Assembly (NCBI GenBank): GCA_025201365.1
Contig: JAIXMF010000028.1
Coordinates: 19,914-83,913, forward strand
DNA: 64,000 nt
Origin: Syncephalis plumigaleata
Taxonomy: Eukaryota > Zoopagomycota > Zoopagomycetes > Zoopagales > Piptocephalidaceae
Direction: 5' to 3'
Below are positions 1 to 64,000 of this stretch, piece by piece. Every line of letters begins with the position of its first letter. Position 1 is the first letter of the stretch. A program made the position numbers and the translations under genes. The notes under the pieces are model-generated. The model had not been told where the DNA came from, ran no database searches, and was given only the letters and a program-made list of their open reading frames with translations.

Positions 1-187
1 TGTTGTACTCTTCATTTTCTTTTATCACTTCTTACGCTTACGTTCTTATATCGTAGTCTATTGATAAAAGAACACAAAACAATAACAACGACTCCCTTTC
101 GCTTTACTTTTTCTTCTTTTTTCTTTGGTAACGATATTCTAACTATTAGCATTGCTGCTACTGCTACTACCCCTTTCTTTACTGATT

Positions 188-1556
188 ATGACACGTTCTA
201 TTTACTTGTTGCCCCTTGGCATTACTATGCTACTACTCTTGGTAGCTAATGGACAAGCGAGCAATGTGCCTGTGCTTGTTAGAAGACGTAAGTTGACAAA
301 CTAGATATTTATATGTAAAATGTATACTGATGACATCATTTATTTAGATGGTAATCACGGACATAGTCATGGTGGTCATAGCCATGCTAGCGCAGAGGCT
401 GAAGAGGGACATGCACACGGTGCATCCGGTGAATGTGGTGCCCGACTCGATCTCGATAACTACAACGAGCCATTGCACATTGCCTCTATATTCATTATAT
501 TGGCTGCCAGTGCTGTCGGTGTATTCGGTGCACTGATTGCCGGTCGTGTTAAGCGATTGAACGTGCATGAACATGTACTCAATACGTTCAAACACTTTGG
601 TACTGGTGTCATTCTAGCCACCGGTTTCGTTCATATGTTGCCCGAGGCCATTGAAGCACTATCCGACGAGTGTCTATCAAGCTTTAATGCCAATTTCAGT
701 ACTTGGGGTCCATTCTTTACTATGGTGGCCGTACTCGTACTGCAACTCATTGAGTTTATGGCCGGTGAACAATCTCGACGATCCATCTCCTCGCATGATG
801 GCCATCATCATTCGCATAAAGGATCTAGTGAACACAAACTTCCCTCTCGCAACATCGTAATTCCAATGCAGGTTCTGATGCCACACCCACCACTGTCGTC
901 GATAATGCCGCTGCTGTACAAGAAACAAGCCACGTAGATGGACATCAACATGCTAATGATGAATTGCACGATCATCACGGACATCAACACGCACACAACC
1001 ATGCCGATGGACGTGGACACGCATGTCATGACGTGGCCATGCTACTTGATAAGGACGCGCAATTACGTATCTCCACGTATATTCTCGAGTTGGGTATCGC
1101 TTTACACTCGATTCTCATTGGCATCACACTGGGTGTGACGAGTGGTTCCTCTTATGTACCCTCTTAGTGGCCATCGTGTTCCATCAATTCTTTGAAGGTG
1201 TCGCGCTTGGTTCGCGTATCGCCGAGATCACCTCGAGCAAGCAACATGGTGATGGTGGCAAGATGGCCTATATACTCGCTAGTATCTTTGCTTTGATCAC
1301 ACCCATTGGTATGGCAATTGGTATGGGTATACGTACGTCGTATAGTCCACGATCACCATCAGCCTTGCTCATTCGTGGTATATTCGACGCGTTCTCTGCC
1401 GGTGTACTCATCTACATGGCATTGGTCAATTTGATTGCCGAGGAATTCACGAACTGCCGTAAATTCCATCAGCGTACCTGGCGCATTAAAGTGCTCTACT
1501 TTGCGTCGCTATACCTTGGTACAGCAGCCATGTCTGTCATTGGAACATGGGCCTAA
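188..1556 (+). CDS. ZIP-family zinc/iron transporter (frame-broken)
   Basis: A plasma-membrane or endomembrane importer of zinc or iron of the ZIP family. The ATG at 188 opens a hydrophobic signal-like segment. A 60-nt intron (288-347, GTAAGT...TTAG) then joins to a His-rich stretch with repeated HGHSHGGHSH. Transmembrane segments follow, including the family hallmark region FKHFGTGVILATGFVHMLPEA. A second His-rich loop (about 790-1040) precedes the C-terminal half, which carries the metal-site helices LHSILIGITLGV and VAIVFHQFFEGVALGSR. The stop is at 1554. Two single-base frame breaks are needed to read it through: one in the variable loop near 860-885 and one near 1150 (YV then TLLVAIVF). 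Such isolated breaks in a conserved gene suggest assembly indels or recent decay. The family call is firm; metal specificity cannot be told. Confidence 0.92.
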
Positions 1557-2702
1557 TTCCCTATCCTTATCCTTATGATTATTATCATTTATCCAAAATC
1601 TATACTCTACTCTACTTTACTCTACTCTACTATGCTATGCTATGTGTATATTGCAGAAAGTTTAGTGAAAGATACTTCAAAACAAAACAAAAATTGCTTA
1701 TTTGTTTGCTACTTTTTATATTTATTAATAAATATTCATTGAATAACTCTCTACTATATTATTATTATTATTATTGTAACATGTAATGGAATACAGATAT
1801 TTACACGATGTATACATGACAATTGGTAAGATCAATTCATTAACATTATGCATAGAGTTCAATCAGTATTTAATAATAATTACTGCATTAATTTCGCATT
1901 CTCTTCTGCAAATTGCTGTCCTACTCGTTCAGAATGACGAAGGAACTTTGTAATACACCGTTCAATGCAAGTATTCTATATCACATCCATAATGGAATAG
2001 TGTTAACATAACTAGTATCCATGTAGTCTACGAGCAATTTCCTATGACATACCTCTTTAGAGCTAACTGCTTTTGACGTGAAATCATCAACGCAATCTAT
2101 AAAGCAACGCTCGACTAAGCTGCTATACATACGCACAAAGTCTTTCATCTAATCAGTGCAGCATTGATTGGTTATTGCTTATTCGTATAATCAACGCGAT
2201 TGACTCTCATAGACTTGCCTGTTTACGCTCCACCAACTGTTCCATATGGCGTCGTTCTGCGTCGTTCAAATTGCTGAAATCCATATTGTTCGATATGCGT
2301 AATCAATATAGTTGACGATAACAATAATAGTAGTAATAATAGAGATCGACACAGAATTCGATTAGAATAAACGAGAAAGACTATGCTCAGTAGTGTAAGC
2401 AACAGTTGTAACGCGATAGAATGGCACGGATGATGATATTCCTTCATTTTTTCTTACTCTTTTTTCGATCAACTCTACTTTACCTCTAAATGTGCACTAT
2501 ACTCGATGCATCATTGATATTGACGTCAATTGTATACCTCGTGACTGTTGACGACGACAACGACAATAATAATAATGGCAATGATAGGAGAGAGAATGGT
2601 AGAGCACTTGGCACAAATACAAACACACGCACGCATTCACTCATACTGCTGCATATCAAGTCGCTTTTCTCTTTTCTTTCCCTATTTCACCATACGTTAA
2701 TC
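1557..2702. other. Intergenic, AT-rich, no gene seen
   Basis: About 1.1 kb with short TAT/TAC simple repeats near 1600-1775 and 2330-2345. Open frames here are short, lack family features and are not supported as genes. The last 300 bases presumably hold the promoter and 5' leader of the downstream TBC gene. Confidence 0.5.
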
Positions 2703-5700
2703 ATGGCAACGACACCTACGTCGCCTAGTGAACGGTCTCTATCGCAGGCAAGTATAAAAGCCGAGGCAAGTGTAACGTTGTACTCCTTGGTATACTTACC
2801 CTGTCAAACTATGAATGCCTACGCATATAGTCTTCGATTACTTCTTATAAAGGAGGACAAGTCCAATTGTTACATTGCAAAAGTAAAGTCTACGTTAAAC
2901 GCTCGATAGACGGCAATAACGTGCAGAACGGCTACTTGACATTATTCGAGAAACCTGTAAGTAATATGAGGTATTGGCATACACAATGTGCATATAGTCG
3001 TCAATACTCATGAATCGATGATAGCATATAGGCCAGCGTTACATAGCATGGGTGCCTGACACGGCCATTCCGCATGATGAACTCGATACGTATATACGCG
3101 TTGACACGTCTATCGATGAGCCATTGAACGTTTCCATGACGCCAACCTCACTATTGCCAGCATGGAAGGACAACGCCTATGATCAGCCAGCCTCGGATAC
3201 ACTAGGAGAGGGCAACGACAACGACAATGGCGATGATGGCATGTGTAGTCGATTGGATGCCGTACGGTCCATTAAGCTATACCCGCCTAGTCTAACCCAA
3301 TGGGATGGTTCTATGGTGATCATACTGAGAAATGGCATCACTTGGCATCAATTATGGTTCTACGACGAAGAGAGTCATAACCTTATCGCATCTATGTCAT
3401 CATCATCATCGTTGTCGCCGAGTAAAGAGAAGCAAGAGGAAGAGGGTGCGGGAACGATGCATTTACTAGATGATAAACTGCAATGGGGTGGCGAGAATGT
3501 TATTTGTTGGCTTACTCAACTCATACAAGTGATACAGTATGTATTAATACATAGATAGATAGACACTAGTAATACTAATGACAATGCTGCATAGATCACC
3601 ACGCGATCCATGTTTATTTATTGTGAATCCAACGGCTGAAGATGAATTAGAATTTGGACTAGAAATCAATGAGGAGAGTCTCGATGAGAAGAGAAAGCAT
3701 ATTAGTGAACAAACGCCGCCAAATGGTATTGCTGCTGATCCAATGGTTAATGTAAATATATACATTTATATATATTGTATACGACTAACTATTACGTATG
3801 ATATGATTGTAGAAAATAAAAGATATACGATGGAATGTATTGGCTCAACTTGCAAAGGTTACTCATCTGACACGTACCGTAACAGGTAACTGAATAGTAA
3901 TCAATAGCGGCGATTAATACTGATCATGATGCTTATTAGGTCGCATGTTTGAATTACCAGCGTTGCGTCCATTTTCATCTTATATTCCAGATGTACTTAG
4001 AAATCCACATCAAGATGAACTCATTACAGATATATGCAATGACTACTCACTCGCTAGTGTCTATCTGGCTAAATGGGCATCTGGTATAACAGAGTATCAC
4101 GAGCAGTTACCGGGTGAGGGAAGAAGTGACGAGCGAGCCAATGGAGATGAACGAGAACAGATGGAAATGAGTCAATGGCGCTTGGAACAAACTGAATTAG
4201 GTCCTGCATTTGAAGTATTAAATGTAAGCAACTATCCTATGTATATATATCGTAGCATGATACTAATAATCGATCCATTAGACGGTAGCTGATGCACCTT
4301 CATTCGCAGTTCATCGCATCTCACCACTTACCAGTGAACAATGGCATCAATGGAGTAACGAGTACGGTGCACTTACCGTGGATGTCAATGTAATCAAGAA
4401 GACAATCTTCTCGGGTGTAAGTGATAACGAGCGTGTACATGATCGAATGGTTGAACATCATTTATTAACAAATCAATATAGGGTATAGAACCAGAACTAC
4501 GTCCTATTGTATGGCCTTTCTTACTGGTATATTCCCATGGCATAGTACAGCAGAGGAACGAGCACAGATAATGACAATAATGAGTCAGTAGTAAATAGTA
4601 ATAATACAATGAAATCAACTCATATCCTATTTATTTAGAAAATCATATCAAGAATTGAAAGCAAAATGGCAACATCAGAAGCGAAAACAACCACCGATTA
4701 TATTGAACAATCCCATCGTATTGGTGAGTATGCATCTCAATATACTAATAATAATAATAACTAACCAATTAATCTACTATAGAAAAGGATGTACTACGCA
4801 CTGATCGACAATTACCATCTATGCCAATCTACGTAAATCTGGCAATAACGCATCAGCAGGATGCCTAGAGGGTAATCCAAATCTATCAGCACTAGAATCA
4901 TTCTTATGACATACAATTATTACAATGTCGGTCATGGTAATATTAGCGTCTATCTATTAGGATATGAGTATTCTATTAATCCATCATCGAATAGGTTACG
5001 TACAAGGAATGAGTGATTTGATATCACCTATCTATGAAGTATTACGCGATGAATCAATGGCATTCTGGTGTTTTGTCGCATTCATGACACGTATGGTAAG
5101 CACTACATGAATTACTATATCATTTGTATATTAATAATGATCTATTAGGAACGTAACTTTGCAACAGATCAAGTTGGTATGCGTCATCAACTTGTCGCAT
5201 TAGCACAATTGATTGAATTCATGAATCCACGTTTCTATAAACACTTAGGTAAGTATAGAATGCACTACTATTACTACTATCTAATAATAACAATGATGAT
5301 GATGATGATGATGATGATGCTAGAACGTACTGATTCACTTCATTTATTCTTTTGCTTTCGATGGCTGTTAATATGGTTCAAGCGTGAATTAAAATTCGAA
5401 GATTGTAAACGATTATGGGAGGCAAGTAGATTAATGAATAGATATACAATCATATTAACTATAGCTCTCATTGATCTACAGGTATTATGGACAGATTACT
5501 ATACTAAAGAATTCTCTATTTTCATTGCATTGTCTGTATTGAATCAACACGATACGGTGATTATGAACTTTCTAAAACGATTCGATGAAATACTAAAAGT
5601 AAGCTATACTATAATATGCATTACTATTACAAATGTATCAAGATACTAATACTAATACTAATACTAGTATGTTAATGATCTATCCGGTACTATTCATTTG

Positions 5701-5972
5701 GATAAAACATTAATTCGAGCGGAAACACTTTATTTGAAATTCGAGAAGGCCATTGATGTACTCGACAAACAAGGATCGATTATTATAAGTCGTCATGAAC
5801 CATTACCGCAGATACATCCGAGTTATCTGCTTCTATTGTGGATGTACAAGCATCTTCAGCATCGCCTAGAATATCGGGTGAGTGGGTGAATGCCTCATCC
5901 ACTACTATGGCATCAATGTACACTGTAACAGATGAACTACGATCTCTACTAGGCGATAAACATACAGACTAG
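2703..5972 (+). CDS. GYP7: Gyp7/TBC1D15-like Rab GTPase-activating protein
   Basis: A GTPase-activating protein for Rab GTPases in endosome/vacuole trafficking. ATG 2703 starts a short linker. Next come Gyp7 N-terminal domain segments (VYVKRSIDGNNVQNGYLTLF, YIAWVPD, then a region ending RWNVLAQLAKVTHLTR). The TBC domain starts near 4485 (GIEPELRPIVWPFLL). Both catalytic fingers are present: the arginine finger in IEKDVLRTDR (exons near 4730 and 4785) and the glutamine finger in GYVQGMSDL (about 4995). The gene has roughly a dozen introns of 45-100 nt, one with a GC donor after WEA-coding sequence at 5428. Near 5820 the frame must shift by one base to reach the C-terminal tail ending ELRSLLGDK and the stop at 5970. 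Family confidence is high; exact exon borders in 4540-4950 are less certain. Confidence 0.9.
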
Positions 5973-6178
5973 TCAGTAGGATGTCGTTGATGTATAGCAA
6001 AATATTATATCTCTCTTATATGCAATGAACACTATTAGTATACTATTATAATCGTATTATATAACATGACTGATGAACATGATAATGAAAGATAATCCAT
6101 TTCTAAATCACTCACTCTCCTCTCCTCTCTTTCTTCTATTATTACTCTATTTAGTATTTTATTGTTTGTATACACTCT

Positions 6179-6618
6179 ATGCGCAATCACGTTGTCATTG
6201 CGCTTATTTGTTTCCTTATAGGCTACGGCAGTAGTCAGATTTCACTATTCTCTCAAGTGTATCAACTGGCCGTTGAACTTATTACTGCTGATAATAAGGT
6301 ATTGTTATCACTGTTGTTGTTGTTGTTGTTGTTTGAATAGCATAGTGATATGAACACGCGTATATATCTATATATCTATATATGTTAGACAATTATCGTT
6401 CAAGCATTCCTAGGACTATCTGCCGTATTTGCTATTATATTCCTGCCTGCCTGGCACGTAGCAGGTATTGAGGCTGATCGTGTAAGTTACTTGTTAGATA
6501 TGTCTTTGTATGCATACACGCTAATTATGTGATGACTATATGAACTGATTATAGACGGACGTCGACTATACACATCGTTCTTCGGCACGTGAACAATTAC
6601 GTCGACGTGGTAGTTTCT
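6179..6618 (+). CDS. Small membrane protein, unknown
   Basis: A compact three-exon gene. ATG 6179 gives MRNHVVIALICFLIGYGSSQ. After an intron (about 6299-6389) comes a second hydrophobic stretch (FLGLSAVFAIIFLPAWHVAG), then an intron of about 70 nt and a basic tail ending LRRRGSF and a stop. The product is about 80 residues with two hydrophobic segments and a positively charged C-terminus, so an ER or organelle membrane protein is likely. It lies only about 45 bases upstream of the Gpi1 start in the same direction. I do not recognise the family. Confidence 0.6.
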
Positions 6619-6662
6619 AGTGAACTACTTTGATCTCGACTAGTATATATATAATAGATAAT

Positions 6663-9600
6663 ATGTCAGCAGGTGAAGCAGTATCTAAAATATACTGGCC
6701 TGCTCATTTATGTGCTCATGGCATTCAATCGGGCTTCCTTATCGGTTGGAATGTACGTAGTTTCACCGCTTGTGTGGCAGCTATTGTACCTGATACACAG
6801 GTAAGTTAACTAGCATTTGCTCTATCTAGTCTATCTAATAAGTGTATAGATATCACAGGTGGAACGTGTATTAGATAGCATAGCTTATTCTACCGATATG
6901 TCCATCGTGGAAATGAATGCTCGTTGTGGTGTATCACCGGTTATTCTAGGTATATGCACGAATCAACTACAACAGAATACAGAAGCAGATCAGCGATTTA
7001 TCTCTAGTGGTATGTAGTAGTACTTGTATCATAATAGCAACTATATCTAGTAATATGAACGATAATAGAAACGTTAAAGTTCCAACAGAATGCTAATCTA
7101 TGGATTACTGTACATATGACACGACAACACTTGCCAATACTTAGGTAAGAAGCAAGCTTAGCTTATATACATGTTATGATATCATACTAACATATTGCTT
7201 ATGTATTAGATCAGTACATTGTTGTGGATTACGTTTTCGTAATGTTTGTTCAGAAATCATTTTGTATGATCGTCCTAATTATCGACGTATGCAACGACTT
7301 GCCTATTCATTGCCTGTCAGTAGTTTGGATACGGCTGCCGGTGACGCTAATGAAATATCACGAGTGGGGTCATTGCATAAACGGAAGAAACAAGCACAAA
7401 AGTTGTCACTACATGGTAGACGATCTTCAATTGCTGATACAGCATCATTTAGTGGGAATGACTTGGAAACGATACTATGTCAGGTAATCATCTATTAGAG
7501 GAGGAGAATGATGATGATGATACTCATCGATCAAGTACTAGATGAATGTTGCCGATCGATTTGAAGCTGAACTATTATCGCGCGGATTACCCTGTTCTGT
7601 CGCGGATGTGGAAAAGAGTGCCACACATTTACTATTACAAATGACATGGCAAATGATAAAGACAAAGATGCAATGGTTGGGACATATTATTGGCACGATA
7701 TGGGAACGTATCCATCCAGTATGGAGAATGGTGGCCTATGTCATGGCGCTTACCGTATTTCAATTACGTATTCTAACCGAGGTCATTCTTGTGATCATTG
7801 CATGGCGACCACACGCGAATAGTCCATGTTTACGTGATCTATCAATTACCGGTAATTATATAACAAGGCTTATGTCATTGTTACTAGTGCTCATTTGCTA
7901 ATAGTGTATTGATTATAATCTAGTGCGACAAATTGATCTACGCTTAAGATTGTTTAGTTCATGGCCGCGTGCCATGTTATCCATCTCACGTGATCGTAAA
8001 TCATCCTACTTGGATCATGGTGCATATAATCGGTAGGATATCGATAAACTAGTATTTGTAAATGTATACACGCTCACCTGTATCTTATTATATAGTTTCT
8101 ATAATGGTGTATGGTTGGTGGCCAATGATATCATATTTGGACTTGCATTAGGTTCATTTCTATTACAGAATTCCGAGCTATTGGACAATTATGTGGCAAT
8201 CTCCTAGAAGTAAGTGAATTGCAAATGAGCTATCATAACTAGTTTAACATCTAGTAGAAATACTCCATTAGTACCATTGATACTACCATTGAGTGGTTGA
8301 AAGGATGGCCAGCCGGTCTAAAACTAAATAGTGAACTCGATTATTTCCTTGGTGATATGTTCCTGTGGATGTTACACATATGGTCAGGTAATGTAAATGA
8401 TGTTATACAGATATGTGTAGATATGTATTCATTATTTGGTAATAGAGGTACTACTTGTTGTCAAACCTGCACTACCAAGTATGGTATCTGTTATTGGTGC
8501 CATGGGTCTAGTAGGTGGATCAATGATGGTGTCGCTAGCCATCGATATCATGTCATTGCTCACCCTACACGTCTACTGGTTCTACGTGGGTGCAGCTCGT
8601 ATTTATCATTGGCAACTCATGATTCTACGCTCGCTATTCAATCTATTCCGTGGTAAAAAGCGCAATGTACTACGTCATCGTATTGACTCACATAACTACG
8701 ACTTGGATCAATTGCTTGTTGGTACTATTCTATTCACGCTGCTTGCTTTTCTATTCCCTACGGTGGCTGTTTACTATGCTACCTTCTGTGCTGTAAGCAT
8801 TATATAATATATATATAGTCATACATAGACAATTAACAATACTAATGATCTAGAGTCGTGTTATTATCATGGGATTTCGTGCGGTGTGCGAGCTATTCCT
8901 TGCTCTATTCAATCATTTCCCATTATTTCTCGTAATGTTACGTATTAAAGATCCAGCTCGACTACCAGGCAAGTATAGTAGATGACATCATAGTAATCAT
9001 TTATTGATTGTTATAACAATACTCTAGGTGGATTACGCTTAGAGTTATGTCCGATGGATCGATTTGCTTCATCGTCCAACTCATTTAAACGATTCCTTTC
9101 ACGATTCAGTGCTAGTAGTGATGGAGGTATTGAGGAAATATCCACCTCCATCGGTAGTACTAGTACAGGACATGGACATGACTCTATTACACATATACGT
9201 GCTGCATCGGATATCATAGACGATGACCGATCATTGTCGGCTAAATCCACTCGTCGACCACATCGTTCGGCGTGAGTGCAACTTATATTTATTTAAAGGT
9301 AAGTGAAACAGTAGTAGCAAGTAAATGATTAACAATGTATTTATTATCATTATTGTAATAGAATTCACCGATATCCTATGGTGCATTAGTGGTTAACTTC
9401 CTTACTCTATGGCGTCGCATTATTGGCCATTATTTCTCGCGTAAAACGGCAGTTTGCATTCTTACAGGTGAACCAATTCTATCAGCTCAAGAATTACCGG
9501 TAAGTTAATAAGGATGATGACATGAATGAATTGTAATCTCACTCTTATGTATATGTATGTGTATATAGTTCTCACATACATCTAAACCACGGTAAGTTAC

Positions 9601-9713
9601 ATTTATTAATGCAATAGATCATTGTCTAACAAATCAATAGGGAAACATTAAAGGATCACTGGGAGATATTACGACGCTTAGCAGGTATCGATTCATTACC
9701 GACTACATCGTGA
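6663..9713 (+). CDS. GPI1: Gpi1/PIG-Q, GPI-GlcNAc transferase subunit
   Basis: A subunit of the ER complex that adds GlcNAc to phosphatidylinositol, the first step of GPI-anchor synthesis. ATG 6663 gives a short N-terminal part with SGFLIGWNVRSFTACVAAIV. The diagnostic Gpi1 core is at 8297-8400 (GWPAGLKLNSELDYFLGDMF) and is followed by multiple transmembrane segments. The family signature DLDQLLVGTILFTLLAFLFP is near 8700, and a conserved C-terminal module with FPLFLVMLRIKDP is near 8920-8970. About twelve short introns interrupt it and the stop is at 9711. A Ser-rich insert (9050-9270) and a basic loop (7360-7440) are probably lineage-specific. The two GPI-anchor-type proteins at 55.6-57.9 kb would be clients of this pathway. 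Confidence 0.93.
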
Positions 9714-10269
9714 TTATTCATTATTGTTTATTACTGAATACAATTAATAAATACTAGTAGTTTAGTGTATTTATGTAACACGATATCATTAGAATATGTA
9801 GAACATACAAGATTATGTTATCATTCTTCATAGTGTAAATGAAAGATATATTGGTAATGCTAAACAATTGTAAGGAAATTGAACAAGCAATACGATATAC
9901 GGAATACAGAGATGTTCTCTTTACCACGCCTAATTGACTCATTGTACTCGAGTATGCTTTCATGGAATAACAAATTGGTGATCACAAGATGATCAGTAAA
10001 GATGAACAAGAGATTGTGATGCCATTTTAGATGATCATAAATAATAGGTACCTTAATGGTAAATGTACTAAATGAGAATGTTCCATGCATCAACGACTGT
10101 ACTGACCATGATGAAGTATACAATAAGCAAAGCGTTGCATATGTCCCATTTAGATTGAGGATGCTATGCGTCTTATTGATCAACTTAGTATAAATAAAGA
10201 TATTAATATTCCAGGAAGAAGCAAGTAAATATGCATACGTATTATCATCTGCTTTTTTGTATTCAACAT
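9714..10269. other. Intergenic, no gene seen
   Basis: Short AT-rich spacer between Gpi1 and the F-box-like relic. Frames on both strands are short and show no recognisable features. Confidence 0.4.
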
Positions 10270-11914
10270 GTCCTTAAATGACACGAGTATGGTTCTAGCA
10301 ATCCTGATAGGTTACCAGGATTACTGGATAAGCTTACACATTGGTGTGGAATTATTTATTAAGCACTTTGGATGCTGCTGAACTGACACGTCTGAGCACT
10401 TGTTGTTGCTTATTAAGGAATGAAATACAAAATAATCACATCCTATGGAAGAACAAGTATAAAGACCGCTTTCTATCCGGCGTATACGATAAACATGAAT
10501 GGGATTTTGTACTATGGTGTGCTCGAACTGACAAGAATAACGCGGTAAATTCAATGAAAAGAACCGAAGTATAGCAAATCTAGACTGGTACAATATATAT
10601 CGACGACGCGTAATCACCGAGTATAACTGGCGATTCGGTTATGCTAACACCACTCGCATTGACTTGCACCCTAGAAGAGGTGGCTATTCGCGGAAATGAA
10701 TGATAACACCGCTACAGGAGCCGTATTGTCTGGACATTGTTATGGCGATGGTTCAATCGTTTACTCACCTATAATCTGGAATATCCTGGCCATTCGGATC
10801 TTAGAAGAAATAGGAACACTCGAGAGTGCACGCTATCGAATATGGACAATGTCGTCGTATGGGATAAAGATGACAATGGTGGACAGCGTGTCTACTCGCA
10901 ATTCCCCGTCATGAGTGATATTATATCATGTTAGTATACAACTTGAATGCATCAAATGACGTTGCGAGATACATACTCGTGGATATCCGAATATTCTGGG
11001 CAAGGTTCATGTTGCGCCGTATACGCTAGTCGATGCGATTGAAGGGAAATGGGCATTGCTATATAGTGTGGTCGACAAGAGTACAAATGAAATATCGTTA
11101 GAACCAGTTGGATCATCCCCGTATGATAGTAAGTAAAGGGAGAGCGGTATAATAAGCAATACTAACACGCGCGCTATTAATGGATGCAGCATACCGCACT
11201 AATATCACCGTGGTGAATATGGAACTTACCACGGCGTGTCCTGGACGTATCGATGCTATTTGGGATGTTGCTTGCTTTTACGAAACAAAGGAGCACTCGG
11301 TAATTGTATACACGGCACGTATCAATAGGCAGGATAGCGATTACATGGAATGGGCATTATACCGCTTCTCTGATAGTGATCCAGTAAGACGAATACGCAA
11401 TGGATCTATACGATTGACCGGGATAGACACGCCAGCGCTATGTAGGCCCTATCCATTTGAAAAGACACGAATAATGATTGAAGTAGGCGAGATCAACTAC
11501 AACTATGTGTATGTCGTGCATAGTGTGGCGCTATCGGGTGAAAGTCGAATGCCGCAACACGCTACGTATATTTCCACCGAACGCATGCCTGATTCATTGC
11601 TGAAACTAGGCTTAATATACGATTATCCGCGTAGCATAACAATCTACAGCGATAAGTCATACGATAGCGAGAGGATGTTTCGTATTCGGGACACTGAACG
11701 ATATGATCATATCATAGGAGATTTATACGCAGTCACGGTGGAGGAACCTGACGAGTTTGCGGTCCATTTAGTAGACGTCAGCACAATGAAAAAACTAAGA
11801 AGATTGAATGATACGGACGAGTGTACCACTAAGGCCTATTACTCGATGACCGGTCTAATAACTTACGATAAAGGCGGTTGTAGAATGACTATGCATGAAT
11901 ATGGCGCGCTATAG
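10270..11914 (+). pseudogene. F-box-like protein paralogue, broken
   Basis: Diverged relative of the F-box-like genes at 34.7-36.3 kb and 46.1-47.7 kb. The F-box-like helix set is visible at 10341-10574 (LDAAELTRLSTCC, then ILWKNKYKDRFLSGVY and DFVLWCARTD), matching the same blocks in the other two copies. Just downstream WYNIYRRRVITEYNWRFGYAN appears in another frame. The C-terminal half is open at 11180-11914 with the shared motifs CPGRIDAIWDVACFYET, VYTARI and MEWALYRFSD. At least three frame changes separate these pieces, and no single splice model restores the reading frame. F-box proteins recruit substrates to SCF ubiquitin ligases; the C-terminal half is probably a beta-rich substrate-binding region, which is inference. 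Confidence 0.7.
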
Positions 11915-13248
11915 TCATATAGCAATGATTTGACGTAATAAATCGATCATTTCTTACGCTTATTTGATAATAGAAAAGAGCATGCCTACATGTTGCTTTA
12001 TTAATCTTGTATATAAATTACGATCATGTTATTTCTTCTACTTTTAAATGTATATATTCAAAGATGCTTAATAAAAAATATCTAGTTTATTTGTCTATTA
12101 CTAGCAATCAATAAGCACTAATACTAATTGACATGTTTGTTATTAGTGTCTAATGGCATTAATGATTTACTGATCCATTTCCAAGTATCCATTCATTGTT
12201 GCTTCCCTTTACTTCTTTACCGATGCTGCCTTCTTAGTATTAACTACATTCCACTTGTCAGTAAACAATACACGTCTACTTCCTCTTAACTATATGCTAG
12301 TTATTTCTTTTACTTTCCCAGTAATACGCGTCTTATTCGTGTCATTCACATTCCACTTCCTCTTTCACTTTAGCATACACATTCCCAATAGCAGCTATTC
12401 TGCCATACTATTGTTCTATTCTTTGTTTATTGCTTTCTGTTATTCTTTTTGCTTAGCGTCAGCCTTAACTCATCTCTTGTTCTATTCTGTTCATTCAGCT
12501 TAGTCTATTTATTTCAATACTGCTGCCCTATTTTGTTTTCTACTTCATTCGCAACCCTTTGCATACATATTCAATATTTTGCTCATTCCCGTGTTCATGT
12601 CTATTAACGATCAGCTGTTTATTTAGAAGGTAATTCAATAAAAGTATTCTACTCGGCAGTGAGTTCAAATAGCGTATATGCTATGGTATTAATGAGTCAG
12701 CAATCGTTGTCATTGCACGATGAATTCTCTGTTGATTAACTATTCTGCACAGATATAATGCGTGATTCATATGAACCGACTACAAGCGTGTAATCTACTA
12801 TTTAAACAGCTCTATTGCTTATATCATTATTCTTACTAAGACGCGCATTGACTAGTAGTACTATGAAGTATTCCATTAATGCATTGATCTTTGTAAACTG
12901 TCTGCCAACTCCTTACTCATACGCATATCGTACAGCTAAAAGCGAACAAATGGCGATAATAGTCCTACTGAGGTTCGTTAGCCGCATACTATGGAATTAA
13001 ATGACATAAGCTGACATTCTGACAATAATTGATGATGCACTAGTTACGCCGTAGCATAAGGTCTGTATCATTATTAATAGCGTGAAATAACTCGGCATAC
13101 TAATTGTGCCATACAATGCTCTTACTGTAAGATAGCGTATGATTAATATACAATGGTATGCGATATTAAGCATGTGAATGCATTAGCAATAGTGCATGTA
13201 TAGATTGTATATTAGTTCACATCATCGTCATCATTGCCGAGTAGAATC
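11915..13248. other. Intergenic with dispersed repeat
   Basis: No gene is supported here. Positions of about 12060-12500 hold copy 1 of a dispersed repeat described separately. The remainder is AT-rich sequence lacking coding character. Confidence 0.5.
12060..12500 (+). repeat. Dispersed repeat, copy 1
   Basis: Pyrimidine-rich repeat that recurs at about 21220-21740 (same strand) and, reverse-complemented, at about 26110-26945. Shared blocks include GTGTCAACTACATTCCACTTG-like and CTATATGCTAGTTATTTCTT-like strings. Within a copy, the module ACACGTCTTCTTCGTGTCAA plus the sequence that follows it repeats imperfectly two to four times. No open frame is conserved between copies, so a non-autonomous or satellite-like element is likely. 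Confidence 0.7.
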
Positions 13249-15709
13249 GACTTATCATCTATGTTTACGACGATAGAAACGTATGGAGGAGGCACTTGCT
13301 GCCCGATCAAAGGATGATCTTCGCTCGCCCATTTGCTGTATTCTTGGTCACGTAGATACGGGTAAAACCAAGCTATTGGATAAGGTGCGCATTATTGGAT
13401 TAGCTATTACCTATGCTAACCATTAATTCATATAGATCCGACAAACTAATGTTCAAGAAGGTGAAGCTGGTGGTATTACTCAACAAATTGGTGCCACCTA
13501 CTTCCCGATTGATGCGGTTAAGCAAAAGACGGAATGCTTACCCGAGGTAATTCGATATTGCCACCGATCCACTAGTCAATAGTTATTAATGCTCGTTTAC
13601 TTATAGGACATCAGAATTGAATACAAACTGCCTGGTCTATTGGTCATCGACACGCCAGGTCACGAGTCATTCACTAATCTACGATCTCGTGGTTCATCGC
13701 TGTGTAATATCGCCATTCTCGTTGTAGATATTGTGGTAAGTAGATTGAGATAACGCGAATGGAGTGCATGAATACATTAGCTGATTGATCGATTCATTCA
13801 TTTGCACTATTATTATGTAGCATGGTTTAGAGCCACAAACACTCGAGTCATTACGTCTATTGCGTGATCGTAAAACACCATTTATTGTTGCACTCAACAA
13901 GGTTTGTACACAGCGAGGAATATACAAACGGAACAACTAGTAATAATGTGCAACGATATCGTTCGTATAGATTGATCGTGTCTACGACTGGAAACCAATT
14001 CCGAACAATGCGTTCCGCGACTCGCTTAGTAAACAAAAGCAACACGCACAACGGGAATTTGAGGATCGTACCAAAAAAGTCATATTGGAATTCGCTGAAC
14101 AGGTGAGTCTAGCCGTCAGCTATTATAAATGTAACACTAATGAATCATTCTATCCCCTGCGATACGATATGATACGATACGATACGATTAGGGTCTCAAC
14201 TCGTGTCTTTACTATGAGAATAAGAATCTTGGCCGTAATGTGTCGCTCGTGCCAACTTCAGCCATTACAGGCGAGGGTATTCCCGATTTACTTAACCTGC
14301 TGGTGCAACTAACTCAAACGCGTATGAACGACAAGCTAATGTATTTGTCGGAACTGGAGTGCACAGTATTAGAGGTAAAGGTGATAGAAGGCCTCGGCAC
14401 CACCATTGATGTTGTATTGTCGAATGGCGTGTTGAACGAAGGTGACCGTATTGTAGTATGCGGCTTGAACGGACCTATCGTCACCAATGTCCGAGCACTG
14501 CTTACACCGCAACCATTACGAGAATTACGAGTTAAGGTAAGGGAGACAAGCAATAGTGTCTTGGTTAGTAGCATCAGCTTACCTGTAAATATACAATGAT
14601 GATAGTCGGCCTACGTGCATCACAAGACCATTAAAGCCGCCATGGGTGTTAAGATTTGCGCGCCAGAACTAGAAAAGACCATTGCCGGCTCCCGTCTCAT
14701 GGTGGTTGGTCCGGATGACGATGAAGACGATCTAATGGACGAGGTCATGTCCGATCTGCAAACCTTGTTAAAATCGGTCGACAAAAGTGGTCGCGGTGTT
14801 TGTGTACAAGCATCGACTATCGGTTCACTGGAAGCATTGCTGGAATTCCTGCGAGTATCAAAGATTCCCGTGTCCGGCATTAACATTGGTCCCGTGCATA
14901 AGCGTGACATTATTCGCTGCTCGACCATGTTGGAACGAGCCAAGGAATTCGCGGTAATGCTATGCTTTGATGTCAAGGTCGACAGGGATGCGCAAGAGTT
15001 GGCAGATGAAATGGGCATACGTATATTTACCGCCGATATCATCTACCATCTATTCGATCAATTTATGGCATACAATAAGGTAAACCTACTAGTGCACATA
15101 GCATAACAAGTGATTAGCAACGATGATGATGAACTAATATAGATGATTTCATTGTGTTATGTTATTTAGGAAATTATGGAACAAAAACGCAAGGATCAAG
15201 CACCTGAAGCGGTCTTCCCTTGCGTACTAAAGATCGTGCCCGGTTGTGTATTCAACAAGCGTGATCCAATCGTTTTGGGTGTCGACGTGGTAGAGGGTAG
15301 TCTCCGTCCCGGTACACCGATCTGCGTGATTAACACGGATCCCGAGACGAAGGAGAGGGAAATTATCACGCTCGGTAAGGTGACCAGTATCGAGCAGAAT
15401 CACAAGAGTGTCGACCTCGTAAAGAAGGGACAAGCTACCGCGGGTGTTGCCGTTAAGATTGAATGTCCCGTCTATGAAACACCGAAGATGGTAGGCCGTC
15501 ACTTTACAGAACAGAATGAACTATACAGCAAGGTAAGCGCGGCACGACTATTGCTGTACTAATGGATAGCATGACTAGAGTATTAATCGTCATGCTATTA
15601 GATATCTCGTCAATCAATTGATATCCTTAAGGAAAGCTTCCGTAACGATGTGTCCAAGGAGGAATGGGCATTGATTGTTAAGCTAAAGAAGACGCTGGAC
15701 ATTCAATAA
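13249..15709 (+). pseudogene. eIF5B 3' duplicate lacking the N-terminal region
   Basis: Near-identical inverted copy of the eIF5B gene at 29.0-31.5 kb, cut at its 5' side inside an intron. It retains the acceptor before the exon starting [12 protein letters not shown] and everything to the stop at 15707, including the G1 ([13 protein letters not shown]), G3 (DTPGHESF) and G4 (NKID, split by an intron) motifs and domains II-IV. It lacks the roughly 500-residue Lys/Glu-rich N-terminal part. An in-frame ATG sits at the first Met of the exon (13284), so a shortened GTPase could in principle be made. Bacterial IF2 and truncated fungal eIF5B work without the N-terminal tail, so activity is not excluded. 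Whether it has a promoter is unknown. Confidence 0.85.
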
Positions 15710-16376
15710 ATAAAATGACATGCCATTAGTTAGTAAGCTACATAAGAGTGTACTTCGTATTTATCACATACAGCGTGAACGGGTAATGATGATCTACGTC
15801 ACATGGCTATTCAATAAATGGCCATACCATTATTTATATTTATGTAACATGATTATGTATTAATAAACGAAATTGCCGTATTTACTTGATGCTCTTGCCT
15901 TGTACCAATACATGTATGATTATTTGGATTATTACGAAATAATAGAAGAATGATACATTCTGAACGGTATGAAGCAATGGACAGCTTGTCTTTATTGTTA
16001 TGTGTATAATGGCGATAGAATGGAATAACTAACTAACATTACTGATGAAGATGCCGGAATAGTAGAATGGAATGAGTGTATGAAATGATTGATGCTGGAT
16101 GAAAGAGAGGAATGAGCAGACTAAGATACAATGTCGTTCTGGCAATTAGAAGGTAATGAAGCAATAATGAGATAGAAGGGTATACAATAATGACATGTCG
16201 ATACAGATCAAAATGATTCATGTTTATTTATGTTGCTAGTGGATACTTGTCAATGATGGATGGCAATGAGTGTTGGCAGTAAGCATTAGCGTGGTTGATT
16301 ATTCCGGTATATTGTCGTTGTTGTTGAATATTAGTTGATTGACATTTAGAATGGGAATTAGTACATATTGTCTGGA
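13249..16376 (+). repeat. Inverted duplication A, left arm (about 3.13 kb)
   Basis: Matches 28371-31495 in reverse complement. Exons appear identical across the copies wherever I compared translations. The non-coding tail (about 15720-16376) shows scattered substitutions and small indels. The outer end lies in an eIF5B intron. The inner end falls in plain intergenic DNA at a TCTGGATG-like sequence. The arms enclose about 12 kb. Confidence 0.9.
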
Positions 16377-16444
16377 TGTCGTCTCTTGTATCAGCAGGGA
16401 ATAAAGCTATGTTATAATATGTTTATTAAGTGAAGGAAAACCCG

Positions 16445-16560
16445 CATAGGAAGCATATTTGTGTACACCCAAAGCAATACTGGCCTATGGCCAGTAAGCT
16501 ACCCCTATCCCTCCTAAGCCAAACAATGCTGGCTTAGGCAACCCAAATATGCTTCCTATG
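16445..16560. repeat. Cloverleaf-like inverted-repeat element
   Basis: A perfect 17-bp terminal inverted repeat (CATAGGAAGCATATTTG at 16445-16461; its complement at 16544-16560) closes two internal hairpins. The first has an 8-bp stem with a 3-nt loop (16478-16496, TACTGGCC/GGCCAGTA). The second has a 9-bp stem (16513-16521 with 16530-16538, CCTAAGCCA/TGGCTTAGG). Together these make a three-way junction of 116 nt. It could be a structured RNA gene or a very short palindromic mobile element. No tRNA boxes are present. Confidence 0.75.
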
Positions 16561-16762
16561 ATTACAATGTTTAGACTATGATGGCAGTAATTAAATGGTT
16601 GATAGCGTTGTAAATGAATAATAAAGAGTATAATTAGTAAACGGCAGCTATTAGTATTGATTGTATGCACGAGTGGCTATATTTACTTACCTTCTGGTTA
16701 CTGTTACGTATTGCGTGTATCCTCGTAATATGAATAGACAGCTATCTAATGAATCAAAATGG

Positions 16763-17150
16763 TTAGTAACAAAAGGGTGGCGAGGCAAATGCCGTTGTAT
16801 GTCCTAGAATTCCCCACGGAATACTATTGAGCAATCTTTCGATCTGCGTAATAGCGGACATACACAACATCCACCTACCGCGATAAAGGAGTGTCTTGTA
16901 ATAGCAGAACTCTGCTACGCGCGTAGCCTTCCGACTATCCAAGGCATTCAAGTATCGCTTACATTGATTGTGGATTACTACAGCCCATAGCAGCTTACTC
17001 AAGGATTAGGGTAGATAGCGCTCGGCGAAAACTGTCAACTCAATGCTTGTTCCGTTCTTGCGACTCGGCACCAGTCCCAATCGCTTAAGTAGCTGCTACT
17101 TTCTGCTGTAGCTCCAACAATCAATGTCCCATGCATGTGTACTTTCAAGC
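16763..17150 (-). pseudogene. Coding relic, unknown family
   Basis: On the minus strand a 79-residue open segment (17002 down to 16763) reads LLWAVVIHNQCKRYLNAL and later YYKTLLYRGRWMLCMSAITQ. Upstream, a second segment in another frame (KRLGLVPSRKNGTSIELTVF) appears to belong to the same protein. The composition looks like real protein and the frames do not join, so a decayed gene or transposon fragment is likely. The family is not recognised. Confidence 0.35.
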
Positions 17151-17620
17151 AAATAAAGCGCAAATATATAATACCTAATAGTATACTTATTATTAACGCC
17201 ATACGAACAAATACAATAAAGAATAACTCATTCTATGTATATAAGCGATAGTATTATGTAGAAAGTGCCATTACAAGGAAAGAATAGCAGAATGATGGTG
17301 GAAAACGAAAGAAAAATAAAAAGCGCAAAAGACGTAGACAGTTGAGGAAGGTAACGGGTGCAGTGTGCAGTCAGTTAGTTCCGATAGGCTAGAATTAAAT
17401 AACAGTTTACGATGATGACATGCACAGGATTAAGCTAGGTAGCAGTGTGATGTTGTAGTGACGTGGCTGCAGTGCATAAGTGGAATAACGGTGTGAGAAT
17501 TTTTTGGACGCGTTGTGTTACGTAAGTGGACAAAAAACGAAAAACGATAGTTTGCGATATCGGAATTGACATGTCAATAGCGTTGGAAGAATACGATGAA
17601 CTGCCTACGTCATAAACGTC

Positions 17621-18228
17621 AGTAAAAGATGGATGGATGGATGGAAATCCTAGTAAACGGTATCGGTGCGGGTCCTTTGTCAATAATCAGACAAATCGTG
17701 ACTACTTTACGCAGAGTGAAACCGCCTTCCAAATAAAGACGATGCAAGTGCGCAGTCACTTTGCTTGTTTATCTTGACGACCAATATCTTCTACGCCCTG
17801 TAAATTTGTCATGAATAAAGGAATTTACATTAAATGTGCACAGTGTATTCTACCAAGTGACAAGCAATGCAAGCAAACTTGCCGCGTCGAAATCGATCAA
17901 GTATTGGCAAAGATCGTAAAAAATGGATGGATGGATGGATGAAAATCCTGGTAAATGATATCGGTGCGGAAATGCTTTGTCAATAATCAGACAGATCGTG
18001 GCTGCTTTACGCAGAGCAAAACCACCTTCCAAATAAAGACGATGCAAGTGCGCAGTCACTTTGCTTGTTTATCTTGACGACCAATATCTTATATGCCCTA
18101 TAAATTTATCATGAATAAAGATATCTACATTAAATGTGTACAGCGTATTTAGTCAAGTGTCAAGCTATACAAGCAAACTTGCCGCGTAGAAATTGGTCAA
18201 GTATTGGCAAAGATCGTAAAAAACATGT
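17621..18228. repeat. Tandem duplication of a ~300-bp unit
   Basis: Two adjacent units begin at about 17621 and 17917, each starting GTAAAARATGGATGGATGG. A third start at 18217 diverges at once. Unit lengths are about 296 and 300 bases. They share long blocks such as CAAATAAAGACGATGCAAGT and GACGACCAATATCTT, with perhaps 10% differences. No conserved open frame spans both. Confidence 0.9.
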
Positions 18229-18550
18229 GATTATTGTAGCGTTGGAGCTGCTCAGTTCTGTTCAGTATGAGTTTGAGACATTCCCAGGTACAAAGCGTCC
18301 TAGAGGAAATATAGCGGTATAAGCTGAAGCTACAGTTATATGACGTAGTGTACTGAGTCATATAAAGCCACTAGTGGTGGCGACGGTAGGTAATAGGCCA
18401 TGAACAAGCTCATATTCTGCTACTCATTTAGTTCTATTCACTATCTAGTTCAACCTAGGCTTACGCACAAGCTTTTACTTAAGTCCCATACGGCTCCAGT
18501 CCCGCTGTTCATACTCTTACGGTGATATACTCAACAATTACGCTTTCAGA

Positions 18551-21124
18551 ATGGAACAAGGTGCCGGTCCAGCTGCCAACAACAAAAGCGACGTGTCAAC
18601 ACCAAGCAAGGCTGCGATTCGCGATACTCTTACGAATGCCGCGACTCCACCTACCTTGGGAGACGAACTGCAGCAAGGTGCCGTGTCTATTAGTGCCAGC
18701 AATGGCAGTAACAGCACTAAATCTTCAGCTTCAGTTTCAGCTCCAATACTAGTACCAGCATCAAAGTCCGCGCCTATTATAATACCAGCCACTACTGCTG
18801 GTATTAACGACGGAAGAGCACCTATTGCCGCTTTTAATTCTGCTCCTATTCCCACTCCTGCCATCTCTCCTGCCATCTCTCCTATTCTCGCCCCCGCTCC
18901 CGCCACTTCTCCTGCTACTACCACTGTCATCTCTCCTATTATCGCTCCTACTACCACTGCCACTGGTGCTGCCTCGGAACCGGTGCCTGTTCAATCAGCG
19001 GAGGCATTACCGAAGCCAGCACAACTATCAGCTGCTGGCGGCGGTAGTACAGGTGTAGGAAAAAAGCACAGTAAATTTATTCATGTGCCTTTTAAGTGGC
19101 CCGAGCTGAAGCAGGAGAACCGCACGAAGCTAGTAGGGTGGATAACGCCAGAAGGAGATAAGAAGCAGGGTAAGCTATGTTTGAATGACACAGACGAGAA
19201 TAACTAACCTATCTGTAGAATTGCTACTTTACCGTGGCAGCAAGCTATCATTCGGTAATGAAGATGACTGGTAAGTTGCTACTATGTCACCTTGATCTAC
19301 TTACTAATTGCAATACATTAGTGATTATAAGCTTCCTCAGCATAATAACTCTGCTTTCGATATATCAGAGGTAAGAGAATAATCATATTAAACGATGGGT
19401 GTAATCTAACCTGCAGCTCATTAGGAGAATGGTATGATTCACATAACAGTAAGTACTATGCTCAAATGTATTGAATGTTTAACTAATCATTTATTAGAAT
19501 GGAGGCTCTGTTGCCTTAACTAGTAAGTTATTGGTATGAACGGTCAAATATGCATGTTAATCATTTCTGTAGTAAACGACCAGCAGGAAGCTGAAAACAG
19601 CACATTTGGAAATGTTGGTATTATTAAGATAAGCATTTATGATTGTAAGTTACAGCTTTCCCTATAATCTTGAGCTAACAATATATATATATAGACAATT
19701 TTATATATACCGCACTAGAACAACCAGAATCAGAGCAGGTGTCACCTGTTTATTACATACAGGTAAATGGAGACAAATACATACAATATTACTACTAACA
19801 CGATACAGATGCTGGGTGGTTATTATCACACCACAGAGCGTCTCGGCGGGTAGGTGACCAAATAGTTAAATGCAGGGAAGTTCTATAATGAATAGCTAAC
19901 ATGCGTATCTAGCGGTGCTTTCGGCACAGTATACAAGGGGGTATCGTGCACTACCGGAGAAGAAGTCGCGATCAAACAAGCCGGTAGCGACGATACGACA
20001 CTGGTGAATGAATGGGGCATAATGCAAAAGTTTCGACAACAACAGCATATACTACGTGCCATTAGTTTCAACATAGACGATTATGGCACGTTTGTTGTTA
20101 CCGAGCTAGCTAAAGGAGGCAGTCTAAAAGACTACGTTAACAAAAATCCTCCATATCTCCCTGAAACCAAGGTCAAGATAATTGTCCGGCAAATTCTGTT
20201 GGCGCTTCAGGTAAGTAATACAACCATAATTAATATCAAAACCATATTAACCCATACACTATTAGGATCTGCACGAGGCCAACATGGCGCACCTTGGTAA
20301 GTAATTATGCTTATGATTAACTAATAATATTTACTCAGGATAACTTGTTTAATGTAATTCATTTACAACTAGATATCAAGGTAAGTTATTTGGTTATTTG
20401 CTTTATTATAAATATTAACACAAGTATAGCCCGAGAACATTCTTTTCAAAGACAAGAAATGTGCATGCGCCCTCTTGGCAGATTTTGGGCTGTCGCTTAT
20501 ATTCACAAGCTCAAACACAAATACCAATGGGCCTATTGGCACGCCAGAATACATGGCACCCGAAGTCCTTTTGAGCGGCACGGATGTAAACGCCGTTGTT
20601 GATTTTTTTGCCAAACAAGGCGATGGTGGCAAAGAGAAGGTTGCCCATCTCCACGGCTCACATATCGGCTTCAACAAAAGCGCCGATCTATGGAGCCTAG
20701 GTGTACTTACATATTATTTGTTAAGCGGTAAGTTAATTTCTACTTAAAATTAACGATAGCTAACGTAGTATGTTACAGGTCAGTATCCATTCATGAAGGA
20801 TCAAAATGAATACACTTATGAAGAGTACATCAAGACAATTTTTAATGAGCAAACGCCATTTAAAATTATAAATTCTAATGAGCCCATGGTAGAAGGTACG
20901 CTATTATTATTACACTAGTACAATCCACTAATTGCAATCAATCATGTTTAGCGAAACGTTTTATTAATGGTCTTCTCCATGTTAATCCGGCCCGACGCAT
21001 GACGGCCGTGGATGCTGCAGAGCATCCATGGCTTAAATTCGCGCAGGAAGCAAAGCGAAAGCTTGACTGCTTCCTACAATCTGACCTGTCTGAGCCACCA
21101 GCAAAGCGACAACGGCGCTTTTAA
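18551..21124 (+). CDS. FHA-like plus protein kinase (Chk2/CAMK-like)
   Basis: Ser/Thr protein kinase with about 13 exons. ATG 18551 opens a low-complexity Ala/Pro/Thr/Ser-rich region of about 170 residues. A beta-rich segment follows (VPFKWPELKQENRTKLVGWI, LLLYRGSKLSFGNEDDC, INDQQEAENSTFGNVGIIK); its position and NSTFGN motif suggest an FHA domain, as in Chk2/Rad53, but this is tentative. The kinase domain has the glycine loop LGGGAFGTVYKG, the lysine of VAIK, the catalytic loop HLDIKPEN, DFG (ADFGLSL), APE (TPEYMAPEVLL) and DLWSLGVLTYYLLSG. The catalytic Asp and Lys are kept, while the HRD arginine is Leu. An insertion of about 35 residues follows APE. The tail ends in a basic PPAKRQRRF, a likely nuclear signal. 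The frame is unbroken with canonical splices. Confidence 0.85.
20373..20380 (+). other. 8-nt micro-exon encoding the kinase catalytic-loop DIK
   Basis: ATATCAAG lies between a CTAG acceptor and a GTAAGT donor. With the G ending the previous exon (20296), it supplies exactly Asp-Ile-Lys of HLDIKPEN. Skipping it would delete catalytic residues and shift the frame. It is independent evidence that this genome's spliceosome defines exons of a few bases. Confidence 0.88.
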
Positions 21125-22760
21125 TTGTCACCACTAATGTACCATACAATTCTGTTCAATAAATGTACTACTATTGTCATTAACAATTTAAATTACTGCA
21201 TGCAAACATTTCCATACTTGCTACTCCATTCATTCTACTATTGCTCTCTTTATTCACTATGCTTATCTTCATCATTCTACTGTTCCACTACATATACATG
21301 CTTGCCAATATTGTCGTTTCACACTGCATGTATTCACTATTCCACCTATTGCCCATTCCCCTTGTTATTTACTTCTTTACACAGCACGCGCCTTATTCGT
21401 GCCAACTGCACTCTAGTTGTTTCTATTGTTTCCCTGCTATTTATTTCTTAAACAACACGCGTCTTCTTTGTGTCAACTACATTCCACTTGCCAATAAACA
21501 ATACACGTCTACTTCCTCTTCATTATATGCTAGTTATTTCTTTTACTTTCTCAGTAATACGTGTCTTCTTCGTGTCATTGTATTCCTCTATTCCTTGTTT
21601 ATTGCTTCTGGTTATTCTTTTGTTTACTACTAATCTTAACTCGTTTATGTGCTCATTTGTCTTTAGTATCATAACACCTTTGTTTATTGTTTGTTCTACT
21701 CATTAGCATACAGTGCCCTGTCTTGTATGCGTAATGTTGCTTGTGTGTCTGCTATCCTCGCTGATACACGTCATCTCCACCTTGTCTTTCTTCCACTATT
21801 CGTTCATATATCACTCCGCTCTATCATAATAATATCTACATGCGGTTACTCTACTACAAGCACACGTCGTTTCTGCAAGTTGTTCGAGTATGCGTGTCTT
21901 TGTACCGAGTACTTATTACTTTATTCCTTGTTCCTTCGCTTTCCTTCTTAACAATATATCACTTGTCGTTAGTCTATTCCTCGGTCTTGTTCCATTCTAT
22001 TCTCGACTACCGGTAACGTACAACCTGCTAAGCGTACTGATAATTTATTCATTCGCGGTATTGTCATTCCTCGCTATACAGACAACGCTGCTTCTTGTCT
22101 ATACAATAGCATGTTTATTTACCTTAACTGCCGCTGATTGGCATAATAGGACAGTGCAAGTAACTAAACGTGCATGCTATATGCATTCTTCTCTTCTTCT
22201 CTTCTTCTCTTCTGCTTCTTCTGCTCATTTTCTACCGTCACTCTGTGCTTGCTTGCTCTCACATGTCACTCATACGTCTAATAAAATGCCATGGATTACA
22301 CCCGTCCATTTTATTTATCTATCTCTTTGGTCACATACATGTAGACATTATTGTAGTGTTATCAGGTGCAAGCGTATATGTATGATCCTTTGCCATATAC
22401 GTGCTAACAACTTATTAATTGGAATGGTTGGTATACTGCTCGTTCTTAATTGTACTATATTGTCAGCAAACAGCGAAGGCTCGTTTTAGTTTGATCATTC
22501 TATTTTATTGCTGTATTATAATCTTATCTTGACCGTAAATGGCTTTGTGGCATGGACCTGTGTTTGTATGAGTGTGTTAACGTACCAATACTGTCTTTAT
22601 TGTTATGCTTAATGATCACTAAATGTACGATTAATTAAGCATCGCTATTATTACTATAGCATATCCAGACGTAGAATTCGATAACGACTCGATATACAGC
22701 ATATGACTACGGAGTATGCGAGTATCTGTAATATGAATCCGATTTATTTAGTATAGTATA
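21125..22760. other. Intergenic, T-rich, with dispersed repeat
   Basis: Pyrimidine-rich spacer after the kinase stop. Long open frames occur here (for example 21890-22489), but they reflect T-rich composition and have no family features. Repeat copy 2 occupies about 21220-21740. Confidence 0.5.
21220..21740 (+). repeat. Dispersed repeat, copy 2
   Basis: Second copy of the repeat at 12060-12500. It has the best internal tandem structure: ACACGCGTCTTCTTTGTGTC, ACACGTCTACTTCCTC and ACGTGTCTTCTTCGTGTCAT modules follow one another at 60-70 base spacing. Confidence 0.65.
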
Positions 22761-22769
22761 GTTGACACT

Positions 22770-23720
22770 GTAAACTATCATTGAAGCATTTGGTAAAATC
22801 GATCATTGCATTCTCGTTGTAAGCACATATGCATACGTGGTCATTCCATTCACTAGGTTGCTAGCCATTAAATTGTTATTAGCATTAGCCGAATACGACT
22901 ACAAGACAGCACAAGACTTACGGGTAAGATGATAGCAAAAGACATGTATATAAATTCATTTAATAAATTGCACTAGATTTATTGATTGTAAATCGAGTAC
23001 AGTAGTACCAGTGGCCATAGCAGCAATGAATGGATTTGAACTAGGCGGCAATAATCTCCATGTTATTACAGCGATGAAACCTGGTACATTGATCGAAGGC
23101 ATGAAAGCATTAAAAGGATTGGCACCACTTCAAGCACTATCTGCTACGATAGCTAATACTGCTACTACGAGTACTATGGTCAAAGGTAGTATACACGTAC
23201 ATACATACATACATACATACGTAGCAATACCTTGACAGGACAATCCATGGCAATATCACCGGTGGAACCATTGAATAGCGTATTGAATGAAGAAAACATC
23301 AGCATTATAGGAAGTCAGCGTTGCGCGGTAATGCAGAAACTTGCACAGAGTGAAGAGGTAGGCAACACGTATGTACTGATATATCGAATAACATTGCTGG
23401 TGTAGGCAGCTCGTGTTGCACATGATCGAGCACAAAAGAGCGATAACACGACAACTACTGTGGTGCGTATTGCTAATGCAGTCACTGCCGGTGAAGTGGA
23501 CAATACACTAAAAGAAGAGTTCGAGGAGGAGTGTCGTCGCTTTGATGTCATAACTCGTATTCCCATTAAAGTTGACAACGACATCGCTGGTGTCGCCTAT
23601 ATATTCGTGCAGTTTGACGAAGTGTCTGATGCACAGCAAGCGGTGAAGATGCTCCATGGCCGCTGGTTCGGTGGACGACAGTTGGCGGCCGACTTTTACA
23701 ACCAGGATGCGTTTATTTGA
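22770..23720 (+). pseudogene. PUF60: PUF60-like splicing factor, 5'-truncated
   Basis: PUF60 is a poly(U)-binding factor that assists U2AF at 3' splice sites. The retained part begins inside the second RRM (IIEAFGKIDHCILV) and continues with RNP1-side sequence GFIDC...AIAAMNGFELGGNNLHV. The conserved linker LNEENISIIGSQRCAVMQKL comes next, then the C-terminal U2AF-homology motif ending MLHGRWFGGRQLAADFYNQD and the stop at 23718. All these blocks match the PUF60 order. RRM1 and the first half of RRM2 are not visible upstream, where T-rich repeat DNA begins, so this is a 3' fragment. Its remaining exons have intact splice sites and an unbroken frame. Confidence 0.8.
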
Positions 23721-24794
23721 GGTAATCATCGATTAACTATGTAGACATCAGTGAATAATAAAGTGAATATCTCAATCTGGCACATTCATACGACATATGT
23801 TGCCACGATGTGTAGTCGACCAAATAGTCCGTAGAATGATGCATCACTAAACATTACCTACAATGGAGTGTCAATTACAATGTGGTATACCTTTACAGCT
23901 GGTAATACACTACTAGTGTATGATGTACTAAATGTCGTAGTAGCTGATCGATACGTACTAACCTATTGAATGATGATGGATTTGATGATAAGCTAATGTC
24001 TAATAAAAAGTATTAGTAGTGTGATATGGCTGCATTGTACTTACTTGAGTTGTTTGCTTTTTAGATATGACCAAATGTAAGTGCGTTTAGACAAGTGTAT
24101 ACAGGAGATTATGAATATTTATTGATGGAAAAAGCAAAACAAACATATTTCATACAGTTGGCCATACATGGTGCATATTGAATGGAAATAGGAAAGTGTG
24201 GCAACGGCCACATCGTTAGTATAACCAGATAGTAATAGTAATAGTAGCAGTATATATTAACGCTGACTTGTCTTATTATTATTAGCCTTGCTGAGTCTTG
24301 ACGATGACTGAAACGGTTAGTCCATCCACTGACCGAGAATAACACACGATTCCATTCTAATTACCAAATACTTGCTGCGGTATGTCAGCCATGTGATATG
24401 CCCAGTTTAATTTACTGATTGAGACGACGACTGCCCATACTCATATAGAAGTGCCGTTAATGGTAATAATCGAGTGTTCGCTATGTTGGCAGTAATTAGT
24501 GTAGCGTATATTGCATAATAGTAGTATCGCGTGTATCAATATCCATAATTGATCATATCATCTGGATGTTAATAGACTGATGATGATGATGGTATCATTG
24601 GTAGTAGTAATTGCTAGCTGATCATTCTAATCCATTCAACTAATAATGAATATCGTACGCGAATACAGTATGATAAAGTAACAATTTATAATTGGTATGT
24701 GTCTAACAACTAGGTCCTATGTGTTCATGACGATCGAATGAATGGGGTCGTTATTCAATAGGCCTGCTAGGACATCATCGATGGGATGTTGCTA
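23721..24794. other. Intergenic between convergent fragments, no gene seen
   Basis: AT-rich sequence between the convergent ends of the PUF60 and IleRS fragments. Nothing coding or structured stands out. Confidence 0.4.
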
Positions 24795-26005
24795 TTAGTT
24801 ATATGGATGCATAGCAGTAGTAATGACGTGTCCATTGTTATTGTTCACAACAAGTTGGCATCGATTGCATAGACATTCCGGTTGATCAGATCGATAGCTC
24901 CAACATCTAGGACATTTATGTCGTGCCGATAAACGTAGGATCATTTGGCCAGATGCACCATTCATAGTGTCTATTACGTTGTCGATTAATAGTCATTATC
25001 ATGACACACTCATACTGCATACTTCATACTTACTTGGTAATGATATCGTTTCACTAATAAGGACAGTGTCATTTATCGTGGTTAATGTTGACTGTGCAGC
25101 AACATTAACCGATGCATATAGGAACAGTTCAGGTAGTTGCGATGCTAATGCATATTGCTTAATAAACTATATACGAGCAATATCACTATCGCTATTATTA
25201 CTACTACTGTCTTACCGTATTTATGTAGCAATTGGCCTAGTGGAGACATTGCACTGTCTTCTAGTTCTAGTGTCAGATCGATTTGCGCGCTTGTCTTGAT
25301 TCCCCTGTCATTCAATGATATATTTACAAATATCATTTGGTATACTGCAGATAGCGCTTACTTGGCCTGTCTCATCTTCTCGACTAGCTGGTAGTACCGA
25401 CTACGAAGGTGTCGTAGCACTGTCCAATCTTGCTCCAAAGCAGTATTATGCCAATGATCATCCTATTCATTGCCAATGCTCGAGTGTTAGACCACACATA
25501 GCTCAGTGATTGCAAGTGTTTACCAGAGATATCCATACCAACTGGAATACGCTATCAAGTGGTGTCGACCAAGTTGACGAGGAAAAAGGCTGAATCTCCT
25601 CGGCTAAATGACAAGTAATTGGTGCGAGTGCGCGTGTGTACACCTCAATTATCTATGCGGCATTCCTTGCTTAGCTACAATTGCATATCAAGTATCCAGG
25701 GCTTCTTACGCGGTATACAGCAGTCTGTGCCGACCTTCGTGCCAACGATAATTTGTCGTCAACGTAAAGCCGCTCCTTGATAGATTCAAAGTAGAACGCC
25801 GATGGTTGTGAGTTGATAAAGCGATTCAATTCTTGAATAACTGCAATAAACAAGGCAGATATTAGTTCTACCGTTGCGTATGCTATTCACACTTCTTATC
25901 GACATGCCTTTATTGAACGAGAATACTTGGTGAGCATTGCTAATTAACGTGGCAGAACAATGTAGTTCATGTAAAGTGTATTGGTCTATCAAGTAACGAT
26001 GAGAA
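24795..26005 (-). pseudogene. Isoleucyl-tRNA synthetase C-terminal fragment (mitochondrial type)
   Basis: Isoleucyl-tRNA synthetase charges tRNA-Ile. Reading right to left, the anticodon-binding domain is visible: YTLHELHCSATLISNAHQVF, then VIQELNRFINSQPSAFYF with IKERLYVDD and RRSAQTAVYR, then VYTRALAPITCHLAEEI, then DWTVLRHLRSRYYQLVEKMR. After IKTSAQIDLTLELEDS, the last exon carries the C-terminal zinc site HKCPRCWSY...ECLCNRC (about 24850-24920) and a stop at 24795. The zinc finger points to the bacterial/organellar type. The catalytic HIGH/KMSKS half is absent; homology stops near 26005 beside repeat DNA. Several exon junctions look intact, one is unclear. Confidence 0.82.
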
Positions 26006-27319
26006 TGCAAAAAGGTTGACGTAATCAATATGCGCATTATTGCATATAAGTAGCAACGAGTGAACAAATAGAATACAAGATAAACAATATAATAAACAAG
26101 CAGTAATTAGTAGAATGACTGACTTGTCACGAATGAGCAAGGAATGAGCAAGGAAGGGTGCATGAACACGTATGCCAGTTTATTTGAAGAAGCAGTGTAT
26201 GCTTGTAGGTCAATAGAGTATGTAGATGGCAGTAAACAAATAAAATACAAATAAAAGCATGACGTAATAGTGGCATACAAACAGATGACGGAAAAGAGTG
26301 GTAAAAGTGAAAGGTGCATATTACAACGAGAGCAGTGAACGCTTAAACATTGATAAATAAGCAGGGCAGTGATAGAAAACAAAGGACTAGAACGAACAAT
26401 AAACAATGCTTATTGGTATAGTAATAATAACGACAAGTGAGCATGTAGATAGTTTAGAGGAAGAGGAAGAGAACAAAGAGATAAATAAAAGTCATAGAGA
26501 TAGTATGGCAGAATAGCTGCTATTGGGAATGTGTATGTTAAAGTGAAAGAGGAAGTAAGTGGAATGCGAATGACACGAAGAAGACGCGTATTACTGAGAA
26601 AGGAAAAGGAATAACTAGCATATAGTCAAGAGGAAGTAGACGCGTGTTGTTTACTGACAAGTGGAATGTAGTTGACACAAAGAAGGCAATTACTGTTTAA
26701 TGATAAGGGAAATGACAAGGGAAATGAGGTTGACACGAAGAAGAGAGTATGTGAAAGAAGTCAACGACAAGTGGAATGTAGTCAAGACTAAGAAGGCAGC
26801 ATCGGTAAAGAAGTAAAGGGAAACAACAATGAAATGGATACTTGGAAATGGATCAGTACATCATTAATGTCATTAGACACTAGTAACGAACATGTCAATT
26901 AGTATTAGTATTTATTGATTACTAGTAATAGACGAATAAACTAAATATATACTTATTATTGAGCATTTTTGAATGGTTCTATTTGAATGACAATGCATTG
27001 CGTTGTGTATTTGACTCATGTATAGATTAATTACAATAAAGATATTGCTACAATGATGTCAGCATAATGACGTGACATGCCGTAATGTGTTAGTTGACGT
27101 ATAGATTAGCAATATCAATGTGGCATCTTAGTCATACAAACTACGAGAATTCACATATAAAACTGAAGCTATACAAGCAGCTAGTAGGTTAGAACATCTG
27201 CCCTTTACTGCTTTTATCGCGAAGCATATTGGTTACAATCTTACTCACCTTTTTTTAGTTATATAAAAATTACCATTAAAGCTAAGTTCAAAGAGGGTAG
27301 TCAGCGCGTTTGTAATGCT
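26006..27319. other. Intergenic with inverted repeat copy 3
   Basis: No gene is supported. Positions of about 26110-26945 are the reverse-strand copy of the dispersed repeat. The rest is AT-rich sequence. Confidence 0.5.
26110..26945 (-). repeat. Dispersed repeat, copy 3 (inverted)
   Basis: Reverse complement of copy 1 over its full extent, including the 5' block ending CTATTACTAGTAATCAATAA. It extends further than copy 1 toward 26110. Copies 1 and 3 face each other across about 14 kb. Confidence 0.7.
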
Positions 27320-28370
27320 ATGGTGGAGTGCGCTTTTGCGTTAGTTACTGGCGTCACTGGAAAGCGTGGTAACACGCCTATCAGTACCGCCACCAACGGC
27401 GACATTATCGTCGTTGGAATTAAGAACAGAGCCAGCAGCGCTGGTTGCGGTTACGGCTGCAGCAATGGCTTTCAGACTATAGCTGCATCGCCATCATCTC
27501 CGCCACCACAATTTTCTCCCCTCAATTTTTCCACTATGTTGGCAACAACATCTAGTGTAATTAAACCGTATATATTTGATACGGAAGCGCAAATACATTA
27601 GTCGGTAGAACGTATGTTACCATGACTAACTGCACCAAAATACGGCTCGCGCAGAGTTAAGCGCTTTTATTCCAACCCTATAGATTGGTCATCAACCAAT
27701 TTATTAGCGGTTGGAACTAAAGAACACGTAAGCGTGGTGAATACTACCACAGGTGCTGATACCAATTGGGGTGAAATATGCTTAAATAATCCAATAATAA
27801 TATCTTTTCGTGTATGTTTAATCACTCTTTATTCGCACTATCCTACCGCATTTTAATTGTATCTTTTATTCATATCTCCACATCCCAATCCCTTCATTTA
27901 TTATGTTATGTCCTATTAGCACAGATACATTTGTATCAATGTGCTAACTTACTGATCCTTCGTATGTGTCTCAGCTGGTATATCGCGAACACTACGACAA
28001 TGTGTATATGGCCATTTATTACAGATGGCCTTATACACATTGTCGTAGCACCCACTGCTTAGTATTATTACGTTAATATTCAGCAGTATAGCGGTATATT
28101 GTCGCAAGGCTATCCAGTTGCTTCAACATAACATTCCGTATCCACCGTAGAGGCGGTGGCTACGTCTGTAGATATGATGGGGACATAACATATTTATTGC
28201 TTTATTCATTCATTCATTCATAATTATCAATTACAGGTAAGTTCATTTATTGAAATACACTAACAATATTACAATTAGAACATCCAAATGCCAATGATAT
28301 TGGCTGCATACTATTTCCATTCTATTCGGTAAGTTGACATTTCTATTCATTGCTAATACAAGTGACAATA
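27320..28370 (+). other. Possible degenerate gene with WD40-like segment
   Basis: An open frame at 27320-27600 is Ala/Ser/Pro-rich and unrecognised. At about 27660-27790 a different frame reads RFYSNPIDWSSTNLLAVGTK and EHVSVVN, which resembles a WD40 repeat strand. At 28280-28330 an exon-like block encodes HPNANDIGCILFPFYS between a TTAG acceptor and a GTAAGT donor. Frames do not join into one model and strong hairpins lie between the blocks. A broken WD-repeat gene is possible; confidence is low. Confidence 0.3.
27992..28048. repeat. Long near-perfect hairpin
   Basis: A 24-nt arm starting CTACGACAATGTGTATA (27992-28015) pairs with 28025-28048 with one mismatch and a 9-nt loop. About 45 bases upstream a second hairpin (27916-27947) pairs TTAGCACA with TGTGCTAA and GATACA with TGTATC. 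Confidence 0.85.
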
Positions 28371-31300
28371 TCCAGACAATATGTACTAATTCCCATTCTA
28401 AATGTCAATCAACTAATATTCAACAATAACGACAATATACCGGAATAATCAACCATGCTAATGCTTACTGCCAACACTCATTGCCATCCATCATTGACAA
28501 GTATCCACTAGCAACATGAATAAACATGAATCATTTTGATCTATATCGACATGTCATTATTGTATACCCTTCTATCTCATTATTGCTTCATTACCTTCTA
28601 CTTGCCAGAACGACATTGTATCTTAGTCCGCTCATTCCTCTCTTTCATCCAGCATCAATCATTTCATACACTCATTCCATTCTACTATTCTGGCATTTTA
28701 TCAGTGATGCAAGTCATTTATTCCATTCTACTACCATCATACACATACCAATAAAGACAAGCTGTCCATTGCTTCATACCGTTCAGAATGTATCATTATT
28801 CTCTATTATTTCGTAATAATCCAAATAATCATACATGTATTGGTACAAGGCAAGAGCATCAAGTAAATACGGCAATTCCGTTTATTAATACATAATCATG
28901 TTACATAAATATAAATAATGGTATGGCCATTTATTGAATAGCCATGTGACGTAGATCATCATTACCCGTTCACGCTGTATGTGATAAATACGAAGTACAC
29001 TCTTATGTAGCTTACTAACTAATGGCATGTCATTTTATTTATTGAATGTCCAGCGTCTTCTTTAGCTTAACAATCAATGCCCATTCCTCCTTGGACACAT
29101 CGTTACGGAAGCTTTCCTTAAGGATATCAATTGATTGACGAGATATCTAATAGCATGACGATTAATACTCTAGTCATGCTATCCATTAGTACAGCAATAG
29201 TCGTGCCGCGCTTACCTTGCTGTATAGTTCATTCTGTTCTGTAAAGTGACGGCCTACCATCTTCGGTGTTTCATAGACGGGACATTCAATCTTAACGGCA
29301 ACACCCGCGGTAGCTTGTCCCTTCTTTACGAGGTCGACACTCTTGTGATTCTGCTCGATACTGGTCACCTTACCGAGCGTGATAATTTCCCTCTCCTTCG
29401 TCTCGGGATCCGTGTTAATCACGCAGATCGGTGTACCGGGACGGAGACTACCCTCTACCACGTCGACACCCAAAACGATTGGATCACGCTTGTTGAATAC
29501 ACAACCGGGCACGATCTTTAGTACGCAAGGGAAGACCGCTTCAGGTGCTTGATCCTTGCGTTTTTGTTCCATAATTTCCTAAATAACATAACACAATGAA
29601 ATCATCTATATTAGTTCATCATCATCGTTGCTAATCACTTGTTATGCTATGTGCACTAGTAGGTTTACCTTATTGTATGCCATAAATTGATCGAATAGAT
29701 GGTAGATGATATCGGCGGTAAATATACGTATGCCCATTTCATCTGCCAACTCTTGCGCATCCCTGTCGACCTTGACATCAAAGCATAGCATTACCGCGAA
29801 TTCCTTGGCTCGTTCCAACATGGTCGAGCAGCGAATAATGTCACGCTTATGCACGGGACCAATGTTAATGCCGGACACGGGAATCTTTGATACTCGCAGG
29901 AATTCCAGCAATGCTTCCAGTGAACCGATAGTCGATGCTTGTACACAAACACCGCGACCACTTTTGTCGACCGATTTTAACAAGGTTTGCAGATCGGACA
30001 TGACCTCGTCCATTAGATCGTCTTCATCGTCATCCGGACCAACCACCATGAGACGGGAGCCGGCAATGGTCTTTTCTAGTTCTGGCGCGCAAATCTTAAC
30101 ACCCATGGCGGCTTTAATGGTCTTGTGATGCACGTAGGCCGACTATCATCATTGTATATTTACAGGTAAGCTGATGCTACTAACCAAGACACTATTGCTT
30201 GTCTCCCTTACCTTAACTCGTAATTCCCGTAATGGTTGCGGCGTAAGCAGTGCTCGGACATTGGTGACGATAGGTCCGTTCAAGCCGCATACTACAATAC
30301 GGTCACCTTCGTTCAACACGCCATTCGACAATACAACATCAATGGTGGTTCCGAGGCCTTCTATCACCTTTACTTCCAATACTGTGCACTCCAGTTCCGA
30401 CAAATACATTAGCTTGTCGTTCATACGCGTTTGAGTTAGTTGCACCAGCAGGTTAAGTAAATCGGGAATACCCTCGCCTGTAATGGCTGAAGTTGGCACG
30501 AGCGACACATTACGGCCAAGATTCTTATTCTCATAGTAAAGACACGAGTTGAGACCCTAATCGTATCGTATCGTATCATATCGTATCGCAGGGGATAGAA
30601 TGATTCATTAGTGTTACATTTATAATAGCTGACGGCTAGACTCACCTGTTCAGCGAATTCCAATATGACTTTTTTGGTACGATCCTCAAATTCCCGTTGT
30701 GCGTGTTGCTTTTGTTTACTAAGCGAGTCGCGGAACGCATTGTTCGGAATTGGTTTCCAGTCGTAGACACGATCAATCTATACGAACGATATCGTTGCAC
30801 ATTATTACTAGTTGTTCCGTTTGTATATTCCTCGCTGTGTACAAACCTTGTTGAGTGCAACAATAAATGGTGTTTTACGATCACGCAATAGACGTAATGA
30901 CTCGAGTGTTTGTGGCTCCAAACCGTGCTACATAATAATAGTGCAAATGAATGAATCAATCAGCTAATGTATTCATGTACTCCATTTGCGTTATCTCAAT
31001 CTACTTACCACAATATCTACAACGAGAATGGCGATATTACACAGCGATGAACCACGAGATCGTAGATTAGTGAATGACTCGTGACCTGGCGTGTCGATGA
31101 CCAATAGACCAGGCAGTTTGTATTCAATTCTGATGTCCTATAAGTAAACGAGCATTAATAACTATAGACTAGTGGATCGGTGGCAATATCGAATTACCTC
31201 GGGTAAGCATTCCGTCTTTTGTTTAACCGCATCAATCGGGAAGTAGGTGGCACCAATTTGTTGGGTAATACCACCAGCTTCACCTTCTTGAACATTAGTT

Positions 31301-31495
31301 TGTCGGATCTATATGAAATAATGGTTAGCATTGGTAATAGCTAATCAAATAATGCGCACCTTATCCAATAGCTTGGTTTTACCCGTATCTACGTGACCAA
31401 GAATACAGCAAATGGGCGAGCGAAGATCATCCTTTGACCGGGCAGCAAGTGCTTCCTCCATACGTTTCTATCGTCATCAACATAGACGATAAGTC
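28371..31495 (-). repeat. Inverted duplication A, right arm
   Basis: Reverse complement of 13249-16376. It contains eIF5B from the exon with the G1 motif to the stop, plus the downstream spacer. Confidence 0.9.
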
Positions 31496-33248
31496 AATTT
31501 AACTTGCATGTAACTACATCACACGCTTACCTGACGACGTTCTGCTGCTTGTTTCTTTCGCTCTAATGCTTGCTTCTGAACCGCCGTAAGTTCCTCGTCC
31601 TCGCTATCTTCCTCGCTGTCCTCCTCGCTGTCTTCTTCACTCTCTTCCTCGCTTTCCGTCTCTGGTTTCTTCACTGCTGCATTTACGTTTACTATTAGTC
31701 ATCACCACCACCATACTGATCATTATTTAGCATATACTTGCCTGTCTTCTTAGTTTCCTGCTTCTTTATTTCCTGCTTCTTCACTTCTTGCTTCTTCACA
31801 ACCTTTTCCTCTTCCTCTTCTGATTCATCATCCCATGCAGCCTTTACATCCTCCTCTTCGGACTCGTCTTCCCAGGATGCCTTTTCCTTTCCTGCTACTT
31901 CAGCTTCCTCCTCGCTTTCTTGCTCCCATGATTCCTTCTCTTTATATGCTAATTGTTAGTTACATAATAACAATATCATTGCCTCATACTACTTACCGTT
32001 CTTGGCTTCCTTTTCTTCCTCTTCCTTCTTGGCCTTCTTCAATGCCTCCTCTTCTGCCGCTTTCTTCTTGCGTGCCTCCTCTTCCTCTTCCTTCTTCTTT
32101 TTCAATGCATCATCACCTTCACTCGACTTCTCCTTTTGCGGCTTCTTCTTCTTATTGCTATATACCACTCGCTTCTTGGTAGACTCAGCCTCCTTGTTCT
32201 CTAGCGCACTAGCAGATATCATGCCCGATGCTAATAATTGCTCGCGTAGTTGCTCGGCCTTTCGTTGCTTTTCTTTTTCCGCCTTGCTAAGCAATTTGCC
32301 CTCCTTACGCAGTTGCTCTCGTTTCAACTAATGTATCAATGCTTAGTTTTCCGCGTTTAATGCCATTGTCGCATCTAGCAACATCCTACCTTCTTCTCTT
32401 CTCGTTTACGTTCTGCAGCTTCGGCCGCCAATCTCTCCTCCTCTTCAAGACGGCGCTCCTCCTCCTCGATACGTAGTCGTTCCTCTTCCGCTAGTCGACG
32501 CGCCTCCTCTTCGGCGGCACGTTGAGCCTCAAGCATTTTCTATTTATATATATGCAAAGCATTGAGCATTTAGTCTCTATCACTTTACTTGACTTTCCTT
32601 TAACTTACACGTAGCTTAGCAGGCACACCACCAGCCTTCTTCTTTCCTTTACCTTTGGCACCGCTGCTTGCATCCTCATCCACCTCAACTACCACAGGCT
32701 CTTCAACAACCGGCTGATTTTGCTTCTCTTTGTTGCCCTTGCCTCCTTGCTCTTTAGCCTTTTGTGCCGCTAATCGTTTCGCTTCTTTTTGTCTTTCCTT
32801 CTTTTCACGCTCCTTCTCCTTCTTCGACTTGATACGAATCTCGCCATCGTTATCGGCTGCGTTCTCACTAGCAGCTGGCGTTTGCTCCTGCTCCGGTTGT
32901 TGCTGTTGCTTCTTCTTGTTCTTCTTGGCTGCACGCGACGCTTGCGCCATCAAGCCATACTCTTCGTCATAATCGGGTTCTTCGCCAATTTCAAATCCCG
33001 TTTTAATTGCGGTTACCTCAACTGGTGCTGCTGCTGCTGCTGCGGGTGCTTCCCCCGCTGTCTCTGCAGCTTCCTGAGCAATAGCTTCTATATCCTGCTC
33101 GAATGCTTCATCCCTAGTTGTGATTCAATATATGTATCCATTGTATTTATTAGTAAGAGCGGCGATACATGTATACATATGTATAGATAGATATGACTTA
33201 CCAATAATCATCTTGGGCCTTCTTCTTTCCTGCCTTCTTTTTTGCCAT
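29039..33248 (-). CDS. eIF5B: eIF5B, translation initiation GTPase
   Basis: GTPase that joins the 60S subunit to the 48S initiation complex in the cytoplasm. The start at 33248 reads [17 protein letters not shown] long Lys/Glu-rich N-terminal region of about 500 residues spans several exons and is typical of eukaryotic eIF5B; a poly-Ala stretch lies near 33030. The GTPase domain begins in the exon near 31460 with [13 protein letters not shown] (G1). [13 protein letters not shown] (switch I), [15 protein letters not shown] (G3) and the split NKID (G4) follow, then domain II, domain III ([29 protein letters not shown]) and domain IV ([20 protein letters not shown]). The stop is at 29039. The reading frame is intact over about a dozen exons. 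Its 3' half is duplicated in inverted orientation at 13.2-15.7 kb, and this copy is the complete one. Confidence 0.95.
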
Positions 33249-33504
33249 TTTAACTTTCTGCTACTACTCTGCGATATAATAAACACTACTATGCAGTATT
33301 TGCTGGCTCCACGATCACGCTTGTATCGATCGTGATAGGATCAGGGAAATATCAAAAAAGAATAGAAGTGAAAAATTGCTAGGTCAAAACTGGAAAAAAA
33401 TAACTATACCGATATATTATGGTTAATGTGACAGCATCATGCGTACTATTCGTCGTGTAAAGTTTACCACCCGTTAGATTCGATAAACACTCTTTCATTT
33501 CCTT

Positions 33505-34307
33505 ATGGCAATACCGCTTGAATTAACTCGCGGGCTATCGCCGGCCGAGATCGAATTCATAGCTGAAAACGAACTGATTACCATTGAACCAATGGTACGA
33601 ACACAGTCACTGGAATTGATACAGGTAAGACGAGATAGATATACATCGATATCTATCAATACGATACTATATCTATAGCGTATACTATTGCTAGGGCACC
33701 TATGCACCGCTACAACCACAACCGCCTAAACTAACGCAAGTGCCTATATGGATGGCATTGGTACTTCGTAAACGCAATCAATGTCGAATTGTACCGCCAG
33801 ACTGGCTTACTGTTGGTAAGTAAGGAGAGGACCAGTAAAGATGATTTTATTCTTAATACTAGGTGAATCCATTAGAGTTCTTGAGTAAGAAGCTCGAAGA
33901 GGAGCAAGAGGATGCGCCATTCAGTGCACTACCCTTGAATTATATGGAAATTGGTCATTTGCTATTGGACAGGTATGTATATCACTAGTGTATTCATCGA
34001 TGCCACATGTATTGATCCGTTCTAAAGTGCCATGGAGGATATTCCACGATCAGCTATGGTACGTCGTTTACTAAAGGATTTACGAGAGATACGACAAGCA
34101 AAAGCACGACTAGGTCTCACGCTTATTAACGGCAATCATATGCAGGTAATCTACGAATAGTATATAAGCTATAGATTTATGAAATACCAAGTAACACACA
34201 CGCTATAATAGATGGATAATATTGGATGGATGGAGTTGAATGAGATTCGACCGTTCTTTACCAAAGCTTTCGAACAACTACAACAACTAGAACCGGAAGA
34301 ACAGTAG
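33505..34307 (+). CDS. PSF2: GINS complex subunit Psf2
   Basis: Psf2 is one of four GINS subunits that join Cdc45 and Mcm2-7 in the replicative helicase. ATG 33505 gives MAIPLELTRGLSPAEIEFIA and FIAENELITIEPM, the family's N-terminal signature. Later exons carry the GTYAPLQPQPPKLTQVPIWM block with ALVLRKRNQCRIVPPDWL, then LPLNYMEIGHLLLD, DIPRSAMVRRLLKDLREIRQ and the C-terminal MDNIGWMELNEIRPFFTKAF. The stop is at 34305. Four short introns with normal sites divide it. The length of about 190 residues fits the family. It lies divergently about 260 bases from the eIF5B start, so the two genes probably share a promoter region. Confidence 0.95.
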
Positions 34308-34686
34308 TAGTAATAGTAGCTTGCTTCGTATAAACGAACCACGACTCAATCGTTGTATCATGTAATGTTGATTCTACTATCAATAAAAATCATACCATTA
34401 CTTACTTGTAAGCTATGCCATTTACAGGTTTCTCCAACCAGTTAACGCTGTTTAACTTTTGCTGTTTATTAATAAATAGTTATGATTGTTAACATCATTA
34501 TCGTATTGCTATTATTATTGAGTAGCTGCCATGGTCCTAACAGGTTAGGGAGATGTTAGTGATTGTGATATCATGTATTACGATTAGTGATAATAAGTGA
34601 TAGCTATCGCTCATTATTAGTCAACAGAAACATATTACTCGCTCTAATGTGATCAATAGCAATATAGTATGGTTTATTGATGTTTG
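34308..34686. other. Convergent 3' spacer
   Basis: Space between the Psf2 stop and the end of the F-box-like gene. It contains the outer limit of inverted duplication B near 34612. No gene or structured element is seen. Confidence 0.4.
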
Positions 34687-36795
34687 TTATAGTTCACAAT
34701 ACTCTTGTATTGTGTACACATCGCCGTCATAGGAACTACTTATCATACCAAGCATTGTGTCAATTTTCAAATGCCCACCAGCGATAGGTGCTTCCAATTT
34801 ACGTATCATTTCTTTTGTATTGATGTCTACAAGCAATCGATTGTATACATGATTACGCTCTTTTGTAATAAAAACATAGAGATCTCCAATAAGATTTCTA
34901 GTGAAAATCGTACCCGGTAAATGCAATACTTGATCGTCATTGTAGGATAAGTCTGTCCATACTTTTGTCGGTTTGGAATCAAACATCGAATATCTGCATC
35001 CAGCTCTTAACAATGGAGCAAGTATATGCTGATCTGTCATAATATAACTATTACGTGGAGTATGGCTTTGACCATTGGATGCTACGCTATGCATTATGTA
35101 TGGGTTATAATCAGGATGACCACCAAATTCAATTATCATATACGAATCATATGAATTATACGGAATTGGCCATGCCGTCGGCATCTTCTCAGGTAGATGA
35201 AACCAGCCATTTCGCAATTGTACAACATGATTATTGCTCGAGAACTCGTATAATGCCCATTCAATACGATCTGTATCATCATCGTGGACTATTCTTACCG
35301 TGTATACTATTGCTGTATTGTTAGTTGTTTTATAGAAACATGTCGCATTCCATCTACCATCAATGCTTCCTGGACACGTGATACTATTATCTATATCGAA
35401 TACCATTATATCGTCTAAATATATTGATTATTAGTACTAACTATATTGCATTGTTGTATACTTACTACATATACAAATTGGCAAATCATCGGATGACTCG
35501 TATGATTCATGCACTAATAGTACCCATTTCCCCTCGATTGCCTTCACTTGATATTGTACTGAAACGTCGAATGTAGTGATAACACCACCATGCTTACAAG
35601 AAAGTATTTTTATATTATAGTTGGTATCACTTTTGATTGTCCTAGGAAATACAGCTATATAATGGTCACCCAGGACATAACTATGCTGAACTTCATTACC
35701 AGTATCCAGTGAAAAATGTTTGGCGATGTGGAAAATGTACTGCTATACACAATGTTATTGCTTGATCTAAGATTTGAATGTGGCAAGTATTGTAAAGTAT
35801 AATTATGGATTGACATTTTGTCTGGACGACCTTGCTGCGTTATAAATATACGATTATTATCAACATCTTCGCGATAATCTATTCCATCCCCGTCCTGTTC
35901 CATATCGATATTTGTGATATTGCATCGCCCATATCGCCAATTATTCTCGGTGCTCACTCGTCGACGATATGTGTTGTACCAGTCCACATTCTCTAGTAGA
36001 TCGGCTCGTTTATCCGATGTACATGGATTGTTGACATCCGTGCGTATACACCATAATACGAAATCCATTTCTTTAGCGTAATAGGCTCCCGATAGGAAAT
36101 CCCTATGGTAGCGTTCTTGCCATAATATTTGGTCATTTCGAATACTGCTTCTTAACGTGCGACAACATGCTGATAAACGCAATAATTCGATATGATCAAG
36201 TTGACTACGAAAGACACGCTGGTCATGAAATGGAAGAGTATTCAGACAAACTAGTAATCTACAAGACGAGTTGGAATTACTCGATATTTCAGTAGTAGTA
36301 GTAATAGTAGTAGTAGTAGCAGTAGTAGTAGACATAGTGGAATGGAATAAGAAAGGCGATATGGGGTAGAGAAATAGGATAACGTTATTTTAATCAAGAA
36401 TACACAAATAAATCATACGCAAGTGTGGATAATAATGAAGCATGGTGTTCAAGTCTTTCTCATTGACGAGATATCCTACTGTCACTTGTCATGTCTTCTT
36501 AATATGAGTACAATCTATAACAATATACTAATTCATTATTCTATTAGATGCACACATCAGAATTGTAAAGATGACATGAAAGGTAAAGGATTCGAGTATC
36601 GTGTATGGAATTGGGATATGGCAGCATGTCTGACCTTTATTCAGATTATTCTGTCTTTGCAATGGAAACGGTGTTCCAACACAATTACATCAAAGTGCCA
36701 TTACTTCTAAACGTTCAAGAAATGAAGGGCAAGGACAACAACTCATCCGTGATGGTTATCGCTATCACATCTTAATACGTAAGTTTTATCATTAA
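34612..36795 (-). repeat. Inverted duplication B, left arm (about 2.2 kb)
   Basis: Reverse complement of 45588-47781. It includes an F-box-like gene, its intron, its upstream region and an open stretch upstream (36423-36710) that is also conserved. The arms are nearly identical in coding parts and diverge toward the inner end near 36795. Confidence 0.9.
34687..36335 (-). pseudogene. F-box-like protein, frameshifted copy
   Basis: Copy of the gene at 46057-47706. ATG 36335 opens a Thr/Ser-rich start, then the F-box-like helices. Near 35690-35720 it carries one base fewer than the other copy, which moves the frame and ends translation at 35655. The second exon (35406-34687) remains open, differing by a handful of residues (for example CPGSIDGR against CSGNIDGR). 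It is either a pseudogene or an assembly indel. Confidence 0.8.
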
Positions 36796-37487
36796 GGGCC
36801 GTTATGTATTGGTTAAGCAACAGGTTAACTGCGCAAATTGGCTGGAAAAGTCCTGTATTACGAATTAGTCAGTCAGTCATTATTGCTATAATTCAATTCC
36901 ATTATAATAAACAATAAGCAGTATCTGTATAAGCATTCATTATTTGTCTATCATTGCTAATACATTAATGTATGATTTGTATCGACTAGCATGTCTACGT
37001 TCGATGGATCATTACATCAATGATAATGGAATGATGCACTGTCATCATCATGGTATGAGTTGATTTACATTTAACTATATTCGTATACATGATGTTCAAT
37101 ACAATCATTTCAATAGAACATAACCAGCCATGATGGTTGCAACAGGTGTACGCGTCATTATTGATGAAGTATTCTGAAATGATGATGATGTGTAGATTCA
37201 GACAATGATTCAGTGCACTAGTTAAATATTAATAAGCAATTATATTATATTGAAGAATACACTGCCATTGATGAATACTAAAGATTTGTCATAATGAGCA
37301 TGAAGATGCTAACATGAACACTAGAATACAAATTACAAATAAGCCTGTATACAAAAACTGATCGCTAAACAAAATATGGTACTGAATGATATTTTTGTAA
37401 TTTCGAATTGCTGCTATTGTAAATGTCCATGGAGTCATGTGGTAATACTCCATTCTATGCGTGGTTGTATATGGATCTTGAATTGGA
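36796..37487. other. Intergenic spacer
   Basis: AT-rich DNA between the inverted arm and the orphan gene. Possible splice-like pairs occur near 37110-37150, without a supported gene. Confidence 0.35.
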
Positions 37488-38676
37488 TTAGTAGGTATCA
37501 ATGATCATAGCATCTTCCGTTAAATCAAATGAAGGCATCGACAACGTGTGCTGCTTGGTCCAGTCCTGTTTGGCTGTGGTCATCCACGGTAGTTCTTGAG
37601 CCAGAGAGAATGACATTATCGGAAGGTGCGCATCATTTGGCGTAGTTGGTGTATTAAGCATATAGTCATTGTCTACATCCATTGGTGGGCAGACGAGTAC
37701 TAAGCCAGGCAGTTTGAATGAAGGCTGCATACGATGTCGTATGGTTGTGCGTTTACGTGTTCGTGGCCATTGGCACGTATTGACCGGGATTTGCAATCGA
37801 CCCTTCTTTGTTCGTGGCATGCCGCTCGTAGCGAGATCAGCTTCATCCTCTACAGGTCGTTTACGCGGATTGGATGCCACCTTATCCGTGTAGTCCTCGA
37901 TTACAAAGATGAGCTCTTCTTCCGGTGTACTTGGCAGCATGGATGCGTGCTGGTCATTATCTGATTCGAGTGGCAATGCCTCTACCGAGTTGAGCGAGTG
38001 CTGGATGCTATCTGATTCGAGTGGCGATTCCTCTATCACGTAAAGAGTGCGCTGGATTGGTGGTGGAGCAATATGCGGTGGTCTCGCTACTCGATTACGA
38101 GGCATAGTCGTGGTATCGTGAAAACGTGACACTAGCGTCTTCATTTCATTGCTTTTAAATGGTGCACCCGCATAAAGCACCTTATTCACCGGATCAAGAA
38201 TGGCTGATAGGAAATGTTCGGCACAACAGTCTTGTAGGGCTGCTTGCTGATAACCACCGCTAATGCAATAGAAAAACGATACAATTGCATTGAAGAACCG
38301 TTGGTGTAGTCGCTTGCTCATTACGCTAACAATACTGTCTAGTAAGTATTCCACGCAGCAAGTTTGTCGGGAGAATGTAGCGGCTGCAACCGAATTCGTT
38401 TGAACCGGCGATGCAATTGTGCGGAGTGGCACGTTTGCGGAGTTATGAGCGCTATGACCTATGAATATAGAAGGGTGCACAGTATAAACACAAGCCATAA
38501 TTACGAGAAGTGTGACGATGCCTACAACACAGCATATAGTTGTTAGTATACTTGTTATAACGGTTATTAGCACGGTGAAAGATAAAGGCACTTACTATGA
38601 CTATGACGAGATAAATGAATAAAAATAGCGTGTAATTGTAGGAGAGAAATACGATAAATACAACGGCAATGAGCAC
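37488..38676 (-). CDS. Orphan protein with N-terminal membrane anchor
   Basis: The main exon is open for about 350 codons on the minus strand to a stop at 37488. It begins with a hydrophobic segment (IVTLLVIMACVYTVHPSIFI). A Cys-containing helical region follows (QTCCVEYLLDSIVSVMSKRL; YQQAALQDCCAEHFLSAILD), then a polar tail with a duplicated motif (EESPLESDSIQHSLNSVE / EALPLESDNDQH) and basic patches (NPRKRPVEDE; PRTRKRTTIRHRMQ). No ATG starts the frame. A TACTAAC branch site and TGTAG acceptor at about 38530-38560 suggest the exon begins near 38527 and that one or more short upstream exons lie within 38530-38830. Family not recognised. Confidence 0.55.
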
Positions 38677-39186
38677 AGCAGGGTGTACGGCTTTGTTGTA
38701 CAGAAAGAAATAAAGAATAAACTAGTTAGACAAGAGTAGATCGTGGCAAGATCAAGTGCTACGGAAGAAAGTGTTTCTCTGCAGTAATCGTAGTTTACAA
38801 GCAGTAAAAGTGTCCACAATAGTATGAATAACTATGCAGAGTAGAGTAAAATAAAGGCTATGAGTAATTACTATCGTAAGCTAGTGAGAGTACAAAAGTG
38901 TAGAAGGCATAAAGGAATACAACGCAAATTGAATATGCATATGCTTAGAAAACGTACAGAAACACGAAAAAGAACACGAAGAAGAAACACGGTAAAGAAA
39001 TGCAGAAGTGGTAAGGTGTCAATGCGGTGTCATTTAAATTAGTCAAAAGCGCCTGCGTTACTTCCCTAGAACTACCATACTGTTTGACCATATCCCTCTT
39101 TTTATTCTATTCTATACTCATTACTCCATTCCGTTCGTTTGTTTGTTTGTTTGTTTCTCTTGCTCTTCCATTAGGACAATATCAAC
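38677..39186. other. Upstream region of the micro-exon gene
   Basis: Divergent spacer between the orphan gene and the micro-exon gene. A Lys/Arg-rich short frame (38860-39042) is probably spurious. A run of GTTT repeats (39128-39155) and a pyrimidine stretch precede the ATG at 39187. Confidence 0.4.
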
Positions 39187-42100
39187 ATGGAATCATCTGC
39201 TGATAACAATAATAATAATAGCCAGCCTATAGTCAATGCTACAACATCCGTATCATCAAATTCCCCTGGTATTTCTATCATCATCATTATCATCGATACT
39301 AGTCAACATACTAATCGTAATACTACTATCTAATGGTCTTTCTAATGACAATCAATAGATGGTAAGTCTATATTGTATGACAATAATTGCAATGCTAATG
39401 ATGATGCCACATATGATGCTGTCAATCATAGCTGGTGAGTTAAACAACGAGTGATCATGACATCTATCATGTTGGCTGGAATGTAAATCAAAATCATATG
39501 TCACTATTATAGAAGCAGAAGTAAGTTGATATTCTGTCTAAATAAACATACAACGTACTAATTGCAATACTCGTATGATAGGAGGTGAGTTGTGAATCAC
39601 GATAATACTATGCCATACGCTCATTGAAATGTGGCAATCGATTCCCGTATGATTATGATGCATAGGAACACGTAAGCTACTAGTATCATTGTAATGAGCC
39701 ATTTGATTCACGTATGATTGCATGTATTAGTGGGTAAGCGAGCACTCGTTGGAATGTGGCATTCGATTCACCGATGATGACGCGTAATAGATTGTAAGTG
39801 GGCGGTATTCTGATTGCAGTATACGTCATACTAATTGCAATGGCACAATTGCTTCACTTGTCATTCCACACACACACACACACATACACATACATGACAG
39901 TATGTAGGTGATCATTTCGATCATAGCATACAATGTGCTCATTACAAGTTGACATGTCATGATACGTGTACGATGACCTGTAACAGGATGTAAGTTGCTA
40001 GTCTAGCATCATCGTATAATGTACTAATAACAACAACAACAATCATCATCATTCTCTTCGCATATGATTGCACTAGTATGTAAGTGGGCATTTCCATACT
40101 AATGCATGACGTGTTAATAGCAATGCATCACACACACACATATATATATATATACATAATAGATTGTAAGAAGTTAGCATTCCAATCTTACTAGTCGATG
40201 TACTCATTACCCTATGGCATACAATTCACATATGATTACGAGTAATAGTATGTAAGTGATCATCGTTGCAATGTGTGATCAATTAATTACAAATTGATTG
40301 ATGATTCACATATACTTGCATGTAACAGAGGGTAACTAGACATTCCTATCGTGATATGTAATGTGTTAATCGAAATGATGAACATGGTCCATGATGGATG
40401 ATTACACGGCATAGATTGTAGGTTGGCATTCTAGTGTCAGTATACTGATATACTAATCATAGTATTTATTTATTATTACGGATAATAGGAGGCAAGTCAT
40501 TATGATGAGTATAGAATACAGTATGCTGATTGTAGCACAATACATCATTGACTTGTAACAACACATGTAGAAAGATGTAAGCTAGCATTCCAATAATAAT
40601 CACAATAATCACAATGGATGACATGCTAAGTGAAATGCGACATACAATTCATATACGTGTGTGTGTATGATGATCACACGACATAGACGGTAAGTTAACA
40701 CGTGAACTACAATCCCAAATTGTAGCTCACCTATGACTATGGAATACAATAGGCCGTAAGTTATTGTTTCAATTGAAGCATACAAGACATTAATTGGAGT
40801 GTGGAATACAATCCACATACTATCACGTACAACAGATGGTAAACTAGCATTATAATCACCGTAGAATGTATGCTAATAGGGATGTGACATGTTATCTGCA
40901 TACGAATACGTATAGCAAATAGTAGGCTATTACTATGATGACAATGGATGATATGCTAATTGTGATGCGACATACAATTTTTGTATGATTATGAATGATA
41001 GACTGTAAGTCAATGTACCGAATTTAGTATGCAATGAGCTTACCGTAAATTGAAATATGATTCCTGTATTGTTATATATGGCAGTATGTAAGTTAGCATA
41101 ATGATTACAGCGTGTAACCAGCTAATTATAAAATGATATGCAACCCATCTATGATTACGAATGACAGGATGCAAGTTGACATATCGATTACATCGTACAA
41201 TGAATTAATTACGATGCGACATACAATTCACATATGATTGTGAATGATAGAGAGTGAGTGAACGCGTTGGCAACAGCATGCGATGAACTAACTGTAAATT
41301 GGCATATAATTCCCGTATGATTATGAATGGCAGTGGGTAAGCTAGTATTGTAGTGACAATGGCCGATGTGCTAATTGCAATGCGGTGTATAATCCAATGC
41401 GTTTATTAATGATAGGGTGTGAGTTAGCATAATGGTTATTGCATACAGTGGACTGATTATAATGTATCATACGATTCACATATGATTATGAATGGCAGTA
41501 TGTAAGTTGGAATAATGATAGCAGCATGCGATGGACTGATCATAATGCATCTTACGATTCTCGTACAATTACACGCTACAGGATGTAAGTAAGCATACAA
41601 ATTACAGCGTATGATGAACTAATTGTAAATTAAATATAATTTTGTATAATTATGCGTGACAGGAGGTTAGTTAACATGTCGATTGCAGCATACGATGGAC
41701 TAACATACAAAACTTGTGTATGATTATACCTGACAGTATGTAAGTTAGCACGATGATTACAGCATACGATAGTCTAATTGTAATTAACATGTGACTTGTT
41801 TATAATTACGCATGACAGTTGGTAAGCTAGCACATTGATTATGGGTTTAATGGCTTAATCGTATTATGATACTCGATTTCTATACAATTGTATGGGACAG
41901 GGAGTAAGCTACCATACCGCCTGAAGCATACCATAAGTTAATAATATATATTGGAATCCACGTATGCTTATGGGGGCAGCTTGTAAGTTTATATACAGGC
42001 TGTATCAAACAGTATACTCATTAGAATGCGCTTTACAATCCCATAGCTTTCTGAACGGGAGAAAGTAAGTCAATATACAGAATTTAGTATGCAATGCGCT

Positions 42101-45100
42101 GATTGTAATGCGGTATACCATTGAAATATGCTTGTAAATGATAGGAGGTAGGCTAGCATTACCATTACCGCATGCAATATGTTAATCGTAATGTGGCATA
42201 TGATCCATATATAATTACAAATGATAGATAGTAAGTTATTTTCTCGATGTTAGTGTAAGATGAACTCATTGCAAGATGTCCTATAATTCGTGTATGCTTA
42301 CATGTAATAGAGAGTAAGCTGATACGTTGATTACAAGATGTGATACGTTAATGGTAATGTCATTGAATGATTCACATAAAACTACAAATGTTAGAAGGTA
42401 AGCCAGCATTCTGGTTACAATCTACGGTATATTAATCGTATTGTGATACAATATTGACCGTTGTTTGTGTATGAAAGGAAGTAAGTCACCATTTTGTTTA
42501 CATTCTACGGTATGTTAATCGGAATGTGATATGTGCTTGTATTATTGTTACAGGAGGTAAGTTGATATCCGAATGATGAAGCATCATTCATTTATTATAA
42601 TGAGGCATTCATCCCACGTAGAATCGTATACGGGAAGAAGTAAGCTTTGTTGTTTGATTTGGTCAAGTATGTTGTGGCGCTAATCGATTGTTGTATGTCC
42701 TAGTTGAAGGCTGAGAATCGACGTGTAGGTTGATGTCACGATTACAATCTATGGTATACTAATCGGAATACGATATGTGATTGTATTATTGCTATTATAG
42801 AAAGTAAGCTGATATCCGAATGATGAAGCATCATGCACTCATTACAATGGGACATACAATCCACGTATAATCATACAAAGAAAGCAGTAAGTTTTATCGT
42901 TTGATTTGGTCAAGCATCGTGTGAAGCTAATTCACTGTTGTATGGCCTAGTTGAAAGAAGCGAATCAACGTGTAAGTTGATGTCACCAGTACAATCTACC
43001 GTATACTAATCGGAATGTGACAAATGTTTAACGTATGACTGCATGATAGCTTGTAAGTTAAACGTGTCAGCTTGTAGACATGAAGCATTAATCATAGTGT
43101 GATATACAATTCCCATATAATCATGGATACTAGGATGTAAGCTAGCATTGTTAGCATTGATACGTCGATCTAATTGCAATGTGGTAAACAACTCGCGTGT
43201 GATTACATATAACAGCTTGTAAGTGGGCATTGTAATCACGATATGCGGTGTACTGATTGCATTATGACACATGATTCACGTATGGTTGTGTGTGGTAGTT
43301 TGTAAGTTTATTATTCTTGTTACGACATACGAGACATTAATTGGAATGGGACATACAATCCACGTATGATTATGCACATCAGGGAGTAAGTCAGCATTCA
43401 TGTTGTAATACGATATTGGTTGCTGATAGTAATTTGGCATATCATTCATATATATGCATGTGTGAATAATAGGCCGTAAGCTAGCATTCTAATGGCAATT
43501 TGACGATGGACTAATAATCGTAATGATGTGGTGTACACTCACAAATGATCATGGATGATAGATGGTAAGAAAGTCAACCTATTCATTGGAATAGTCTAGT
43601 CGCTAACAGCAGTATGATATCTCATTCGTATATGCTTACGTGTCATAGGCAGTAAGTGGACATTCGAATGCTATCGTATGGTAGATTGATTGCCGTATGA
43701 TGGTATATGTTTCATGTATGGCCACATTCTATAGTTTGTAAGTGGGCATATTGATTGGAATGCGACATACAACTCACCTATGATTATGCGTGATAGATGG
43801 TAAGCAGGCATTCCTATCCCGATATACGACATGCTAATGACAATGTATGGCACACGATCCATGCATGATCATGTATGATAGAAGAAGGTAGGCTAGCATT
43901 CTAGTGGCACGTATTTCCCACTAATTGCAATACGGGATACGATCCATGTCTATGTGATTGCGTATGATAGCAAGTAAGTTGACGTATTGTTGCCGTGTAT
44001 GTCGTGCTAACAACAACATCATCATCATGCCATATGATTGGCGTATAACTATTGAACAGAAGGTAAACTAGCATTCCGATCAGAATAGACGATGTGCTCA
44101 TTGTAATGCGAACACGATTCATGTACACTTCCATACGATAGGATGTAAGTCGATAGTACTGTTACATTCTATGGTGCACTAATCACGAGACAACATACGA
44201 ATCACATTTGATTACGTAGAATAAAGGGCAAGTGAGCATTTCAATGGCAATTTGCAATACGCTAATTACATTGCAACATTCAATTCCCGTATGACTGTGA
44301 ATGACAGGAGGCAAGTTGGCATTTCTAATGACAATCTATGACGTGCTAATTGCAATGTACGCCATATGAATCGTGTATACTCACGTATAATAGCATGTAA
44401 GTGAGCACTTTTACTTGCAATAGGTGACATGCTAATGACGATATGTGGCATACGATTCATGTATTACCGGATGAACAGAAGGCAAGCCAGTGACTCGATT
44501 GTGATATGTCGTGTGCTAATGGCAATACGACATGCAATCCATGCATAATCACATACAATAGGAGGCAAGTCAATGGATTGATGACAAGCTATGCTATGCT
44601 AAATGCAATACGACTTGACTAATATATGATCACGGGCAATAGAAAGTAAGCTATCATCTCGACTACGATGGATGATTCATTGATCGTAATATGGAACATG
44701 ACTCATTCACAATGGCACAACACAGGATGTAAGTCAAAAGATGGCATAGTCACGATGCATGATGTACGACTAATCGATGTACGATATGCAATCCGGTACA
44801 ATCATATCGAATAGCAAGTAAGCTGGTATTTCCGATGACAGTGTATGATCACTCAACCATAATGTGCTACTCGATCCATGTGGATTGTAAATAATAATAA
44901 TAATAATAATAGGAAGTAAGTGGGCATGCCAGTCAATGTATACGCATTACTCATTGTAATGTGACATGTTCTCCACCTATGCTGACATACATCAGATTGT
45001 AAGCTATCTTTCCGATTGCCATAGACTATACACTGATTACAATCAATGTAAAATATGATATGCGTATGATTGTATGATAGCTTGTAAGTGGGCAGTATGA

Positions 45101-45400
45101 TGATAACAAATACCGCATTAATTGTAATGGAGTACACGTTAATTGTTAAGACATCTTGAGGAATGGTAAGGCAATAATCCACAATAATTATACTCATACT
45201 AATCCATTATGATTACAGAGCAAGACAAGGACATCATCAAGTAGATATTATAGGTATTCAAGTCAAGAATGGATTGGTGCAAGACCGTCATTTAGTGTCC
45301 ATACCATTCAAGTCATTATTCCTTGGTACAACAACAACAAATATATTTACAAGGTTATCATTCAATCATTTATTGAATAAATATGTCGTATTCTGACCAT
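39187..45400 (+). CDS. Gene built of about 70 micro-exons, mostly single codons
   Basis: Exon 1 (39187-39268) encodes MESSADNNNNNSQPIVNATT and seven more residues, ending in phase 1. It is followed by about 70 introns whose exons are 3, 6, 8, 12, 18 or 21 nt. Exons 2-4 (39359, 39432, 39513; 3, 3 and 8 nt) restore phase 0. From exon 5 (39582) to exon 71 (45081) every exon is a multiple of three. In this frame the first codons read E, EH, W, I, Y, D, Y, I, Y, R, I. Exons 42, 43 and 46 (18, 21, 21 nt) give a charged, coiled-coil-like part with NRIREE, LKAENRR and LKEANQR. The product is about 125 residues. The end is unclear: exon 72 (about 45161-45165) joined at 45219 gives a stop, whereas the acceptor at 45221 extends an open frame to about 45375. 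No homologue is recognised. Confidence 0.75.
39269..45218 (+). repeat. Tandem intron array, 83-bp period
   Basis: Each unit is an intron of about 80 nt plus a 3-nt exon. Donors at 40839, 40922, 41005, 41088, 41171, 41254, 41337, 41419, 41502 and 41585 are spaced 83 or 82 bases. The internal consensus is a GTAAGTTAGCAT-like start, a GCTAATTGTAATG-like motif about 35 nt in, and a CACGTATGATTATGAATGATAG-like end. Neighbouring units share these motifs but are clearly diverged. Five donors are GC (40492, 41171, 44311, 44482, 44565). CA/TA dinucleotide runs sit in two introns (39870-39890, 40130-40155). Confidence 0.9.
42557..42971 (+). repeat. Two-unit block duplication inside the array
   Basis: The segment from about 42557 to 42724 recurs at about 42804-42971. 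Both copies contain the GATATCCGAATGATGAAGCA and GTTTGATTTGGTCAAG blocks and end in a 21-nt exon (42704, 42951). The exons encode related heptads, LKAENRR and LKEANQR. This shows recent growth of the array by copying intron and exon together. Confidence 0.85.
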
Positions 45401-46056
45401 TATAATCAATAGACGATATGTGTTGTTAATATCACGTAGAAGTAATCAGTGTCATCTAAGAGCCTTTCCTAATGGAATGATGACGATTAATGGAAAATCG
45501 AATTGTGTTGGCCACTGTCTTCTTTTTACAGAATTCCTCCTTCTGCTTAACGCAGTTAGCCTTTCGTTTTTACGAATAAATAGTAGTTATGATAATAAAG
45601 CTTACGTATTTAGATGTGAGTAGCGGTAACCATCACGGTTAAGTTGTTTCTTGTTGTCCTTGTCATCCTTTTCTTGAACGTTTACAAGTAATGGCACTTT
45701 GATGTAATTGTGTTGGAACACCGTTTCCATTGCAAAGACAGAATAATCTGAATAAAGGTCAGACATGCTGCCATATCCCAATTCCATACACGATACTCGA
45801 ATCCTTTACCTTTCATGTCATCTTTACAATTCTGATGTGTGCATCTAATAGAATAATGAATTAGTATATTGTTATAGATTGTACTCATATTAAGAAGACA
45901 TGACAAGTGACAGTAGGATATCTCGTCAATGAGAAAGACTTGAACACCATGCTTCATTATTATCCACACTTGCGTATGATTTATTTGTGTATTCTTGATT
46001 AAAATAACGTTATCCTATTTCTCTACCCCATATCGCCTTTCTTATTCCATTCCACT
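45401..46056. other. Spacer and inverted-arm upstream sequence
   Basis: An open frame at 45420-45623 (ISRRSNQCHLRAFPNGMMTI) may continue from sequence at 45222-45340 across a GTTATC...AATAG intron. It could be another 3' end for the micro-exon gene or a separate short gene. From 45588 onward the sequence belongs to inverted duplication B. Confidence 0.3.
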
Positions 46057-47781
46057 ATGTCTACTACTACTGCTACTACTACTACTATTACTACTACTAC
46101 TGAAATATCGAGTAATTCCAACTCGTCTTGTAGATTACTAGTTTGTCTGAATACTCTTCCATTTCATGACCAGCGTGTCTTTCGTAGTCAACTTGATCAT
46201 ATCGAATTATTGCGTTTATCAGCATGTTGTCGCACGTTAAGAAGCAGTATTCGAAATGACCAAATATTATGGCAAGAACGCTACCATAGGGATTTCCTAT
46301 CGGGAGCCTATTACGCTAAAGAAATGGATTTCGTATTATGGTGTATACGCACGGATGTCAACAATCCATGTACATCGGATAAACGAGCCGATCTACTAGA
46401 GAATGTGGACTGGTACAACACATATCGTCGACGAGTGAGCACCGAGAATAATTGGCGATATGGGCGATGCAATATCACAAATATCGATATGGAACAGGAC
46501 GGGGATGGAATAGATTATCGCGAAGATGTTGATAATAATCGTATATTTATAACGCAGCAAGGTCGTCCAGACAAAATGTCAATCCATAATTATACTTTAC
46601 AATACTTGCCACATTCAAATCTTAGATCAAGCAATAACATTGTGTATAGCAGTACATTTTCCACATCGCCAAACGTTCTTTCTTTGGGTAGCGTTAATGA
46701 AGTTCGGCATAGTTATGTCCTGGGTGACCATTATATAGCCACATCTCCTTATGTGATTGAAAGCGATACCAACTATAATATAAAAATACTTTCTTGCAAG
46801 CATGGTGGTGTTATCACTGCATTCGACGTTTCAGTACAATATCAAGTGAAGGCAATCGAGGGGAAATGGGTACTATTAGTGCATGAATCATACGAGTCAT
46901 CCGATGATTTGCCAATTTGTATATGTAGTAAGTATACAACAATGCAATATAGTTAGTACTAATAATCAATATATTTAGACGATATAATGGTATTCGATAT
47001 AGATAATAGTATCATGTGTTCAGGAAACATTGATGGTAGATGGAATGCGACATGTTTCTATAAAACAACTAACAATACAGCAATAGTATACACGGTAAGA
47101 ATAGTCCACGATGATGACACAGATCGTATTGAATGGGCATTATACCAGTTCTCGAGCAATAATCCTGTTGTACAATTGCGAAGTGGCTGGTTTCATCTAC
47201 CTGAGAAGATGCCGACGGCATGGCCAATTCCGTATAATTCATATGATTCGCATATGATAATTGAATTTGGTGGTCATCCTGATTATAACCCATACATAAT
47301 GCATAGCGTAGCATCCAATGGTCAAAGCCATACTCCACGTAATAGTTATATTATGACAGATCAGCATATACTTGCTCCATTGTTAAGAGCTGGATGCAGA
47401 TATTCGATGTTTGATTCCAAACCGACAAAAGTATGGACAGACTTATCCTACAATGACGATCAAGTATTGCATTTACCGGGTACGATTTTCACTAGAAATC
47501 TTATTGGAGATCTCTATGTTTTTATTACAAAAGAGCGTAATCATGTATACAATCGATTGCTTGTAGACATCAATACAAAAGAAATGATACGTAAATTGGA
47601 AGCACCTATCGCTGGTGGGCATTTGAAAATTGACACAATGCTTGGTATGATAAGTAGTTCCTATGACGGCGATGTGTACACAATACAAGAGTATTGTGAA
47701 CTATAACAAACATCAATAAACCATACTATATTGCTATTGATCACATTAGAGCGAGTAATATGTTTCTGTTGACTAATAATG
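45588..47781 (+). repeat. Inverted duplication B, right arm
   Basis: Matches 34612-36795 in reverse complement. The two arms flank about 8.8 kb containing the orphan gene and the micro-exon array. Confidence 0.9.
46057..47706 (+). CDS. F-box-like protein
   Basis: Intact member of a local family of three. Exon 1 is 46057-46927; a 51-nt intron (46928-46978, GTAAGT, ACTAAT, TTTAG) is removed; exon 2 is 46979-47706. The total is 1599 nt, in frame, encoding 532 residues. After a Thr/Ser start, an F-box-like helical motif is visible at residues of about 27-70 (LNTLPFHDQRVFRSQLDHIE, LLRLSACC, LWQERYHRDF). The remainder is rich in Trp/Tyr and beta-forming segments with repeated Asp-containing turns, plausible as a beta-propeller substrate-binding domain. 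F-box proteins link substrates to Skp1-Cullin1 E3 ligases. The F-box assignment rests on pattern only. Confidence 0.7.
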
Positions 47782-47884
47782 TCGACTCATACAATCAATT
47801 GTAATTACGATTCAACTTGTTTAACGAACACTTTAATGACATTTTATTGTGTATTCAATCATTAGTCAAGTAGAATAGTTTACT

Positions 47885-48767
47885 CTACGATAATTCATGA
47901 CGCTTCATACGAGCTTCAATCACCATTCGTACAAAATAATGATGCCAGCGATTATCACCGGTCAGTTCCGGGTGGAAGGCACAAGCGAGTATATCACGAT
48001 AGCGTACGGCTACAACTTCTGCCGGTTTACCGGGTACACGCTCCACTCGTGTTAATACTTGAACATCCTCGCCGACTGCTTCTACCACGGGGGCACGAAT
48101 AAATAATGCAGGGAATCCTTTAGCTTCGTCGGCGGTAGAACCTGTTGCACAGAGTACGGCCTTTGGTTCCGAGAGAGTAGCCTCGAAACTCTCCACTTGT
48201 GATCCAAAACGATTACGATACACGGTAATGGGGAGTGCTCCCAGTAAAGCTTGTCCATCCTGCTTCTGATTATGCGCCTCCGATGACAATAGAATCATAC
48301 CGGCACATGTACCCTAAGCAAATGAAAAACATATATATATATATATATGTAAGTGATTACTATGACTTTGATACTACCGTTTAACATTGAGATGATAGGT
48401 CATGGATGCTTACCCAAACAGGACGGTTTCGTACTAGTTCCTGTAGCGCGGACCAGGCACCACTACGCTGCGCAACAATGGACATGGTAGTGCTTTCGCC
48501 ACCAGGAATAATAAGGCCATCAAGACGTGGATCTTCAATATCTGCCTTGCTACGCACTTCGACTGCCTCGATATCCGGTCGTACCTGCCGTAGCATCACT
48601 AAATGTTCGTGAAAACCACCCTGTATCGCTACAAAGCAAAATGACAATATCACATTAGCGGATGCTATCTATAGAGTGAGTATGACCTGTTTACCAAGTA
48701 CACCGATACGTAGTGCAGGTGTAAACTCGCTTGTGGATGTCGTACTAGTGCTGATAGCGTTCGTCAT
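47885..48767 (-). CDS. SNO: PdxT/Sno glutaminase for vitamin B6 synthesis
   Basis: Glutamine amidotransferase subunit that supplies ammonia to PdxS/Snz for pyridoxal 5'-phosphate synthesis. ATG 48767 gives a short Ser/Thr N-terminus, then LRIGVLGKQ. A short intron follows, then the AIQGGFHEHLVMLRQV block with a VRSKADIE segment, LDGLIIPGGESTTMSIV (glutamine-site loop) and GTCAGMILLSSEA with the nucleophilic Cys. The C-terminal AFHPELTGD carries the His and Glu of the triad. The stop is at 47885. Two or three introns; the frame is intact. Length of about 240 residues is slightly above bacterial PdxT because of the N-terminal extension and an insert near 48060-48130. The partner Snz/PdxS is not in the window. 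Confidence 0.95.
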
Positions 48768-49413
48768 AGTAAGTTATAATAAAATGAAATAAAGAGAGAA
48801 AAGTAAGGAAAAAATCAATGTCATCCGCTCAATAAATTAGATCATCATCATATGATCAGGCAGACCGTGGGCACTTTTCATTCTCATCCAAGTGATAAGG
48901 AATAGACGAAGTAGTGTATAATTAGGTAGTATATCTACATGTATGTATTCATCATTCTTATATAATGCTTATTCAATCGCTAACTAACATAGAAGACTAG
49001 TTATCAATAATACGCTCGCTTAATAATGGTCAATGTAGATGATCCTATGCGTGCACACTACATCAGAATGAACTAAACTGGGTGACCTCTGTATCTTTCT
49101 GATTTCTCTCATTAATCATCACACTAGTCTGCCCGTGTCTATTCTATCCATCCAATACAACAGCAGCAACAACAACAACCATATTACACACTACGATTGT
49201 CACATTCCTTACATACACTACTACACACTTTTGCTTTACTTGTATCGGCGTGTGAACGCGTCGTCTCCATTCCATCGTCTACCACCTTACTTTGACGAAA
49301 AGTGAGCTTGCGTCTGTTGGTTACAGCATAGCTTTTTGTGTTTTGTTTTGTTTTGTTGTTTGTTTAGTGTCTACAAGAGTGATTACGCGGATTCCTGCTG
49401 AAACCATAAGAAT
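48768..49413. other. Divergent promoter region PdxT / Med13
   Basis: About 650 bases between divergent starts. CAA/CAG-rich repeats (49160-49180) and TTTTG repeats (49335-49360) are present. No gene is supported, and an upstream leader exon of Med13 could lie here. Confidence 0.4.
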
Positions 49414-52400
49414 ATGCGGCTTACAGATGCCGCTCTTACGAATGCTGTGGCCATCGTATCCTTTATGTGCTGTTCCTAGACTAATATTGTTACGCGTAGG
49501 ATGTTATAACCACTTGACCCTAGTTGCTGTTCCCTTCTTTCTTTCGTTTAGTCAGGATTGGCTCAGGTTAAATGGCGATGTATTATAACGCGACCAGAAT
49601 CACCACCGTCGTCCGTACAGTCCGACTGCCCTGTAGACGATCCTCTACTCGCCACCTATCGACAACTATTGGCTAGTGGTGTGGCATGCCATTGGCGCAT
49701 CGTTAAGCGTAATACTACTACTAGTAGTAGCAGTATTCCTAAGATATTAAATGATAATACGATAGAGGCAACAGATTCTACAGCAGATATGATGGCGGTT
49801 GACTATGATGCTCATGATGATGCTACTAATAATAACAATGATGAGCCTACCAATACAGCATCAATGACTACATCTATGGAAGATATAGCGATACTACAGC
49901 ATGAACTATGGCTATTCTGGTGGGGACAGGAGGAGCCGGCATTATCGATAGATGTTGAACAAACTGGTATGCTTTATTACAATCACGACTATTACATTCA
50001 ACTCGTCTAATTATACTTGATTAGAATCACGTTTAGGCAGTTTCTCTTGGGATGCAATCAGTTCATCGACTGGTGCTGCATCACGTCTTCCAATCCATTT
50101 GGCGGTCACCCTACCAGAAGAGTGTGATTTATTCCTGGAAGCATTAAGGAATCTATGTACCCGGTAAGTGTATTCTATGCACTAGTATCATCATTATAAG
50201 CTTACACGTAATTATCTATATATGATTAGAGGACTTGCCCATCAGCATATAATATCATTAGGAAATCTGTTTATCTTTGACGGATTAAATCATCATCGCT
50301 CATCAACAATATCGGATAATAGGTAATTATTGCAACTATATTATGCTATACAATGTAGATATGTAGAGCATTAATAGATACAATCACATATATAATTAGA
50401 CTTGATGGATTTCGGTTACATATTCAGATTACCGCATCCAATGTTCTATTATTACCAGAACGCTGTCAACTACCAATACGTCGTTTAACAGCAGATGATC
50501 TTCATTATACAGAAGCTGAATCACATCTATATTTACCAGGTAATTGACGACTATTACTCCCATCTCTACTCTATACTAAATGATATTGATTTATAGTCAA
50601 ATTGTCACCATTTGGTATCAATGGACAACTACTAAAGCATCATGAAGTATATCGACCAATATGTGATGCATTGGCAGAGCAACAACTCGATCGATGGTCA
50701 ACACTACACGCTATACCATTGGATGTGTTAAGAGCACCGATGACATCAAATCTACCTCTATTTGTAATGATACGTATAGGCAACATGTTACTATCCTATC
50801 CAACTGCACTTGTATTCCCATTGATTGATACAAATGATTCAGCATTATCTAGTTCAAATGACACGCCACATTTATCATCAGTATTACGTGTATCAGTACG
50901 TGATCCAGTCAAAATGAATGCATGGTCATACGTGGATCATTGTAACAATCTTGCTTCAGCAGTACTCGCTCAATGTGCTGCACATGAACCAACATCATTG
51001 GGTGAATCACCTAATAACAGCGAATGGAAGCCAGTCATTATCGATTCAGCATCCAATATTGATGCGACAAAGCAGTCAAATGTAGCAAACAAATCAGCCA
51101 ATGAAGATGAGATAATGACACAGCTATGTGATATATTCCAAACAGCGTAAGTGAATGTATGTATACTTGTACTATTACATACTAATAACACTATTGTGCT
51201 TATTCTAGTCCACCTTCCAATAATGAATCAGTAACAGCAGTAGCCAGTAGTAATCTAGGCGGGTCAATCACCACACCAAATGATACTGGTGTAGGCACAC
51301 CTGCACCCACACTTAATACACTTGGCAGTGGTATATCAAGTAATGTCAATGATGAGAGTAGGAGAACAAGTGGATTATCTGCACTGGATGGTTTAAATGA
51401 TTTCTACAACTTTGTCGATGATCCTGATACAGAAATGGTGACAGAAGATGATTTCAACTTCTTCGATGATGTAAGATGAATTAGCATGCATCTAGTATTA
51501 ACATCATATAATCTAATTAGTATTTGTATTGATAGGATTCAAGTAATGTTAGATCTATGGAGACATCTCATGCATCTGACATCAAGAACACTGCAACAAT
51601 GAATGACATGCTCACTAATAGTCTATTGACTTCTATGGCCACTACCACTGCCAGCATTAATGCAGCTACTGCAACATCATTATCCAATGTTGATTTGTCA
51701 TTAGCCACATCGACCATCATTAATGATGCAGCTCATTCATCTATTATAGCAGATATGGAAAATGACAACATAGACCATATGAATCTACCTGGATCCAATC
51801 TAACTGCTGTGGATACAACAACGTCACACATTGATAGTGCCAATGCATTGTTGACACCAAAGGATACACATCACTCGGATGGGGTAGTGAGTCCGGCATT
51901 TGCAACCACTGCAAATACTACTACTACAACTGCTATTACTACTACTACTACTATTAGTACTGTATGTGATGATATGAATGGCACAGATTCTACTAGTCAT
52001 CAGCTGGCTTCACCATTATCCTTATCCGAATTAAGAACAGCATTGATTCCAGTGGAATTTGCACCATTAGTAGATGATACAACCATAGCATTAGATGCAA
52101 AGTATCGTCATGGTGGTCGCTATGCATATATGGCACAGAATACACCACCTAACACAGATATACCACATACAACGAGTAGTCCAGATGATAAAATGCCTTA
52201 CACAGTAGATTATCAACCTAGGAATTCATTGAAATCAACAATCGATTCAGCATTAATGAAATTGAAAGGACCCTCCGAATTGCCAACTAAACACAAAACA
52301 AATAGCATGATTGTAGATGTCAAATTAGAGAACAAACAAGCAACAACAACATCTACACTTGATACTAGCAATGATAATGACGACAATAACAGCGATAGTT

Positions 52401-55057
52401 CATCGTATGATTCCTCATCATCTGATAGTGAATGCGATTTGATGATGTTGATCTAGTGCATTGTTCAGATGCATCACAATTGCTATTCGTTTAGCAATAG
52501 TAAATGATAAACAGGATACATCAGATATGACGATGTCATCATCATCTACTTACTACATCTCCGTAAACTATTTAATAAGTTAAGGAAGTAACATGGAGGG
52601 AGTTTACTGGCAAGCAATCTACTCATTGAATCTACATCAATTAATACAACAATCAAATGGTGAGTCATGTTTAGATACTATAGTTACATTTATCACTCAT
52701 CATATATATGATATTATTAGTATGCACGACACTGTTAGAACAAGGAGAAGAGTATGCTATTGTGAATACTATTAGTCAAGTGGCAGAGCAACTATTCATT
52801 CAAGATGAATCGCATAAATCGCCACAACGTACTCATTCCACAGTTCGTGGTCAACTCACCGTAAAACAACTCTATGAACTCTATGGTAAGCAAGTGTTAT
52901 TTGTCATCTATATGTATATATATTAATCAATAATGTATTAGAATCGGGTCAGCCTCAGTCAAAGTATGGTCGATATCAAGTACGGAAACGTGCACATAAA
53001 CAAGGCTGTATCGAGCCTATAACAGATGAACCAGAGATTATAGTGCATCAACAGGAGCAGACATTGGCATTGAATGCGACAGCTATTCGATTTTGGGAAG
53101 CATTGCGGTTAGAACCATTTGGTGGTAAGAAAACGCTCATTCCAGTAATGTTATGTCCAGTGGGTGATGCCATGGAAGCATCAGCACGTCAAATGATAAA
53201 GGAATTAGTGCTGTCTATGAGGTGAGTATACACTATATACTATTACATATATGTATATTAACTAGTGGTTAGGCATGTCTACTTGGTACACATCGTGCCA
53301 TTAATGGAATGGAAGTAGTACCGGTTATTTTATTACGTAAGTGTTCTATCTTGTATTAATGGCAGCAATAGTAGTAATACTATAAATGATTAGCATCGAT
53401 GACTGAGGAATCCACATATAATCGACAGTTACGTAGTTTAACGGCAGCATTCGAGAAATTAGGTAATGTATTCAATGGTAGTATTAGCTTGTTAGTAGCT
53501 AATGGAATATTCATTGCTTACTTTATAGGAGGACAATTACCTGCACCGACAAACAGAGACACAAGCACCATTGTAATTTATGTTATTAATCCATTCCCTG
53601 ATCATTTCAAGCATCTACTGGCCATTTGTCAATGCTTTGAAGCTATGGTGTATGCATATCGTAAACGAGGACTTGATGCTGAACAACTGGCATTACAAGT
53701 AAGTGGATCTATAAATATACGTATGTATATGTTATGATCTAATGAATTAAATATGATAGATTATTCCGTATCAATTGGTTAATAATCCAAATCAACGAGC
53801 AACTGACCATGCAGCAGTGTGTAAGACACTTGCTTTCTCTGCATATACACGAGCATTCCGACGACTTACCGTACTTGATGATCATGTATGAATAATGAGC
53901 ACTCATTCATATTATTTTATAAGATTAACACATTGTGTCTATTGTTGACTTGATTATAGGGATTAACATTCGGTTGTGATTACAAGCGTAAATCATCTAA
54001 ACCTGCTATACCCATTTATGCACCACCCTACACTCTCGTTAATGATGCATTGCGAAAGTTTGAACTAAATCTACCCGCTGATATACATGCACCTCCACTC
54101 TTTAGGGCGAATCATTTGCACGTAGCTTATACGGGACCTCTAGTTGGTTCACGAATGATTTGTGTGTGGACCGATGATAGTGGTGAGGTATTAGAAAGTG
54201 ATTCCTGGATTCAATCGACTACTACTGCTACTACCATTGAAGAATCAATTAAGGAAACTGTAACTCAAGTATGGCAACGATCACAGTTGATGGTGCAAAG
54301 ATGGTTCAACGAGCCATGCTCCATTACCATCGTACGCAAGGGCATTATGAATAGTGTAGAGTTTGAAGGTAAGTCTACTAACTAGTTAGTGATTAATGAC
54401 AGCAGTAGCTAATTATTCATTATTCATTTGTGTAGCATGGCTCGCTATCTGTGGCGATGACTCGCCTCATGTGATACTGGCGTGTATGGCGGATGAACCG
54501 ACACTTCGTATTCAACTGCCAACCACGGAACGATGTAGCGGTGAACCGCCCAATGGCAATATCAAATCGCATACGGCACTCGCACCCGATGCCGGTTTAC
54601 TAATGAAAACGGTGGTGGGCGAGGTCTACCTCGTTGATGTCGGTCATCGATTAGCGATCAGTAATGAAACGATTGAACCTAAAAACAGCGTGTCATCTAA
54701 CTACTACCGACGACAACTACTGCCCTTGGCCAGTGGATCTCTCTTCTGGTTACCGGATGCGGAAACACTACCTGATGCCAGTACATGTCGCTTACAGGTA
54801 AGTGGATCATCGACGAGACTGGTCATTTGATTACTATGGTAGGATCTAATGTTTTGTGCTTCCTCCTCCATTAGATTCATCTATTACGCTCTCCCTCGAG
54901 TGTATCGGCTAATATGACACTGCGTGAACTATTACTACGCTATTACGCATTATCCTTTATTCATTTCTCGCCTAATTTCGCATGGGCACCGCTACCAGTG
55001 CATCTTCGTGTACTGCAACAACTTGTACGACTCGTGGAATGCCAGTCCATTTCTTAG
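49414..55057 (+). CDS. MED13: Mediator kinase-module subunit Med13
   Basis: Large nuclear subunit linking the Cdk8 kinase module to core Mediator. ATG 49414 gives MRLTDAALTNAVAI; after a 96-nt intron comes SGLAQVKWRCI, matching the conserved Med13 N-terminus. ELWLFWWGQEEP, VKLSPFGINGQLL and the diagnostic ITEDDFNFFD-like block (TEDDFNFFDD, about 51440-51470) follow. A low-complexity Asn/Thr/Ser region and RHGGRYAYM lead to the central domain (TALNATAIRFWEALRLEP-like sequence near 53060-53110). The C-terminal domain includes FGCDYKRKSSKPAIPIYAPP, VGSRMICVWTDDSGEVLES and a tail of LPVHLRVLQQLVRLVE. The stop is at 55055. About 15 introns, generally 50-70 nt; the frame is consistent throughout. 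The size of about 1500 residues fits fungal Med13. Confidence 0.93.
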
Positions 55058-55616
55058 ATTTTTTAATTTGCTACTAATAATTGTTGTCATCCATGTGATT
55101 GCAATAAATTCAAATGTCATTATTACTATCAGTAGTTATTTTGCTAGGTGCCTATCCATACACTGCGGGATGTATTCAATGGTATGGACATGTACGCTAA
55201 TTCCTTTCGAATGGTTTAAATCCAGCAGAAAATAGACCAAGTAACGAATGTTGGTCGTGTCATCCCAAGTTCAGCTTACGGGAATATCTACGAATTACGA
55301 ATTCCGTCATTGCCATTAAAAGTAGTAATGTTTATTTAGGAAACGTGTACACATTGTTAGTCTTGTTTCATCTGGCAATTTGTATTCTTGACTTGCTCGA
55401 TTGGATATATAAACGTCATGCCGTACTATTGATTGGATGATCGTTTCAATAAACGTGAGCGGTTCATGAATGTTACTTTGTCCGACATTCGCTTTTATAA
55501 ATGTGTATTGTATTGAACTGGATGTCTGCTTTTTCTTTAACTCTCTCTCTCTCTTCTATAATCACTGCTTTTTTCTTGTTGCCGCTCATTGACATTACAC
55601 TATACACTTGAATAAC
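55058..55616. other. Intergenic
   Basis: Spacer between Med13 and the first Cys-rich protein gene. A CT-rich stretch (55540-55560) lies about 60 bases upstream of the next ATG. No other gene is seen. Confidence 0.4.
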
Positions 55617-56378
55617 ATGCATTTCACTATAAAATCAATCCTACCTTTACTAGCCATGCTGGCTATGGCTGCCGCACAATCCACTACATCCACATCTACT
55701 CCTAGCAGCAGCAGCAATAGTAATAGTAATCCTTCATTACCCACTCGTTTCGCGGACATCTCCGAACAATGTCAGAAAGTACTTAATAGCACAGAGGTGA
55801 CACCAGGCTGTGCGTCTAACGTGGAAGCAGACGTCACCAATAATGGCACTAAATCGCTCACGATACTGTGCGACGCACCCTCCGATAATGCCGTGGGTCA
55901 TCGTTGCTCGAAAGAACAAGTGACCAAGTCGCTCGACATACTCGAAGCCTCATGTAAAGCAGAGTTGAACGAGGCTCAAGCGGCGGTGCAAGAATTATAC
56001 GCCTCCTGGCTATCCTATTCGCTTAATCTAGTCATGCTATGCACGAAAGATTCCACGGGCAAGTACTGCATGGACACGATCACTGGCAATAATACTAAAA
56101 CGCAACCTGATGGATCACCGGCATGTGACACTTGTTATCGCTCCGTGCTCGAGAACGCCGCTAGCTGGAAGCCTCCACGATCACCTAGTTTAGGCGGTGA
56201 CATTTACCGCGAGCAAATGAGTGCATTAACCGATGCTGCCAATAAATGCAATGTCAGCATTGCCAATAGCGCAGATTCATCATCTGCTGCTGCCATACAC
56301 TATCCTACAATGAATGTTAGCGTATTGACTGGATTAGCCGTATTAGCTACCGGTACACTAATGATGCTTATTGCCTAG
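55617..56378 (+). CDS. Secreted Cys-rich GPI-anchor-type protein
   Basis: ATG 55617 (MHFTIKSILPLLAMLAMAAA) is a classic signal peptide. A Ser/Thr/Asn-rich linker and a Cys-rich ectodomain follow, with ISEQCQKVLNSTEVTPGCAS, ILCDAPSDNAVGHRCS, ASCKAELNEAQAA, LCTKDSTGKYCMD and CDTCYRSVLENA. The tail has a small-residue patch (NSADSSSAAA) and a C-terminal hydrophobic segment (VLTGLAVLATGTLMMLIA) without charged residues after it, typical of GPI-anchor attachment. Intronless, unlike its neighbours. Probably a cell-wall or surface protein; the family's function is unknown to me. Confidence 0.8.
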   Translation: MHFTIKSILPLLAMLAMAAAQSTTSTSTPSSSSNSNSNPSLPTRFADISEQCQKVLNSTEVTPGCASNVEADVTNNGTKSLTILCDAPSDNAVGHRCSKEQVTKSLDILEASCKAELNEAQAAVQELYASWLSYSLNLVMLCTKDSTGKYCMDTITGNNTKTQPDGSPACDTCYRSVLENAASWKPPRSPSLGGDIYREQMSALTDAANKCNVSIANSADSSSAAAIHYPTMNVSVLTGLAVLATGTLMMLIA

Positions 56379-57114
56379 TTGATTCGTCTAATAAACTACA
56401 TTATATTGCGTAATCTGCATAGCATAATAAAGATTGTAGAGTAATACTAGATTATTCATTGGATCCTTTTTATTTATTTGTGTTAATAATGTCTACCTAT
56501 AATCTATTCAATCATTCTATTACAGAGTTGTAATGGTACATCACTCTTTTTACATTCTTGCCATTGACATATACCGGTTATCTGTATTTCACAATAGAAC
56601 TGTTTATATGTAATTGGTACATAATGATCAAAGTCGAGCCATCCTTGGCTGTTGTGTTACGGCATGGCTAGAACTTCCATTGAATTAGCGGACAAAGTGA
56701 AGCTGTCTGATAGAAATGAAAAGAAGCCCATTTTATACACCCCATTTACGCATAAATCCATCCTGCTGCCTATTTCAATCCCTCTTCTCGGCATATGCGG
56801 AAGTGAGTGGGACCAATTACCATAATAGATAGTGTATATTGCCTTAGTTTACCTTCCATAACTTTGAAGCAATACATGTGTATGTACGTGTGTGTGTGTG
56901 TGAAAAATATTGATTGGACTGCGTTCGATATGGATTGATGGTTGACGGACATCGTACAACGCTCAACTAGAAAGGATTCTTTCTCTCATCTCTAGTCATC
57001 ACCATCGTTTATAGTATAAATATACCTACATTTCAGGCCAGATATTACATTATCATCTACTATTGCCATTATCCCGTTTTCACTTTCCTTCTAGCTATTG
57101 TTAATTTGAACAAC
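56379..57114. other. Intergenic
   Basis: Spacer between the two paralogues. A short TG repeat lies at 56880-56905. Nothing else is supported. Confidence 0.4.
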
Positions 57115-57862
57115 ATGCGCTTCCTATTGAAATCACTCTTGCCATTATTAGCGGCTTGGCCGTTACAACTGCACAAACCACCCCTAGTGGTACTAGTGGT
57201 AGCGGTGCTGGTGCTGGTGCTGGTGGCAGTGGTACTAATGGCGTACCATCAGCCGGCGCATCCTTAAATATCTCGGAGGAATGCCAAAAAGTCTTCCTCA
57301 ACAAGGATCTAATGCCTAGCTGTATGGCCGCTGCTCAAGCGAATTCTAATGATGATGCCAAATCATCGGTCTCGGCAATATGCGATGCAAACGCAAGTGC
57401 TCGTTGTTCCGATGATGAAATCAACAAATCACTCGATACACTTGAGGCCTCCTGTAAGACAGAGTTGAAGGAAGGTAACCCCAGCATCCAGAGCATGTAC
57501 ACATCGTTGTTGACGTACACTTCTACGTCGGAATGATCTGTACAAAGGATGGTAGCGGTAAATACTGCGGAGATGTAGAGGCGGGTAATAAGCCCGAAGC
57601 CGATGGGTTGGCCAAGTGTACCGATTGTTCTCGTGCCATGATGAAAGCTGCTCTTGCTTGGAAACCACCAAGATCAACCGATCTAGCCGGTGATACTTAC
57701 ACGAAGATCAAGGATAATGTTAACAAATCCGCTGAGAAATGTAATGTCGATGCATCCAGCTCGAACTCTGCCTCTACCGCCAAGGCATGTCATACCGATA
57801 TGATCATGTTTAGTGCGTTGACATCAGTAGCTGCCGTTGGTGTATGGGCACATGTTGCTTAA
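57115..57862 (+). pseudogene. Paralogue of the Cys-rich GPI-anchor-type protein, frame-broken
   Basis: Tandem relative of the gene at 55617. ATG 57115 reads MRFLLKSLLPLLA and then loses the frame by one base near 57150. The next frame has AVTTAQTTPSGTSG, a Gly/Ala linker, LNISEECQKVFLNKDLMPSC and the Cys pattern. A second single-base shift near 57530 leads to MICTKDGSGKYCGD, AKCTDCSRAMMKAALAWKPP and a C-terminal hydrophobic segment (MIMFSALTSVAAVGVWAHVA). All domains are preserved apart from these two breaks, so recent decay or assembly indels are likely. Confidence 0.75.
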
Positions 57863-58956
57863 TTATCTCGATTAATAAACTGGATATATTTGCCTAGCAT
57901 TACCGTGAGTGTATATAGTATATGATTTGTTCGTTAGTCAGTGTATATGTATTAGGAATAGGCAAAACAATGCTATTGTAGTTAGCCCTTCTTATCATTA
58001 ATATATATATATATCGTGTTAAATGAGCAGCAACTTTGACTATTCGAATGATTAGCTTAGCAATGACTACAATCATTATGCTCGTCTTTATTCTTGTTAT
58101 CTATTCCATTTTCACGTCAACTACATGTAGGATCAAGTGATCTCGTAGTTTCATTATTGCAGTTGATGCAATGATTAGCAATCCAATCGTTTTATTTCTG
58201 ACTATAATGCTACTAGCTGGTTGTTGAATCATTCCCGGTATTCCTGGTACTAATTATCTTGATTGCTGTTCAAAGTTATTATGCAACTAATGCATCACTA
58301 TGTAGATAAACATTGATACACTATAGTATAGATGTTGCTGCTTTCAAGCTAGGATACTGGTTATGAATGTATATCGCTACAGTGAAGCTACGGCTTTATT
58401 AAATGCCTTTACCATTCATCATTACAGCTATTTTATCATTGACAAGTAGAGTGTGAATGCATACTACTGCCTATGTCATTCGATTTACCTTGCTTTATCA
58501 TATTGACGTGTACATCAATAATGCTATCGTGTAATTGTCATCTTGTTTGAGATTGAACAACGAGATGGCGATGTTTGTAGTTTGCATCTCAAATAACTGC
58601 CAGGATTGAATGGTATAATCATGCTAGTCTATTATTACATTTTACATCGCTGCTTACAACGCACTTCATAGTATCTTGATGATTGCGTTTATTCAAATGC
58701 ATGTTTATACATTCATTGTAAGTGACGCCATAGTTGATGCCATTCTATTCTATAAGTACACGAAAATAATATCTGTACTACCATGTGTATTGGAACAATG
58801 ATGATGCTACGTCAATGGCCTAGTTGTCAGTTTCCGTTCTTGTTCAATAGTATTTGTTATCTAGTGTATAAGTTGTTGTTTTTGTTGTTGTTGTTATTTG
58901 CATAAATACCGTCTAGTCTATTAAGGACGCTTTCATATTGTAGTAACCTCGTACTA
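57863..58956. other. Intergenic, no gene seen
   Basis: About 1.1 kb AT-rich spacer with an (AT)n run near 58000. Open frames are short and without features. Confidence 0.45.
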
Positions 58957-59917
58957 ATGAGCACACAGTCTGCACATCTTGCGGATAAACTGCAGCAAGG
59001 TGAGAGGCTACTGTCTCGACAACTAGAATGCACAGTCAATTCCGCTCATTCCACCTTACAACTGGGTCGTGCCTACTTTTACTTCCCGCCTAATAGTGGT
59101 GAGGTATTGCCGGCAACTAGGGAGGACTGCAACACGTATACGCTATGTGCCAACAACGAGAATAGTCTTCTGCTTGCCGGTATAGCGGTGTTTAAGCTCG
59201 AGCCGATAAATGGAAAGTGTTTACATGAAATTTAGCGGCTGTTGCTTTCGATACCGGTGCTGAACATAATGAACCGCCGCAACTATGTGCTCGCTTCATC
59301 GTCACAGAGCGTGGTGTTGATTTCAGCTGTAGCCCAGGCATTGAGACGCTATTACGAACGATCCATTTCACATGCACTTCGACCTATGCAAAGTCCTCAG
59401 CTTATACAGGGAAAGTCATTTGATGCGACATTTGCCCTTGAATGTTGGATGGACCGATCAAGTTCGACTAGGCCGTTTGAGTTGCGTGTCTCGTTGCTAC
59501 CATCGAATGAGAGGAGTAGCGGTAACATACTTGATATGGAGTATTTGGAGTTACCATAGTAAGTTGTGCCAATGTTGCTATAGTCTACTCATTAATCATG
59601 ACACATTTAGTCCTGGAGGAGAAGAGGAGAAGGACAGCCAATGTCAGTTAGATCATCAATGATAGATGTTGGTAGGATATCATACCAGTAAACTAAACTA
59701 ATATCCATGACTGATTATAGTTGAGTAGATGCTTTTGCAGATGAAGACGAATACGACAATGATTTCGCATACGATAATCGCATGATTGATCGTTTCTCGC
59801 AACACATGGAATCGATGCATCTTGCAACAGGTCTCGATAGTCAACATGCTGAACTCATTAGAAAACACCAAATGAATCCTATACTAGTGGATCGACTGGC
59901 ACTTGTGTATCAATGAC
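58957..59917 (+). CDS. Unknown multi-exon protein
   Basis: ATG 58957 opens MSTQSAHLADKLQQGERLLS followed by LGRAYFYFPPNSGEVLPATR. The frame stops at 59233, but plausible coding continues in other frames (FDTGAEHNEPPQLCARFIV; LRRYYERSISHALRPMQS). After GT/AG-like boundaries an acidic C-terminus reads DAFADEDEYDNDFAYDNRMI and ends near 59917. I could not find one exon model that joins everything, so the gene may be broken. Family not recognised. Confidence 0.35.
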
Positions 59918-59929
59918 AATTGCTAATAA

Positions 59930-62626
59930 TCATCCACGGTCACACTTACTGGACGACATCAGTACACGCATGAGGGGACAATTGAAATGGAACCTACCGA
60001 CTCGATTGGCCATGGGAAGACACAAGAATATCGAGCAACCAATGTGGTGCAAAAGACACGGCAGCTGTTGTCGTGTATGAAGTGAAATCAACGCATCACT
60101 TGGCTTCAGCGCCATCACGGCCATATCATCGATTGTTCCTAGCAGTGGCATGTCGTAACAAGATAGAAAAGCTAGATCAGCCTCAACAAAATATACAGCC
60201 GAGAGTATTGAGGAAAGGGCAGACATGACCAAATTCATGAGACGTGCGTATTCCTGTTTCGTTCTGATAGTCCAAACTTCCCGGAATACGACTTGCTATT
60301 GAAGCGATTCTACGAGCATTATGCCGTCCATTTATTAGCACCTATAGCGATGACGACACCACTAGCTGGATGTATCTGCTTGATAATGACATATCGCTCG
60401 TTGTTCAGTTTAGTCAGATACAAAATGGGAATAGTGCAACAACTAGAGTATCCATTGAAGAGACATCCAAGGAATACACGGACAACAACAACCAACAACA
60501 ACAATAGAGCATATCTTCATTTCCCATCAAATACTGATGCTTGGTCCTGTATTGGACATACCATTAAGTGGATTCAGGTATAAAATGAATGGATAGTAAT
60601 GATATGATGATGATGCTAATACCATGCTAGTTGGCATTGTTCTAATGCTTTTATTGAAATTGCCAAAGAAATCGAAGCAACTATGTCGTGGAAGCCAAGT
60701 CAAGCCATCCAGTTGATTGAGAATGCTACTGATCGACCAGAACTGACTATTGTGCCAATATGGTCAAGTGACATTTTGAACTTTTATCGAATGACACCAT
60801 TCCAGCAAACCATTACCTCAAACAAATATGAAGTATGTCGAGTCAATACAACTAACTCCCTGCAATAAGTGTCTGGCAATTTATCATCTGAGTAATGTAT
60901 CACAACAGCAAGTCTAATGAACGATCCACTGGATGGAACTATTATGATTGTACACCATCACAACTATCTTACGGCATTAACGGTGATATCGGTGAATAAC
61001 ATCCAGCGTGATCAACTCATTAATCATGTAGTGCCATCTCTGGAGAACAAAGGAATCGTCAATTACTTTGGTAGTATGATCCCGGCATATCGGTACATCT
61101 CCCTTGATGAATCAACTCGAATGTGTATCAAGGCATTCCGTGCACATCCCGAATCCAACGACAAAGAACACATTACTAAGCCGGCAGTCATTACCGTGTC
61201 GTGATCGACCAGATCACGAGGAATACAGCAAAGCGGAAGTCAACACGGTAAGCGTAAACTACGATGGTCATCAAGAACATGCGATGCTTACTTGTAACTA
61301 GAGTGTCGTAAACAATTCGATCCAGCCACTATTTGTATTCATCATGACATCAACCAGGAAGGATTCTCGATTGAACTTCCATCAGAATGGTGTATGGATA
61401 CACTCGAGAAAAGAGCAATGAAGAGTCAACAATACTAGTATACTGTTGAAGATGCGGATATCATTCAGCATGTCAGAAATACCAGTGACAGTATGGAGGA
61501 AGGATAATTGCCATGGAATATCGTTACTTCATATGACGGCACACCAAGTGCGAATAATAAGATATCATTATTCACACGTGTTTATTCACAAGGATCATCG
61601 GACCATCATCGATGTCAACATGCAATGGCAGCAAGGCAAGCATCTAGTAATGAATGACGGTGCAAGTATAAACACGAGCTACACGCTGGATAATAATGTC
61701 GATCGACATATGCTTGTTCAAGGATATACACCTAGCAATGATCGCTGTTTACTATCAATGTATTTGGTCGAGATACCGAGTACTAAATCGTATGACATTC
61801 TATTCCTAGCAACAAATAGTCTGGTAGAGGTGAGTGGTAGTAATCATACAATGATCGTCATCTTACAACACATAGATGCGAGAGATCATGCGTGCTGCAT
61901 TATCCAAGGTTGATATGATCGACCATCTATTCGATGAGCCACTCTATATGTCTGTAAGTGATGTTTGTTGCTTCATTGTCAATACACATATAAATATGAA
62001 TATGCTAATAAGCAACTTGATAGATCGATGAGAATGATAGCACAGATGTAGAACATACTACTGATGGTGATGCGATATCAAATAATATAGCGGTAGAACT
62101 AATCGATGGCATAATGTTCCTAGAGGGCAACATGATATCGTATGCAAACGACATTGACTTGTCATCTAAGTATTTAGCCGACATTCCTATCTATAACAGC
62201 AAACAAGGCTGCATTGTATGGGAGATCAGCTTGAGCGATACTAGTCCAAAATATGATCAAGAATACATGGAACATTATCTAGGTTTATATTGGAAGTACA
62301 CCAAATCTACGGATGATCAGCTAGTTAAAAACATTGCAGTCTATGCATTCACATCTGATCAAATACTAATGGCAAATGAAATACAGTTTTCACGCATTAT
62401 TACAGTCATGGAATCGGCAGCGTCATTTGTAAATAACGACAGGTATATGTATACATTACCTACTGGCGAATGCTTTGGTATTTCCATTGATATGCCAGAT
62501 GATCCTACAGCAAAAATTGGTGTATGTCTTTACCAAAAGGATGATCTAATTCGCAATGACAATGTTAAAGGATTCAGCGAACTAGAAGGCATGACATTGA
62601 ACTTGTCAAAACATCCATACGGGTAA
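59930..62626 (+). other. Unresolved coding region, probably a decayed gene
   Basis: Coding-like blocks lie in different frames: 60340-60500 (DDDTTSWMYLLDNDISLVVQ), 60917-61204, 61650-61910 (SYTLDNNVDRHMLVQGYTPS) and 62100-62626 (GCIVWEISLSDTSPKYDQEY, ending at a GTAAGT donor). Trp, Tyr and Asp-rich strand-like segments recall the C-terminal half of the local F-box-like family, but similarity is weak. Many frame changes are needed, so a pseudogene is the most economical reading. Confidence 0.35.
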
Positions 62627-62903
62627 GTAGCTACTAGCAGCATAGCAATAACTAATCATATGTTATTAGATTTATAAGCAAATCAGCACGTCATTGATTA
62701 TAATTATCTTAAACTACAGCTTCCTATTCTACTCGCAATTTTAAGTCAGGAGAAATAAAAGTGAAGCATTGGATCTGTACTCCTATAGCAAGTATTCATG
62801 CAAGCAAATTTAAACATGATACGACCAGTTTATTTACTCGACACAGTCATGTGTTTATCGTGTGCACTACTATTTGTATAATGCTCAATATGTATGAATA
62901 TAT

Positions 62904-64000
62904 TTATTCGATTATATTGTCTACGTTTGTCTTGAATCTAGTGTGCATCATCATCTGTCTTGCGTAGATTGCTGAAGTCGGACGACTGTTAACATTTGGA
63001 TTAAGCAAATCTTTTAGCATGTACAACAGTGGAAGTATCTTCTCCTTATACGTATCATAAGCTTCTGGCAGTAAGATCAGATTGCAGGAATAGAAAAAGT
63101 TCACAATATACCGTTCGTGCGATTCTTCCGCAAGGATATTCAGCGGTGTTTTTGACATCCATGCAAGTACTATTTTCGAAACCCATAGTGCAGACATGGG
63201 CTTGAAATTCTGCATGTTTACTCCCGTCAACATACGATATCCTGGCATAAACTTGCTGCCTATTGATAGGTAATCCTCCTCATGCATCAAAAGCCTAGCG
63301 AAACTGTCGAGGGACGCCAATTTAGGGTAAATAAGCGTCTTGGGATTCGTCTCCCCCGAGGATACATAATAACATTTTTGCCATGGTAAACTTGACAGTC
63401 CACTTAGTCCAATTCTAGATATACTGCCGATTCTTGGTAGATTGCCTATAGGATTGTCTACAAACAGGAGGCCATATAGTAACGTGCCAACGTTCCACAT
63501 GTCATTGGCGCGTGGATCTACCCTTTCACCCGTGGTCCACTGGGGTGAATCAATTAAATATAGTCGTGGATAAAATTTTACCGTTACTGCACCGCCATCA
63601 TTTCTAAACCTAAGCTTGGTTGTCTTTTTCAAGTTGCGAACAAGTACGCGGGCATTCCGGCTGAATTGGTCCACGTTGATGCAAACAGTCGAGTCACCAA
63701 TATCATTATGTGTCCAGCCTGCATGGTGTAGATAAGCGAGTCCGCTTATGAGTTGATCGATCATTGTCGGGAGTGTCTTTACTTTCTCGAGCACGCTCAT
63801 TCTTCGGTGTATTTCGCAATCGTATTGTCACATCTCGTTGGTAATACGAAGCAACGCTTATTGATGTCGTCAAGTCAAAGTCAAATAGCGGTTGCACTAC
63901 AAACTCTTTCCCGATGACTTCTGCCCTAGCGGTGTTTGTTTTACCGGGTAGCATCTTCTGGTATAGCTGATATTCCGGAGACTGTTCAATTCATTAAAGC
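62904..64000 (-). CDS. Diverged protein kinase-fold protein, partial
   Basis: Runs off the right edge; reading leftward the N-lobe part has YQLYQKMLPGKTNTARAEV and FVVQPLFDFD. Near 63800 the frame shifts by one base, then LPTMIDQLISGLAYLHHAGW leads into HNDIGDSTVCIN, the catalytic-loop equivalent. The HRD arginine is Asn, the Asp is present and the following Lys is Gly. The DFG position reads LIDSP. DMWNVGTLLYGLLF matches the helix F region. Missing metal- and ATP-binding residues suggest a pseudokinase. The C-lobe continues to a stop at 62904. Confidence 0.6.

Follow-up and report, generated by a model that had tools for sequence, protein, structure and literature searches.

On the + strand of the 64-kb window, by which we mean the whole stretch of DNA that was analysed, positions 39187-45400 appear to hold a small gene that is cut by about 71 short introns and in which most internal exons consist of a single codon. 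We consider it likely that this is a real, spliced gene of a fungal lineage, probably protein-coding, which is built of tandemly multiplied intron-codon units and whose 71 U2-type introns are removed stepwise. The anatomy of the array, the constraint on its splice signals, the keeping of phase and the open frame can be read directly from the DNA, and these are set out below, together with the explanations that compete with our reading.

Anatomy of the array

On the + strand, the motif AG-NNN-GTAAGY visibly alternates with pieces of about 80 nt that bear a CTAAT-like element near their middle, and the array has a period of about 83 nt. We analysed the locus with a Viterbi parse that uses signals only, i.e. 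the donor (6 nt), the branch (5 nt) and the acceptor (4 nt), and that is blind to exon bases and to frame. The minimum length was 55 nt for introns and 1 nt for exons, and the branch had to lie 20-75 nt before the AG. These limits were tightened once, after a looser first run (introns from 45 nt). That run found 71 introns, with 57 of the exons being 3 nt long and 65 out of 67 post-exon-4 lengths divisible by three; it also produced one 29-nt and one 39-nt exon, where an AG near the branch was chosen. In the final frame-blind parse, 71 introns tile 39187-45400. Between them lie 70 internal exons: 59 of 3 nt, five of 6 nt, two of 8 nt, two of 18 nt and two of 21 nt. Beyond exon 4, 66 of the 67 lengths are divisible by three.

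Such a tiling is not readily obtained elsewhere. With the starting model held fixed, the score is 632 for the array, with its 59 3-nt exons, and 128 for its reverse strand, with 36 introns and not a single 3-nt exon. Twenty dinucleotide shuffles of the array scored 129-193, with 0-2 3-nt exons each. When nine 6.2-kb stretches of the window were parsed on both strands, 17 of the 18 strand-stretches scored 123-203, again with 0-2 3-nt exons; the eighteenth (37285 +), which yielded 41 of them, overlaps the array.

The parse was curated by hand at the first donor, the last acceptor and exon 61. The first donor was moved to 39269 from a poor GC site (39221) preferred by the parse, and the last acceptor to 45218 from the parse's choice of 45253. 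The curated introns measure 57-110 nt, apart from the last one (135 nt), and have a median of 80 nt. The 71 curated donors comprise 66 GT and 5 GC sites when exon 61 is taken as 12 nt long (65 and 6 when it is 8 nt), and the 71 acceptors comprise 69 TAG or CAG and 2 AAG sites. Thus, the features found in the array are those of U2-type introns: a GT or GC donor, a CTAAT-like branch, most commonly 46 nt from the AG, an AG acceptor, and the exclusion of AG described below.

Exon 1 (39187-39268, 82 nt) starts with ATG and is open for 27 codons plus one nucleotide (MESSADNNNNNSQPIVNATTSVSSNSP..); its codon-usage score is +0.21 bits per codon in frame 0, versus -0.01 and -0.16 in the other frames. 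It is followed by the array of 71 introns and 70 micro-exons (39269-45218), which is supported by the frame-blind parse, the curated model, the intron alignment, AG exclusion and donor compensation. According to the parse, the first 3-nt exon (ATG) lies at 39359-39361 and the last one at 45081-45083. In the curated model, exon 4 (39513-39520) has 8 nt, which together with the 82 nt of exon 1 places exons 5 onward in phase 0. Exon 35 (42047-42064, 18 nt, LSEREK) is extended in frame by the parse via an upstream AG; use of the later AG would give a 3-nt exon, AAA, instead.

Tandem Repeats Finder (TRF), BLAST and alignment identify a recent tandem duplication of a three-unit block (42481-42724 and 42725-42971). 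Within it, exon 43 (42704-42724, 21 nt, LKAENRR), which is supported by the parse and by the alignment of the duplication, has a copy at 42951-42971 that reads LKEANQR in the same alignment. Exon 42 (42622-42639, 18 nt, NRIREE), supported in the same two ways, has as its duplicated counterpart exon 45 (42881-42886), which is only 6 nt long because the TAG homologous to that of exon 42 is TAT there. The alternative for this pair, a 2-nt exon at a later AG common to both copies, would break the frame.

Near the end of the array, exon 61 can be drawn in two ways. The frame-guided choice has 12 nt (44220-44231), uses the donor GTGAGC and keeps the phase, and the frame-blind choice has 8 nt (44220-44227) and uses the donor GCAAGT (GC at 44228). 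The frame is open with either form, giving 182 aa in the curated model and 186 aa in the frame-blind join. By eye, we also noticed a possible extra exon of 5 nt, GAATG (45161-45165), which would divide the last, 135-nt intron and create a TGA at the following junction. It would need a GAG acceptor, which none of the 71 modelled introns has. The last exon (45219-45396) is open to a TAA ending at 45380 in frame 0 or to a TGA ending at 45396 in frame 1, it has an AATAAA near its end, and it may be 3' untranslated rather than coding.

A first-pass annotation of this DNA, made from its letters and open reading frames, had proposed an array of about 70 introns around micro-exons with an AG acceptor and a GT or GC donor at every boundary checked, and our analysis bears out both of these points. 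Its count of 60 3-nt exons becomes 59. Its claim that exons 5-71 are all multiples of three applies to 66 of the 67 lengths in the frame-blind parse, where exon 61 is 8 nt, the 12-nt form being a frame-guided choice. Its caution that some borders had been chosen with the help of the frame is justified for exon 61, but the keeping of phase holds in a parse made without the frame.

Signs of splicing in the intron sequences

The array introns constitute one diverged family, with a mean identity of 54% among the 69 introns aligned (the first and the last were omitted). Identity is the same at lag 1 and at lag 40 (0.55) and hence nearly independent of the distance along the array, from which we infer that most copies are old. 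The signal columns (donor G1 T2 A3 A4 G5, branch T and A, acceptor) are kept at 0.90-0.99, whereas the non-signal columns average 0.63 and none exceeds 0.87; the conservation of GT and AG is partly circular because the alignment is anchored on the splice sites.

Two properties that were not built into the parse can be regarded as signs of real splicing. Firstly, AG is excluded between branch and acceptor. In the 69 introns, AG counts are 17/2549 in this interval versus 85/1836 upstream of the branch, an approximately six-fold depletion, and GA is not depleted (0.065 versus 0.067). Sixty-four of these 69 introns, all of which have a branch assigned, use as acceptor the first AG that lies 12 nt or more beyond the branch. 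The corresponding values for all 71 frame-blind introns are 0.0087 versus 0.0458, with 65 of 71 first-AG acceptors. The same parser, applied to 40 shuffles, returned AG ratios of 0.61-1.27 and first-AG fractions of no more than 0.46. Like the shuffles, 14 further strand-stretches of the window lacked AG depletion; therefore, the exclusion is not made by the parser.

Secondly, the donors compensate for the base that precedes them, a relation predicted by U1 pairing across the exon-intron junction. The donor reads GTAAGY in 40 of the 49 introns that are preceded by a base other than G, compared to 8 of the 22 that are preceded by G (p 3e-4; permutation p 1e-4). The counts are identical in the frame-blind parse, and the relation is absent from the shuffles. 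Judged by this relation, the exon triplet is a working part of the donor. A comparison is provided by an eIF5B gene in the same window, whose joined exons match PDB eIF5B over residues 11-609 of 612 (887-913 bits for entries that we take to be from yeasts and Chaetomium, 731-740 bits for those presumably mammalian) and which has eight introns of 51-90 nt. The higher scores of the former entries point to a fungus as the source of the DNA. All eight donors of the eIF5B gene have G at -1 and two of the eight are GTAAGY, whereas G at -1 occurs at 22 of the 71 array donors. Thus, the eIF5B introns seem to rely on the exon side of the donor, and the array introns on its intron side.

No consensus fold of the introns was found, and the mean z of their folding energy was -0.23. 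In a search for helices, none stood well above the parallel control (best 15.8 versus 12.8), and two hairpins guessed by eye showed little excess pairing. Rfam gave no match in the whole window at gathering scores and none in 39100-45450 at E up to 1, and small RNAs hosted in the array introns were dismissed on this basis.

The intron family stands out at only one other place in the window, 13007-13165 on the + strand, where nhmmer identifies two decayed units in tandem (15.6 and 23.3 bits). As background, the best match among 12 shuffles of 57.5 kb scored 10.5 bits, and that of the unit profile in 62 unrelated loci 12.3 bits. The donors of both units are lost (ATAAGC and ATAACT) and, by eye, the units carry AGs in the interval that is mostly AG-free in the array. 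This segment, about 26 kb from the array, is the relic of a second array, and illustrates the fate of units that are not under selection. The interpretation of the locus as a micro-exon gene, put forward by the first-pass annotation, has thus gained support from a tiling that does not use the frame, from AG exclusion, from donor compensation and from relic units without donors.

Evidence bearing on coding

With 39269 and 45218 set by hand, the frame-blind join has 186 open codons up to the TGA ending at 45396, and its other two frames contain 12 and 22 stops. The join is open too, for 169 aa, when the parse's own last acceptor at 45253 is used. Permutation of bases within each of exons 5-71 gave a mean of 6.3 stops, and 0.04% of the trials were stop-free, or 1.3% when TAA and TGA only were counted. 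If only the 57 one-codon exons beyond exon 4 are considered, the stop-free fractions are 1.8% and, counting TAA and TGA only, 13%, which is not significant. Of the length changes after exon 4, eight out of nine are multiples of three (p 1e-3, with the 21-nt copies counted once), two of the nine being exons 42 (18 nt) and 45 (6 nt) within the duplicated block. Retention of an intron would introduce an in-intron stop in 63 of 71 cases.

Codon usage is less telling. Exons 5-71 score +0.04 bits per codon in frame 0, compared to -0.34 and -0.13 in frames 1 and 2, which is inside the noncoding range (-0.18 to +0.15 for the 5-95% interval of 53-codon pieces), and the last exon scores -0.20 in frame 0, under that range. 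To train this score we used trimmed versions of 17 of the window's 23 long ORFs, most of which lack a family match, and the coding control was not independent of this training set. It favours the 12-nt form of exon 61 by 7 bits on the exons before the last one and, in the last exon, frame 1 (GHHQVDIIGIQVKNGLVQDRHLVSIPF...) over frame 0 by 8.6 bits. Inspected by eye, the frame-1 reading of the last exon also looked more protein-like than that of frame 0.

In the duplicated three-unit block, 29 of 42 exon positions are identical, versus 127 of 163 in the introns; purifying selection on the codons is thus not apparent from the alignment. Searches with the joined protein returned chance-level matches only in Pfam and PDB (182- and 186-aa versions; best PDB match E 0.03, a designed repeat protein) and in NCBIfam (182-aa version), and no homologue was found in viral contigs.

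Taken together, coding across the array is likely on these data, but less certain than splicing. The 92 open codons that had been reported for exons 5-71 are corrected to 97 with the 12-nt exon 61. Coding function, as the first-pass annotation saw it, is favoured by the phase and by the open join; codon usage in the noncoding range, duplicated exons that are no better conserved than introns and the lack of a homologue in the databases searched are neutral or weigh against it.

Proposed product and mechanism

We propose that a unit made of one intron of about 80 nt and one codon was multiplied in tandem, which would have given rise to the 59 one-codon exons and to 11 slightly longer ones. Such tandem duplication is consistent with a period of about 83 nt, with the more recently copied block of three units and with the relic, itself in tandem. 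Each intron would be recognised singly through its own strong sites, i.e. by intron definition. A 3-nt exon falls wholly within the U1 footprint at the next donor. Since such an exon could not hold the machinery of both neighbouring introns, removal would have to be stepwise, with each splice adding one codon to the growing mRNA. Because exons 5 onward are whole codons in phase 0, the frame would survive both the addition of units and the omission of exons. Transcription, the order of splicing, translation and the function of the protein are inferred from these features.

The predicted product is a small protein of about 130-186 aa, the spread being due to the alternatives for exon 61, the possible GAATG exon and the frame of the last exon. 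Its versions have in common MESSADNNNNN...EEEHWIYDYIYRIEKDTAMQITYDRWGYDEYLGLLSEREKEIRKEENRIREELKAENRRKKALKEANQRLDLFGAMAFMKKQKDNKG, and it would have a head rich in N, a stretch of aromatic residues and a middle part, rich in K, E and R, that is probably helical. It could further be speculated that each codon is separately optional, and that the spliceosome omits any in-frame subset and thereby generates very many variants, possibly as part of a fast-evolving family in this genome. The units are symmetric and their splice sites interchangeable, so that any subset of codons could be skipped on this reading, which we nevertheless hold to be doubtful.

Alternative explanations

The proposed gene has to be weighed against other ways in which the same sequence might arise. 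It is possible, but in our view unlikely, that the array is spliced unit by unit while the RNA is untranslated across it, as a noncoding transcript in which the introns or the splicing events are what matters. The weak codon usage would agree with this, as would a last exon that is not coding-like in frame 0, duplicated exons that evolve at least as fast as the introns, and the weakness of the stop argument for the 57 one-codon exons once TAG is set aside. However, a noncoding transcript leaves the keeping of phase (66/67) and the in-frame length changes (8/9) without a reason, the join is open behind an ATG exon that scores as coding, and Rfam is silent on the region. Very improbable, to our mind, is that the units are stepping stones for recursive splicing, i.e. 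that the mRNA consists of exon 1 and the 3' exon, and that the AG-NNN-GT units merely clear a 6-kb intron piecewise in an organism that handles short introns. Every unit does put a donor beside an acceptor, and symmetric 3-nt units would be harmless if retained. Yet if exon 1 were joined directly to 45219, the last exon would be read in frame 2 and would run into a TAG eight codons on, zero-length sites should serve such a purpose as well or better, and the exon bases are off the donor optimum, with the same 22 of 71 having G at -1, as though they were dictated by codons.

We give still less credence to the view that the array was formerly spliced and is now dead. This would be in keeping with the dead relative at 13007-13165 and with the 135-nt last intron, which by eye could be two units fused by the loss of a micro-exon, but no intron between 39269 and 45083 exceeds 110 nt, so that no unit dropped out there; moreover, where an acceptor was lost, at exon 45, another in-phase AG is available, and the frame is open. 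Finally, we rejected an unspliced satellite or CRISPR-like tandem repeat that fortuitously carries AG-NNN-GTAAG, which seems hardly conceivable. Locked repeats can indeed mimic the pattern: 53 false 3-nt exons were found in 8 kb of a cyanobacterial locus (L013). The repeat of that locus is identical with variable spacers, whereas the units of the array share only 54% and their conserved columns are the splice signals, to which AG exclusion and donor compensation are added. The pattern of three consecutive units occurs in 6 viral and 56 prokaryotic stretches of public collections; neither the parser nor the unit profile revealed a relative in any of these 62 (best profile match 12.3 bits). Twelve of the 62 loci gave at least 7 false 3-nt exons, and all twelve have cyanobacterial titles. 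The stretch read of locus L047 consists of identical repeats, and the one stretch tested of L001 contains no tandem family.

Comparison with known systems

The exons of typical micro-exon genes (MEGs) are longer than one codon. The MEGs of schistosomes and tapeworms contain consecutive micro-exons with lengths divisible by three, the skipping of which can alter single amino acids, and an operational rule used for tapeworms asks for at least 7 exons, of which at least half are <70 nt and divisible by three, in runs of four (PMC7653826). Our predicted, not transcript-based, 72-exon model falls under this rule, with 68 of the 70 internal exons of the frame-blind parse divisible by three and the longest being 21 nt; the same parse contains 56 consecutive micro-exons (exons 5-60). 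The likeness to these MEGs lies in such runs of micro-exons divisible by three. On the other hand, their limit is <70 nt, whereas 59 of the 70 predicted internal exons of the array are 3 nt long, the genome is of a fungal lineage, and the array introns, each about 80 nt long, form a single family in tandem. The predicted gene would therefore be a micro-exon gene by the published rule, but one with mostly one codon per exon.

The bicycle genes of aphids are described as having many small internal exons, almost all of them in phase 2, and a megacycle gene as having >100 microexons (PMC9168663). The array likewise has numerous short internal exons that almost all share a phase, but this is phase 0 in exons 5-71 of the curated model, not phase 2. 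By our arithmetic, about 2000 aa from >100 exons corresponds to tens of bases per exon in megacycle. Splicing of exons of 1-3 nt is on record, namely 1-nt exons in Fusarium CYP621A and Arabidopsis APC11 and a 3-bp exon in Drosophila homothorax (PMC12940212, PMC7392893), as are microexons of human RPS24 (PMC12686416, PMC11162997). The cases described there have one or a few ultra-short exons per gene, compared to 59 in tandem in the array. Among the titles and beginnings of abstracts retrieved from open-licence PubMed Central, none describes a run of one-codon exons; a mention deeper in an article could escape such a search.

Related intron families that have multiplied within a genome are reported as fungal introner-like elements and stwintrons (PMC8469720, PMC4457414). 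Introner-like elements are described there at many gene positions and with inverted repeats or a stable structure, whereas within this 64-kb window the array family stands out in tandem only, in the array and at the relic, and no conserved fold was found in its introns. A stwintron has one intron nested inside the donor, branch or acceptor of another. The array shows no such nesting: every unit carries a donor, a branch-like site and an acceptor of its own, and an exon separates it from the next.

Implications

With 59 predicted 3-nt exons in tandem, the lower limit of exon size moves from single curiosities to a principle of gene building. If the array is spliced as predicted, intron definition alone would suffice for splicing, since there is no space for exon signals, and the locus would offer 71 natural replicates for the rules that govern donor, branch and acceptor. 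Likewise, tandem duplication of an intron together with a codon would be a simple route by which intron-rich genes, or new peptides, grow codon by codon. More genes of this kind may exist, because the usual annotation procedures and RNA mappers handle exons this short poorly. An extreme micro-exon gene such as the one predicted here would show how finely a gene can be divided and yet be spliced.

Two inverted duplications and a tandem duplication were noticed in the 64-kb window. The first inverted duplication (13245-16403 and 28344-31499, 98.3% identity) contains part of the gene for eIF5B, a gene with ordinary short introns. From the copy at 13245 the N-terminal part appears to be missing; it is found near 32600-33124, on the strand opposite to that copy. 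Breakpoint 13245 adjoins the decayed units, two tandem relics of the intron family of the predicted micro-exon gene. The second (34612-36792 and 45592-47781, 97.7% identity) carries F-box ORFs, and its arms flank the micro-exon gene itself. The tandem duplication, at 17628-18223, has a 300-bp unit and 89% identity.

The eIF5B intron at 15080-15169 contains CTAATATAG, whose AG is skipped. The branch-like site begins 9 nt away from this AG, and the skipping is consistent with a lower limit on the branch-to-AG distance in this genome.

Our micro-exon parser, which reads donor, branch and acceptor signals without regard to frame, was misled at a cyanobacterial locus from public collections (L013, 4500-4980) by a CRISPR-like array, the identical repeat of which has letters in the style of AG-NNN-GTAAG. 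This array is a warning for genome-wide searches for micro-exons.
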